Shown here in pieces: positions 1 to 64,000 of a stretch of DNA of 64,000 nt. The translations under genes and the position numbers were made by a program. Every line of letters begins with the position of its first letter. The stretch's first letter is position 1. The notes below the pieces were generated by a model that saw nothing but the letters and a program-made list of their open reading frames with translations, had not been told where the DNA came from and did not search any database. This DNA is from Alligator mississippiensis. Its lineage: Eukaryota; Chordata; Crocodylia; Alligatoridae. The stretch is taken from assembly GCF_030867095.1 (NCBI RefSeq), contig NC_081826.1, forward strand, positions 56,040,001-56,104,000, given 5' to 3'.

Positions 1-589
1 AACTTGCTTGCGTTGCAGTTACAGATAGAAAAGAAGAAGAGCGGACAAGAGTTCTAACCGCGAACTCTGGTCCAAGGCCGGCTGAGAGCTCTAGAACCGC
101 GAGCCCGTCAAATCAACTGGACGAAATAACCCGAGAAGAGCTCTGGATACCATGATGAGAGTCTGAAAGGTGACTCTCCACGAGCGTGCAGGGAAGGGTA
201 CGTCGAGGGATCAGGCGGCAACAGGGAGAGACTAGAGGTTGATCAGGCCCCTATATCCTTCTTAAGGCACACGCTGGGTTCGTTAAGCTCCACAGCGCGC
301 TTAGAGTTCTTCATGAGATGTGAAATCCTCCTTCTCCTCCTCCAACTTGGGCAGAAACCGCTCAAGCCTCTTATACGGCTAGCAAGCTAATCGCTAGCCG
401 CCATGTGGGAATAATTTAGAAACAGCCAATAGTGGGACACAAATTTACATACGGGTGGCGGGAACTCCTTTGCACCGGGGTTTTCTCTATGCAACTGAGA
501 ATTGCACCGTGCAAAGAAAGCTCCTCGTGGTGGGAAATAATTCTGCAGTGCCGAAGCACACACAAAATCATACCCTTTGGTTCATGACA
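1..589 (-). mobile_element. Endogenous retrovirus LTR, truncated by the window edge
   Basis: This block is similar over most of its length to the solo LTR at 9077-9846. Shared landmarks are the TATA-like ATAAG (minus strand, about 370-376), the GGCTAGC...GCTAGCC dyad at 377-399, and a CA-rich end finishing in TGACA at 589. Minus orientation is inferred because the TATA-like box then lies downstream of the upstream-region repeats. The LTR 5' end is therefore at 589 and its 3' part runs off the left edge. The far-left 150 bases (GC- and GA-rich) are less similar to the second copy. No gag, pol or env reading frame is visible. It may be a solo LTR or the 5' LTR of a provirus extending leftwards; the window cannot tell. 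Confidence 0.7.
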
Positions 590-2360
590 GTAAGAACCAA
601 TCCTAGAGAAGGAGGCTCCTAAGGAAAAGAGTTCCCAGTGAATCCCAGCACAAGGAACCTAAGAACCTCCCTGAACCCAAGGAGTTGAGTGCTTATGTAG
701 AAAAAAAATGTAGTTGGCAAGAAGGTCCTACAGAAGCCCTGGCTCCAGGGGAAGAACCATGGGCTAGAGTGTCCAGAAGTAAAGGGCTGGATGTGGCAGA
801 CTCGGAGGAAAAAAGAAAGTAACACTGCATGTGCTTCATAGGAGGCGGCACAATGAACATGCAGGCACTTTATCTTTCCCCTTGCCCCAGGTGCTCAAGC
901 TTCACAAGCTGGGATCCCACCAGCTCAGCTCAAGAAGAGAAAAGGAGCTGAGCATTTTTGCAGTTTGGTCACCAAGCAGTACCTGTCCAATCTTATAGCT
1001 AGGGAGTTAACAGACCAGCTACAATGATTTGTTCTGAGTGCACCTGCACGCACTCAGAGCAAGACTGTGAAAATACTGCTCTGAAAATACTCCTCTCTGA
1101 AAAAAATACTGCTCTTACCAGTATTTTTGAAGAAATAACTTTTTTTTCTTCATTCTGCCTTTCAAAAGCAAGGTACATGTCTTATTCAGGGGTGAGTGTG
1201 TGGTATGTGAGAAAATACAATAATAAATTCCCAATGCTACCAATCAAGAAACAAAATAATGTGAAGAGGTGTAGGAAAGACTAGAAAAAGAAATAATAAT
1301 TCTTAGGAATACTATATATCTTCCATCCTATGAAAGTATTTGTAGCTCCCCTATGGAAGACAAGAAAGTTTGAGCTTCTATCCAGATAAAAACAAAACAA
1401 AAAAATAAGGGAAAAGATTTTCCTTCCTGACAAATTTGTGAAAAATGTTAGCTTTCAGGTTGCTTTGCCCTCTCTCCTCCCATTCAAACTACCATCAAAT
1501 GCTGGAATCACAGTAATCAGTCACTGGATTGAATTTATAAAGAATCCCTGGAACAGAGGTCAGAACCCAGGTCATTTTTCCCTGGTAAATTCCTTAATCA
1601 TTGGATTATAAACTCTAGCTCCCTCCCTCAAATCCTTCCTTCTTTCCTCCCTTCCTGAAAAGTGGCATAGACTTGACAGAATTACCATATTTACCTGAAT
1701 CAAAGTCAACCCTGAATTTAAGATCCCCCCCCCCCCAAGTAATTAGATTCTATATATGGAAAAAGTATACATTTATTATTATAATTTTGCAGGTATATAA
1801 TCTAATTAAAGGAGGGTAGTCTTGAATTCTTCCCTCTACCACTGCTACAGCAGAGAAAATGGTGACTGGAGGGAGTCAAGTGGTAAATTTGTGGGTCAGG
1901 CAGCCTCTTTTCCCTCTGCCCTCCCTTTTCCCTGTGCAGCCTTCCTACCCCTCTCCTACCCATCTCCAGCTCCCCATAGTTTGTGACACTTCTCCCCATA
2001 CCCTATAATCTTTGTGCCCCACCTCCAACTCCCTGCAGTGTCTGCCTCTTCCCCCTCCCCACACCCTTACTGTACTCTGATGTTGTTCCCTCCCAGAGCA
2101 CAGCAAGTGGAAGCTCAGCCCTTACTGGGCCATGCAGCACCGCTGGCTCCATTGACTGGCTGGGCAGTGGACAGATGTTCCATGTGCTCTGTTCCCAGAA
2201 GGGAACCCAGCCTGAGCCTGAGCTGAGCTGTGCCTCACAGTAAAGGGAGGGGGAAGGGGACAGAGGGAAAGCAGAAGCTGCAGAGGGCATGTGGAGGGGG
2301 GGGAGGGAGGAGGCTGCTGTGGGAGGGACTCACCTGGCACCATGCCCAGCTCCTGGGTAT
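590..2360. other. No gene; unique DNA with a small repeat fragment and a CT/GC-rich stretch
   Basis: No open frame here resembles a protein. About 1125-1230 resembles 10365-10470 and 26605-26690, sharing a CAAGGTRYRTRTCTTATT-like core, so it is probably a fragment of an old dispersed element. A C12 run lies near 1726-1737. 1800-2340 is CT/GC-rich with short overlapping open frames on both strands, typical of compositional bias. Confidence 0.5.
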
Positions 2361-2686
2361 GTCTACATGTGCATTTACACTTGCTTAAATTTACTGCACA
2401 GTAAATTAGTGCACAGAATAGGCCAGTATCTACATGTGCAGTCATTAAAGCACATTAACGCTTTAGTCCCAAGTCAGTCCACACACACACTGTTACTGCA
2501 CAGTAAGGTGTCTATATGTGCATTACTCTACGCAGTAACTAATTGGGCGTAAATTTGATACTTGCATGATGAATGTATCAAATTTACACTCAAGTCGGAG
2601 TAGGTTGGCATATTTACAGCATAGTGTAGATGTGCACCCATACTGTACAGTAATTTCAGTTACTGCACGGTAAATGTGCATGTGTA

Positions 2687-2689
<3 letters not shown>
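2361..2689. mobile_element. MITE with GTCTACATGTGCATTTAC-type terminal inverted repeats
   Basis: The left end (GTCTACATGTGCATTTAC) is repeated in inverted form at the right end (GTAAATGTGCATGTGTAGAC), giving a 329-bp element. The interior holds further inverted and direct copies of short motifs such as TTACTGCACAGTAA and CTACATGTGCA. It has no coding capacity. Superfamily is not assigned because no clear target duplication is visible: the right flank has been replaced by a microsatellite starting at the element's last bases. Confidence 0.6.
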
Positions 2690-2774
<85 letters not shown>

Positions 2775-2776
2775 GT

Positions 2777-2816
<40 letters not shown>

Positions 2817-2853
2817 GAGATATATATATATCTCTATACACATATAGATATAT

Positions 2854-2908
<55 letters not shown>

Positions 2909-2938
2909 TACATACACACACACACACACATATACACG
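2690..2938. repeat. Compound CA/TA/TG microsatellite
   Basis: About 250 bp of alternating (CA)n, (TA)n, (TG)n, (TA)n and (CA)n tracts. It begins directly at the TAGACACACA end of the MITE at 2361-2689. Open frames reading Y/I/C/V or H/T repeats on both strands are artefacts of this tract. CA followed by TG blocks makes it self-complementary. Confidence 0.95.
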
Positions 2939-4554
2939 CTACATATTTTATAAGCTGGTAATACAGTACGGATCAAGGTATTATCAGTTTCAACAGTCTT
3001 TGTGATGATGTAGCCTGACCCTTGGAACAGCCAGCCACCAAGAGGTCTGGTGCACTGTGACTACTGTAAACCAGGTATCAAGCAGACATACCCAACTCTG
3101 AATGGTGTCCAGTTTCTGTCTTGCTGCCATGGAATCAAGCAAAAAAACCTGAAGTTAGAACAAAATACATTTAATCCGTTATGCCCTTACACCAGGAACA
3201 GGAGGAAGACCCCAGGGCATGTCTGTTTCTGCCAAACTCTAAGATGATTATGCACAGACAATGCAATATGTAGTGAAATCTACATGGATACAAACTTGAA
3301 ATAAACACACTAAGGGTGGTATACAAATACCTAAATAAATTAGGTATATGACTCCTGTAAGTGTTTTCTTTTCTATGTGTTTTCCTCCTCAGAATAGCTC
3401 AGAAAAGTTAGTAATTGACTTGATTATAGTGATACCTGAATGAATTCCTACTGCCATTGATTTATACCATTTTTTCTTTTGTGACAGAGTCCAGCCAAGC
3501 AGAGACCAGAACACAGTGACTGAGAATAGTCTGGGTCAGCCAACCAGAGCTGCCTTGTGCCTTGCTGTTCTGTCCCCGGACAGACTGAGGAAGCCTGCAG
3601 AGCATGCTGAAATGTGTGCAGAGGGGCCCTGGCTGCACAGTGTCAGCACTGCAAGATCTCTGCCCTTCAAGGACTCAGAATTCAAATATCTGTACAGGTG
3701 TCTCTGTTTAGTTGTTTCTACCAGGAGAACAAACCAAGGAGAATTCTCACATGTCATCTGAATGTGTGTATAGAGCCAGAGAAAGCAAACTTTAAGACTA
3801 AGTCCTCTACTAAAATGTCTAGACATTCAAACTTAGAGAATGTCATCAAGAAAACCCTAGAAAATGACAGAAGGGGATTCTTTCAGGTAGTTTGTATAAC
3901 TTGATAGCAATCCCAGAACCTCCAGTTATACATTTTAAAAAGTGCAATAAAAACATCTAAGCTCTGACAATCAAACTGTTACTGCTTTGAGCAACATAAT
4001 AATATCCTTAACAGTAAAAGAACATACGCTGCAGATTATGTTCTCAGGCATACATATATATACACACACATATATATATACTAATTCTTGAACACATATA
4101 TATGTGTGTGTACAATACACATATACACACCATAATATATACATTATATACACATAATATATAATATATACTATTATAAACTATGCCCTCAGAGCCAATG
4201 GGAATGCAAAAGTAAAATTTAGAGCAAATACTGGTCAGCCAAACAGGTCACATGATATCACCAGAGCAGAAACCTACCTGAAGCTGTTTAAGGAAGAGGT
4301 GGTATAATTCTCAAACACTGTTGATCCCTGACCTTGTTAACTTCCAAAAAGTACTTTCCATTTTTGTCAAGTGCATACCTCATGTAAGGCCATCAATTTG
4401 CAAAGCTAGTTCCCCTTGAGAAACTCACTGGGAGATCCTGACTCCAAACAACTCACATGATCTGCAGAATCAAAATTCTTCACACATCAAGTACAGCAAC
4501 ATATTATAAAAGAGAACAAGTAAGGCTTTAAAATCCTTAAGAAACTGAACTCAA
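2939..4554. other. No gene; unique DNA with an AT/CA simple-repeat patch
   Basis: No recognisable gene or complete repeat. Around 4050-4175 there is a degenerate TA/CA-rich patch. Short open frames near 3516-3904 show no recognised domain. Composition is AT-rich up to about 4555, where it shifts sharply to GC-rich CR1 sequence. Confidence 0.5.
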
Positions 4555-4608
4555 AGTAGCGCACCCCCCAGGGTAGACAGTCCCAGCCGTAGCCAGCCTA
4601 CCTGAGGC

Positions 4609-5703
4609 ATGACACGGATGGGCACGCGCCGCACCCCGAGGGTCCCCTCGGGCTCCGCAGCCCCCCCCTGGCACCTCAGAGACGGCCACCCAGACGGAGC
4701 CCCTGGTTCCGGGCTCCACGCAGACAGAGCCCCTGGCTCTCAGCTGCGGGGGCTGCCTGACCCTTTTTCAGGCTCTGGGGCCTGGGAGCATGGCGACCTC
4801 CCCTTGCGGGGTCTGCTCCCTTTTGGGGTCTCTGGCACGCCAGCTGGAGGAGCTCCAGGCACAGTCCACAGACTGCGTGCCATCAGGGACTGCGAGCAGG
4901 AGATAGACTCCTACTGCCAGGCCCTTCTCCCCCGGGAGGCAGAGGGTAGATCACAGTCTCCCTCCAGGCCAGAGGAGGACTCTGGGACCTCCTGCTGTGT
5001 CCAGCCAGGGGCATGGACCAAGGTGGTCAAGGGCCCTAAGGCCCGCCGCACCAAGGCCCCACCCCCGCCACAACTGAGCAACAGGTATGCACCTCTTGCT
5101 GCCCCAGCAGAGCCTGCTGAGTTGCCGGCCCCCACAGGCAACATGGGCCCAACTGCAACTCCCGCCCCTGCTCTCCCCAAGACAAAACGTAAGGTGTTTG
5201 TTGTGGGAGACTCCCTCCTGAGGGGGACTGAGGGGTCAATCTGCCACCCCGACCCCTTAGCCCGGCAAGTCTGCTGCTTCCCAGGGGCCCGCATCCGGGA
5301 CATTGCAGAGAGGATCCCCAAGCTCCTCAAACCCACAGACCGCTATCCCATGCTCCTTATTCATGTGGGCACCAATGACACAGCTCGGAGCACTCCCAGC
5401 CAGGTCATGAGGCGCTACAGGGATTTGGGAGCGGGGCTTAAGGGTCTGGGGGCACAGGTGGTGTTCTCGTCGATCCTCCCAGTCTCAGGCTATGGGCTGA
5501 GAAGGGACAGGAGGATCTATGTGGTCAAACAAAGACTGCAGCGCTGGTGTCGTCAGGAAGGCTTTGGCTTTCATGACCACAGCCCGCTCTTCGGCGAGAG
5601 AGGCAGCGAGCTGCTGGGAAGAGATGGTCTCCACCTCTCTCCCCTAGGGAGGAGGCTCTTCTCAGCCAGACTGGCTGACCTGCTCCACCGGGCTTTAAAC
5701 TAA
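4609..5703 (+). CDS. CR1 ORF1 protein with SGNH/GDSL esterase-like domain
   Basis: A 364-residue open frame from the ATG at 4609; a second ATG at 4618 is equally possible. CR1-group ORF1 proteins are known to carry an N-terminal zinc-finger-like region and an SGNH-hydrolase domain, with proposed roles in RNA or lipid binding during retrotransposition. The hydrolase blocks are visible: GDSLLRG with the candidate nucleophile at S202, the glycine block FPGARI, GTND with N256, and DGLHLS with D339 and H342. Residues from about 88 (HRLRAIRDCEQEID) read as normal CR1 ORF1. Residues of roughly 20-86 are low-complexity P/G/R, and the expected Cys-rich and coiled-coil sequence lies in the +2 frame at about 4670-4867. 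This suggests two compensating indels. The last codons are TTA AAC followed directly by TAA, forming a slippery heptamer (see 5694-5700). Confidence 0.88.
   Translation: MTRMGTRRTPRVPSGSAAPPWHLRDGHPDGAPGSGLHADRAPGSQLRGLPDPFSGSGAWEHGDLPLRGLLPFGVSGTPAGGAPGTVHRLRAIRDCEQEIDSYCQALLPREAEGRSQSPSRPEEDSGTSCCVQPGAWTKVVKGPKARRTKAPPPPQLSNRYAPLAAPAEPAELPAPTGNMGPTATPAPALPKTKRKVFVVGDSLLRGTEGSICHPDPLARQVCCFPGARIRDIAERIPKLLKPTDRYPMLLIHVGTNDTARSTPSQVMRRYRDLGAGLKGLGAQVVFSSILPVSGYGLRRDRRIYVVKQRLQRWCRQEGFGFHDHSPLFGERGSELLGRDGLHLSPLGRRLFSARLADLLHRALN
4670..4867 (+). pseudogene. Out-of-frame remnant of the ORF1 zinc-finger-like/coiled-coil segment
   Basis: Read in the frame starting at 4742, this stretch gives SCGGC, then about 20 residues, then PCGVC, followed by SLARQLEELQAQ. 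That is a CxxC...CxxC pair plus a short heptad-like helix. It fits the known zinc-finger-like N terminus of reptilian CR1 ORF1 better than the P/G-rich frame used by the long open frame. The frame changes probably occurred at the C8 run (4661-4668) and at about 4866-4870, where one missing G would restore continuity into VHRLRAIRDC. Frame content was seen directly; the ancestral state is inferred. Confidence 0.6.
5694..5700 (+). promoter_or_regulatory. Candidate -1 programmed frameshift site (TTTAAAC) at the ORF1 stop
   Basis: ORF1 codons read GCT TTA AAC TAA, so the heptamer is T TTA AAC in the zero frame, the correct phase for a -1 slip (X XXY YYZ). Slipping gives TTT AAA CTA AGC..., which is exactly the ORF2 frame, open from 5679 (after a TGA at 5676) to 8351. 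After a 5-nt spacer, CCGCTGG (5706-5712) is complementary to CCAGCGG (5764-5770). CTGGGG (5709-5714) could instead pair with CCCCAG near 5794-5805, so a downstream structure is possible. No in-frame ATG exists before 6159. TTTAAAC is an established efficient slippery sequence in other systems; its use here is inference. Confidence 0.55.
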
Positions 5704-5819
5704 GCCCGCTGGGGGACGGGGGGACTACCGCCACTGCTGGCCCGCTGAACAATCCTTGCAAAGCCAGCGGATCATGGCACTCAAGGGAGCTCGCCCCAGC
5801 CCCAGCCCTGGTAAAATTT

Positions 5820-8351
5820 GTGGGCAAGGAAGGAGCCCCCCAGGGGGCACTTGCCTGCCTGTACACAAATGCCAGGAGCTTGGGGAATAAGCAGGAGGAG
5901 CTCATCCTCCTGCTCAGTGCAAACAATTACAATGTCATAGGGATCACGGAGACCTGGTGGGACTCCACCCATGACTGGACCACGGGGATAGATGGCTATC
6001 CCCTGTACAGGAGGGATCGTGTAGAGAAAAGGGGCGGGGGTGTAGCTCTCTATGTTAAGGAAAGCTACGCATCTCTGCAAGCCGATATTGGCGACCAGGG
6101 TGGACGGCTGGAGACCCTCTGGGTTAAAATCCGTGGGGAACACGGCACAGGGGACACAATGGTGGGAGTCTATTACAGACCTCCCACCCAAAGTCCTGAG
6201 CTAGACCAGGAGTTTGCCCAGGAACTGGCTGAGGCAGCTTGCTCCAGGATCATGGTTGTCATGGGTGACTTCAATTACCAAGACATCTCGTGGGAGGATC
6301 GCTCAGCAAAATCTGAGCGGTCGCAGAGCTTCCTCTTGTGCGTGGATGACCTCTACCTGACTCAAGAAGTCTATGGGCCAACGAGAGGCAAAGCGCTGCT
6401 CGACCTGGTGCTGGCTACTGGGGAGGACCTAGTCGGCGACCTAGTGATCGATGGGAAGCTGGGTGACAGCGACCACGAGCTGATCACCTTCACCATCCGC
6501 CGAAAAGCTGGCAAGTCGGACAGCAACACGCAAGTCCTTGACTTCAGGAAAGCCGACTTTGACAAGCTCAGGAGGCTTGTCAGTGAGGCCCTAAGGGACT
6601 GTGACCACAGGGAGAGGGGAGTTCAAGAAGAGTGGTTGCTCCTCAAGGGAGCGATCCTCAATGCACAAACTAAGTCTATTCCATCTCGGAGGAAAGGCAG
6701 CAAGAGGGCACAGCAGCCCCCCTGGCTCTCCAGGGACCTAGCAGACCTCCTGAGGCTAAAAAGAAAGGCCTACAAAGGATGGAGGATGGGAGTCACCTCC
6801 AAGGAGGATTATTCTGCACTGGTCCGGTCCTGTAGGGAGCAGACCAGGAAAGCCAAGGCTGCAACTGAACTCCAGCTAGCTTTGAGCATCAAGGACAATA
6901 AAAAGTCCTTTTTCAGATATGTGGGGAGCCGGAGGAAAAGCAGGGGCAATGTTGGACCCCTGCTGAACCAGATGGGGCAACTGACAACTGACGCCCAGGA
7001 AAAAGCCAACCTATTAAATAGGTACTTTGCGTCGGTCTTTCATCAGCCCCATGGGACGCCTGTGCCTGCTACAGGGCCGGGAAGTCCGGGTGAGGGTGAT
7101 CCCCTGTCCTCCGTTAATGCTGACTTTGTGAAGGAACATCTTGAGAAGCTGAATACCTTCAAGTCAGCCGGCCCTGACAATCTTCACCCCAGGGTACTCA
7201 AGGAGCTGGCGAGCATCATAGCCCAGCCTCTAGCGCGGATCTTTGAGAACTCTTGGCGCTCTGGTGTAGTGCCCGAAGACTGGAAGAAGGCCAACGTGGT
7301 GCCTATCTTCAAGAAAGGGAGGAAAGTGGATCCGGCTAACTATAGGCCCATCAGCCTGACTTCTATCCCGGGGAAGATCTTAGAAAAGTTTATTAAGGAG
7401 GCCATCCTTAATGGACTGGCCGACGCCAACATCTTAAGGGATAGCCAGCACGGGTTTGTTGCGGGTAGGTCTTGCTTGACCAATCTCATTTCCTTCTACG
7501 ACCAGGTGACCTATCACCTGGACAAGGGAGAAGAGATTGATGTCATATATCTTGACTTCAAAAAAGCCTTCGATCTGGTGTCCCATGATCGTCTCTTGGA
7601 GAAACTGGCCAATTGTCGCCTTGGGTCCCCCACGATCCACTGGCTGGAAAATTGGCTCCGGGGTCAGACCCAGAGGGTAGTAATTGATGCAAGTCACTCA
7701 TCGTGGTGTCCTGTGACCAGTGGGGTCCCCCAGGGCTCTGTCCTTGGACCCATACTATTCAACATCTTCATTAACGATGTGGACACTGGAGTCAGAAGCG
7801 GACTGGCCAAGTTCGCCGATGACACCAAACTTTGGGGCAAAGCATCCACGCCAGAAGACAGGCGGGTGAACCAGGCTGACCTGGACAGGCTCAGCAAGTG
7901 GGCGGATGAGAATCTGATGGTGTTCAACCCCGATAAATGGAAGGTTCTCCACCTTGGGAAAAAAACCCCGCAGCATCCTTATAGGCTCGGCAGTGCTATG
8001 TTGGTTAGCACTATGGAAGAAAGAGACTTGGGGGTCATCATTGACCACAAGATGAAAATGAGCCTGCAATGCGATGCTGCAGCTAGTAAAGCGACCAAAA
8101 CACTGGCTTGCATCCATAGATGCTTCTCAAGCAAATCCCGGGACGTCATGCTCCCCCTGTACTCGGCCTTAGTGAGGCCGCAGCTGGAGTACTGCGTCCA
8201 GTTTTGGGCTCCACAATTCAAAAAGGATGTGGAGAAGCTTGAGAGAGTCCAGAGAAGAGCCATGCGCATGATCAGGGGTCAGGGAAGCAGACCCTACGAT
8301 GACAGGCTGAGAGCCCTGGGGCTAAAAAGCGCAGGCTCAGGGGTGATCTGA
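5820..8351 (+). CDS. CR1 ORF2: APE-type endonuclease and reverse transcriptase (C-terminally frameshifted)
   Basis: Residue 1 is set at the GTG at 5820 for numbering only; the frame is open from 5679 and has no ATG until 6159. Residues 11-228 form the apurinic-endonuclease-like domain that nicks target DNA: N17 (TNARS), E44 (TETWW), D150 and N152 (GDFN), and D218-H219 (SDHE). Residues about 488-740 form the reverse transcriptase for target-primed reverse transcription: NYRPISLTS, LDFKKAFD with D579, GVPQGSVLGP, and FADD with D667 and D668. The C-terminal CR1 segment (YCVQFWAP, KLERVQRRA) follows. All catalytic residues are present. The frame ends in SAGSGVI and TGA at 8349-8351 because of a small deletion near 8320; the missing C terminus continues in another frame. 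A fusion with ORF1 by -1 frameshifting is the favoured start. Confidence 0.92.
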   Translation: MGKEGAPQGALACLYTNARSLGNKQEELILLLSANNYNVIGITETWWDSTHDWTTGIDGYPLYRRDRVEKRGGGVALYVKESYASLQADIGDQGGRLETLWVKIRGEHGTGDTMVGVYYRPPTQSPELDQEFAQELAEAACSRIMVVMGDFNYQDISWEDRSAKSERSQSFLLCVDDLYLTQEVYGPTRGKALLDLVLATGEDLVGDLVIDGKLGDSDHELITFTIRRKAGKSDSNTQVLDFRKADFDKLRRLVSEALRDCDHRERGVQEEWLLLKGAILNAQTKSIPSRRKGSKRAQQPPWLSRDLADLLRLKRKAYKGWRMGVTSKEDYSALVRSCREQTRKAKAATELQLALSIKDNKKSFFRYVGSRRKSRGNVGPLLNQMGQLTTDAQEKANLLNRYFASVFHQPHGTPVPATGPGSPGEGDPLSSVNADFVKEHLEKLNTFKSAGPDNLHPRVLKELASIIAQPLARIFENSWRSGVVPEDWKKANVVPIFKKGRKVDPANYRPISLTSIPGKILEKFIKEAILNGLADANILRDSQHGFVAGRSCLTNLISFYDQVTYHLDKGEEIDVIYLDFKKAFDLVSHDRLLEKLANCRLGSPTIHWLENWLRGQTQRVVIDASHSSWCPVTSGVPQGSVLGPILFNIFINDVDTGVRSGLAKFADDTKLWGKASTPEDRRVNQADLDRLSKWADENLMVFNPDKWKVLHLGKKTPQHPYRLGSAMLVSTMEERDLGVIIDHKMKMSLQCDAAASKATKTLACIHRCFSSKSRDVMLPLYSALVRPQLEYCVQFWAPQFKKDVEKLERVQRRAMRMIRGQGSRPYDDRLRALGLKSAGSGVI

Positions 8352-8605
8352 TGGCCACCTACAAGTTTATCAGGGGTGATCACCAGTATCTAGGGGAACG
8401 TTTGTTCACCAGAGCGCCCCAAGGGATGACGAGGACGAATGGTCACAAACTACTACAAGATCGTTTCAGGCTGGACATAAGGAAGAATTTCTTTACTGTC
8501 CGAGCCCCCAAGGTCTGGAACAGCCTGCCGCCAGAGGTTGTTCAAGCGCCTTCATTGAACACCTTCAAGATGAAACTGGATGCTTATCTTGCTGGGATCC
8601 TATGA
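8324..8605 (+). pseudogene. Displaced C terminus of CR1 ORF2
   Basis: Reading from 8324 in the frame of the ATG at 8351 gives KKRRLRGDLMATYKFIRG, the standard continuation after RALGL in CR1 ORF2. It runs on through FRLDIRKNFFTVR, VWNSLPPEVV and LDAYLAGIL to a stop at 8603-8605. The FSLE-type residues normally between LGL and KRRL are absent, consistent with a deletion of about 10 bp that also shifted the frame. The ORF2 frame instead stops at 8351. The ATG at 8351 is an internal codon, not a start. Confidence 0.85.
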
Positions 8606-8680
8606 CCCCAGCTGACGTCCTGCCCTTTGGGCGGGGGGCTGGACTCGATGATCTTCCGAGGTCCCTTCCAGCCCTAATGT

Positions 8681-8707
8681 CTATGAAATCTATGAAATCT
8701 ATGAAAT
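8681..8707 (+). repeat. CR1 3'-terminal (TATGAAATC)n tail
   Basis: About three imperfect 9-bp units end the CR1 element. CR1 uses such short 3' microsatellite tails rather than poly(A). The same motif opens the minus-strand copies at 18036 and 53318. Confidence 0.9.
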
Positions 8708-9545
8708 AGATACCAATAAAGATACCAAAATGCTACGAAGATACTAAAGTGCAAAAAGACTAGAAGTCATGTAACTTGGTGTACTGAAGAAGATTTGAGA
8801 AGATCTGAACAGTAGTATGATGGAAGTGAAACTTTTAAAAGGTAGGGAGAGCAGTACAGGGTGGGCGGGAAGGGATAAAAACAGGAATGTTGAGAACCGA
8901 AATAATTAGGAAAATGGGAAAGTAAAAGCATATTCTAACCTGAGAAGCAAGAGGGTGGGGAAGGAGAGCAAATATAGTGCAAAATGGGAAGAGATTGAGG
9001 AGAGGCTTTAAATATGGCTTTGCACAACTCTGTTCAGCTAACAATGGCTGATGAATTACTATATTTACTTGCATACTGTGCGGGCCGGGAGCGATCCGGG
9101 CCCTTTTGTGCACGCGGGCCATAGCCGGCAGCCCAGGCACGCGGGGTCGGAGAAGACCAGGGGCGAGCTAGAATTAGTCACGGACACGTAGTGGTTGATT
9201 TAAAGATTGTTTACTTACACCAAAGGTGGTCGTGGTGTAGGCTGGACAGTTTTCCAGGTACAGCTCCGCTTAAATCCTCGTTAGAGGACTACAACAAATT
9301 CGTTCTCTCCCACAGAGTTGTTGAAGCTCCGTGGGTTCGGTAGTTTCTCGTGCAGGAAGGGATACGTCTAGGAATCTATCGGTGACAGGGAGAGGCCAGA
9401 GGCTGTTCGGGCTCCTGTTGCCTTTTAAGAAATGCGTTGGGTCCGTGAGGATCCGCAGCGCTTAGAGATCTTCACACAGCGTGAAGTCTCCTTCTCCTGG
9501 TGTTCCTCCCATTTCTCTCCCACTTGGGCAGAAACCACACAAGCT

Positions 9546-9607
9546 TCTTATACGGCTAGCAAGCCAATTGCTAGCCACCACGTGTGAATATTTTAGAAGT
9601 GGCCAAT
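9546..9607 (-). promoter_or_regulatory. LTR core promoter: CCAAT-like box, dyad, TATA-like box
   Basis: Read on the minus strand the order is ATTGGCC (9607-9601, an inverted CCAAT), then the dyad 9576-9554, then GTATAAG (9552-9546). A TATA-like box 20-30 bases upstream of initiation would put transcription start near 9520. The same dyad and TATA arrangement occurs at 370-399. Function is inferred from motif order only. Confidence 0.5.
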
Positions 9608-9633
9608 AATGTGGCACGAATTCTCATACAAAT

Positions 9634-9795
9634 GGTGGGAACTCCTTGCACTGAGCATTTCCTAGATGCAAAAAGAAATGCACCATGCAAAGAAAGCTTC
9701 AAGTTGGCGGGAAATTCTCCGTTGCACCGGGGTTCTCTTCTGCAGCAGAAAACTCCACTGTGCAAAGAAGCTGCAATTTAGCAGGAAAATAATTT
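9634..9795 (-). repeat. Tandem 72-75 bp direct repeats in the LTR upstream region
   Basis: Unit 1 spans 9634-9705 and unit 2 spans 9706-9780, with a partial third unit from 9781. Each opens with a GGYGGGAA-type box and contains a TTGCAC...TGCAAAG pair. The LTR at 1-589 has only one full unit plus a partial. Duplicated enhancer blocks of about this size are common in retroviral LTRs; enhancer function here is inference. Confidence 0.6.
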
Positions 9796-9851
9796 AGCAG
9801 TGCCAAAGCACACACAAACAAAAAATCACAACTTTGGGTTGTGACACATAC

Positions 9852-11179
9852 TACATATCACTTTTCACCAAAATTCACCTTCCAAACTTGGGTGAAGTGG
9901 GGAAGTTGATTTTCTGTCCTGAATAGCAACAGTGGCATTTCTATTCAGGCAGTGCTGAAAGAGTCATCTGACTTCATAGCATATTAGAATTGACATAATT
10001 ACTGGCAATTGCTCTTCACTCAACAGGTGTTAAAGACCCATTCTTCTTTTTAATGGTTTTGATGTTCCATTAATCAAGCTATCCTTTTTGGCAATTTTGC
10101 TGAAGGATTTGCAATTTAGCAACTCCTGGTCTCTTTCTTCGTGTTTTATAGGTCTGCAAACTATTTTTAGCTTTTTTCAAAATCCTAGATCAGCACATGG
10201 TCCAGGCTTCAGGAGCAGCTATAATTTCAGCTCTTGGTAAAGCAGCAAAGTGCTGCTGTCAATTCAGCTGTGAAAGGATTAAAACTGTATTTTTTTTCCT
10301 GAGCTGAAAGGGAGGGAGAGTGAGCTGAAGATTAGGCTCTGTCCCTGCTCTCTGAGGCCACAATTTTGGAAAAAAATCTTTTTTCTTCATTCTGTCCTTC
10401 CAAAAACAAGGTGCGTGTCTTATTTTATGGATTGTGGTAAGTGAAAAAATAACAAATACAGTACCCTGAGTGCTCTGGGGTGGGAGTCCAGAACCTTTCA
10501 GAAAGGAGTTCATTACTCAGGCAGGCAAAGTTTAAACATCCCTTTCTATTTGACTGTTAGGTTGAATTTCCACTTCTTAGAAAATGGGTAAAAAGTATCA
10601 CAATAAGGATCATTTGGGGATCCAAACTGAAAAGAAATTAAATGAGGTACAGCACATAGATATAGTGGGGGAGAAGATGGTAGAGGGTTTTAGTAAAAAA
10701 AAAGAAAAAGTTAATTTTTGAGATAGAATGTACATGACAATATGCAATGACTTGCAAAACTCCAGTTGAAAGAGAGTGGAACTTAATCTGGAAATTTTTT
10801 TTTTAAAGTATACAAAAGATACAAACCAGTAAATTCTAAAGGAATGTGTGAGCCAGTACAACAAAAATTCTATAAATGTTAAAGGGCTGAATGACTCTGG
10901 TCAATGGAGAAGAGTCTTACAAGTAATTTAAAAAGTTAGACATAGTATTGTGCTTTTGCAAGAAACCTATTTGCAAAATGGGCATGACAAATCTGAGAAC
11001 AACATAGGTACAGTCATTACATTGCTCTACAGGGTAGCTGAACAGGAAAGGTGTGGTACTTTTACCAGTTAAAAATAATCCTTTTGTCTTAAAAGACAGG
11101 TAGATGAAGGAGGTAAGTACATTCTGATCAAAGGATATCTAGAAGGAAAATTAATAACAACAGTTATCCTATATGTCCT
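9852..11179. other. No gene; AT-rich unique DNA with an old repeat fragment
   Basis: No supported reading frame. About 10365-10470 resembles 1125-1230 and 26605-26690 (TTCATTCTG...CAAGGTGCGTGTCTTATT), apparently the end of a dispersed element. The rest is A/T-rich with homopolymers. Confidence 0.5.
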
Positions 11180-11520
11180 CAGGCCTGTCCAACTTCTGGA
11201 CAGTGGTCAACCCTGCATGTTGTGCAGGCCATACACTGTGCAAGTCACCACTGTGAGCCACGTGCCATGTGGGTGCCCCTCCACTACACTGCTTCAATCC
11301 CCACCCCTAGTTCCAGGGTCGTTTGCAGCACTGTGGCCTGTACTTCTCTGTGCTGCCACTTCAGGCAGGGTGGGAAGCAGAAGCTGGAGGAGGGAGGGAG
11401 AGCCTGGATTCCCTGAAGTCAGAGCAATGAGGGGATGACAGTTGCATGGGAGGCCAGGGGCTGCAAATGAACCTATCACAGGCCACATATGACCCATGGG
11501 CAACAAGCTAGACAGCCCTG
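11180..11520. mobile_element. hAT-like non-autonomous element (CAGGSCTGTC ends)
   Basis: The left end CAGGCCTGTCCAACTTC and the right end, reverse complement CAGGGCTGTCTAGCTTG, form a TIR starting CAGG, typical of hAT transposons. The 341-bp interior is GC-rich and non-coding. The 8-bp flanks (TATGTCCT and GGTTAGAT) do not match, so the target duplication has decayed or the boundary is off. Confidence 0.55.
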
Positions 11521-13331
11521 GGTTAGATTTGAAGGTACAAAAGCGGATAGATATGTAGAAATATGGATTATTTTCCTGATCTATACAAAGATTCACAAAC
11601 TAGTAAGCCAATGTCTCTAGCCAGATTTTTTTAATATTAATGAAGTTTAATGTTATATTTACATATGCAATCATTATATTGATAGCACATATAGTAAGTT
11701 CATCATTGTTGTATCTTATATCCTTTGTAAGATGTCATATGCAATTCCAGTAAGTTACTGGTATGTTGAAGTTTTGATTCTTTGGCTGTCTGAATAAAAA
11801 TGTTTCAGAATTGGCCAGCAAGATGTATGCAGAGATGGTCCTGAAGAGATGGTTCAGACGTTCTTGAAAATTCAAATTTATTTTCAGTTCCATTATATTT
11901 TTCAACAGCTCTGAGGTTTTTCTTCTTTTTTCTTTTTTAAGAATTATTAAAAAGAAATGAAATATTCCAATTTTAAAATGGGGGAAGATAAAAAGAATGT
12001 TCACATTTTTTAAAATATCCACTTTTTAATTAAAACAGGGCAATTTAAATAATATTAACACAAAAAATACAAAATTAAAACCCATTTGTGACACTACAAA
12101 CTGCATACAGCGACACTACAAACTGCATACATTGCATATGCAAGCACTTGCTGCACTGCTGATTTGCAGCATAGTGGGGTTTTTTGATACCAGGAGATCC
12201 TGGTGTAAGAAAAAAACCCCCAACACAACACAAAAAATTGGGGTGGCACATGGGGCAGCCGCATGCACCACCTGAAACCAGAGCCTGGCCAGCCAGAGCA
12301 ACACTCTAGCTGTTGGCCAGGCTCCATGCACTGAGATCACTACTGCTGGAGGCCTGAGAGGCCCCCAGGACCCCAAGTAAGGCTGCTGGGGCTAGCACCT
12401 GAGCTGGCCCCAGCCTCCCCTATCCCACCCAGGGCAACTTTAATAGGAAATGGGGGTTGAGGAGTTCTGGACTTTAAATTAAGAACCTGGACATTTAGAA
12501 CTAGATTTCTAAAGGTATTATTCAGGCAACCTACTTCCAGTGAAATCAATAGTCCTTACTCCTTATTTTTGGTAAAGCCCAACAGGAGGTTATTCTGACT
12601 ATTGGTGTTTAATTCTTCCCTCTGGAATGAAATACCATCATATTTCTTCAAAGAGATAATTTAAAACCTGCTCAGAAAGCCACCTCTTGTAACGAAAAAA
12701 AATCTGTTGGGGTTTTTTTGGTTGGTTTTTTTTTTTTTAAACCAATTTTACTTTTTGTGTATAGCTAGTAACGTAATTACCTGCTTAGAGGAGAACATAA
12801 TGCATGAAAGAAATTCATTTTTGATGTCAAATATCAGTCTATTGAAAATAAAACACACTTGTTTTTATAAATGTTCTGCAGAATGGTTCTATTTAGTGCC
12901 ACATTTAGCAATGTAATGGACAATTCTGTTAAATGATCACTTTCTTTTATAAAAAAAAAATTCTCTCTCCTATTTTATTATAAGAGAGATAACATATGTA
13001 GGCTATACTATAAGAGTTGATGTGTGTGTGTTTATTTTGAATACATCACACTGCAAGACTTGTCTGAGCCCAAAATTTTTGGTGCACACCAAAATGAAAC
13101 ATTTAATTAAACACAGAATGCAAAAATAAATACAGTATTCAAGTAAAAATATATATAAAGAAAGCTACTCATTTCAAGCTGGATTATGTGATAAATAATT
13201 AGGAGCACAAGGTTAGAAGCTTGAAAATATAAGCAGAGAAAAAAATTGCAATCTGTCAGCTAATACCCTTGGCCTTCTACTTCAGTTGGGGTAAAGCCTC
13301 ATTTCTAAAAATAAGGCAGATATCCAATTTA
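11521..13331. other. No gene; AT-rich DNA with a GC/CA-rich patch
   Basis: No supported gene. About 12095-12435 is richer in GC and contains a GTTTTTT...AAAAAAC inverted pair and the duplicated phrase CACTACAAACTGCATAC near 12090-12131. It may be an unidentified repeat. Poly-T/A runs lie near 12720 and 12950. Confidence 0.4.
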
Positions 13332-13570
13332 GTCTAGGTACAGACATTCCAAAAGCCTGAGGCAGATTTGATCTAAGTTATGTGATTTTCTGTAAGAACA
13401 CACATCTGCCCTTTAGTTTTGGGGAGCAGCTGGGGGTCGGGGGACAAATCTTCAACCAAGTTTCACCATTTTTAAACCTGTCTGTGCATGCCAAACTTCT
13501 GTTCTGTTATGGGTATAGACTGGTTTCTGATCGCTTATACTGGTAAAAGTGTAAATGTCTGTACCTGGCC
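13332..13570 (+). mobile_element. Compact 239-bp TIR element, CTAGGTACAGACATT family (complete copy)
   Basis: The left end (CTAGGTACAGACATTC) is inverted at the right (ATGTCTGTACCTGG). The interior has the family pattern: AAAGCCTGAGGCAG, a GGGG-rich middle, and TTCTGTTATGGGTATAGACTGGTTTCTGATC near the right end. Inverted or split copies occur at 31284-31534 and 35995-38304. It is non-coding. TIRs resemble those of the larger elements at 21656, 45480 and 47342 (CTAGGGACAGACATT). Confidence 0.7.
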
Positions 13571-15052
13571 TTAGTGTCAGAAGTACTGCAGGGGACTTTG
13601 TCAGGTTTAAGACTTTTAAGTAAGCAAAAGCAATCTATGGTCGTTTGATTTAGAAGGATAAAGATAAAGAAGAAATAAGACTGTAGCAGCAGGGACCTCA
13701 TGCTGTAACCAGTAGAAAACAGGGCCAGATTCCCTCCTGTTTACTCTCAGTACTCCTTATGCACTTAACAACAGATAATCAACACCCCCCCGCTCCGTGA
13801 CCCCCCCATTCACAGGGTGTTCTGTAACTATGTAAATTACAGGGCCAGGCTCTTGCTTGCTCAGTCTCCAGCCTCATGACTTCTGAGCTGCCCAGTGGTC
13901 CATGACTTCTATGCTCTTGGTTGCCTAGCAGTTCAGGTTGAAAAGGACGAGTGATGTATGATGTATAGCCTGGTTTAGGGATATTTTCCTGGGAAACTGG
14001 AAAAATAGGTTTAAAGTCCTACAGGTTGAGGAGGCAACTTTTCTGACTGCTAGAGTACTGGGTAAAAGATGCTGCCATGCCTACCCTCAGACTCAGAATA
14101 GGCTGGTCTGCAAGTGTTTGGAGGTACTAGGCAGACAAGGTTCCTTGGGTGAATTAGATATCTTTTATTAGACCAACCCAAATAGTTGGAGAATGGTTAT
14201 TAAGCAAGCTTTCGAGTTCAAAAACCCTTCATCAGGCTAAGGAAGTTTCAGAAGTTGGTGTGTGCTCTTCCTGGAGGTGCTAGGCATGCATTTAAGGAGG
14301 AGGATTAAGTGCAAGTAAACAGAAGTTGTTTAATGTTCAGTCCAAGTTAGCCTTGATGCTAAGCTCCAGAGAAGTTCAGGAGTTCTGACTTGATCAGAAC
14401 TCCCCTGTATTTAGTGTTTCTTACTGGTTACCTCAGATTTTCTGAATCACACCTTTTGGAGGTACCTACCTTCCCCTTTCTGTGTAAGGCACTTACACTC
14501 ATTATAGTTAGATACTATTTCGTATGTGGAGCTCTCTGGATAAACTCATGCCATTTTCTCCAAGTATAGTTTGGGCAAAGGCCAGTATCAAAAGCCCTTT
14601 GGTGAAACACCAAATGATAGATGGTCTTAGAAAACAATTTGTGTATGAGCATATGAATATCTACCAGATTAGGCCATGGCTATATTCCAACCTACTTCTT
14701 TTGCATGAAGACATGGATGTTCTAACTAGTTATTCAATAAATCACTTATCAGATAGAACTTGAAAGGGATTCATTTAGAAATAGAGCAAGCAGATAATCA
14801 ACCTTGATGAATGTGGGCTCCTACAGCAAATGTTGCATAGATGATTCTAAATGCTTCTATGCTTGGCTTCCTGTTCTATGAGATCTGAAAAAGAATGTCT
14901 TGCATTTGGAAGCTCGTCCCAGATACAGAGTTTGTCCAATAAAAGATGTCACTTTAAGCAATTATTGCCTCTCATAATTTCTAGACCATGGCTACAGCAT
15001 CACTCTTACACTACCATCCGATTACATCTTCAGGGTTTTTAGCACAGACATA
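13571..15052. other. No gene; contains a SINE-like dispersed repeat fragment
   Basis: No supported gene. About 14128-14265 contains TTTTATTAGACCAAC, GCAAGCTTTCGAG and CCCTTCATCAGGCT in order. I recall this combination as a repeat dispersed widely in vertebrate genomes, but I cannot name the family from the window. Short C runs occur at 13785-13806. Confidence 0.45.
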
Positions 15053-15822
15053 TGCCTAAAACTCCCTTTACATGTGCAGGTAAATGTGCAATTCAATCTA
15101 ATTCATGATCCACACAATTGCGCCTCCTGCCATGTTTCACATGCATGGTGGGAAGTGCTATTGTGGGATGACACATTAGATCCAGTCATACCTTACTGAT
15201 GGTGGAGGGGAAAACCAATCCTGGGCTCCCCCTGTACTGGCAAGAAGCAGGCTCCCATACCTGTGAGCCAACTTTGCTGAGGGGTCTTCCAGCCATGCAG
15301 GCCACTTGAAGCTGGGACCAAGAGCTCTGCAACTGATAGGGCTCTTGGTCCCATCTGCACCTTAGGGGTAGCTGGGACCGAGACCCCATGACTGATGGGG
15401 CTTCCAGTCCCAGCTACATCTCATGTAAGGTACAACTGAGGACAAAAATCCCATCAGGTGTAGCCAGGACCAAAAGCCCCATATGGGCTAGGGGTTTCAC
15501 ACAAGCCTGGGCCTTGGGGATCACAGCATCTGTGATCTCCAGGGCTCACAGGTTTTATGCTGGGCAAGGTGCACCTATGTGGCTGGGAGTCCTGTCAGCT
15601 GACAGGGGGTCTGAGCTGTAGGGGAAACTGTGCCACATGTGCAAATTAAAGCTTGATAGCAACCAGCTATAAAGTTAGTACACATTTTCAAGGTCTAACT
15701 TTATACCTGGTTGCAGCTTTTTATCGTGTGGTAGCTACTTTGCACATGTATCTGGCCTTAAGATAACTTTGCAATTAACAAGTTAAATGCACAATACCTG
15801 TAACATGTAGAGGAGGTCTTAA
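15053..15822. mobile_element. TIR element, CCTCTACATGTGCAGGTAA family (copy G)
   Basis: The left end (AAAACTCCCTTTACATGTGC) aligns with the inverted right end (TTTAAGACCTCCTCTACATG), and both continue into AGGTA...GTGCA. The same ends occur at 54390-55825, and a diverged version at 57539-58209. The interior is GC-rich with repeated GGGCTYYYGGTCCCAGCT-like units in both orientations (15190-15600), forming foldback structure. No transposase is present. Confidence 0.6.
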
Positions 15823-17033
15823 AGAATGGTAAAACATATGTACTTGTTTATCTAAATCTTTAAATTGTAGGGAAGAAACCTAGAACCACATTAAGTGGGT
15901 CTATGGTCAGACAATTGTTCACAAAGCATTGTAACCATTAAAAGGATGGGGACACAGTTGGGTTCCACCAGCAAAGCATCAAATTGTCATGTAATACATA
16001 GGTACCAAAGCCTATATAACCATAAACCCTTTTGGTGCTGAGTAAGGTTGCACCAAAAAGGAACCAAAAGATCCTAGGCTACAATACACTGGTAAGGTTC
16101 ATCAGTGTCTACTGGTTAAAGATGATATGCTTAACCCTCTTTAGCCACAGCTTAGTGACTCTTTCATCTTTGGACACAGAAAATAAAACACACTTAAACA
16201 TTCATCCTCAAGATGTCTCACCCTCTTGTCTTTTTAGATCTTCTGACCCTTTAGGCTTTCTTTCCTCAGCAAGTGAGCCTAACTGCCTTCTGAAACACAA
16301 CGGCAAATGATTTTGCAGTCTGGGAGCAAGGAACTCCTAGGTGAGAGGAATGTGTCAGCTGCAAGTGCCTTACAGCAAAAGTGTCAAACATATGGTTTGT
16401 AGACAGGATCCAGCACATAGAGCTGAACTATCATGCTTGCTGGGCTACCAGGTCCTCCCAGAAGTTGGGAGGGCATGGCCAAGACAAACAGCCTGCTGCA
16501 GAAGCTGGGGCCCTTGTTCACCAGTAGACATGATGATCAGTGGCAGGAGGGCAAATGCTGATCCCAGTTGCCCTCGGCCTTTTTGCCCATTGCCACTGCT
16601 GCAGTCTTACCTCCTCTGCCACCAGCCCCTCCACCACCCCATCCTGGAGCTGCTGCCACTGCTTCATGCCCCATGCCAGATCCAGAGTTGGTGCTGCAGT
16701 ATAAGGCATACACCAGTGGAAGCAGTTCTGGCTCCAACATGGGGCATGCAGTGGGTGCTGGAGATGCCGCTGCTACCACATACAGATGCCTCTCTACAGA
16801 AAACCCACTGAAGACTCCTCATTATATTGATTTTTAAAAAGATAAAACAAATACCTGGTGTATAACAGAACTTGAACCGCTTTAGATACAATTATACTCT
16901 TCATCCTTTTTAATTACTATGGATATTTTTATGGAAAAAGAATATTTAATAGTAAGAACTTATCTGCTCATTCTGTTTTCCTTTCTCCCCCACTCCCACC
17001 TCTTCTTTTCTTTGTTTCCTCCTTTTTCTTATA
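15823..17033. other. No gene; unique DNA, CT/GC-rich around 16340-16830
   Basis: Overlapping open frames on both strands at 16340-16840 are Pro/Leu/Ala-rich and lack any recognisable domain. They reflect a CCT/GCTG-biased stretch. The remainder is ordinary AT-rich sequence. Confidence 0.5.
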
Positions 17034-17271
17034 CAGGCTTAACAATCTATGCTCTATGTTCTGGATCTGCCCCATGAAGCCATTTTTTCTGGCCTGCAGA
17101 GCCAGGAAGTTTCAGCAGCATTTCTGTTGTGGGAGGCTTCACCTGCATGGCAGCCAGGTGGCTGGAAGAACCAGCTACTGAGGCTATGACTCGAGCTGGG
17201 TTGGAAGTGATCTGTGCTTAGAGCTCAGCTCCAATAAAGTGGCTCTTATTGCAAAATGTTGCCAACCCCTG
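17034..17271. mobile_element. hAT-like MITE (238 bp)
   Basis: The left end is CAGGCTTAACAATCTATG. The right end is GTTGCCAACCCCTG (reverse complement CAGGGGTTGGCAAC), the common hAT-type terminus. The flanks TTCTTATA and CCTTATAA share CTTATA with a one-base offset, consistent with a decayed 8-bp target duplication. It is non-coding. Confidence 0.6.
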
Positions 17272-18035
17272 CCTTATAATGTGAAGGCATACTATATTTT
17301 TGGTATCAATTAGTTGCTGTGGAAATTACAACAATATTATAAATCAAGTATATTACTTTGGATTGGAAACAAGGAGTAATAAAACAAGAACTCCAAGCAA
17401 AGATCCTGCTGTGAAGAAAATGCCTTCACCAGAAAGCAGGTTCACAGAATTACTCTATGAGAAATACTACAATATGGCAGCTGCCAGTCTCCACTTGACT
17501 GTCTCCCCTCCTGCTTTTCTTTTATACCTTCTTTCATTAGCAGTTCAACAGAGGTTGAGTTGGCCAGGTCCAAGTGTGACAGTGGGGACTGATCATAGAG
17601 GAAAGGGATGGAGTATAGAGACATTCTCAACCGCATCTTATCCCTGGCATTACAGTTTGTATTGGCATCCAATAAGGTATGTGACCAATGAAGAGAATAA
17701 GGAACAGCTCTGTCTAAGCATGAAAACAACAACAAAGTTATAATGCCAGTCATTTAGGATGAAAGAAATCATAGCAGGACTGATGTGACCAGAAAAGGTG
17801 ACAGGTCTAAGTTTGCAAAATAGTGACTCAATGGAACTAAGCTGCATAAACTAAATAAAACTGGTTTATTGTTTCATAAATTTCAAAATATCCTCAGCTC
17901 CTGAAGTTTATAATGGATTTGTGACTTCAGAGTTCCTTTTGAACGATTACTTGAAGTTAAATACAACCTTCTTCTGTATAACTTTTAAACAGCAGAGTAT
18001 TACTACTGCCTTAGGTCTTGTTCAGTCGATGATTT
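17272..18035. other. No gene; AT-rich unique DNA
   Basis: A short open frame at 17300-17743 shows no recognised domain. No repeat boundary was identified. Confidence 0.5.
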
Positions 18036-18125
18036 TCATAGATTTCATAGAGGTTAGGGGCTGGAAGGGCTCTTGTGAGATCATCGAGTCCAGCCCCCCT
18101 GCCAGAGGCAGAAGTCTGCAGGGAT

Positions 18126-18955
18126 CAAATTATGGGGACTCCTGCCAAGCCCCATCCCCTGCCTGCTCCCCCAGCCCCTCCTGACTCCTGCCCACTCCCC
18201 CAGCCCACCCTCAGTGGCTGCCCTGCCCACTCCAGCTCCTGATGCTTTAAAAAAAAGCCCCAACTTACTGGGTGCTGCCAGGAGGGAGGCCAATCTCTCC
18301 TGCTTGCTCCCTACTGCCCCATGCTGCATAGGGGGCTCTGCATGAGCCTCCTGACCCCACCTTGCTCCCCCAGCGCCCCCCCCCATGGCTGCCCCACCCA
18401 CCCCAGCTCCAGTGCTTAAAGGAAAAGAAAAATGAAAAAAACCCAGAACTCACCACCTCCTGCAGCAGCCTTGGAGCTTCGAGGGGCTTGTGGAAGAGCC
18501 CCCCACATGGCGTGGGGCAGCGGGGGTGGGGCAGTGGGGATTGCTCCCCGAAGGATAGGAACTGGTGAGTCTGGGGATTTGGGGGGGGGGGAGGTTCCTT
18601 AAAAGGCCAGAGCTGGGGTGGGTGGGGCAGCCATGGGGCAGGGGCTGGAGGAGCAGAAGGGGTTGGGGGACTCATGCAGAGCTCCCCACACAGTTTGGGG
18701 AAGTGGGGAGCAGTGGAGATTGCCCCCCCCATGTGGCAGCACCCATTTAGTTGGGGCTTTTTTTCCCCCCCCAAGGTGCCGGGAGCTGGGGTGGGCAGAG
18801 CAGCCATTGCTAGGGCTGGAAGAGCAGGTGGGGGATGGGCCTGGGTGATTCGGAGATTTGGCCGAATCAATTCGGGACAGTGATTCAAATCACTGAATTA
18901 AATCACTGTCCCCACAAATCAGCTGAATCCAAGCCCGAAACGAATACTAGCCTCT
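18126..18955. mobile_element. GC-rich foldback element inserted in CR1
   Basis: The C-rich left half (about 18140-18460) and G-rich right half (about 18480-18850) are imperfect inverted copies. For example, CCCCACCCACCCCAGCTC near 18392 pairs with GAGCTGGGGTGGGTGGGG near 18612. Beyond the right arm, 18874-18912 has perfect 12-bp arms GGGACAGTGATT and AATCACTGTCCC around 15 bases. Long open frames here, including 207 residues on the minus strand, are compositional artefacts. Exact ends and target duplication are unclear. Confidence 0.6.
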
Positions 18956-20274
18956 TCACACAGGCCTATTAGTTATTTCTTGTGAAGCCCTGGTGAACAT
19001 CTGTTCTCCAAGATCCTGATGCACCTCCCTGATATACTTATAGGCTGCCACTGAGTCCCCCCTGAGCCTTGTTTTCACCAGGCTGAAGAGTCCCACATAC
19101 CTCAGCCTCTCATAAGGCTTGCTCTCTTGGCCTTTCATCATATGGGTGGCCCTCCTCTGAACTCTCTTGACCTTATCCACATCCCTCCTGAAGTGAGGGG
19201 CCCAAAACTGGACACAGTATTCCAGCTGTGGCCTCACTAAGGCTGAGTAAAGTGGAAGGATGATGTTCCTGGTTTTGCTTGAGATGCATTGGTGGATCAT
19301 GCCAGAGTTTGGTTTGCTTTGCTGGCATTGCATTAGTGGGTCATGTTCATCTTGTGGTCAATCAAGACCCCTAAGTCTCTTTCGGTCGGGGTGCTAGCGA
19401 GGGTAGTACTGCTGAGCCTGTAAGTATGATGCTGGTTTTTTCTCCCAAGATGAAGTATCCTGCATTTCTCTACATTGAATGCCATCAGGTTTTGGTCCAC
19501 CCACTTTGCAAGCATGTCCAGGTCAGCCTGTATCCCCAGCCTGTCCTCCAGCATAACTGCCTTCCCCCATAGTTTAGTGTCATCCACTAAGTTTGCCAGT
19601 CCACATCTGATGCCCAAATCCAGATCATTAATGAAGATATTGAAGAGTACTGGCCTGAGCATTGAGCCCTGGAGGACTCCACTGGTAACCTTGCACCACA
19701 CTGGTTTGTTCCCATCAACTACTAACCTTTGGGTCTGACCCTGGAGCTAGTTCCCCAGCCATTGGACCATGAGGTGGTTGTGGCCAGAATTCCCCAACTT
19801 GGTCATGAGGACATCATGGGATACCAAATCAAAGGCCTTCTTGAAATCCAGATAAGTGACATCAACCTCATATCCCTTGTCCAGGCAATGCATCACCTGG
19901 TCACAGAAGGAAATGAGGTTGGTCAGGCAAAACCTTCCAGTCATAAAAACATGTTGGCTGGCATTCAGTAGGTTGCCTTCTGTTAGCATGTTGCAGATGG
20001 ATCCCTTGATAATTTTCTCCAAGATCTTTCCAGGGATGGGTGTCAGACTGTTTGGTCTGTAATTCCCTGGATCTTCTTTCCTCCCTTTCTTGAAGATTGA
20101 GACCACATGGGCTCTTTTCCAGTCTTCCAGTACATTACCCAAGCGCCACAAGCTTTCAAATATCTTGGCCATAGGGCATGCTATGATGTCCGCCAGCTCT
20201 TTTAAGACTCTCAGGTGCAATCCATCTGGGCCTATGGACTTATGGAAGCCAAGCCTCTCAAGGTGTTCTCTCAC
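18956..20274 (-). pseudogene. CR1 ORF2 pseudogene (reverse transcriptase part)
   Basis: Three successive minus-strand fragments cover CR1 reverse transcriptase and the C-terminal segment: GNYRPNSLTPIPGKILEK and LDFKKAFDLVSHD in 19747-20274, LFNIFINDLD and KLWGK in 19333-19701, and YCVQFWAPHF and RVQRRATHM in 18956-19333. Frame breaks at about 19333 and 19701-19747 and damaged catalytic motifs (LVDD in place of FADD) show it is inactive. Homology continues upstream to about 20690 in broken frames. Confidence 0.88.
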
Positions 20275-20690
20275 TTAATCTACATCAGTTGTGGACCCAT
20301 CTCCCAAGCCCTGGGTGCATTGTGTCCTGTCTGACAGCAGGACCCCCTTGGGCAGGTGGAAAACTGATGCAAAGTAATTGTTTAAGAGATTGGCCTTTTC
20401 TTGGGCATCAGATGTCAGCTGCCCCATTTGATCTCATAGGAGGCCAATATTGCTTTTGCTCTACCTCTGACTTCCCACATATCTGAAGAATGACTTTTTG
20501 TTATCCTTGGTTCTGGTGGCTAGCCTGAGTTTGGTTGCTGCCTTGGCTTTTCTGGACTACTTCCTACAGGTATGAGCTAGTGCTGAGTAGTCCTCCTTGG
20601 TGATGATTTTAGTTTTCCATTTGGTGTAGGCTTCTCTCTCTTTTTTTTTGATGCTGCCCCTGTATGGTTTCCTAAATTCAGTCTGGCTTG

Positions 20691-21272
20691 GGCTCAACAG
20701 CCAATAATCAGGAAGTATATGATAGGTTATGTTATTTTCTGCATTAGGGTGGTTAAGAATAATATCACTCCTCCCTTTTCCCTATTAGATCAATAAACTA
20801 GAATGAGACCCTCTTCTTTCACCGAGAAATATCACAGTATTCCTTTCTTACTTAGTTTTAGCTAAATGCAGCCATTGAGTGTTGTCTAATCAAAAAGAAA
20901 AAAATCTTTTCTGGTTTGACAAAGAATTGATAAATTAAAGAGGTCTAGCTAAATATATTTTATATACCAGCACACACATACAAAAACTCAGAGAACAAAT
21001 TAAATTAAAGGGAATAACCTCAGAGGCTGAAATTGGGAAAGAAATTCTTCTAATCTCCCCTTTAAGAATTTCAATCTGTAGGTTCCCTAAAGGAAAGAAA
21101 AAAAAAAATGGAAAGAAGCAGATTGTTTACCCTATCACAGATGGTCTTAATGTTTTATGTATAAACACGTGGTAGTGTAGAAACAGTGAGCGAAAGTTCA
21201 GAATAGCCTTCTGAAATGCCCTGCAGAAGAGTTAAGCCAGTGCCAGAATCTGCTTTATTGTTATGTGTAATG
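20691..21272. other. No gene; AT-rich unique DNA
   Basis: Nothing recognisable beyond A-rich runs near 21100. Confidence 0.5.
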
Positions 21273-21465
21273 CAGGGGTCAACAATCTTTTTGCTAACAG
21301 ATGGCTGAATTAACACAATTAGGTCCTAAGGTAAGCTGGAGGTGGCAATAGCTGATGAAGTCTCACACTAAACTTACTAATAGTGGGATAGATAAACTTC
21401 CATTTTTGGGAGGGCTGGATAAAATCTTTGCTAGACAGATCTGACCTGTGAGCTGCCAACCTCTG
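21273..21465. mobile_element. hAT-like MITE (193 bp)
   Basis: The left end CAGGGGTCAACAATCTTTT and the right end GCTGCCAACCTCTG (reverse complement CAGAGGTTGGCAGC) are hAT-type termini. Flanks GTGTAATG and GCATAAGG match at 5 of 8 positions, compatible with an old target duplication. It is non-coding. Confidence 0.6.
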
Positions 21466-21655
21466 GCATAAGGAATAATAGAGAGAAAGAGAGAGAGAGA
21501 GGTTAATATATACTCAAATATTGTTAAAGTGTCCAGAGAAGAGGAAACTAAGATGGTGCTACTGCATGACCCCAGAACAAGGAAAGATAATATATTATCC
21601 ATCAGCTCTTTCTCTAACAGACCATACTGGCTGAAGATCTTACCATACACTTAGT

Positions 21656-23903
21656 GGCTAGGGACAGACATTCAAAAGGCAGAGCCTGAATTGATTCAAT
21701 CGTTGCAGGTTAGTCTAACCTGCCTAAGCTAAACCAGTTTGTAACAGGACAAACATTCTCTCTGGACTGAGGAAGTGCAGGCATCAGGTGCAGCTGGTAA
21801 ACTCAGACTGGTGGGGTGGTGGAGCATCCCATGGGAGCAGGCAGGGCAGGGGGGTTTGCAGCTGGCCAGGAGCAGGGTGGAATTTGCAGCAGGCCAGGAG
21901 GGGGTGGATTGGTTTGCACCCGGGCGGGTACTCCAAACCCCTCCATTCCCGGCTGGCTGCAAACCCCCCTGCTCCCAGCTGGCTGCAAGCCCCACCCCCC
22001 ACTGCCCGCTGGCTGCGAACTCCCTCCCTCTCCCCCGTCCTGTGGGACACTCCATCATCCCACCAGTCTGAGTTCACCAGCCATGCCTGGCAGGCACATG
22101 CCCACAGTTGCTCAGGCCAAGAGTCAGGGAGTGCTAGAGCATGCCCTTGGCTGCAGGGAAGCTATGCTGGAGGGGGTGTGGCCAGTCCAGGCTGAATTGG
22201 CCAGGGAGGGGTTTAATTCCCCCTCTCTATCCCACCGGCAGGGACCTGACCCAGGTGTGCCAGGCACTCCCCCTTCACTGCTGCAACAGCAGGGTACCAT
22301 GGTCCTTGAGGTAGAGTGGGGTAGGGAGGAGAGTTAGTCTCCCCTCTATCCCCACTGGCAGCTGGGTCTCCCCACTGTCACTGCTGTGCTTGCTCCCAGT
22401 GGGGGATAAGACCCCTGCCATCCCCTCTGCTGGACCCCACCCCTACCCCCCAAGGGGCCCTGTCTGACTGTGCCCCTGCTCCACCGCTGCAGGGCTGGAG
22501 TCCCCTGCCACATCCCATTCTCAGCCTCTGGGAGATAGTTCCTCTTCTCAGCCTTGAGGATGGCTGGGAGGATCAAGGAGCCTGTACTGGGGCTTGGCTA
22601 AAGTCCTGTGCCATGTCCCCTTCACATCCTCTAGGGCAGCTGAGGGGGGGGCATGGGGATCTCAGCTTCTCCTCTCCCTCCTTCCCCTCCTACCTTCTGC
22701 TGGCCCAGAGACAGAAGGGGACATGGCAATGGACTCCAGCTCTGCTCCTAGCTTTTAGGGGGGTGGAGCCAAGCCCCAGTACAGGCTTCTCAATCCTGCC
22801 AGGCAGCCCCAAGGCTGAGAAGAGGAACCCTCTCCCTTCCTGTGCTGAGAAGTCAGGTTGCTGCCCTGGTACCAGCAGATGCTGCTCCATCTGCGCTTGG
22901 GGCAGCATCCAAAGAAATAAGACCCCTCCTGCTGGGAGAGGGCTGGCCTGAGTGCCAACCAAGCACAGGCTGCCAGTACCAGGGTAGCAGCCTGATTTCT
23001 CAGCACAAGACAGGAGAGAGTTCCTCTTCTCAGTCTTGAGGATGAGGGGAGGGGAGAAAGAGAGAGGAAGGAGGGAAAGGACAAGCTGAAGTCCCCTGCC
23101 ATGTCCCCTTCTCATCCTCTTGCCCAGCTGAGAGGAGGGCATGGCTCCCAGCTCGGGGCAGAGCCAAGCCCTGATGAGCGCTTCTGCCCCCTACACCCCT
23201 GCTGGCCTCAGCTAGCCCAGAGGCTGGGAAGGGGACATGACAGGAGACTCCAGCCTTGCAGCAGCTGGGTGGGGACATGACTAGACAGGGCCCCTTGTAG
23301 GGGCAGGGATGGGGTTATTCCTCCTCCCTCTGATGTCCAGCGGAGGGGACAGCAAGGGACTGATTCCCCTCACTGGGAGCAAGCGTAGTGGCAGCAAGGG
23401 TGGGCAGACTTGGCTGCCAGTGGGGATAGAGGGGAGACTAACTCTGCTCCCTGCCTCCCTCTGCCTCAGGGGCCATGGTGCCCCACTGCTGCAGCAGTGA
23501 GGTGTGTGGGGGGCACCTGATAAACCTGCCTTGTCTCCCTGCTGCTGAGAAAGAGAGGGGGAATTAAACCACTTCCTGGCCAGACCCCCATTCTCCCTGT
23601 CCCTTCTTGGGCTGGGGAGCACAGGGGTGGGGCCAGCCTGACTGGGCTGGAGCAGAGAGAGCATGCTGCGATACTGGAGGTCTCTGGTTTAAGTTAAACC
23701 AGTAAGGGGTCTGAGACAGACATTGCATAAACTGGTTTGAGCCAAATCAGTTAAGTCTGATACTTCCTTTAACCAGGTTTATCTCAAACCAGTTTCAGCC
23801 ATTTTCAAACTGTTTTATGTGCACAGAATGTCTGTTCTGTTACAGGTTTAAACCAGTTTCTGATCACTTAAAACCAGTTTGTGTGTAACGTCTGTCCCTA
23901 GCC
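21656..23903 (+). mobile_element. 2.25-kb TIR element, GGCTAGGGACAGACATT family (copy A)
   Basis: The left end GGCTAGGGACAGACATT is matched by the inverted right end (GTCTGTCCCTAGCC at 23890-23903). Subterminal sequence on the right (AAACCAGTTTCTGATCACTT, ACCAGTTT repeats) is shared with 45480-45700 and 48240-48451. The left subterminal sequence (CCTGAATTGATTCAAT...GTTGCAGGT) is shared with 47342. The interior is GC-rich with nested inverted repeats, including 21797-21900 against 21975-22075 and about 22789-22900 against 22960-23045, plus a direct repeat (GCCATGTCCCCTTC at about 22610 and 23098). No transposase frame is recognisable; open frames inside are foldback artefacts. Confidence 0.7.
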
Positions 23904-26900
23904 CCTATGGAGTCTTTCATCCAGAGAAGGACAAAATGTGGACAACACAATACTTTGGTATATTTTCTTGTATAAAAAGAAAAAAATATAAAGGATTATG
24001 GGAAAACAGACGGCAATAAGCTAAGAAAAATACCTAGATACCTACATAGACAAAAGTAAAGATATATGTAAGAAATGGAGCAAAGATTACAAAATGAACA
24101 TAACTAAAACCAGAGGAAAGTGGTCTGTACCTTCTTAAGTTATGCCCAATATAGAGAGCCACAATATCCTGAAGAACTATTATTCACATGGGCACAATAA
24201 GTGGGATTGCCTGACTAACATAAGGTAATTCAGGAAAATGATTGGGTCCAATCAAAAGTTGAAGTAGGAAAAGATGAATATGCACCTGTGATTAAATTAA
24301 ACCGATGCCTCAGACTTTTAGCACTTGGCCAACCATGCAATACAATCCTACAGAAAGGCTGTTAGCTAATATTATCTGCCAGCGTAAACCCCAACCATGT
24401 AATGAGCTCCAAGTAAAACAGACCCCTGCATGCAAACAGAGCATCTCTTAAATAAGAATTTTCAGGAGGGTGCAGGAATTCACTGTCATGGAAGTCCACT
24501 AAAGTCAATTAGTCTATGTACAGATATAGAGGCCTATCTGAGTAGAACACATTCTAACATCTGGCCCAAAAACATGAATGTTCACTTCTTAAAAAGCAAT
24601 CCTCATTTATAAACTCTTATTTTGAGGACTGGCCCAAAGTAAAGTATATCATATAACAACATGAAGTCAGTAGAATACTGGAAGGGCCTAAGTGGCAGTT
24701 CAGCTACATACCTGTATACCTATACTAGTAGTATGAAAGAGAAGACAAATGTGTACTATATTATTGTATAATTTTTAAAAATATTTCTTCCTCCCCAATA
24801 TTTAATACATATGAAAGCTCTCAAAAAACTTTGAGCTGCAATTGTCTTTTGGAGCTAATGCATGTTTTTGTGGGTACAATATGTCTAGGTGTGAACCATA
24901 TGCCATATAACAGCATTTGACTAACTTTGGTTCAAAGAAATGTAGAGAAGCAGGAATAATTTGAGTCTCTGAAGATATGGAGGGCAGGGCAGGGCAACTC
25001 AACTAAGAAACATAAAAAAAACTATAGTGTGGCAGTTACTGGCCAACCTCCATTTCTGAAGCGTCAAAGAAAGTTTCCCTGCCTGGCAGATAACTCTTAG
25101 TTGGCCTCTCTGAGCAAAGCCAATCAGAGCACAGGAATAGGAAATCATAAATATAAATTAGATGACACTTTGAATTCAGCAGCTGACCAGTGTATCACTT
25201 TAAATACAAGCAATTGCTATTTCAGCTTTACTGACTAGAAAAATCCCCTACTAGGATAATGTTTGGTTTACTGAAGTGTATTTTATGGACAGCAGATAGG
25301 ATGGGAGCAACAGCCACCTTGACATAGGGTGTGGAACTCACTACCTTGTTGTTAGGTAATGGTTTAAGTCTACTAGCCTGCCTCAGTTAAAGACAGACCA
25401 AGAACAGACCTGAGTGAGGTGAAAGTTTGTGGCTGATTTTGCTGAATGTATGAGGAAAAAATAATGGTGCATTGAGTTACAGCCTTTCAGAAATCCAAGG
25501 AAATAATTTTTTTATATGTCAGTCTCTATAGCTGAACCACTTTGGATTCAGCAACTGAATAACAAATACTAATCTAAAGACTAGAATGCTGCTTCCTATG
25601 AGAAACCCACAATTTTGTATGTAGTAAAAAACAATATATGCATTGTTATATATATATATATATATATATTGCATATATATATATATATATGCATATATGC
25701 AATATATGCATCACTATAGAGACTGAGGAATTATTTCTGAAAGATTATCAAAAGAAAGCGTGTGTATATGTGTATGGTAAAGCACAAAATTAAACATCTA
25801 CTGTGAACAGAAAGTATCAATATAAAAGAGCATAACAGCAACAAAAAAGGGAAAATCTCTATGAGGAATATCCATAGGGTTTTCAAACAATAACTGATAT
25901 TCTTCCAAATACTATTCACAATATTCTGTACTGTTTACTAAGTTTTCTGTGGACATAAGTATTTTTTTTCTTCCATACACATTGTACAATATTCTCTTTG
26001 AAAGTTGACTGGTACCTATTAATAACTACATACCTGGGCTTCATAAACAATACTTCAGGGATGTAACTCCATGTATTCTTTCTGAAAAGGCAAAAACTTT
26101 ACCCATGCTTCAGCAAACACTTAAAGTATGAAAATGGCTATACTACCAACTGCTGAATGGTACAGAGATACCCAAATGAAGTTGAGTATCAAAAGCAGCC
26201 TAACTATGACTCCAAAGAGGTCAATATGGGCTAACTGACACCAACAAGAAGCAACATAAGTTAGTCATTGCTGAGTTCTGTGCTTTCAAGGTTAGACTGC
26301 TTTTGCCACACTAACTCATGTAAAAGATAGCTTGGGTAGCTCTACACTACAGTGCAGTCTGAGCTGCAGAAGAAATGGAAGAGTAATAGAATACCATATG
26401 TTACCATATACAATACACCTTTTCCCCAAAGTTTATCTGTGGGATATTGGGGTACACATAAGTGAGGAAATATAGTATTAGCAGTTTCTGCTTCTGCCAG
26501 GGAAAGGAAAAGTAACTCTGTAGTGCTGCACTTGGGGTTCCCTAACTGCTGAATATAGATGCTTTCTTCTCCCCCCAGTCCCGGGTCCCTACTGCAGAAG
26601 CAAGGAAAGATCTTTTTATCCTTTTTTTTCAGTCTGCCTTTAAAAAACAAGGTGAATATCTTATTGCTATATGCACAAAATAAGGTATACAGGATATTAC
26701 CTTGCCATATCATTATATAGGTATATTTTTGCAAGAACATACTTTACTTCAAAATGTTGGTGATATATAACCAGCTTTCAGAGCCCACTTTTACTGCTAT
26801 TATAACATCCTTTGGAAAAGCTAGCTAAAGCATCCCTAGGTTAATTACACAATTCAATTGAAGAATTTTGCTGACAACATAAAGCATTAAAATGTAGTTG

Positions 26901-27405
26901 AAGACAACAGAATGCAAGATTAAATTATGTCCTAGGTATTCAATCTGGAAGTATGAATAGTTAAAGTATATGAGAGAGAGAAAAAACATTTAGTTCCAAA
27001 TTTCATCAGATAAGGTATCTGAATAAGGTGGTGCCTTTCTGTATAGAGAACAGAAGGAACATTTCTACCAAAAGTGGGGTTTTCTACAAAATCTGAATAA
27101 ATTAGCTTTCTTAGTTAAATAACTCTTAAGTTCAGTATTTTATCAATCATTACACTATCACCTTTTAAAGGTTAATTTGGTTACACAGCAGGTAATTTTT
27201 GTAAATCTTAAAGCAGTATTATATCATCACAGCAGTGATGCTGTTATGGTTGAGAATGCATTTTTAAGGGAAAATCCCTATTTAAAGGTGCTTATAACTT
27301 GCTGGGGGAAAAATCCTTATTCCTGATGTTTTTAAGGTTTTTCTCAGGTCAAAAGTGACAATTTATGTGCAATGTTGAATAAAATTATGGACAGAGACTT
27401 AAGCA
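23904..27405. other. No gene; AT-rich unique DNA with a TA microsatellite
   Basis: (TA)n and TGCATATA-type repeats occupy about 25648-25712. 26390-26690 looks like an old element whose right part shares ACAAGGTGAATATCTTATT with 1125-1230 and 10365-10470. Its left part has ATACACCTTTTCC in inverse orientation, so these may be its TIRs. No coding sequence is supported. Confidence 0.5.
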
Positions 27406-27560
27406 GAAAGAGTCATAATATCTGGTACTGGAAGGAACCCAAGGAAATCTTGCCTCCGTATTTCACAAAATTCAAAGTTTACAAGCTCTGTTTAGCTTAA
27501 TGCACTGCCCTGCCTTCCCATCAAGTTTGATTTTATTTATTTAGCCTGAGACTAGTTCCC
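27406..27560 (-). mobile_element. Probable old CR1 3'-end fragment
   Basis: AGTCATAATATCTGGTACTG followed by GAAGGAACCCAAGGAAATC resembles the minus-strand CR1 tail (AATCATAGAATATCAG, GGAAGGAACCTCAGGAGGTC class). It is strongly diverged and its extent is uncertain. Confidence 0.4.
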
Positions 27561-27921
27561 TCAAAATGCACTTTTTAAAATAGGTAAATAAGAGGTAATC
27601 TCTCACATCTACTTTGGTACAAAGATAATACTGAGATTTTAAAAGGAAGAAAGGCAGAAATGAGAAAGTAATTTCCTTGTAAATTCTTACAATTAATAAT
27701 AATACTGAAGGGAATACTATATTAATTACATTGTGGAAGTATATCTATTTTTAGCTTCTTCCTTACAACCCCCTATTGCATCATTGGAAAGTCCCTCAGT
27801 GTAGCTATTCACTCTGTAAATGAATAACAAATTCAGGATTTGCCTGATGGTCAAAAATATTTGAATATATTATCTCTGCAGGCACATTCTGTATGAGTTC
27901 TGCCCAAGTCTAATACTCCAG

Positions 27922-28180
27922 CAGGGGTGTCAAACTTACAGCCCCAGGAACAAAATTGGCTTGTGGAGCCATGTCATATGGCCCACAGGACTAGTAGAGG
28001 GACCAGGAATTCAGAGCTGAGGCCTGCCTCTTAAATTCAGAGTATGAAGCTCAATTGGGAACACATATTGGCAGCAGACACCAATAGCTGTGCTAACTCC
28101 CACTGCTGTGTCTGGATGTGGCCTGCAAAGGACCCTACTGTCTAGATCCAGCTGGGATGGGTGTGATTTTGACATCCACG
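27922..28180. mobile_element. hAT-like MITE (259 bp)
   Basis: The left end CAGGGGTGTCAAACTTACAG and the right end GATTTTGACATCCACG (reverse complement CGTGGATGTCAAAATC) form a hAT-type TIR. The interior includes GGCCC/TGGCCC-rich sequence typical of such elements. Flanks TACTCCAG and ATCTATAG agree at only 4 of 8 positions. Confidence 0.6.
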
Positions 28181-29511
28181 ATCTATAGAATTGCTGGCAA
28201 TACAATGGCACTAGAAAACCTGTCAATTCGTACTTGCACACTTTTGGATCTGAGCATTCCAGAAACAGCAATTATAAATGATTCACTCGATATCTATTTT
28301 CAGATTCTGTTGTTCTGCCTCCAAGTTGATCATGGAACCACATACCTTATGTTTTCATGACTAGATCTCTTAGTGTTAGTTTTAAAAAATAAGTTTCAAT
28401 AGATTTTCATTTTACATGTATTTTTGCACTTCCCATGTATGTTAATATAAAACTTAATAAAATCTGTAGTAGTGTGGTGGTGATGCTGTAGCTGTAATGG
28501 TCCTGGAAAAATGTGAGAAAATAAGCCTTTGTTCTACGTGCTCTTTAACTATGCTGTATCTACTTTTTTTCTCAGAGACCTGACATACAATGGTACCTGA
28601 ACGCTGATATATGTTCCTCCCAACTATACAGTTGGTCAAATAAAAGATAACATCCACAAAAATCCTTGTCTCTCACAATATAAACTGTATATTTTTCTGG
28701 TCAGTATAAAATGTTGAAACAGTTCCTCTTTGCAGCACAGATACTATTTCTGTGAAGCTTTTGCATCAATCTAAAGCTGTAAAATGACTTGATTGCTGTT
28801 GCAAACCTAGAAATGAGAATGCCATTACAATGAAATATGCATGACAAGAAAGACAAATGATGTGTTGTATTTTCCTTTGAGACCTGGTTTAAAATTCCTT
28901 TTGAGTGACAAATTAAATGAGTTTGGGAATAAGGAAGGAAGGAAGGAAGGAAGAACCTCAGTAAGGAATGAGCAAACTGACTAGGGTAAAGTAGCTTCAC
29001 ACTACTAGCACGAACTGGCTAAAGATGAGAATAGAATTTGTAAATTCCCACTTACAACATCTAGCTAATCTTTTTGCCCGTGTTCATCTACATCTGAACT
29101 TCCAGGTTCAGATATGAGGAGGCAGAGCAGAGAAGTTTCAGACTATTTCCTTTATTAGTTTAATTAAATTCATGAAGATTTTATAAAGGTCCCACTCTGA
29201 CAGCCATGCAGATTAAAGTCTTACTTATCCACAGTACAAGCTCAACATAATGAGCAGCAGTAATGAGCATACTCTACTAATTTGCACTGAAGCCAAACTG
29301 GAGCTAACAGCCTTTTGACTGAGGACACAGTAAATTCAGGTTCTTTGTGCTTTCCCTTTTGGTACTCTGATACATTATAAGATAATTCCAATTGTGGTGG
29401 TGGTAGTTTTTGTGACAGAGACTCCTTCTGGGAACTGAATAGATGCCATATGTTCTGAAGGCCACTCAGGAGGCAATGGAAAATAAATTTAAAATGCTAG
29501 GCTGATTATTA
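28181..29511. other. No gene; AT-rich unique DNA
   Basis: A short (GGAA)n run lies at about 28930-28953. No gene or complete repeat was recognised. Confidence 0.5.
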
Positions 29512-29637
29512 TAGAGGTTAGATGATCACCTGTCTGGGGTCTTGTAAACACAGCATTCATTCCTGCCTGTGGCAGGGGGTCAGGCTAGATGAGCTGTTCA
29601 GGTCCCTCCTGACCCTAGCTACTATGAAACTATGAAA
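29512..29637 (+). mobile_element. CR1 3' end fragment
   Basis: GATGATCACCTGTCTGGGGT, the GCCTGTGGCAGGGGGTCAGG core, GTCCCTCCTGACCCTAGC and a CTATGAAAC repeat tail match the CR1 tail at 53318 in opposite orientation. Both belong to one CR1 subfamily, distinct from the element at 4555-8707. Confidence 0.85.
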
Positions 29638-30267
29638 CATGCCACGAGGGTTTAATTCGGTTTAGTTCTTTCTAAACTGAAACGGTGGGTTTTTAAAAAC
29701 ACCACTTCAATTTAGGGAGAATGAAACTGAACCAAACCCCTGTGGTAGGTACACAAGGATAGGGGCCTAATCCTTACCTGCCACTTCGGGGGGGGGGGCA
29801 GACAGAGAGGGGTGAGCTGGTGGGCTGAATGGTCCCTGAGCTGCATGGAGGCCCCCCAGGCAGCATCGACCCACTGGTACCCAGCCCGAGCGGTCCCAGG
29901 AGGTCCCACAGCCATAGAGGGAAGCATCAGGCCCCTGCACAGCTCAGGCAGACAAGACAGGCTCGGGGGGTGGGGAATCAGGTTCACCGCTTGTTTTTTT
30001 CCTTCAGTGGAGCCTGCCTGCACAGGCTGCTGCCAGGTCCCACAGCCCCTGAGCTGCGCGGGGCCCACCAAACCTCAAGCACATCAGCTTCCAGCACCCC
30101 ACGTACTGTTGTACTTCATTAGGTAAAAAACTAACACATCTCGGAGGTGATGGCTACGTACCAAAGTCATTTAAAGCGGAATATGCTGTCGAACGTACAA
30201 ATAGCAACACTATTAAAGCGGTGCCAAACGGTATTTAAGCCACTTTAAAAGCCAATTTTGTGGCATG
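29638..30267. mobile_element. TIR element with CATGCCAC ends (630 bp)
   Basis: CATGCCACGAGGGTTTAA at the left and TTTTGTGGCATG at the right form short TIRs. Subterminal regions contain AAACCG/CGGTTT and TTTAAAGC motifs and a CACTTTAAAAG box. The centre (29770-30110) is GC-rich and non-coding. It begins directly at the end of the CR1 tail, so it may have inserted there. No target duplication is evident. Confidence 0.5.
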
Positions 30268-30993
30268 TACAAAGGCTAACTATTGACCAGAGCTGGATTC
30301 TTACAGGAAACAGAGGTGGCATACTGGGTACTACATTCCCAATCTCTGGGTCATCTTATTCCCTTATGTTATTTCTGACTTGTTTCAAACTAAGAAAAAA
30401 TTGAATTCTCATAAAATAGTCTGTACCCACAAAATTACCACCAGACACCTCTAAACACAAAGTCTGAGAAACAAACACAATAATTTCAAACTTGTGTTTA
30501 TCACAACTGGCAGCTTTCTTTCTAATGGCTCCTTCTGATATAAAATGTTAAAACCACTATTCATTTACTACCATCAACCAGTAAATTTTAGGAGAGCAGC
30601 AAGAAGCACCAACTAGGGCCAAGTCTGATGAATTCTCTTCATTATGAGACCCTGTTTTAATTATTTTTACTTTACTTGAAGTATTTGGACTGAAATTTTC
30701 TATGCTGGGTAAATTCTCAACATAATTGTTGAGCAAGACTGGATCATCAAGAACTAGAAGAATGTAATTGGGCAGCAGGGTAAGGCTGAAGTCAAACAGG
30801 TGTTGTCTTTGTGGAACTACACCCAAATTTGGCTGAGTTCAAGTTTCTGTAAAGCATCTATTTTCACAGACTTCTTCAAGTTTGGCAGCTAAACTTGCCA
30901 CCAATTCCACTTGCACCAAGCATGATCTACCCCTACATAACTCATTCAAGCTAGCTGTACCAAACATGCTCCATTTCTAAAAAGTACCTACAT
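30268..30993. other. No gene; unique DNA
   Basis: Nothing recognisable apart from short AT-rich runs. Confidence 0.5.
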
Positions 30994-31589
30994 CAGGGCT
31001 AACCAACTGGTGGCCTGATGGCTGCATGTAGTTTGCAAGGGTTTGAATTGCACATCATAGGACTTGTTGCTGAGGCTGCTGAGTGTGAATGCCACTGCCA
31101 TTTGCTCTTCATCCATGCCATGCCCAGATCTGTATTCAGATGCCTTGGTCGCCACTGGTCACCCAAATTGGCAGCAGCTGAAAAGTGAGGGGGCAAGAGG
31201 TGGAGATGCTCACCCCTGGGGCTCCAGAGCTATTCTGATGAGCTGCGGGTCTGTCATCAGAGATGGGTCATCTCTCCTATAAGGGCCAGGTACAGGCATT
31301 ACACTTTTAATGGTATAAGTGATTGGACAGTCTATACCCATAACAGAAGTTCGGCACAAATAGACTGGTTTAAAAATGGTGGCACCCAATCTAAGATTTG
31401 CCTCCCCCCATCTCCTGTCAACCAAAGGGCAAATGTGTGTTCTGTGCCCTACCGATCTAAGATATGCCACTTATAGAAAACCAAATAATTTAGATTGATT
31501 CTGCCTTGGGCTTTTCAAATGTCTGTACCTAGCCAAAAAGCCCTACAGACCAAGTCCAGTCCACAGGCCAAAGAAGTTGTACAGCCCTG
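30994..31589. mobile_element. hAT-like element containing a nested 251-bp TIR element
   Basis: The left end CAGGGCTAACCAACTGGTGG and the right end GAAGTTGTACAGCCCTG (reverse complement CAGGGCTGTACAACTTC) are hAT-type termini. The interior is interrupted at 31284-31534 by a copy of the CTAGGTACAGAC element. Without that insert it is about 345 bp, like the element at 11180-11520. Flanks ACCTACAT and GTATAGAT match at 4 of 8 positions. Confidence 0.6.
31284..31534 (-). mobile_element. CTAGGTACAGACATT-family element, inverted copy
   Basis: The left GGCCAGGTACAGGCATTACA and right AATGTCTGTACCTAGCC are the inverted family ends. The interior reads as the reverse complement of 13332-13570: CAGTCTATACCCATAACAGAAG, GACTGGTTTAAAAATGGTGG and GGCAAATGTGTGTTCTG are present in order. 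It lies inside the hAT-like element and is therefore younger than it. Confidence 0.7.
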
Positions 31590-31800
31590 GTATAGATTAT
31601 GGCTTCAGGACTTTTTCTCCAGTTGCTAATGGCAGGTGAAGGCTGCTATGGTGCTCAGCACTTAAACTGCAGGAATCCTGGAACCATGAAGAAGCTGTTT
31701 TGCTTTAACATAGATAAATGAGGTGTTAAGCTAGGGAAGAAGAACAATTTCCTTCCCCTCGCCACCCCACCCTCCAAAAGATTGCTTAGCTCTAATGAAT

Positions 31801-31930
31801 AATAATTGGAACAAGCCACCAAAGAACATGTTTGCTTTTCTGTCTCTTGATGACCTCAAATCAAGAGTGGATGCCTTTCCGAGACTGCACTTTAAATGTT
31901 TTATAGATGTTATAGGGTGAACTAGTGAAA
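31801..31930 (+). mobile_element. Old CR1-type 3' fragment
   Basis: TTGGAACAAGCCACCAAAG, CTTGATGACCTCAAATCAAG and AGTGGATGCCTTTC resemble the last ORF2 codons and 3' UTR of an older CR1 branch. The same sequence occurs at 47228-47341. It is heavily diverged and non-coding. Confidence 0.5.
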
Positions 31931-33410
31931 TTTAATTACTTTAAGCAAGTATTAAGGCAAGTTGCTATTTTTGTCTCACAGACTTTAATTCTCAGAATCA
32001 GAGAGATAAACTATGGGCAAAAGAAACAGAGAGGACAAAGAAAGAGGGAGGCAGGTTGGGGCAGTATAGGACAGAAGGACCTGTAGGTTACTGACAGAAC
32101 CAGGAAAAGAAGCAGGATTCTTAATCTGTACCTTCCTCTATAAGCTAGCAGAAGCTTCCAAAATACTTCTAAAGAACTTCTAAAACTGGTAAAGTGTGTA
32201 TATCCCCCTCTACTGCCCAATCCAAAATAGAGGATACAAGCCTACTAATGTCACCATTATTCCATTATCTCTGAAGTCTCAAACCCAGCTAACGACTAAC
32301 TTGGAAATTAATATGGTTCCACGTTCAGGGATTTCTGTATTTCCAACTCGATAATGTAAAAATGTAAGAAATAACAATAGGGAGAAAACTGTTAAAAGAA
32401 CAATAATGTTCCACTCAGAAATAAGGTTGTCTGCACAGTTTTAATTCTCTTAAGCATATATGTCTTCTGATGCCGTTTTGAATTACTAAGATTATTTTTT
32501 AACACAGGGCTCTTTCCTAATCATTCAGTGTCCAGAAGTGAGTCAGTGTACTGCATAAGTTGTTTGTTGGTTTCTTTGTGGACTTGAATTTGCAACCTCC
32601 ATATCTTTCTATCAATTTTCATATGAATTTTAATACCTGAAACTTGCATTATGTACCTTTGTTAGAAAAAAAAAGTCCCTCTTCTCTTCATTTTTGTTTT
32701 TAAACTTTTAAGAATAATCAGATTGTAAACTGTTATGGCATTTTATTTTCCTCCTTCTCATACATTAATGTACTATCACATTCTATTGTTAGTATGTTAA
32801 TAATGATATGAATGAGATGAGCATTTTGATAGGGGCTTCAGAGTACTATAAAATATTTTTGAAATGTTTTTAAAAGCATGCAAATAATGTACACTAAATA
32901 TTAGACCTCTGTGCATTATGCAAAATGGTTCGTATAAAGATTTCTGGTTTTCTTACATATAAACATGAATTATTTACAAGATATAGCATTCCCATAATAT
33001 TCAACTAATTTATAATATAATCTGAAAAGAGATATGAATTTTTGGAGGGAAAAAATGTGTAGGTGCTTTCATGTTAAAAAGAAGCAGTTCTCTTTAATAA
33101 TTATTCTTGACAAATTAACTACCAATATTTACAACTGCCTCCAACTTCATCCACTAGGATAGTCTCTTTATGCTGAGTCTAAATACAGCCAGAGCTAAGT
33201 GAATATGAATGTGGCAGTCTACTAGGAGAGAACATGATGAAGATAGACCATAGAAAGAGAGACTACAATCTGCTAGGCAAGTGAGAATACACTAAATAAG
33301 CCTTTCTGAAAGAAACACCCCAAGGGATGTATTTCTGTTTAGTTTCTTCATTTTACAGGCCAACTTACAATATTCATTTGCTTTGGTCTGTTTTTGGAGA
33401 TGAAACATAG
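31931..33410. other. No gene; AT-rich unique DNA
   Basis: A long AT-rich stretch with no repeat boundary or reading frame I can support. Whether parts are conserved non-coding sequence cannot be judged without alignments. Confidence 0.5.
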
Positions 33411-33412
33411 TA

Positions 33413-34517
33413 CACTCGGGCCTCAATTTACATGGTGTTTTTTGCACAGTTTCAGTTATGCACAGTCATTTAATTGTGACCCTTTATTTTTGTACATGTT
33501 ATGGATTCAATTTTACATGGTGCAGCACAGTTCAAGATGCGCAGATGCATCTAGAATCAGCTGATCACTTCCCAACCCCATTCCACCATACTGCTCTCAG
33601 TGTAGTTGGTAAGTGTGTTGTGTCATTGTGGAAGGGGAGGGGGGGGAAAGAAAGGGTGTGAGGGGTCAGATTAACACCCCCCACAGTGAGGGAGGAAGTG
33701 GGGCAGGGGCTGGGGCAAGCACTGCCCAGCGGGGGTGGAGTGGGCATGGAAAAGAGCAATGGCTCATCTGGGGGACACAGAAGGAGTGGCTTCCACTGCT
33801 GCATGCACCCTGGCAGGGCACAGGGGGGCATGGCCCCCTGGATTTGTGCAGGGTGCAGTGGGCGGCAGCTGCAGGCTGGAGCTGGGGCTGTGGGGCTCTT
33901 CTCAGCAGGGGATGAGCTGGGTTGGGCTTGGGGCATGCGGCAGTGGTGCTGGAAGGTGGCTACAGGTGGGCTATGGTAAAATTTGGTGCGACTGCAGCCT
34001 TGCCCCATAGTCCCCTCCCAGAGCCACCACTGCCTGCCCCAAGCCCAGACCCCACTGAGAAAAGCCTGGTGCAGCTCCAGCTCCAGCCTGCAGCTGCAGC
34101 CCACTTGCACCACCCCGTGGGAGTCACCCCCCCTCGTACCCTCCATATGAGCTACAGCTCCATCCCACACCCACCTTGCCCCAGCTGGGCATCATCTGCC
34201 CCTGCTCCTGCCTCACTTCTCCCTCACCATGGGGGGCATTGATCTGCCCCCCATACCCTTTCCCTCCCTGTTCCCTTTCTGCCACACCAGACTTACAAGC
34301 TGCACGCAGCTCTCCAAGCTGCCAGGCTCTGCTCCTCACTGCCTGTGTGCTGCGCTGAGGCTGCGCACATGCATGGGCATTTATTGGCCAAATTATCAGC
34401 TGCATCTGGAACCTAAACCCTTATTTCCTATAGACCCTTGGTATCATTTTATACAATGTCTATTTGCACAGTATTTTTTTCAAGAACGTAACCTCCATGT
34501 AAGTCAAGGCCTGACTG
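33413..34517. mobile_element. pogo/Tigger-like non-autonomous DNA transposon with foldback interior
   Basis: The left end CACTCGGGCCTCAATTTACA and the inverted right end CAGTCAGGCCTTGACTTACA agree at 15 of 20 positions and continue into TGG. TA dinucleotides flank both sides (33411-33412 and 34518-34519). TA duplications and CAGT/CACT...GACTTACA-type ends fit the Tc1/mariner-pogo group. The interior folds around about 33990: the G-rich left arm (33610-33985) pairs imperfectly with the C-rich right arm (34000-34345). Overlapping Pro/Gly/Cys-rich open frames on both strands come from these arms. No transposase is present. Confidence 0.65.
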
Positions 34518-34519
34518 TA

Positions 34520-35067
34520 GTTGCTAGAATGTAAACTGATGTTTTCTATTTAATCCATTACGGGTTAATATTGCTATGAACTATTAAATTGTCTTGTTTT
34601 TCCATGGCTTTTCCTGCAAGGTATTGACTACTGTGGCCCCAGCCTGGGAATGCACTTGTGTGCAAACTTAACTTAAGCACGTGTTTAATTGTTTCACGGG
34701 ATGGAAGCCAAAGTGATCAGCACCTAGTAGAATCAATTTCAGAGTGCAAAAAAATATGCTGTTATTAACACACAGTGTGAAGATAGCATCCCTATCTTGA
34801 AGAATTTTCAATCTGCTTCAGATCTAGTAGGATGAATGTTTAAATTCTAAAGTTGTCACTGTAAAGTCTGTAAACATATGGTCTTCAATATATATTTATC
34901 TTTTGTTTATTAAGTCCATGTTTAGTTTAGTGCTGTCACATATCTAGATACTTCTAATTTTTTTTTATAGGCCAGTAATGAGAAGTGTTTTTTGGGGCGT
35001 GTGGGAAGGTGGGCCGTAAAAAGTAATTGCTGCGAACACCTGCTGTCTTTAATTGCATTACAACTGG

Positions 35068-35116
<49 letters not shown>

Positions 35117-35994
35117 TGTGTGTGTGTGTTGGGGCAAGGCTTAGTGACTTATTGGCAATCATTACATTCAGTTTTATTTTCTTTTTTCCCTTTCATTTTC
35201 TTTCTTACAAATTAAAAGTGACTTTGAGTTTAAAGGATTAGGGAACTAAACAGAAGAGGTACTTTCAAGCACAATAAGATGTAGTGTTTCCTGGACAAAG
35301 TCATCTGAAGACAGTTTATGTGCATCTCTAGATTGAAGCTCAGATCCTGAGGGACAAATTGCCACATTAGGCAGAGTTCACTAAAATTAAGGGTTTATAG
35401 GTGAGATATTTAAAGAGGTCGCCACGCCCTGAGCATGTAAGTCTGGAATGTAATAAAAGATAATGTTCAAGATAGAGTCTGGATTACAGTGAACAAGGAA
35501 GAATAAAGGTGTTGTGGTCATTCCAAAGGGCCTATTGGACAGAAAGAGAAATTTTCAAGGGAGTCCTTCATTCTTCAGGAATTTAAAGATTACAAAACAG
35601 GTTGGATTAAAAAAACAGTATAGTATCAAGGCATTATGGAACATCCCTCACTCATCTCAAGCTTGGTAAAAAATGAACATAGAAAAATATACCATGGATA
35701 ATCTGATACTTGTTTGCAACCAGCTTCTTTGAAATGCAAGAGTAACACATACATAGTAGTATTTCTAGGACATTTTATTTTATTTTTACAAATTGTTTAA
35801 GAGGTAATGGGACATCACAAATAGCAATGTCTCTAGGAAAAAATAGAAAATAAGTCCTTAATTTTGGTTTGCACTGGAAAGACTTGAGCAGGTAGAAAGT
35901 AATATGAGAGTTGCTAGTTTGCTCTATTTTGTTTGTCCTTCTATATTATACTACCTTTTCCAACCATTCACTGTTTTACTTTCCAGCACTGTAA
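34520..35994. other. No gene; unique DNA with a TG microsatellite
   Basis: (TG)n spans about 35069-35130, with one TA interruption near 35109. The remainder is AT-rich without recognised features. Confidence 0.6.
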
Positions 35995-38304
35995 GGCTAG
36001 GTACAGACATTCAAAAAGCCCAAAGGGGTTAAGCAGTTTTCTGTTATGGGTGTAGTTTATATCAGTAGTGATCAGAACACATATTTGCCCTTGGTGAGGA
36101 TGGGGCAAATCTTAGACTGGGTTCCACCACTTTCAAACCAGTCTGTGTGTGCTAAACTTCTTTTCTGTGTTACCAAATTTGCCCATTACTTTGGGGTGTG
36201 CTCATTTATTAGGGATAGTTTCTAGGGTTTTGGTGATTCTGTCAATGTGCTGCTTGTATTAGTATACGGAGCTGTATTTCTCCCTTCTGCAAGCCCTCAC
36301 CCCCAGTGGAGCTATCTTGCAGGACTCAATCTCAATGGGACTGGGTTCCTCCAGTCACCAAATCAGTCATACACACAAACACACACAAATTAACGTGACA
36401 TGCCTGACCTGGCCGGGATGATCAGCATGGGCAGGCTGACACCCTCATATGCCAAGAATCAGTTCATAAGAGCAACAATAAAATGCAGGCAGACACAAAC
36501 ACACAGGTAAACAGAATCCCTCTGAATCCAGCTGGGTGTCCAGCTGACACCCTCATGGGCCAGCATTCAGTTCATAAGGGCACATCTGAGTCAAACTGGG
36601 TCAATCAGCCTGTACAAGCTGATCCCCTTATGTGTTTCAAACTCAGCACGTCCCAATCTTTGGCCTCTTGATGAGCAGATCCCACAATAATTTTGGGCTT
36701 CACAGGGATCTTTAGCTTAGGTAAAAGAAGCGTTGCTGCAGAGCACGGGAGGAAAAAGAAGCAGAGAAGGAAAAATATACCCAATTACTACCAGTTTGAC
36801 TATAAAAGTTATTAATTGCTAAGCATATGAAATATATAATAGTACTAGTAGTAATAGACATGCAAAAGAAAAACAAACACCAACAATGACAATACTACCC
36901 TGGTTTCACTAAGTATTTGGGGAAACTTAGCTCAAGCTTAACTAATACAGTTCAGGTTCAGAAGTTTATGCCTGGAGAGAAGAGAGAGAGAAAGCAAGCG
37001 CTGGGATCTCACCTAGTCCATGGTACTCAGGCTGCAAAGCTGACAGGCATAGTCCGTAGCACAATCCTTGAAGAGAGAGACGATCTGCTCTTCCAGCGTC
37101 CTAAGAACGACAGGGGATGGTGTCAGCACAGGAGTTTTCTTCTTCTTTCCTTTTCTCCTTCTTTCCTCCTGCTTCTTCTTCTTCTTGCAGCACACACACT
37201 TACAGATTTTTATACCCTCAGTTCAGCTGCTTCGAAGCACCCTAGTGTAAATCATTGTCTTTTCTATTGACAAGGGGTTATCTGGTTTGGACCATCTCAG
37301 GAAACTGATTGATAATCAGGAAACACTTAAGATTAGGGAGTAACCAAATACTTGGGAGCCAGCTTGAAATTCCTATGGATGGCAGATATACTGATGGGAT
37401 ATCTCATGGTTTCTTCAGGAACAATAGATAGCTTGCAGCATCAGGATTTTGGATTTTTACTTGTTGTGCACAAGCCTCAGCTTAGCATGACTTTTCCAGA
37501 TCTTACTATAGCCTTTTAACAGACTTAAGACAATTATTGGGGTGCTCCTAACCTTTTGTGGAGAGGACTCCCACCAGTCGTCTCGGGAAAGATATGACAA
37601 CACCTGGGATTAGGGCTCCAGCAGGCTGGATGCTGTGATGAACCCTTAACCATTGTTCAAATGTTGCCCATACCCTCTCTGACTCGGTCTCTTGCCTCAG
37701 CATTCCTTAACCTGGCAACCGAGTTTTAGTCAATCAAGTTTAAATAGGCCTCCCATAGTGGGACCGGGGAATGTATGGCCCGAGATGCCTATTAAACTTA
37801 GAGCTGTGTGTGTGTGTGTCTGCGAGGGGGAAAAGTCCTTAGTAAATCCAGATTAGAACTGGTCTGATAAATGCTGAGCTGGGAGTGTGTGAACATGGGT
37901 TTATTAACATTTGAAGCATAGATTCCCCATCATGCAGTGCTCCCCTGCTTCTCTGGTCCCAGAATTCACTGCAGTCTCTGCTTCAGGCTTCCTGTTTTCC
38001 ATCTCTCATGTAAATGAATGGTCATCTGGTTCCATCTCGGATGTAAATGAGACCTAGGGCAGTTGTTTCACTCTTATCACCCTTATCTGGTGAGGGTCTT
38101 AGGTGCGTCTCTCACTGCATCTTAATCAGTTTCATTTAGGTAGAGGAGGGGAGGGAGGGGGGGGTGAGTCCTTTATGAGTCAGACAGACTGCATCCTATG
38201 CCAGGGTTGCCCAAGAATACAGAGCTGAGGCGTAACATCTGTTACAGGTATAGACTGGTTTCCAATCACTTGTACTGGCAAAACTGTAATGTATGTACCT
38301 GGCC
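35995..38304 (+). mobile_element. CTAGGTACAGACATT-family element split by a 2.07-kb insertion
   Basis: The left part is 35995-36167 (GGCTAGGTACAGACATTC...AAACTTCTTTTCTG). The right part is 38238-38304 (TCTGTTACAGGTATAGACTGG...ATGTACCTGGCC). Joined conceptually, they match the intact 239-bp copy at 13332-13570 in order and total about 240 bp. The break falls in the TTCTGTTATGGGTATAG region. Confidence 0.75.
36168..38237. mobile_element. LTR-like insertion with TGTTAC...GTAACA ends and TCTG target duplication
   Basis: The insert starts TGTTACC (36168) and ends GCGTAACA (38237), with TG...CA termini in a 6-bp inverted repeat TGTTAC/GTAACA. TCTG occurs immediately on both sides (36164-36167 and 38238-38241), matching a 4-bp target duplication in the host element. 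No coding frame is recognisable. An AATAAA-type signal is on the minus strand near 37900 and a TATAAAAA motif on the minus strand near 37210, but their order does not settle orientation. It could be a long solo LTR of about 2.07 kb or a short LTR element with internal deletions. Confidence 0.5.
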
Positions 38305-38388
38305 TTAAAAGAGTAAAGAGAAAGTAAAAGACTCTGAAGGATGGCAAATTGAACTGTCTTAATTTCAGTTTAATGTTATTTACCTGAT

Positions 38389-40287
38389 AGAGTCATAGAG
38401 TCAATGGACTGTAAGGGACTTGTAAGATCATCAAGTCTGGTCCCCTGCCATAGGCAGGAGGTTAAAGAGCTCAAACTAGCTAAACGAGGTGCTTATCCAG
38501 CCTTCTCTTGAACACCTCCAAGGATGGTGACTGCACCACCTCTGCCAGGAGTGTTCCAGGTTCTAGTTACCCTTATGGAGAAGTTCTTCCATATGTCCAG
38601 CCTAAATCTTCCTTTTATTTGTTTCTGACCATTGGTTGTCATCCTCTGAAGGAGTGCCTTCCTGACGAGTTGCTCCCCCAGATCCTGGTATTCCCCTCTG
38701 ACATATTTATAGGTGGCTATCAAGTCATCACACAGCCTCTTGTTACCCAGACTGAACAAGGCCAGCTCCTGGAGTCTCTCCCTCATAGGGCCTATCCTCC
38801 AGGCCCCTAATCATGTGGGTGGCCCTTCTCTGCACCCTCTCAAGTTTATCCACATCCTTCTTGAAGTCCAGTGCCCAAAACTGGGCAAAGTACTTCAGTT
38901 GTGGCCTCACCAATGCTGAGTAGAGAGGGAGAAGCACCTCCTTGGATCTGTTGGCAACACATCTGTTGATGCATGCCAGAGTTCTGTTTGCCCTGTTGGT
39001 GGCTTCCTCACACTATTGACTCATATTCATCTTCTGGTCAGTTGTGACCCCCAGATCCCATTCAGATGCTGTGCCAACCAGTGGGCTTCCGCCTATCCTA
39101 TAGTTGTGGTGGAGGTTCTTCCTACCCAGATGAAGGAGCCGGCACTTTTCCCTGTTGAACCTCATGCGATTCTGATCAGCCCATAGAACCAGTGTGTCAA
39201 TGTTGTCTTGGATCTTTACGCTACCTTCTGGTGTGCCTGCATTTCCCCACAGCTTGGTATTGTCCACAAACTTAATCATAGAGCATTCCACCCCCTCATC
39301 CAAGTCATTAATAAATATGTTAAAAAGCACGAGTCCAAGCACCAATCCCTGTGGGACACCACTGGAGACAGTCCTCCAGGATGAGGCCATCCCATCGATT
39401 CCAACTCTCTGGGACTGGCCGCTAAACCAGTTATCCACCCACCACACTGTAGGCTGGTCCAGGCCAGTACCCTCCAGTTTGGCTGAGAGAATTTCATGGG
39501 AGACAGAATCAAAGGCCTTACTAAAATCTATGGAAAGTCAACCTTGTCACCCTTGTCCAGCTGGTTAGTGACCTGGTCATAAAAGGACACCAGATTTGTT
39601 AGGAATGATTTACCCTCCACAAAGCTGTGCTGGTTGCTTCTTAATACCCTGTCAGTTAAAAGGTTGTGATTGATGGTCTCTTTAACAATTTTTTCAAAAG
39701 GTTTTTCAACAATTGTAGTTTGCAGGGTTATCCCTGCACCCTTTCTTAAAGATGGGCAACATGTTGCCCCTCTTCCAGTCATCCGGGACCACCCCTGAAT
39801 TCCAAGACTTTTCAAATATCTTTGCCAAGGGTCAGTCATGCTATGAGTTCAGCAAGTTCTTTCAGAACTCTTGGATGTAGGTCATCTGGTCCAGCGGCCT
39901 TGAAAATGTCCAATTATTCTAAGAGGACCCTCACCTGTTTGGGACTGATTTCATGTCATCTATAGGCTTCCCCATGTTCTCTGGGCCTGCGGATGGGTGA
40001 GCAGCTCCTATTAGCCTTCTGGAATACTGATGTGAAGTATTCATTTAGAAGCTCAGCCTTTTCATGGGGGTCAACTGTGGGCTGTCCCTCCATATTCAGT
40101 AGGGGTCCCACAGTGGAGCTCAATTTTTTTCTTGCTCCCCATGTACCTGTAGAAGGACTTTTTGTTGTCCCTTATTTCGGATGCCAGCTTGATCTCCATG
40201 CCTGCCTTTGCTTTCCATATCTCATACCTGCAGAGCCTGGTTATATAAGTAAACTCTTCTCTGGTTGCTGACCCTTCTTTCCATTGA
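38389..40287 (-). mobile_element. Degenerate 5'-truncated CR1
   Basis: The 3' tail begins near 38389 (AGAGTCATAGAGTCAATGG, then GATCATCAAGTCTGGTCCCC) and ORF2 homology runs to about 40287. It stops upstream of the reverse transcriptase at RYEIWKAKA/NKKSFYRYMGS-type sequence. The endonuclease domain and ORF1 are missing. Divergence from the 4555-8707 element is high, suggesting a different, older subfamily. Confidence 0.88.
38493..39839 (-). pseudogene. CR1 ORF2 pseudogene (reverse transcriptase and C terminus)
   Basis: Broken minus-strand frames at 39839-39528, 39447-39013, 38937-38743 and 38786-38493 (descending) cover reverse transcriptase and the C-terminal region. Visible motifs are NQHSFVEGKSFLTNLVSFYDQ (first part), VPQGLVLGLVLFNIFINDLD, LLPLYSALVRPQLKY and RRATHMIRGLE. 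The active-site box FADD is replaced by FVDN, losing the second aspartate, so it is catalytically dead as well as frameshifted. Confidence 0.85.
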
Positions 40288-43200
40288 TTATATGCGCCTT
40301 TTTTTTTTCAAGGAAAAAAGCTTGGAGGCAGAATGGAAAGAGCAATATGATTAAACTCCCAAATTCTAACAAGCTTGTTACATTCACTTTACTTCTGAGT
40401 GGGTAAGTCGAGGAGAATGGACAGAGAGAAGACAGAGGAGTAATGAGTGCAGACTGAACCACTGAGTAAGTAGTTAAAATTAAAGAAGGTTGATAAATAC
40501 TGTATGAAGAAATATGAGGACAGGTAAACAAATCAAGGAACAAGAAAAAAATTTATCCAAAAGAAAGGAAGGTGCAGCAAGTGAAAAAGAGGAAATGAGT
40601 AAGAGAAGTGGCTGTGAGAGAAAAAGGTGGTTAAGACGACATTCATTCAAAAGTAAGCAGAGGAAACAAACAAGACACAGAGTAATGGAAGTAGTGACTG
40701 ATTTGGTGATTATTTGTCTGAGCATTTGTTTTAGAAATGGAAAAAAACAGAAAGTACTTGAGAAAAAATGGGTGAGTGAGATCAAAGAACGTTACATGGC
40801 AAATAGAAAAAGCAAATCATAGCAAAAGGCTGTCCACTTTAGATGGTAAGAAGAAACACAACTTGTTAGATTAAGCTTTCAAAAAACAAAAGGGAAAAAT
40901 AAATCCTGGTGGCACTATAACAGAAGCAATAATAGTTTGCTATCTGTGTACTAAGGTGTGTCCACATATACTCAGTATGTCCATGTGATGTGCATGTGCC
41001 ATTTTCACAGTGCATGTTTGCTCCTGGTGTGACATTAACACTAAAATTGTATCTCTTACCATCATCTTCCCCTGAAGGGAATCAACCTCAGTTCTCCTAC
41101 TCCTACAGCAAAAAAAAAAACAACAAACCCAGAAGAACACCATCCCACACAATCCACCCTTTCTCTCTGAGAGAAAGTGATATCTTCCAATTAATATATG
41201 CACTACAGTTCACTTCAAATGGGGGTTTTCACACCCTCCTGCACATAGCAACCTTTTCAGAGAAGTAATTCCAATTCCCAAAACCTTTTTAGAGGAATTT
41301 GGTGCAATTTCAATGACACTAAAATTAAGGTTCATAGAAAATCAGCTTTCAGTGCTATTATGGGCATATATTTATATGCTCAATTCTTAACTGCAAGTGT
41401 GGTAGCATACCAATTTTAATCAAGTACTGAAATCAAGAGTTTAATAAAAGTGCAGGTGTAACCCACAGTATTACAGCATGTGATTTTGGCCCAAATAAAG
41501 GGAGAAAACAGTGAAGGGGGGGAAATGTTGCACTCAGGTGACACCAGGGTATAATTTTCTACCTGGCAAAAGCATTGGTGTGTAAGGGGATCTCTCCTCA
41601 TTTTGTACTAGTAGTCTGACAGCTGTCTTCCAAAACTGCTTTTCACACCCCCCCAACCTAAATCCCTGTGTGCCTATCTGTGTATTCAAGCACTTACCAG
41701 TGCACTCTGAGCTGAAGACTCAGTCTCCTCCAGCTTGCTACCCTCCATAGCCTACTAACTGGCAGTAGAAGCAGCAAAGATAGCAAGGAAGATAACAATA
41801 AGTATGCATGGTGCATGCTCTTGTATTCACCATTATTGCATACCAATGTGCAGTCAGCTGAAACCTGTATATGTTGGTGAGCCCAGGCATAAACTCACGG
41901 GGTTACGTGAGCAAACACTTCAGCAGACTGCCTCCATCTTTGCAAAGTAATGGTACCATGTTGGTAGACACCATCAATACCAGCTCTGTAGGACTCCCCC
42001 TTAGGGCTTCTTCCCTGACTAACCAGGCTTCTTGTAAATTCAAAACTTGAACATGTAGCCAGTGTCACCATCACTGTAGTGCAGAGCCATTTGTTCCTCC
42101 TTACTTCCTGCATGCCAAATGAAGCAAACTCAAAAAACAGTGACATGATGTTGCTATTTGTTTATTGAGGAATAAGCTCCCAGGGGTATTGTCACAGGGA
42201 TAAGAACACGAAAACACATTTTTCTTTAACACTGTAAGCAATATACCACAAAATGCCTCAGCCAGTAAAAACACAATAATAATACCACTGTTACTGGCCA
42301 GACAAACCACGTTTCTGTGTTCTTACTGCAAAATAGCAATTGCATATGACATAAACTGGTAGTCATTGCAGATAAACAATGTCTGCTCAGGAAATACACT
42401 GGAAATTGACATATTGGAAGAAGTCTAGCAAAGCTCTAACACTGCTAGGGAAGGCCTAATTCCCATTTGCTGATTAGGCTGAGGCACCCTTTCCAGTTAC
42501 ACAGTCTCTGGAGGCACCTTCTGAACAGCAATAAAGCATGTCTAGCAAGGATCTCCATTTGCCTTTGTAAATAAGGGAACAAGGACACATCCTCTAAAGT
42601 AGGGTTGCTATAAAAATCAAAAGTGATCTCTTACTTGCTGGTACCATGTTCACAAGTCCTCTCCTCTGCACCTCCTCCGCATCCAGCACAAAGAATAGCC
42701 TGTAATTTAGGCTGTTCTGCCAAGACAGCAAGAAACTGTATCCCAGATCACACACCCAAGCACAATGACTCACCATAGTGGGTTCACCCCTCCTCACCAG
42801 CCAACTCCTTCTGAACATGGAATAAGAATAATAGACCTTGGTATTCCACCTTTGACTTTTGCTGAGAGTACATGATCAGGAAGTCGGCAGACAGAACTAT
42901 ATCCTCACTGGCTGACAGGAAGGATCACACATAGTAGTGCAACTGCTTTGACCCATCCAACTTTTCCACATCAGCCTTTGTTACCATTTCAGCCTTCAAG
43001 ATCCCCAGCCTTATATAAAAAATAGTCACTCTCCACCACTGTGTATCTGTGTTTAATCTGGCCTGTGGTTATTGGTGCAAAGTCCTCCAACTTTGCACCA
43101 ATAACCATTCTTGCACTGGTACTGGATGTCCACATCTCCAGATAGCTTACCTTTACCAACCACTAGCATGCCTCAGGGCCCGTATACTGCTATGGAAGGG

Positions 43201-43373
43201 CAAGAATGTACATCATAATCCTTTGCTGCTGCTCCTGCTTCAACCAATTTGGCCACTGCCTGTTAATATAATTGAGGTCTTACAGAGAAGCATGTGCCCA
43301 GAAGCAGGAGTTAAATATACCATTGTAATCTGTCAGTTGTTCAGGTGTAGCAGATTAATAACATGAACACAGG
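40288..43373. other. No recognised gene; AT-rich, then mixed DNA
   Basis: 40288-40900 is purine-rich and gives a Lys/Arg/Glu-rich open frame (40514-40822) without a recognised domain. 41650-43360 is more balanced in composition and holds several short open frames on both strands (41895-42146, 42594-42818 and 43049-43366) that I cannot assign. It could be an old unidentified repeat. A perfect short hairpin lies at 43067-43106. Confidence 0.4.
43067..43106. repeat. Perfect 17-bp inverted repeat with 6-nt loop
   Basis: Arms GGTTATTGGTGCAAAGT (43067-43083) and ACTTTGCACCAATAACC (43090-43106) are perfectly complementary around CCTCCA. Pairing does not extend clearly beyond the arms. Function unknown. 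Confidence 0.9.
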
Positions 43374-43620
43374 CAGGGCCATCCTTGGGGGAGGGCAAAT
43401 TGAGGCAACTGCCCTGGCCCCCATGCTTTGGCGGGGGGCCCGTGGAGCCAGGTGGAGTGGCCACAGCAACTCAGCACTGCTGCCACTGGCTTTGCATCTG
43501 GCCACTCAGCACCTTCCCCCCCCAGGCTGCTGCCAAATCTACCACCAACTTTCTTCATGTCCAGGGCATGTGGGGGTGGGGCCCTGCACAAGCTGATTTG
43601 TTCCAGGCCCCACACCCTGC
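43374..43620. mobile_element. Possible hAT-like MITE
   Basis: CAGGGCCATCCTTGGGGG at the left and CCCACACCCTG near 43609-43619 could be degenerate hAT-type ends around a GC-rich, GGCCC-containing interior. The TIR match is short and no target duplication was seen. Confidence 0.3.
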
Positions 43621-45479
43621 TCAGGTTATCTCTGAACACAGGAGTCATTTATTCTGATACCCTTACAGTTTTAAAATGATTCCATCTCCCTCTTAGGAAG
43701 GAGTTACCAGGATAATCTTGGGATGCTTTGTAGCTGACCTGCTGAAGTTGAATGTGCAGAATGTGGTACTGTAGCAGGTATATCATAATGCACAAGGAGA
43801 GCCCCAGACATTGGTTTTACATAATGTTTGCATAACTAGGAGTAAGCTCCCACATTCATGCTCTGATTTGAAGTACCTGACCAAAGCTTTATGCCTCAAG
43901 ATTCCCTCTCACATCTTAGCCCACTCGTGTGCCCAAGGTCTTGGCTAGAAGGGCCCAGAAGTATCCAGTTTAATAGTGTAGCTCTTAGCAAACGTACTCA
44001 TTGGTTGTCTCTGAAGCTCAATAGGAAGGTTTTCCTTGTGGTAAACTGCTTGATAGGTCATACCCCAGTCAGAGTCCAGCAGTAAGGAAGACTATACATA
44101 AGAGTTAAAGACAGCCCTGTGAATTTATAGCAGCTGATTAACACAGGATTGGGTACCAATACTTGTACTATTTTGGATCAGGCTGAGCGCCTATATAAAA
44201 GCTTTTCTGACTGAAAAAATCCACCAGTAGGAAATTGTTTGGTCCTTGTGGTATGTTTATAGACCAAAACAGAGAGCAAGAGATCATTTGTCACCTGCAG
44301 AGGCTACACATGGACATTACAGAAAGCTATTAGCTAATTGCTTTAAATTGCTATTCTGTCCCTGTTAGAGAGAGAACATTGGTAGAGGTGAGTAAAGTGA
44401 TGGTTTGCATATTCTTATCTGGCTTGACTGAGCTTATATGTGGAGAAAATAAGTGCTCTGTAGTATGAGAAACTTGTGCTAATTCTTATAAGTGGATATT
44501 AGATATATTGATCTCAAATCCTGTACCACTTTGGATAAAAGCTACAGATTTCTTTTCTATCAGGCATTGAGGCAAAAAGTCACCTACTAACTCAAGATCT
44601 GGAATACTGTGAGCTGTGAAGACAGAGCGTTTGCCAACAAGATTCTGAAAGGTTGGGGAAGGACAGTAAAGGTGACATTCTTCTCTAGCTCTGAGGGGTC
44701 TGGGTGACACAACAGTACATAATATGACCCATTTCTGAATGAAGACCAGAAGGGAATGTGTTTGTGTGTCCTAATGCATTGTTGAAATTTATATTAGAAT
44801 ATATAACAGCTGGGATTGTCTTCATAAAGAATTCCAGTAGACTAATAACTTTTCTAAAAATTATCCATAGCATTCCAAACACTTTACCATGTTTTCTATG
44901 TGCATTAATCATTTTAAGAAAATGTGTTACACTCTTTTTTAAAGATGACTAGGAAGCATTAATATCTATTTATAAGGATTTTTCTCAGTCTCCCCAATGT
45001 TTAATTCTGCATAGTACTTTATAAGCAGACAGAACACTGTCCTGTACTTTAGCAAAAAGGTAAGCTGATATGCAGAAAGAATGGCTAATATCATAGATGT
45101 ACATAATATTACCTGAATATTTTAATACCCTGTTCCAGAGGGACACTAGCTGGTTATCAGCATGTAAGGCATTTTTCTTCACTTTCCTCATGTACAACTA
45201 TTCAAGGGAAGGGGCTAAAAGAGAAAGAAAGATTGCAGGAAATTAGAGGCATCTACTCCGGCTTTCGGGCTCTTCATATCCAAGTTTAGGATTGTTTTTA
45301 TTCTGTTCTATTTCTTTGTCTTGTTTTTATTTATAAATATTTCCTACAACTGAGCAGATCATACTAGGGATTGTCTTTTGTTTCTGCTCAATCATACCAT
45401 TAATTTACACAGTGATTCTGTTAATAGTGCTACTTTTGCAATTACAAGTGCACATGAAGCTACAGAATCTTCACATCTG
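43621..45479. other. No gene; AT-rich unique DNA
   Basis: Short open frames have no recognisable domain. No repeat boundary was identified. Confidence 0.5.
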
Positions 45480-46435
45480 GGCTAGGGACAGACATTACAC
45501 ATAAACTGGTTTAAGTGATCAGAAACTGGTTTAAACCTGTAACAGAATGGATATCCAGTGCATATAAACCAGTTTGAAAATGGCTGAAATCAGTTTGAGG
45601 TAAATCTGGTTGACTTTAGTATCAGACTTAACTGATTTGGCTCAAACCATTTATGCAATGTCTGTCCCAGACCCCTTGCTGGTTTAAGTTAAATCAGAGT
45701 CCCCCAGCATCCTGGCATGCTCTGTGTGCTGGCTCTCTGCTCCACAGCAGGGCTGGCCCCTTCCCTCTGGCTCCCTGCCTGGAGCTTGACACAGACTTGC
45801 AGGCACAGCAGGGTTTGCTGGCTTCCCTGTGCCCTCCCTCTCCCCACCCTCTCACCACTCACTGCTTAAGCAGAGATCCCTTCCTCCTCTCTGCCACAGC
45901 AGGGGCTGTAGCCAGCATGTGGTTTGTTAGTTAATGCCAAGAGGTGTCTGTGTGTGTGTTTCTTTCTCCAATTTCACTGGGATAGGCAGACAGAACGATG
46001 ACCACTTAGGACGTTTGGAGCTAATCAACAGGTCAGCTGGTAAACTGTTTAAGAAGTCTGAAGTATTGTGGACAGAGGCTATTGTTTTGCCTAATCGGGT
46101 GATAGACAGTTATCAGCCCCCCAGCTGGCTTGCTTGCCAGTCAGTTTGCTGCAGACAGTATGACAAAGCAGGGAGGGAGATTGAAAAGATCTGTATCAAC
46201 AACAGATGCATGCACTGTACACCCCCCTTGCCTCAGAGTGCTACCCTGGGGCTGTGGGCTGGCAACACTCCCGCCCCTTGAACAACCAGCAGGAAAAAGC
46301 CTGGGACCATGCAGGCAGACCTCCCTAATGAGAGAGTTCTGCCAGAGTCTGGCCATGTGCCCCCTCAGCTCAGCTCCCCACAGAAGGGAAGACAGGGCTG
46401 CTCCCCTGGCTTCTAGCCTGAGCCACTGCAGGCAA
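45480..46435 (-). mobile_element. GGCTAGGGACAGACATT-family element, one end missing (copy B)
   Basis: The left end GGCTAGGGACAGACATTACA matches the inverted right end of copy A (21656-23903). The AAACCAGTTT-rich subterminal block follows. From about 45710 the interior matches copies C (47342-48451, inverted) and D (54603-55325): GAGGTGTCTGTGTGTG, CAATTTCACTGGGATAG, GGTCAGCTGGTAA and ACAGATGCATGCACTG. Homology ends at about 46435 (CTGAGCCACTGCAGGC), before the expected second TIR, so the element is truncated or abutted by other sequence. Confidence 0.65.
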
Positions 46436-46859
46436 ACAAAACACAACAAACAAAAATCACATGGGATTAGAGCAAGAAAAAAGACACGGCCATTAAACTA
46501 GTATATCTCTTTGGGTGATATACTATCACTTCCTCTTGCATAGGATATGCTTTTTTACTTTGTTAAGGAAGATTTAGGTTTCAATCTTGGAACCAGATCC
46601 AAATAATAGTGCTTAGTAAACATATGGGAGGAAAGGGGGAACCAGAGATACTTAAATCTCCTGGATGAACCCAAATTGGAGACTAATTATCCAAATAAAT
46701 CTGTCACTGAATGAGGCTTAAAAATGACTTCTGAAATAGTAGGCCTGGCAAAACTGTATCGAGATAATACCAGAAAGCCATGGTTTCCCTTTGAGACAGA
46801 AGAACCCAGTGAATTACTACTGAATGAAATAACCTATTTGAGGATATTACACCAGACCA
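46436..46859. other. No gene; AT-rich unique DNA
   Basis: Nothing recognisable between the truncated TIR element and the CR1-type fragment. Confidence 0.4.
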
Positions 46860-47215
46860 TATAAATAGAGGTCTGTAAAATCACAAAGGGTATGGACTAC
46901 ATGAACAGGGAACTGTTGTTTACTGCATCCCAGAATACTAGAACTAAGAAGCACCCTTTAAAATTAGTAGGTGACAGGTTTCAAATGAACAAGAAAAAGT
47001 ATTTTCTTTCACACAATGCATTCTTAACTTACGGAATTCATTGCCACAGGAGGTGGTGGAGGCAGATAACCTATCCAGGTTTAAAAAGGGACTAGAAAAA
47101 ATTCATGGATGATAGTGGAGATGTTTCCTGTGGCATGACTAACCCAATAAATAGTGGATGCTAGGGAGGTTATTGAATAAGGGATAGATCATTCTACAGA
47201 TATTCAGCTTATTTT
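46860..47215 (+). mobile_element. Old CR1/L3-type LINE 3' fragment
   Basis: ATAGAGGTCTGTAAAATCAC, GTAGGTGACAGGTTTCAAAT, GGAATTCATTGCCACAGGAG and AGGTTTAAAAAGGGACTAG occur in the order expected for the C-terminal ORF2 and 3' UTR of an ancient CR1/L3-like LINE. A short open frame (46892-47095) retains VGDRFQMNKKKYF, the remnant of that C terminus. It is inactive and strongly diverged. Confidence 0.6.
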
Positions 47216-47227
47216 CTTAGATACAAC

Positions 47228-48535
47228 CAACGGAATCAGTGACTTCTCCATCTCTTAATGTCTTCAGATAAAGAGTAGATGCCCTTCTGAAAGATATGTT
47301 TCATTAATAGAAGTAACTGGGCTCAAAACAAAGGTAACCTTGGCTAGAACAGACATTCAAAAAGCCTGAGCCTGAATTGATTCAACTGTTGCAGGTCAAA
47401 CCTGCCTAGATTGAATCAGTCTGCAACCGTACAGACATTCCATCTGGATTGAAGAAAAGCAGAAGCTGGGGGGCACTAGAGCAGCCCTCCCTTCTATTCC
47501 ATAGTGCTGAGCTGGGGGGGGGGGCGTGACCAGGCCCCGGCAGGACCCCTGATTAGGGAGGAGTGTAAACACCTACCCAGGCATTTCCTCACTTGCTGCT
47601 TAGGGGAAGGGCCCCTGGCTAGCACTCTGAGGCAAAGTGGGGTGTGCTGTGCATGCATCTGTTGATGGTACTAAGCTTTTCAATCTCCCCCTTCCTGCAT
47701 CTTCATACTGTCTGCAAACCTGAAAGGTGAGGGAGCCAGCAGGGAACTGATAACACAGTGTTTGTCAGCCCATCAACAAAACAGAAGCTTCTCTCATTAG
47801 TTCAAGCTCTTCTTAAATAGCTTTTTCCAAAGACGGGATGGAGGGACATTACCAGCTGACCTGTTGATTAGCTCCAAAAAGCCCTAAGTGAACACTGTTT
47901 TGTCTGCCTGTCCCAGTGAAATTGGAGATACACACACACACAGACACTCTCAGTATTAGCTTGCATACCACATGCCTAGTTTCCATAGGATTGGGCTCCA
48001 CACTGTGGGAGATGGGGGGGAGGGAGGGGAAAGGGATCCCTGCTTGAGAAGCGAAAGTGAACAGTGAGGTAGGGGTGGGGCAGGGGAAAGCCAGGCAGAC
48101 CCTGCTGTGCCTACAGTCTCTGCTGGAGCTCTGGCTAGGAACCAGAGGGGCGGGGTCAGCCCTGTTCTCTGGAGCAGACAGCCCAGCCCAGCCCAGCCCA
48201 GGGTTGCAAAGCATCTGGGATGCTGGGGGACTCTGGTTTAACTTAAACCAGCAAGGGGTCTGGAAAAGATAATGCATAAATTGGTTTGACCCAAATCAGT
48301 TAAGTCTGATACTACATTCAACTAGGTTTATCTTAAACCAGTTTCAGCCATTTTGAAACTGGTTTATGTGCAATGAACTTATGTTCTGTTACAGGTTTAA
48401 ACCAGTTTCTGATAATTTAAAACGGTTCATATGCAATGTCTCTCCCTAGCCCAAGTGCCATTCCATGGCCTGTGTTATATAGGAAGTCAAAATATATGAA
48501 TGCATAGTCTCTTCTGGCATTCAAATCTGTGTGAC
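47228..48535 (+). mobile_element. Old CR1 3' fragment interrupted by a TIR element
   Basis: 47228-47341 (ACTTCTCCATCTCTTAATG, AGAGTAGATGCCCTTCTG, AACTGGGCTC) is continued at 48456-48535 (TTCCATGGCCTGTGTTATAT, GGAAGTCAAAATATATGAAT). Together they form one CR1 3' end; 47342-48451 is inserted in between. The left portion matches 31801-31930. Confidence 0.6.
47342..48451 (+). mobile_element. GGCTAGGGACAGACATT-family element, complete (copy C, 1110 bp)
   Basis: The left end GGCTAGAACAGACATTCAAA and the right end GTCTCTCCCTAGCC are the family TIRs. Left subterminal sequence (CCTGAATTGATTCAACTG, TTGCAGGTCAAACCTGCC) matches copy A, as does the right AAACCAGTTT-rich block. The middle carries the B/D module in reverse. 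A (GCCCA)n run lies at 48181-48200. No transposase frame is present; the 142-residue minus frame at 47849-48277 is a shadow of the module. Confidence 0.75.
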
Positions 48536-48540
48536 TAGGA

Positions 48541-49294
48541 AAAGTCTGCAAACACATATGTAACATGCAAAAGGGCCCACATATGAATTTGACCACCACG
48601 ACAATGTATAAGTTAATTAGAGTAAGCCTTATATCTACTCAGAGTATTATTGAATATATTTTTCCCCATGTGTATGTAGCAGTACATAGCACCTACTCTT
48701 CATTCATTCTCCAGTAGACCTTACCAATCGTTTCAAACAAATGCATCATTCTGGACTTCTGTGTTACAGACCACCATATGCTAGTCTTCAAAATCCATAA
48801 CCTGAATTAAAATGTTTGAAACAATATTACCACAGCCAGTTAAGCTAAAGTAGATTACTGAGATACAATTCATAAACAGTTGTTTGGAATGGCTAAGTTT
48901 TCTTTCCAGCTTTATTTTCTATATATATATTTTTTTTGAAAGTACAAATACGAACTTGCTTTTGGTAACTACATTTCAATATTCCTATCACCACTATATA
49001 CTTTCACCAAGGTTTGGTCACCATAAAATAATTAACCTCTCTGTCTTTTTGAATTGGGCGTTCATCAATAAATATTCAAGTGTAATAATATAATAGCATA
49101 GTCAATCCATCACCTTCAAAAACAATTTTTTTATGATTACCATAGACTCCTCTTTTCATAACTACCTCTTGCATCTGGGTCTCTTGCCAGGGTAATGAGA
49201 TGTTCTATCGTGGGGTTCTACATAATTCTGTCAAAATAATCTCAGAAAGTGTATAATTTTAAATCACTGTTTGAAGCATAGACACGAACAACTG
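48541..49294. other. No gene; AT-rich unique DNA
   Basis: Nothing recognisable. Confidence 0.5.
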
Positions 49295-49610
49295 CAAATG
49301 CATTTCTCTAAACTGGGAATGTAATATAGAATTAAATGCAAATGATTACGTTAATGCAACATTACGGTTGAGATATGACACAAACAAATGTCATTAAATT
49401 CAAAGTTATGGTTCCCACAGCAACTGTAACTCTGCTACTTTGCACATTCTGTGTGTATTATTTTGTGTTTCTATACCATATACACAGTGTAGTGTTAACT
49501 TTAATTCCTTTTTTGTATATTTGCAATGAGACTGAATGATAGTTGCTGTGGGAACCAAAACTGAGTTTATTTTTGTTTATGTAAACTCTCATGATAATGT
49601 TGCATTTACA
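49295..49610. repeat. AT-rich foldback repeat with perfect 15-bp inner arms
   Basis: GGTTCCCACAGCAAC (49410-49424) and GTTGCTGTGGGAACC (49542-49556) are perfect inverted copies 117 bp apart. Pairing continues imperfectly outwards: ATGCAACATT near 49356 with AATGTTGCAT near 49597. The left outer arm (49295-49413) is about 92% identical to 51413-51533. It is probably an old, unidentified MITE. Confidence 0.6.
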
Positions 49611-51412
49611 TAGATTTTTCTACATTTAATTTACTTGTTTTGTTTTGGCTAAAGGAAGATAGTATTTCATTTATTTGAATTCATCAACAAGTCTGCCTAC
49701 GGACTCACTGTTTTTTCAGATATATATATGTACACACATGTGCATAGATTAATTTTCTATCATCGTTTTATCAGACTGTAGATAAACAGTATCTAAATAG
49801 ACAAGTGTTCTCTTTGCTGCTATCTGTAAATATTCTGAATTAAGATCTTTTTGTGGTGCATAGATTTATATACTGGGGAAGTACCTATACAATTCACTTT
49901 GATGTCAGTGGGAGTAAGGGACCTGATCTAAATTAAGAAATGTTTTCAAAACAGGGTAAATCAATAGTATTCTACAATGCTTTGTGTGCAAGTGACCAAT
50001 AAGTTTTGATATATAGGTAATCCCAGAAAAAAAAATCCAAATTTCCATCCAGCAGGAATTAGGGCATATTTGATTAATTTTATTAGTGACTACTGAGGTG
50101 CAAATGAGGCATATGATTACTTTCCAATGAGACTCTTAGATTAATAGAAAGAAAATACTTTTGGGGGGAATCTGCTGTAGAGTCATTCCCTAACATGCTG
50201 CGAAATTCTGCTCCTGTTATTTGTTTTACATGCATTAACCACATAGAGCAGTGGTTCCCAAACTCTTAATTACTCACAATTTACACTAAAGTGAGTACAG
50301 AATCTGGTCCATCGCTATAGTAGTGATTACAGTAAGCTTGATAAGTCTACCAATGTTATAAGGTATCATTAGTCAATATGAAGCATAGCATACGTGAAAT
50401 GTCACACAATTTTTAACAGAAAGGCAAGCAAATTTTCCACAGCATTACTGAGATATGATTGCCACTTCAGATTACCCAATTTAAGATTTGCTGCATTGTT
50501 TTAATAATTCTATTTTATATAGTTTTTCAAATCTGATAAACCTGCCTCCATTTTATTTCAAAGTGTTGCCTGTGGCAGAAATTGAACAATATTTCCCTAA
50601 GAAATGGATAAGCTATTACAATTTAGATAAATAATTACCTTCAAGACAACACATCCTTAACTTCCACTGCTCAAGATTAGCAATAAAATCTTCTAAATTT
50701 GTATTATTATATTGTATATTCTAACATTTTTGTAATTAAATGAATGACTTAACTGCCGTAAACCATTTTTTCATTTCTAGTTCCCACTTTACTGGATCTT
50801 GCTAATATTTCAGGAGTAGACAATTCTTATCCTACTATAGTAGATCTCAGCTATTATAGTACATCTCAAGTTTCTTTCAAGAAATGGAGAGATGCTTTTC
50901 AACTGGAATTTTTACATGTATTTATGCTTATCTTTATTCTCTATCTTTTGTGCATATAAAAGCTGCAATAAAACTCAAGTTAGTGAAAGGATTACCTCCT
51001 CATAACATGCAGAATATTGGTTCTGAGCTTCTAACAATTCCTTCTGCTGTGTTCCAAGTTTCTTTGCTTTATGGTATATCTGAAAAAAATAAAATCCTTT
51101 GAAAAAAGGTGAAAGAAAAACAATTGGAAGCTGCCAACAAAAATATGTGAAACAATAACTTACAAGCAAAGCTCTTTTGATTTCAGCACATAAATAATAA
51201 TAATCAAATAATGAAACCTTGCATTAGACAAGCAAAACAGCCATTGGAATCAGAAGATGTATGAATACATAAAGAACGAGTAAGAAGCTCTAATCTTGCA
51301 AAAGGGTCCACTTGGGCCCAAAGGGTCAGCCACATGCAGTCACATGGAATCAGTGGAACTTTTCTACTGGAGACCATTAAACACATGTGACTCTCTTTGC
51401 AAAGGTGGGGCT
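49611..51412. other. No gene; AT-rich DNA, hAT-like end fragment
   Basis: CAGTGGTTCCCAAACTCTTA at 50249 is a typical hAT-type terminus but its partner end was not found. Otherwise unique AT-rich sequence. Confidence 0.45.
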
Positions 51413-51533
51413 CAAATGTATTTCTCTAAACTGGGAATGTAATATGGAATTAGATGCAAATGACTATATGTTAATGCAACATTATAGTTGAGATATGACA
51501 CAAACAAATGTCATTAAATTTAAAGTTATGGTT
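51413..51533. repeat. Second copy of the AT-rich repeat arm
   Basis: 121 bp matching 49295-49413 in the same orientation with about eight substitutions and a 2-nt indel. Shared phrases include TTTCTCTAAACTGGGAATGT and AGATATGACACAAACAAATG. The inner arms of the first copy (CCCACAGCAAC) are absent, so this is a half element. Confidence 0.85.
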
Positions 51534-51661
51534 CAAAGTTTATGGCCAAGAATTTGACTTTCACAAAAATAAATAACTTAAAATTGTACCACTGTTTTAC
51601 AGCAGCATAAAATTGGTGCAACAGTAAATCAAGCCCACAGCATCTTGAATGTACTGTACAG

Positions 51662-52052
51662 CAGTGGTGCTCAACTTCTGTAGCCTCATGGGATCAATGA
51701 ATGGGATGGGGATAGTCTGCAGGCCTGATCCAGCATGGGGTTGCCCACAGATGTGATGTAGCACACTCACATAAGACTGGACCAAATCCAACTGTAGCAT
51801 GATCCATGCACCAGATCTGGTTGTGGAGAGACCCCCTGCTGATGCAGTCTGGCATATGGGATCTTATCCAATCTGCAGAACTCCTAATAGGTCCCAAAAT
51901 TTAAAAGCAAGGGAATGGTGGTAGTATTAGTTGTCGCAGCTCTGGGAGCAATTAACACTACTACTGCTGCATCACCACCAAATTTCTGTACCCATGGGGA
52001 CTCCAACTGGCTGGATGGCAATGCTTTGTGGGCTGGAGGTTGAGCATGACTG
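51662..52052. mobile_element. hAT-like MITE (391 bp)
   Basis: The left end CAGTGGTGCTCAACTTCTG and the right end GAGGTTGAGCATGACTG (reverse complement CAGTCATGCTCAACCTC) form a clear TIR. Flanks CTGTACAG and ATCTAGAG match at 5 of 8 positions. It is non-coding. Confidence 0.65.
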
Positions 52053-53317
52053 ATCTAGAGCTTTGCATGTAGCAAGCTGTGTTGTACAAGCAGTAATATA
52101 TATTTGGATCCCATGTAAAACTATTGTTTGAATTAGAATATAAATATGAACAAAAATATACACATAAAATACCAAATCAATAAGTAGAAGGCAAACATAA
52201 AAATGTATGAAATATGTGTTGGAACAGGTACCTTACTTTTAAGTCACTCAGTTCATGTAAATGAGATATTAGTTTCAATGAACATTAGGAATGAATGAGC
52301 CGTTCAGGAGATTCCAACATAAATGCACCTTGTACAGTATGAAAGGTTTCAATTTTGCCATTTTCTAAACACAGAAAAATGTATCCCTCCAATTCAGAAT
52401 ATTGAATGTCTTATGGAAAGTGAAAGGTCATTTGTAACTGTCCAAAGGATTGATGGAGTTGAGATACCTCCTTGACCTTCACCCTGCACTCATAAAGAAC
52501 AGTCTCAGATGACAGAGCATCAGGCAAGTTTTCAGAAAATGTCTTTTCTTATTTTATATTGCATAGCAAGCTTGTTACCTGATATTTTTCATAATTGTAT
52601 GTCAAAATTTAATTACTGCATGTCTTCCCTCATTAAAAGTAAACTGTCATCTAATACTGCTCAGCTATGTTTGTGATTTGCACTAATTCAAGCATTTCTG
52701 TCTGCTTTTTGCCATTGTTTTCCATCTCAGTTTCTGGAATAATTGCTTTGGAGGCCCACACAAACAATGTCAAGGTCAAACCTTACAAATACAAAAATTC
52801 TTTTCTAATTAGTTATTGTCTGTTAAGGATGCACATTATAAAAACTGGTTTTGAGTGTTTTTTTCACAGTATTATAACCCTCACATAATACAAACAGGGA
52901 AAGCCTAAGTTTAGATGTTAAAACAACACTTTCACAAGATTTATGAAAACATGCAAGGTACTGCATTTTAATCCTCATACCACATGTTCAATCATGTAGT
53001 ATATCAATGGAAATGTATAGAGTATGAATTACTGACTATATGGTTGGAAAATAAGAGACAATTACTAAATGATCATTTCTTGTCTCGTGGTCCTATATTT
53101 TCTCATTCTCCCAAAAGAGAAAAACAAGGATATACTAATGTTCCACTTGCCAAAAATCAAAGGGACATAAAATCCATCTATCAAGTCCTGAGTATAAGGT
53201 GCTGTTTTCCCTACTCTCCTGAAAAGAAAGACAGACTGCTCAATTAAGAAAGAGAAAAATGGGGAAAAGTAGATGCAAGAGTATAAATTAGCATCTTTGT
53301 TGGAAGGGTTGGTGTTT
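52053..53317. other. No gene; AT-rich unique DNA
   Basis: Nothing recognisable. Confidence 0.5.
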
Positions 53318-53767
53318 CATAGTTTTATAATAGCTAGGGTCAGGAGGGACCTGAACAGATCATCTAGCCTGACCCCCTGCCACAGGCAGGAATGAATGCT
53401 GGGTTCACAAGACCCCAGACGGGTGATCATCCAACCTTCTCTTGAATTTGCCCAAGGTAGGGGTGAGGACCATTTCCCTGGGAAGTTGGATCCAGATTTT
53501 GGCCACCTTAACTGTAAAATATTGCCTTCTGATCTCTAACCTAAACCTATTCTCCATCAGCTTATTACCATTGTTCCTTGTCACCCCAGGTGGTGCTGGG
53601 GAGAAAAGAGCTCTGCCTATTTGCTGTTGATCCCCCCTGATGAGCTTGTAGGCAGCCACCAGGTCCCTCCTCAGCCTCCTCTTGCTGAGGCTGAACAGGT
53701 TCAGGTCCTTCAGTCTCTCCTTGTAGGGCCTGTCCTGCTGCCCTCTCACCAAGTGGGTGGCCCTCCC
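53318..53767 (-). mobile_element. 5'-truncated CR1 3' end with ORF2 C-terminal remnant
   Basis: The tail CATAGTTTTATAATAGCTAG starts at 53318, with the GGGACCTGAACAGATCATCT core. It is followed by the C terminus of ORF2 in an open minus frame from 53767 down to 53405: LVRGQQDRPYKERLKDLNLF, SLSKRRLRRDLVAAYKLIRG and NRFRLEIRRQYFTVKVAK. This portion is intact in frame but lacks all catalytic domains. The element belongs with 29512-29637. ACCAAGTGGGTG is repeated on both sides of the 5' junction (53749-53760 and 53772-53783). Confidence 0.88.
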
Positions 53768-54389
53768 AACACCAAGTGGGTGTTGTGATATGGAAGACAA
53801 ATACACTTTGACAAACAGAATTACCAATGACTTGTTTCCCTTATTACATGTCTTTCTTCTTTCATCCTGCCCATAGGGGCAACCAAGAATGTACACAAGC
53901 AGTTCTGAGCTGTTCTTAGTGTGCTACTTGGAACATCCCCCCAAAAAGGAAGCACTTTCAGATGCAGTGGAATCCAACTGAAACTGCCTCATGAAAATGA
54001 CTGGAGACTACAATATTGCTACCATACACACTAGAGGGGGAGAGTTAAGAACTCATGGACGAAGAAAGTCATGCAGGGGATACCTAAAATTATTGCATTT
54101 TCTTTCATACCTGAAACCCCCAGATCAGAGACACCCTGTTTTTAGGAAGGCAGGATATAGAAAAACATTTCCAGAATGATGACCTAGAGCTGGCTTTTCC
54201 ATAGAGAGGCAGTGGTGCAAAATGGCTGCTGCTTCTCTCAGTGAAAAAACACTGGACTCTGTCCTTGCTGCTAACTCTTTCAAAGCCAATGCTACATTAG
54301 CACCACTTTTTGAATGCTCAGATAAAGCTACTGCCAATGCAATTGCTCCAGTATGAAAGGCTTGACTCCATTCCTGCTCCTTGCTCGCA
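53768..54389. other. No gene; unique DNA
   Basis: Nothing recognisable. Confidence 0.5.
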
Positions 54390-55825
54390 TAGGCCCCCTC
54401 TACATATTACAAGTATTTCACAATTAACTGGTTAATTGCACAATTACTTTAAGACCAGCTACATGTGTAAAGTAGTTATCACATAATAAAAAGCTATAAA
54501 ACTAGCTCTAAAGACAGACCTCGAAAATGTATACTAACCTTTTAGCTGGTTCCTATTGATCTTTAATTTGCATGTGTAGCATGTCAGCTGATAGGGCTCC
54601 CACCCCTACCTCATTGCTCGTTTCTCAAGCTGGAATCCCTCCCCCCTCCCCCTCTCCCACAGCACAGAGACCAACCCCATGGACCATAGGCATCTAGCTA
54701 ATGCTGAGAGGTGTCTGTATTTGTGTGTCTTCAATTTCACTGGGGCAATAGACAAAACGGTATTCGCTTAGGGCTTTTGGGAGCTAATCAGCAGGTCAAC
54801 TGGTAATGTCCCTCCTTCTCCTTCCTTCCTTGAAAAAAGCTGTTTAAGAAGAGCTTCAACTAACAAGAGAAGTTTTTGTTTTGTTGATAGGTTGACAAAC
54901 ACTGTGTTATCAGTTCCCTGCTGGCGCTCTCACCTGTCAGGTTTGCAGACAGTATGAAGGAACAAAGAGAGGGAGACTGAAAAGCTCAGTACCATCAACA
55001 GATGCATGCACTGCACACCCCACTTTGCCTCAGAATGCTAGCCAGGGTTCCTTCCCCTGAGCAGCAAGCAGGGAAAAGCCTAGGATGGTGCAGCCAGGAT
55101 GGGTCTTTACACCCCTCCCTAATCAGGGGTCCTTCTAGGGCCTGGCCACACCCCCCACCTCACTCAGCACTATGGAAGAGATGGAGGGCTGCTCTAGTTT
55201 CCCCCAGCTTCTAGCCTGAGCCGCTGCAGGCATGTACCTGCATTTCTTCAATCCAGATGGAATGTCTGTACAGTTGCAGACTGATTCCATCTAGGCAGGT
55301 TAGACTAACCTACAAAGTCTGAATCATGCCCAGAGTGAAACTCCCAATCCCTGGGGTATATCATGCCCACGGTGAAACCCCTAAGCTCTGGGGGTCACAG
55401 CTGCCATGCTGCCCAAGACTCAGGGGTGCATGAAACCTCCAGCCTACTCAGGGCTCTCAGTCCTGGATGCACCTCACATGCAGACCAACAGTCCTACAAC
55501 TGACAGGGCCCCTAGCCCCAGCTGTGCCTCATGCACAGCTGGGACTGAGAGTCCTGCAACTGATGTGGCTTCTGGTCTCAGCTGCACCAAGAATTCCATC
55601 AGTTGCTCTTGGTCCTCGCTATGTGTGGCCTCAGCAAAGGGGGGTCCTAGCTATGGGTACCTTCTTCTTGCCAGTACAGGGGGAACCCAGGATCAGGCTC
55701 CCCCTGCACTGGCAATAAGGTGTGATCAAATCTAATCCATGCTTGTCATGGCAGGAGGTGTGATTGTGTGGATCATGCATTAGATCCAATTGTGCTTTTA
55801 CCTGCACTTGTAGAGGAAGCCTAAG
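54390..55825. mobile_element. CCTCTACATGTGCAGGTAA-family TIR element (copy E) carrying module D
   Basis: The left end AGGCCCCCTCTACATATTAC and the inverted right end CTTAGGCTTCCTCTACAAGT align with each other and with copy G (15053-15822). Left subterminal sequence AACTGGTTAATTGCAC, AGCTATAAAACTAGCT and TGTCAGCTGATAGGG is shared with G in inverted order. Right sequence GGCAGGAGGTGTGATTGTGT is shared with G and F. The middle, 54603-55325, belongs to the other TIR family. The interior after it (55330-55700) has the GGGCTCYYAG/CCCAGCT units of copy G. Confidence 0.65.
54603..55325 (-). mobile_element. Module D: internal part of a GGCTAGGGACAGAC-family element
   Basis: It starts at CCCCTACCTCATTGCTCG and ends near GGTTAGACTAACCTAC. 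It matches the reverse complement of copy C through AGAGGTGTCTGTATTTGTG, CAATTTCACTGGGGCAATAG, GTGTTATCAGTTCCCTGCTG, ACAGATGCATGCACTGCACA and AATCCAGATGGAATGTCTG. Neither GGCTAGGGACAGAC terminus is present. It therefore entered copy E as a truncated insertion, or by recombination between families. Confidence 0.65.
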
Positions 55826-57538
55826 AAAGAAGGTGCAGCCATTTTGTAGCACAGCCTCTCCATGATTCTATTCTGATGAAAAACAAAATCAGCTTTTTCA
55901 CTTAAGACATGTCCCCCAGTTTTGGAGGAAAGCTATGTTTGGTATGCAAGTAAATATGATCTGCTGGGGTTTTTTTTTGGGGGGGGGGGGGAGGGTTCGT
56001 GCAATCTTCAGATAACTTCACTTTTATCCTCCTGCCTTAAACTTCATACATGAGGAGCTAATGGGCTAAATGGTTAATGTTTCTGTTGTAGTGAATTCAG
56101 TTTGAAGTTGTCAGTTCATTGAAAAAAAGGTCAGGAAGCAAGAGACACTAATGTATTTTAGCTGTTGAAGGGAAAAGACAGTTGGAACCCAAAATAAATG
56201 GAGAAACAGAAGTCTCAGAAGCCATTTGGAAAAGAATAAAATGCAGCAGTATCTATAGAAGATTTTTCTCTGTTTAAAATACTAGTGTATATGCCTGACA
56301 TTAATACATTTGGTATAAAAGAACAGTTGGTTCATTGCATCCAACTGTCCACACTAAGAGCCTAGTGAGAATAATACACTAACAGTATTACTATCCCCAG
56401 TTCTTATTTTTCTAAGGAGAGAAAAGTGATACAAAATCGAAAGGAGGGAGGGATGATGGGCATTTGGTTTATACTTTTTTATAAATATATTTTATATTTT
56501 AATTTATAAGACAAATATCTAAACTAGTTCACAAATTACCTCAAGTCACTCACTGTTTAGAATAAAGAATCCCAAAGATAAACAATTTTGTAGTACAACA
56601 TAAAGATGCCTGATTTTTTAGGGGGAATGGGGAACGATTGAGGATATCCAGTTTTATTCCACTCATGATGTATGATTCTACAATATCCATGACTAAATAC
56701 TTTGATTTAAAGAACACTTGATTTTTTTTCTTTTCTTTTTTGCCATGGGCAATGAAATCACAGTTAATAAGTTTCACAGACTACAATAAAACCCTTGAGA
56801 GAAATATGTGCTATATGTCAAAAGTATGATTTTAAGGCCTAATGATATGTAATATGTTTATATAGATTATCAAAGTGCACTTATCTCCCAATATTATATA
56901 TTTATAAAAAAGTATGTAGGAAAAGCATCTTCAAACTGTAGCACTTGTAAAATATTATATATTAATGTAAATACAAATATAAATGCTTCTAAGAATATAT
57001 GAGAATATTTTCATACTATATACAGCAAAAATACCAAATGTTTACTGCATAAATAGTGCTGAAAGAAAATTGTTTGTAGAAGCTGCCTTGCCAAAGGATC
57101 CTAAAGATCTCTGACACTACTGGGAACTGATCCAAATTTCATTAATGGCAATGAAAGCTTTGAAGAAACCTGAATAATGTAGTTAATGGGAAAATATTAA
57201 ACACTGAGGAAAAAAAGTGGGAAGGTATAATGTAGTTATAAGCTGTATTTGTCATGACTGCTGATCAAAGCATGTATAAGAGGCAGGGAAAACGGGCTAT
57301 TCTAGTCAATTTTTAGGGTTTTTTTTCTCTCTCTCAAGTATATGTCAAGAACTTTTGTTAAGTCCTTTTAAAATTGAATGGACCTTGTAGAAAACAATAA
57401 TACTGAAAGCTAAATAATTATTTTTAATTCTTAAAAAATCATTTAATTTTCACATGCATACTAAAAATCACTAGAAACTCTAGTGGTACACTTAAAAAAT
57501 TAACTTTTCACGGTGAAATATATATGTGCACAATTCTC
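55826..57538. other. No gene; AT-rich unique DNA
   Basis: A T8-G14-type homopolymer pair is near 55969-55991. Otherwise AT-rich without features. Confidence 0.5.
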
Positions 57539-58209
57539 CAAGGCCAGTGAAAGATGCTAAATTAAAGGCATGATCCCACAATTGTGCCTCTAACATGCAG
57601 ATATAGCATGGCAGGAGGTGTGATGGATGGGATTATACATCAGATCTAAATTGCACCATGTTGACAATGTGGGGTGGGGGGGGAGGGCAGGATCACAATC
57701 ATGATCCTAGGATCCCCCTGCACTGGCAAGCAGCAAACTTAGCTCCCATGGCTAGGAGCACCGGCCAGCTGATCAGGGCTCCCAGCTGGGGAGCACATCA
57801 GAGCCCTGAGCTCTCGCAACTGTCATACATCCTCCCATATGCTAAGAGCACTGGCTGATCAGCACTCCTAGCTGCAGGGGCACACAGGAGCCAAGAGCTC
57901 AGTTAGGGCTCCCAGCCAGGGGAGCATATCGGAGCCCTTGGCTCCTATGAGATCTGAGCCTTGGGAGCCCACCGGAGTCTTGAATGGTTTCAGTGTGATT
58001 CTAGGACTGAGACAACTGGCCACACATTAAATTTAGGGCGCAATGGGAACCAGTTACAAATTTCTTATATATATTTTGTGTAATAACATTGTGGTTTATT
58101 TCCTGTTTTATTGTGTCATTAATTGAATGGATGTGTGGCTAGGTCACTACTTAAGAAGCAATTAACCAGTTAATCATTTCTTAATTGAAATGTCTATCAG
58201 GGGCCTAAG
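57539..58209. mobile_element. Diverged CCTCTACATG-family TIR element (copy F)
   Basis: The right end reads, in reverse complement, CTTAGGCCCCTGATAGACAT and continues into AATTAACTGGTTAATT-like sequence, as in copy E. The left part contains GGCAGGAGGTGTGATGG and an inverted copy of its own neighbourhood (CCCACAATTGTGCCTC). The middle carries repeated AGCTGGGGAGCACAT/GGGAGCATATC GGAGCC-type units on both strands. Left boundary approximate. Confidence 0.5.
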
Positions 58210-59755
58210 AGAATAGTCACAGTATCTAGAATGACAGACTTCTGGTTTTCTGAAAAGTCACTACATATATAAAACTACAGTAAAGATATAAATTATTATA
58301 ATTTTGAACTACGTCTCAATTCCATTTCCAATACTTTTCCTATTTTGCATCACTTCTCCAGTGAACTATATATTTACTTGATATTTTATTTAAATAGTCT
58401 GTGAATTCATCTCAAAATTACTGGAATTCACCACTTTTTCAGTGATACTATAAAGATAGTAACAGGAAGGCATGTCAACCAATTCCATGCACCAATATCA
58501 GACTACAGTCACTGCAAAAATACATATACCCTGTCCTGGAGGGTATTTTCAAGTGTGAGCTGGTTGTTCAGTTTCTATAACCACTCTTTTTACTGGTACG
58601 AAAGCTATGTACAAAAGTATGAAAGCTAATTAAAAATGTCCCTTATCTTGGTGGCATTATTTGTGAACTGCACACCTATCTAGCAAGATCTTGATTGAGA
58701 TGCCTTCTGTTTTTATATAATGCGCTTGGACTTTCATACATTAACAATAAATATGGAATTTTATTTATACCCCAGATGAGACTACTGGTTCTTCCTGACC
58801 TATATTCCACCTCCAACATTAGCCTATGTCAGGTACTTCAGAGAAATGGAAAAGGGCTTTTTAATGCTGTAATAAACTGTGCAATGTTTCATATCTGATT
58901 AAAATATTACTAACACCTGTAACTCAAACAATATTTATCTGATACATAAGCAGTTTAACAATGTAAGAGCAAATAAAAATATGTAAATTAGGATACATTT
59001 TACCTTATATACAATATTATATATACAATCACTCGTGGTCAATTTCATTTCAACCAGAAGGACCATTTTAAGTGCATGTGTTCAACAGACTTTTTTTTTC
59101 CATTTCTGGAAAAAATATGGACCAGATGTAAAACTGGCCCTCTCAGGATTCTGTTGAGACTACAGTGGGCCCAAGTAGCACAGAAGGGACCCAGCATAAA
59201 ATAAGATTACTTTCCTACAAACTTCCCCCAAATTAGAAATGTTTAGATTTGGGGTTCCTGTTTTGGTCTCATCTCTAATTAAGACCAAACAAACTCTCAT
59301 TAGGGATTGTTTATACAAAGAATCAGTTCATAAAAACAAGGTTAAATTATATGCTGTAGCATTTCCAAGTTACACTTAAGTCCTTTACTGCACAAAATAT
59401 GAACAAACTCTACAGTTCCATTAATGTATTTTAACTATATGAAACTTTAAGATAAGTTTATTGATATTTATGGGCATGCAATAAGATTTTATAAATCTGT
59501 AAAATAGCAGTATATTTATCATTTTGGAATGTTTGGGGCCTGAATATCATTAAAGCCTCTAATGTTTACATATTTACATGATTAAAATGTAATCAGCCAA
59601 GCAGTCAGGCCAATGTATTAAGTTACTTTGTAGCTGTATTTTAATCAATATCATATAAAAGTAAAATTCATGTAAGTTGCTCAGTATGACCTGGTCCACT
59701 TTTTTTGTATTTGCTTTTTGGTCTCTACACTGGACTTCAAAGTTCACATATTTTT

Positions 59756-59794
<39 letters not shown>

Positions 59795-61079
59795 CAGCAT
59801 GTCTATGGGGAACTGTTTTCAAGACATACCTTTTATCTGTTTGGGGGCACGATAGATAGCAGCCATATGTGAGCTAACATTTGGGAGAAATCTCCCAAAC
59901 TCTGGTGGAGAAACCTGCCCTCTGTTTCAGGCTGATTACTAAGTACCCAAATAACATGGAATCTTCCAAAACTGTAGGTCCAGACATTCTTGTACGTGCC
60001 TGTTGATAGGAATACTTTTAGGGCTAAATCACAGCTTATCCTACTATATTTATTTTTATGATCATAGGTATCCACAATCTGACTGTGTATCTTTTAATTT
60101 GCAACATATTTCGTATAAGATTTAATATATCCAGTACCTTTAAAAGCATGAAAGACATAAAACTGTGTTTCACATAGACCTTACATTTTGCCAAAGATTC
60201 TTCTTTTTTAGTTTGACCAACTGTCTCCTTCTGCTTCTTTGATATTCTAGGATTTGGCAATCCACTGTCTTGTCAATTTTGTGTATTATATATTATCTCT
60301 CATCTCTCTACCAAAAAACCGACAACTAGGGTGTCAGACCTCTGTGATCCCATTCCTAGCATGCTTGGATTCAGTAGAAACTAGAGTTCACTTCTGGGGA
60401 AATTTTGAGGGGCATCTACAAAAGCGATATGGTTAAACAGTCTGGAATCTGGATTAACTGAATTTGGAAGGGGGACTGGTAGGGGAATGACAGATACATA
60501 GTATGGCTCAGAAAGTTCCTTGCAAAGTTGCTTTCCACCTGAAAGGAAATCTATACTGCTTTGGATCTCTGAGTATAGAGATTCAGTGAGTCCTGTACAG
60601 CAGATGCCAAGTTCCAAATTGAAAGAAAAGTTGGAACCAGTACCAGCCAGTCGAGATACCAGGAGACTCCTTGGTAAGGGGAAACTAGAAGGCCCAGCTA
60701 GAGTCTGAAAAGGGTACAGACCTAGCCATGGGTAAAAATAAATGAGCAAATAAAGGAAGATGGCTTCTGCTTAAGCCATCCAAAGGAACAAACTGCAGCA
60801 CTTCACCTCACAACAAGCAGTTTTGTCTATACTATCTACCTCAGGCAGGTGCTGGAGAGAGCAGGCAGTATTTGGAAGAATTTATGATTTAAGAAATTGG
60901 GAATACATTTAATTTTTACCTCCTATCAGTTAAACTTATCCTTAACATGATGCTGCCATTTTGTCTATCACTCCTTTGCTAGGTTTTCATTTATGTACCT
61001 TATTGTTCCCTGTGTGATAGGTTTTACCCTCCTTTCACATTTACCTCTGGTTTCTCTGCTAGGCACTTGCATTGAGGCA
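58210..61079. other. No gene; AT-rich unique DNA with a T29 run
   Basis: A T29 homopolymer spans 59760-59788. Open frames near 60381-60749 lack a recognised domain. No repeat boundary was identified. Confidence 0.5.
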
Positions 61080-61577
61080 TGGGGCACGTTAAAATGAGAT
61101 GTTTACTGCACAGCTAATTAGTCGCCATCTACATGTGTGGTGCTCTTATGCCGGAGTAAACTAATTAACTCCACCAGAGGATAGTACTTGTGTCTGCAGT
61201 ACTATGGACTGCCAGACACAAGTACTATCCTCTGGTGGAGTTATTTACTCTGCCACAATGCACATGTAGATGCTGACGGGGCTGGTTGGGGCACAAGAGC
61301 ACTACATTGCATGGACTGCCTGCCAGCTAGCCCCATAGTGAAGCACCCTTAGGTCCCAGCCAGCCCCTTCACAGCACATTAAGCCCAGCAGGAGCCGCCC
61401 CGGCTGGCAGGCTGACCCCTAGGGGCCACCTGCCACCTGGGGCCGCTCCGCACTGGCTCAATGTGCTGCAGCCCTGGGTGCACATGCAAATGACATGCCC
61501 AGGAACAATAAACTCTGGCACAGACTGCACCAGAGTTTTACCAGTCAAATGAATTGCATGTGTAGACATGCCCACTA
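61080..61577. mobile_element. MITE-like element with a long perfect central hairpin
   Basis: TTTACTGCACAGCTAATTAG and CATCTACATGTGTGG near the left, and ATTGCATGTGTAGACATGCCC near the right, recall the MITE at 2361-2689 (CTACATGTGCA, TTACTGCACAGTAA). The centre contains a 30-bp perfect inverted repeat (61167-61196 and 61213-61242). The right half is GC-rich. Terminal repeats are not clearly matched, so ends are approximate. Confidence 0.45.
61167..61242. repeat. 30-bp perfect inverted repeat with 16-nt spacer
   Basis: Left arm AACTCCACCAGAGGATAGTA... (61167-61196) and right arm (61213-61242) are perfectly complementary over 30 bp. Inside the spacer CAGT and ACTG can pair with one bulged C, and outside GAGTAAA/TTTACTC extends the stem imperfectly to about 61153-61255. 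Confidence 0.95.
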
Positions 61578-64000
61578 AGTGGAAAAAAGAACCCAAGAAA
61601 CATCCTGCACAAAGAGAAAAAGAAGGCCCTCCAGGTTATTCTGACACACCAAAGTACCCAAGTACAGAATGAGGAGGAAGCTCCACTACATACATCAGAA
61701 AAAGAACTACAGTATGTATGAGTAACCAGTATCTATAGAAATCAGATGATAACAGTTTAGCATAAATAAATTATTGTCCTACTGTGTCCTTAATTTTTTT
61801 AATCTTTAAATTTCTTATTTTTAATGCTGTTAGATTCGTTTTGTAATTAATGGTAAGTAAGCTGTTAGGTTTGACTAAAGTAACTCCATGAAGAAAGTTC
61901 AGGATAAAACTCATATTACATATACGATACTGCCATACATGAAATAGTCAAGATCTGTAGGACAAATATTTTTACTTGCATGAGTTAATACTCTTATAGC
62001 TTTTATAACCCGTCTTTTTCTTAATCAGGTACATGGCTCTCTGTAAACTTTCTCTGCTTTCAAAGGCAAACATAACTAATAATTTCTGTAAAGGTCTTGA
62101 GTCCTTCCAACATCTGTTTTTGGTTTACTATAAAAACTGTGTCTCTGATCTCATGTGTTGAACTACTGTATGTTTGCCACTGTCTATTTCCTGTGAAAAA
62201 ATACACTGAACAATAATAGCTTTTGTTCCTAACCTTCGAGCCACTACAGCAGCTGAACAAATAACTTTCGTGCTTTCATTTGAAATAATTTATTCCATGT
62301 ATACGTTTGTGCAGGGTCATTTGGGTTATTGGATGTTTCATCATTTAAAAATCAAATCTTAGAATTTCAAACTACTGAAAACTGCATCTAATAGTTTCCT
62401 TATGCTTACAGTAATTTTTTTAACAGAATTTCCTTATAAAACATCTTCTAATCTTGTTTATTGCTTTGTGTGAATGGAAACAGCTAAGAAACAATTAATA
62501 ATATGGGGAAAACATGTACAGATCAGAAATAGATCTATTCAATAGTAGGTTGCAGGTATTATTTTATATTTCTGCTTAATTGTTATTAATTTTTATACTT
62601 TAACTGATATATTATTGATTGTTACATTTTAAGTTTAAATAGATACATAAAAGTATTTACCAACTGGTTTCCAACAGCAAATAATCTTTAAGAAAACACA
62701 CCATATCATAACATTTTTCTTTTCCCTCTTCTATAATTCAGTTCAATTTCTAGACCCTAATTACAAGTCATTGTCTTTTTTCCTACTAAATTATGGAAAT
62801 CTAGAATGCAATCTCATCATTGTCCTTTCCCCCCTCCCTTTCCTTGAACATGGTACAGACTTTGGTGCTGTAGATTACTCCATCTTTGTGTGCCACATCC
62901 ATTACCAGCTAGGGACCTGTGACTCCCAAAGTCTCCTTTTACTCCTCCTACAAACTATTTTGCCTGTTGTAGCTGTGTTACATCCAAACTCTTGTGATAC
63001 AACTGAATTCTCATATGTCTGCTTTTTCAGTCCCTGTCTGGAATAACTTTGGTGTGTCTTTAATCTCAAATACCATTTTTATTCTGATATTGCTTAACTG
63101 CACATACCTGTGTATGGACACATGTAATGACCTCTACATGTGTTGACCATAAATCTGTGGCTTTGTCCCAGCTTTCTGCAACTTAGCTTCTCAGGCACAT
63201 GTGTTTATCTTGGGCAAGAACTTCACTCTCATACACAATTATGTCAATTCTGTATTCCTCCTGGGCTCTGATGTTCCTTTTGCCTCTTATGTCAGTAAAA
63301 CAGACATAATTTCTGGCTCTGAATATTCCCATTCCCTTATCAGTTCATGTCTTTATAGTGGTCTAACACTACTCTTTCTTCAGTCACTACATATTGCACT
63401 CTAAATGCCAGTTCTGTGGAAATACAAATGCTTATTTATTTTCCTTTTTTGCTCTATTTCACCATGTTCTACTATTTCACCCATGGTCTCCCCACAATTC
63501 AGGTCTTTAGAGTCCACCCTGTGTACAATGCTTGCACACAAAGTAGACACTTTTGTCATTTCCTTCTTTTAACAGCTTCACAGACATCCATTTATTTCAG
63601 AGTCCCATAAGAAACTATATCTTCATTCTAAAATATTCCACTTGATTTGCTTCAACTTTGCCTCATATATCGTATATCTTTGCATAAATTGTTTTCCACC
63701 CTGGTCCTGGTCTAGCTTTGCAGGGACTGCAGCCTTCTTGTCTCTGCCGGGACAGCCATGTAAAGGAATGCTTGTAGCGTGAGAGATGCCGCCAGGAATG
63801 AGACCCTGGGATTCGATGAGGAGCACACTCCAGTGGCAGGAGAGATGAAGCCATGCACCCCTGGTGGGGGAGGATCAAGATCACTTCTGCCAAATGGAAG
63901 CAACAGGTGGTTAGCAACTGTTTTGCAGGGCATAAAGGCTTCTATTTGCCAACTTAACCTGTTGGCTCAGGAGGTCTGTTGTTTACCATAAACCCATATC
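61578..64000. other. No gene; AT-rich unique DNA
   Basis: Short open frames (62771-63046, 63201-63404) lack recognisable domains. 63700-64000 is more GC-balanced with overlapping frames on both strands and may be the start of a repeat continuing beyond the window, but I cannot identify it. Confidence 0.45.

Follow-up and report, generated by a model that had tools for sequence, protein, structure and literature searches.

The CR1 junction and the question of ORF2 translation

In birds, crocodilians, turtles and snakes, no transposed elements are more abundant than CR1 (PMC4316615). How do they translate their reverse transcriptase? No statement on this point and no description of frameshifting for CR1 ORF2 were found in a literature search of mostly openly accessible papers, and an earlier account may exist; the frameshifts mentioned in the parts of PMC1925062 and PMC4255032 that were consulted refer to decay. 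The window, a stretch of 64,000 nucleotides from Alligator mississippiensis, holds a CR1 copy whose ORF1 ends on a slippery heptamer (Table 1). From sequence comparison we consider it probable (roughly 0.7) that ribosomes reach CR1 ORF2 by a -1 frameshift on U_UUA_AAC at the end of ORF1.

Table 1. Features of the window discussed in this study
Feature	Position	Strand	Basis or remark
CR1 copy (non-LTR retrotransposon) with breaks in both ORFs	4561..8706	+	ORF and domain searches
Frame with 5' part of ORF1	4613..4906	+	stretches such as CGVCSLLGSLARQLEELQA common to alligator ORF1 P0121
Frame with 3' part of ORF1: SGNH/GDSL esterase domain, Ala-Leu-Asn C-terminus	4606..5703	+	
Frame of ORF2 (-1 to that of ORF1), with endonuclease and reverse transcriptase	5679..8351	+	890 codons open
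Slippery heptamer T TTA AAC	5694..5700	+	in ORF1 phase; recurs in other CR1 copies
ORF1 stop codon TAA, adjoining the heptamer	5701..5703	+	
ORF2 leader without in-frame AUG, from slip site to endonuclease	5704..5855	+	3' bound approximate
5' arm of proposed stem, CCGCTGG	5706..5712	+	unsupported as stimulator
3' arm of proposed stem, CCAGCGG	5764..5770	+	unsupported
Putative catalytic Asn codon, YTNARS	5868..5870	+	alignment with P0005 type
Putative catalytic Glu codon, ITETWW	5949..5951	+	aligned to human L1 ORF2p motif
First in-frame ORF2 ATG, within endonuclease domain	6159..6161	+	
Three 9-base terminal repeats TCTATGAAA, 3' end	8680..8706	+	

We take CR1 to be the right name for this element. 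It has the endonuclease and reverse transcriptase ORF2, the ORF1 esterase and the short tandem 3' repeats of CR1, and its amniote protein matches agree with the name. Its 5' bound in Table 1 is a query cut-off and not the 5' end of the element, and its 3' bound is the last terminal repeat. The esterase domain of ORF1 was recognized as PF13472 (3.5e-10), and the profile of ORF1 alignment A2 matched chain 4c1b, annotated 'ORF1-encoded protein' (4.5e-32), which we assume to be the ZfL2-1 esterase. ORF2 encodes an apurinic-type endonuclease and a reverse transcriptase (PF03372, 1.9e-15; PF14529, 4.8e-10; PF00078, 1e-31). The Glu of ITETWW aligns with that of 'iqEThl' in human L1 ORF2p, and both this residue and the Asn of YTNARS are presumably catalytic, by comparison with the L1 endonuclease. 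The window endonuclease as a single-sequence query against PDB gave no match, and an Rfam scan of 4500-8800 returned one sub-threshold Chlorobi-1 match and nothing else. The terminal repeat is of 9 bases, whereas bird CR1 elements end in the octamer TTCTGTGA (PMC2612034). Compared with alligator ORF1 P0121, the ORF1 of the window copy is split over two frames, and its ORF2 drops out of frame near 8300-8350. The family is nevertheless young, though the window copy itself is broken: the best matches of the 39 fetched copies are 96.6-98.1% identical to it, and 13 of the 39 keep 973 codons open.

At the junction, the original prediction proved accurate in what it said of the letters. TTTAAAC stands in the right phase directly before the ORF1 stop, and a -1 slip there (TTT AAA CTA ...) enters the open ORF2 frame. 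From its first codon at 5679 this frame has no ATG before 6159, by which point the Asn and Glu codons of the endonuclease have been passed. Downstream of the ORF1 stop the nearest ATG, at 5774, is in the wrong frame. The heptamer is the only canonical one in phase among 264 codon positions of ORF1 (4909-5700), and none was found at 814 codon positions of ORF2. TTA accounts for 2 of the 30 ORF1 Leu codons of this copy, slip site counted, and for 4 of the 89 in ORF2.

According to the mechanism that we infer, most ribosomes would halt at the UAA or UAG adjoining the heptamer and release ORF1p, the esterase protein with its Ala-Leu-Asn end. A minority, at a rate likewise inferred, would slip one base back, read ...Arg-Ala-Leu-Asn-Leu... 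and continue through the leader into the endonuclease and reverse transcriptase. The product would be an ORF1-ORF2 fusion, less abundant than ORF1p, and any role of this fusion is part of the same proposal. The adjacent stop codon is a candidate stimulator.

Copies of the window family and the start of ORF2

In all 39 near-identical copies, fetched by similarity to window positions 5600-5900, the frame entered at the heptamer runs uninterrupted into the endonuclease, and no AUG precedes the Asn codon; in 37 the AUG lies at +465, as in the window. A second set was collected independently of the junction, from 39 endonuclease matches besides the window, of which 38 were fetched and 31 extend to the site. 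Every one of these 31 carries TTTAAACTAA at the junction. The endonuclease is in the -1 frame in 26, with no AUG ahead of it in 25 of them; the five out of frame do not fit. The idea that ATG 5774 is the true start, displaced by an indel in the window copy, was dropped because 39/39 close copies and 26/31 others share the window's frame. The endonuclease-found copies show 0 changes in 320 at the heptamer and stop, a figure that we do not count as constraint because mutation after insertion should be neutral. Variation within this young family was discarded altogether as evidence of constraint, for the same reason and because copies were chosen on 5600-5900 and too few variants are shared.

Among relatives in other vertebrates, 16 stork models and one lizard model read Phe-Lys-Leu at the corresponding point of the ORF2 frame, which implies TTTAAA there. 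An in-frame Met upstream of the endonuclease was found in turtle (MSVRGG...), lizard (MEQRAC...) and duck (MARPED...) relatives, so AUG initiation is possible in these. The predicted AUG-free ORF2 leader is seen in the window family and in most of the in-frame copies examined of the P0005 type described below, but not in these turtle, bird and lizard relatives. An upstream in-frame Met had been named beforehand as a refuting observation, for other young copies. No relative was confirmed among genome contigs, viral contigs and phages: three viral contigs with a 16-base pattern had no CR1 match, and a second pattern yielded none.

The relatives with an upstream Met, together with the position of ORF2 directly 3' of ORF1, speak for termination-reinitiation, in which a ribosome finishes ORF1 and restarts on the nearby ORF2; there are precedents in SART1, where this has been reported, and in L1, where it has been proposed (PMC5972666). 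This explanation is unlikely: the window element has no AUG at the ORF1 stop, and the next one is out of frame. It also faces the missing in-frame AUG in the two sets of copies (39/39 before the Asn, 25/26 before the endonuclease), and it leaves the fixed TTA and AAC codons described below unexplained. Another alternative is a start at a non-AUG codon within the leader, where near-cognates are present in frame, e.g. CTG at 5709, 5745, 5808 and 5859. However, leaders of different CR1 kinds align poorly, and inspection by eye gave no start common to them. What is conserved is the heptamer, and the ORF2 frame of long-open copies continues past it, all of which makes such a start quite improbable.

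Other CR1 kinds in the alligator genome

Sorted by eye, the CR1 copies of the alligator genome include four further kinds with the same site. The P0005 type has 57% identity to the window in the ORF2 protein, and 15 of the 50 matches listed for it have a stop-free frame of 1005-1006 codons. Ten of 20 fetched copies extend to the site; nine have TTTAAAC and one TTTAAAT, with TAG next in all. In six of these ten the endonuclease is out of the -1 frame, and two of the four in-frame copies have a Met at codon 47. In the leader of this type (18 copies), third codon positions hold 12 of the 25 variants common to at least three copies and 13 of the 63 rarer ones (Fisher p 0.017; 0.058 with CpG left out). 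Another 20 junctions were picked from 119 ORF1 matches: 15 show TTTAAAC before the stop, three TTTAAAT, and two (L118 and L128) a disrupted site, while L123 and L129 are out of frame. Out-of-frame and disrupted copies can be explained by decay, yet they give no support. An old copy (L109), fetched via an ORF2 match to turtle P0010, lacks TTTAAA throughout the 801 bases retrieved.

In six representatives, which are related and hand-picked and thus not independent trials, the Leu of the heptamer is always TTA and the Asn always AAC (6/6 each), and four other invariant columns (His, Phe, Ala, Arg) use two or three codons each. Within these six, the slip site appears to be conserved beyond the needs of the encoded protein. 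It could still be that the Ala-Leu-Asn end and its codons persist because they serve protein function or a nucleic-acid signal, the slip site being a by-product. A reason at the protein level is conceivable, as ORF1 ends in Ala-Leu-Asn in 30 of 48 protein matches (alligator, turtle, bird, lizard, frog); the invariant Ala-Leu-Asn of alignment A2 was dropped as evidence because its rows had been chosen for this ending. The use of TTA in 6/6 representatives, against its rarity among ORF2 Leu codons (4/89), argues against a by-product, as does the presence, in every alligator kind grouped by eye, of at least one copy with the endonuclease in the -1 frame, and we hold this account to be decidedly improbable. 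Coincidence or a copy-specific artefact, which the broken ORFs of the window copy might suggest, can hardly apply to a site found in 31/31 junction-bearing copies not selected on it and in other CR1 kinds. The core of the frameshift proposal passes the comparative test within the alligator genome, where divergent copies keep the heptamer with its fixed codons; stork and lizard proteins imply the heptamer as well.

Downstream structure

Classical -1 sites usually have a stimulatory structure, about 5-9 nt downstream. The original prediction included a stem between CCGCTGG and CCAGCGG; both arms are present and complementary, but the stem is absent from the predicted minimum-energy fold. All folds were minimum-energy predictions of nested base pairs. 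The stretch folded as a whole gave a z of -1.58, 90-nt windows starting at 5701-5708 gave z values of -0.54 to 0.51 with no significant fold, and ten other copies showed no significant minimum-energy fold just downstream of the site. On these grounds the stem finds no support as a stimulator. Windows starting at 5640-5680, mostly upstream of the heptamer and overlapping it, gave a z of about -3.

Taken as a whole, frameshifting as first proposed stood as to heptamer, phase and frame and, in the window family, as to the missing usable AUG, but not as to the stem or the universality of the AUG-free leader. A wider version, in which tetrapod CR1 would make reverse transcriptase only as a -1 fusion, in an arrangement already present before birds, crocodilians and lizards diverged, with the adjacent stop and not an RNA structure as stimulator, is tentative and in our opinion doubtful. 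A conserved frameshift site would explain how CR1 translates its reverse transcriptase, would set a fixed ratio of ORF1p to ORF2p as in retroviruses, and would place an esterase on the reverse transcriptase. Annotations that start ORF2 at MGNKQ would then lose the beginning of the endonuclease. The CR1 junction also offers a natural test of the stop codon as a stimulator of -1 slippage.

Comparison with known systems

The SGNH/GDSL esterase of the window ORF1, related to chain 4c1b, resembles the ZfL2-1 and CR1 ORF1p esterases. The paper on the ZfL2-1 esterase (PMC3905857) does not contain the word 'frameshift', and ORF2 translation is not treated in the parts consulted. As in CR1, ORF2 is expressed behind ORF1 in a LINE mRNA in SART1, by UAAUG stop-restart, and in L1, by unconventional initiation (PMC5972666). 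Unlike these, the window family has a slippery heptamer and no overlapping or nearby in-frame AUG; an ORF2 AUG of the SART1 type, overlapping or near the ORF1 stop, was not found in the window, where the first in-frame AUG is at 6159. Drosophila HeT-A is a non-LTR element whose expression involves a frameshift (PMC5009743), as that of CR1 putatively does. The HeT-A frameshift concerns gag in an element without reverse transcriptase, whereas that of CR1 would join ORF1 to the endonuclease-reverse transcriptase. Finally, U_UUA_AAC is named as one of the heptamers on which cytoplasmic ribosomes of mammals shift most readily, and CR1 shares both heptamer and phase with -1 frameshifting of the coronavirus IBV type (PMC5009743). 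It differs from the IBV type in that the 0-frame stop adjoins the heptamer, a downstream structure is unsupported, and the host element is a vertebrate LINE.

Layout of the CR1 copy and its junction

The CR1 copy in the window encodes an SGNH/GDSL esterase in ORF1 (PF13472; profile match to 4c1b) and an endonuclease with a reverse transcriptase in ORF2 (PF03372, PF14529, PF00078), and both ORFs are broken. As the original prediction had it, the heptamer T TTA AAC lies in phase before the ORF1 stop, a -1 slip enters the open ORF2 frame, and the first in-frame ATG of ORF2 comes late. Coordinates are listed in the table. The three older CR1 fragments span ORF2 and the 3' end only, and none reaches the junction. 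The Rfam match, which is below threshold, is very likely due to chance.

Features of the window discussed in this section
Feature	Position	Strand	Remarks
CR1 LINE copy	4561-8706		5' bound is the cut of the query
Open ORF2 frame	5679-8351		One base back from the ORF1 frame at the heptamer
Putative slip site T TTA AAC	5694-5700		ORF1 frame; TAA immediately 3'
Predicted strong fold	5800-5889		-50.2 kcal/mol, z -4.2
First in-frame ATG of ORF2	6159		70 codons past the Glu aligned with the L1 endonuclease Glu
Chlorobi-1 RNA match (Rfam)	6901-6979		20.5 bits; gathering score 50
Older CR1 fragments	18034-20606, 38579-39820, 53315-53683	minus	64-82% identical to the window copy

Conservation of the putative slip site in alligator CR1 copies

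A genome search with window positions 5600-5900 gave 1754 first-look candidates, 40 of which were scored, the window included. The other 39 are at least 98.7% identical over this region, and all 39 carry the heptamer in a sample selected on similarity to a query that contains it. In each, the frame that the heptamer sets runs unbroken into the endonuclease motif, with no AUG ahead of the putative catalytic Asn codon. An AUG stands at +465, as in the window, in 37 of them, six of which have an earlier AUG (+252 or +288). Thirteen of the 39 retain 973 codons counted from the heptamer. To remove the ascertainment on the junction, the genome was also searched with the endonuclease region (6000-6300; 40 scored of 463 candidates). 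Of the 39 matches besides the window, 38 were newly examined. The site is reached by 31 of these, and all 31, none selected on the junction, read TTTAAACTAA, which bears out the proposed presence of the heptamer in further CR1 copies. Among the seven without the site, five clearly begin 3' of it, L074, whose match starts only at 5702, could be truncated or diverged, and L059 yields no match. Among the 31 site-bearing copies, 26 carry the endonuclease in the -1 frame and five out of frame; two of the 26 (L071 and L087) have a stop at or before the endonuclease motif, and one, L069, has an AUG ahead of the endonuclease.

The second abundant alligator CR1 type is represented by P0005, an ORF2 protein encoded in the genome at 100% identity over 911 residues and 57% identical to the ORF2 protein of the window copy. 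Half of 20 copies examined reach the site (nine TTTAAAC, one TTTAAAT, TAG next in all), and the other half match only farther downstream. In four of the ten site-bearing copies, two of which have a Met at codon 47, the -1 frame is open and contains the endonuclease; in six this is not so. The L104 leader has 75 codons and no Met ahead of MGNKQ. By our count, 15 of the 50 P0005-type matches listed hold a stop-free frame of 1005-1006 codons, long enough to span the heptamer.

With a turtle ORF1 as query, 119 genomic matches were obtained, 115 of which extend, by our count, to its last residue. Twenty junctions were drawn from the 119, divergent ones being favoured, and grouped by eye into types besides the window family. 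TTTAAAC precedes the stop in 15 (in L115 the ORF1 frame is shifted upstream), TTTAAAT in three (L113, where the stop is lost, L114 and L117), and two are disrupted (L118 and L128). In the P0005-type copies described, the stretch from the heptamer to YTNARSM is open and Met-free before this motif in L116, L121, L124, L125, L126 and L127; neither L123 nor L129 is in frame. In the turtle-like type (L113, L114, L118, L119, L120, L122), L113 and L120 lack both stops and Met up to YTN; L119 and L122 contain a single stop each and no Met ahead of the motif. L110, L111 and L112 contain stops with the endonuclease still in the -1 frame, and the leaders of L111 and L112 contain Met codons; L110 and L112 form an old type with L117, and L111 is grouped with L115.

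Codon constraint was assessed over the last 28 ORF1 codons of six representatives (window, L116, L120, L111, L112, L110), which we chose with the site intact. Six columns combine an invariant amino acid with a choice of codons. All six have TTA for Leu and AAC for Asn, with T preceding the TTA, versus two or three codons at each invariant His, Phe, Ala and Arg column, in line with the predicted conservation beyond codon expectation; because these six are related by descent and not a random draw, this is a contrast between columns rather than six independent trials. TTA makes up 4/89 of ORF2 Leu codons. The 20 junctions give the fuller picture of site conservation. Across 18 P0005-type copies, some of them out of frame, leader variants shared by at least three copies fall at third codon positions in 12/25 cases and rarer variants in 13/63 (Fisher p 0.017); with CpG changes excluded, the counts are 8/18 and 10/52 (p 0.058). 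This bias lends modest support to translation of the leader. The corresponding window-family count is too small to use.

RNA structure near the putative slip site

The stem proposed downstream of the heptamer was not recovered: no significant minimum-energy fold was found in 5701-5810 (z -1.58), in 90-nt windows starting at 5701-5708 (z -0.54 to 0.51) or downstream of the site in ten other copies (z -1.74 to 1.35). Most aligned alligator copies have a G-rich stretch from about 10 nt after the heptamer; its translation resembles GEGD or GDGG, and it could be coding. The strong fold predicted some 100 nt 3' of the slip site has the second lowest z among 169 windows and overlies a C-run/G-run stretch where the frame is also lost in four of 31 copies.

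CR1 proteins beyond the alligator

Ala-Leu-Asn (ALN) ends 30 of 48 ORF1 matches. Many of the other 18 are models cut or spliced ahead of the esterase end; P0123 (ostrich, ending LASLAT), P0145 and P0148 reach this region and then depart differently, and P0166 seems to be an unrelated hydrolase. The invariant ALN of the ORF1 protein alignment was rejected as evidence, its rows having been selected from ALN-ending matches. At the corresponding place in the ORF2 frame, Phe-Lys-Leu (FKL) occurs in 16 models from stork (Mycteria) and in a single model from wall lizard. Of the 29 models in which the endonuclease motif is preceded by more than 45 residues, 15 have this FKL, P0033 has an unrelated FKL and 13 have none. 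By the genetic code, an element that encodes both Leu-Asn and, in its other frame, Phe-Lys must read TTTAAA with C or T next; thus storks and a lizard probably have the site as well. In turtles and frogs, the ORF1 end alone was seen, at the protein level. The predicted AUG-free leader holds in the alligator window-family copies (39/39, and 25/26 other in-frame copies) and not in turtle, bird and lizard proteins, where in-frame Met codons upstream of the endonuclease make AUG use possible.

In public annotations, CR1 ORF2 begins at MGNKQ, past the putative catalytic Asn, in P0005, P0006, P0032, P0045 and P0087 (alligator, anole, duck and softshell turtle), a start that would cut the endonuclease. 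CR1 ORF1 or ORF2 segments also lie inside host gene models P0004, P0122 and P0131 (an alligator cGAS isoform, a turtle C2H2 zinc finger protein and a turtle NUBP1 isoform), as either exonisation or annotation artefact.

Proposed mechanism

No earlier account of CR1 ORF2 frameshifting was found in the literature searched, older CR1 papers being outside its reach; the excerpts of PMC4120745, PMC4316615, PMC3905857, PMC4255032, PMC1925062 and PMC2612034 contain no discussion of it. The CR1 junction data are best fitted by -1 slippage at U_UUA_AAC. ORF1p would be the main product, and a minority of translation would yield a fusion, ...RALN-LSPLG..., continuing into ORF2. Given that the intact TTTAAAC sites observed have a stop immediately 3' and that no conserved structure was found, pausing at this adjacent stop codon may be the stimulator, which is speculation. 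Reinitiation has precedents in LINEs, as described in an excerpt of PMC5972666. For -1 slippage, the excerpted part of PMC5009743 places U_UUA_AAC among the most shift-prone heptamers with mammalian ribosomes.
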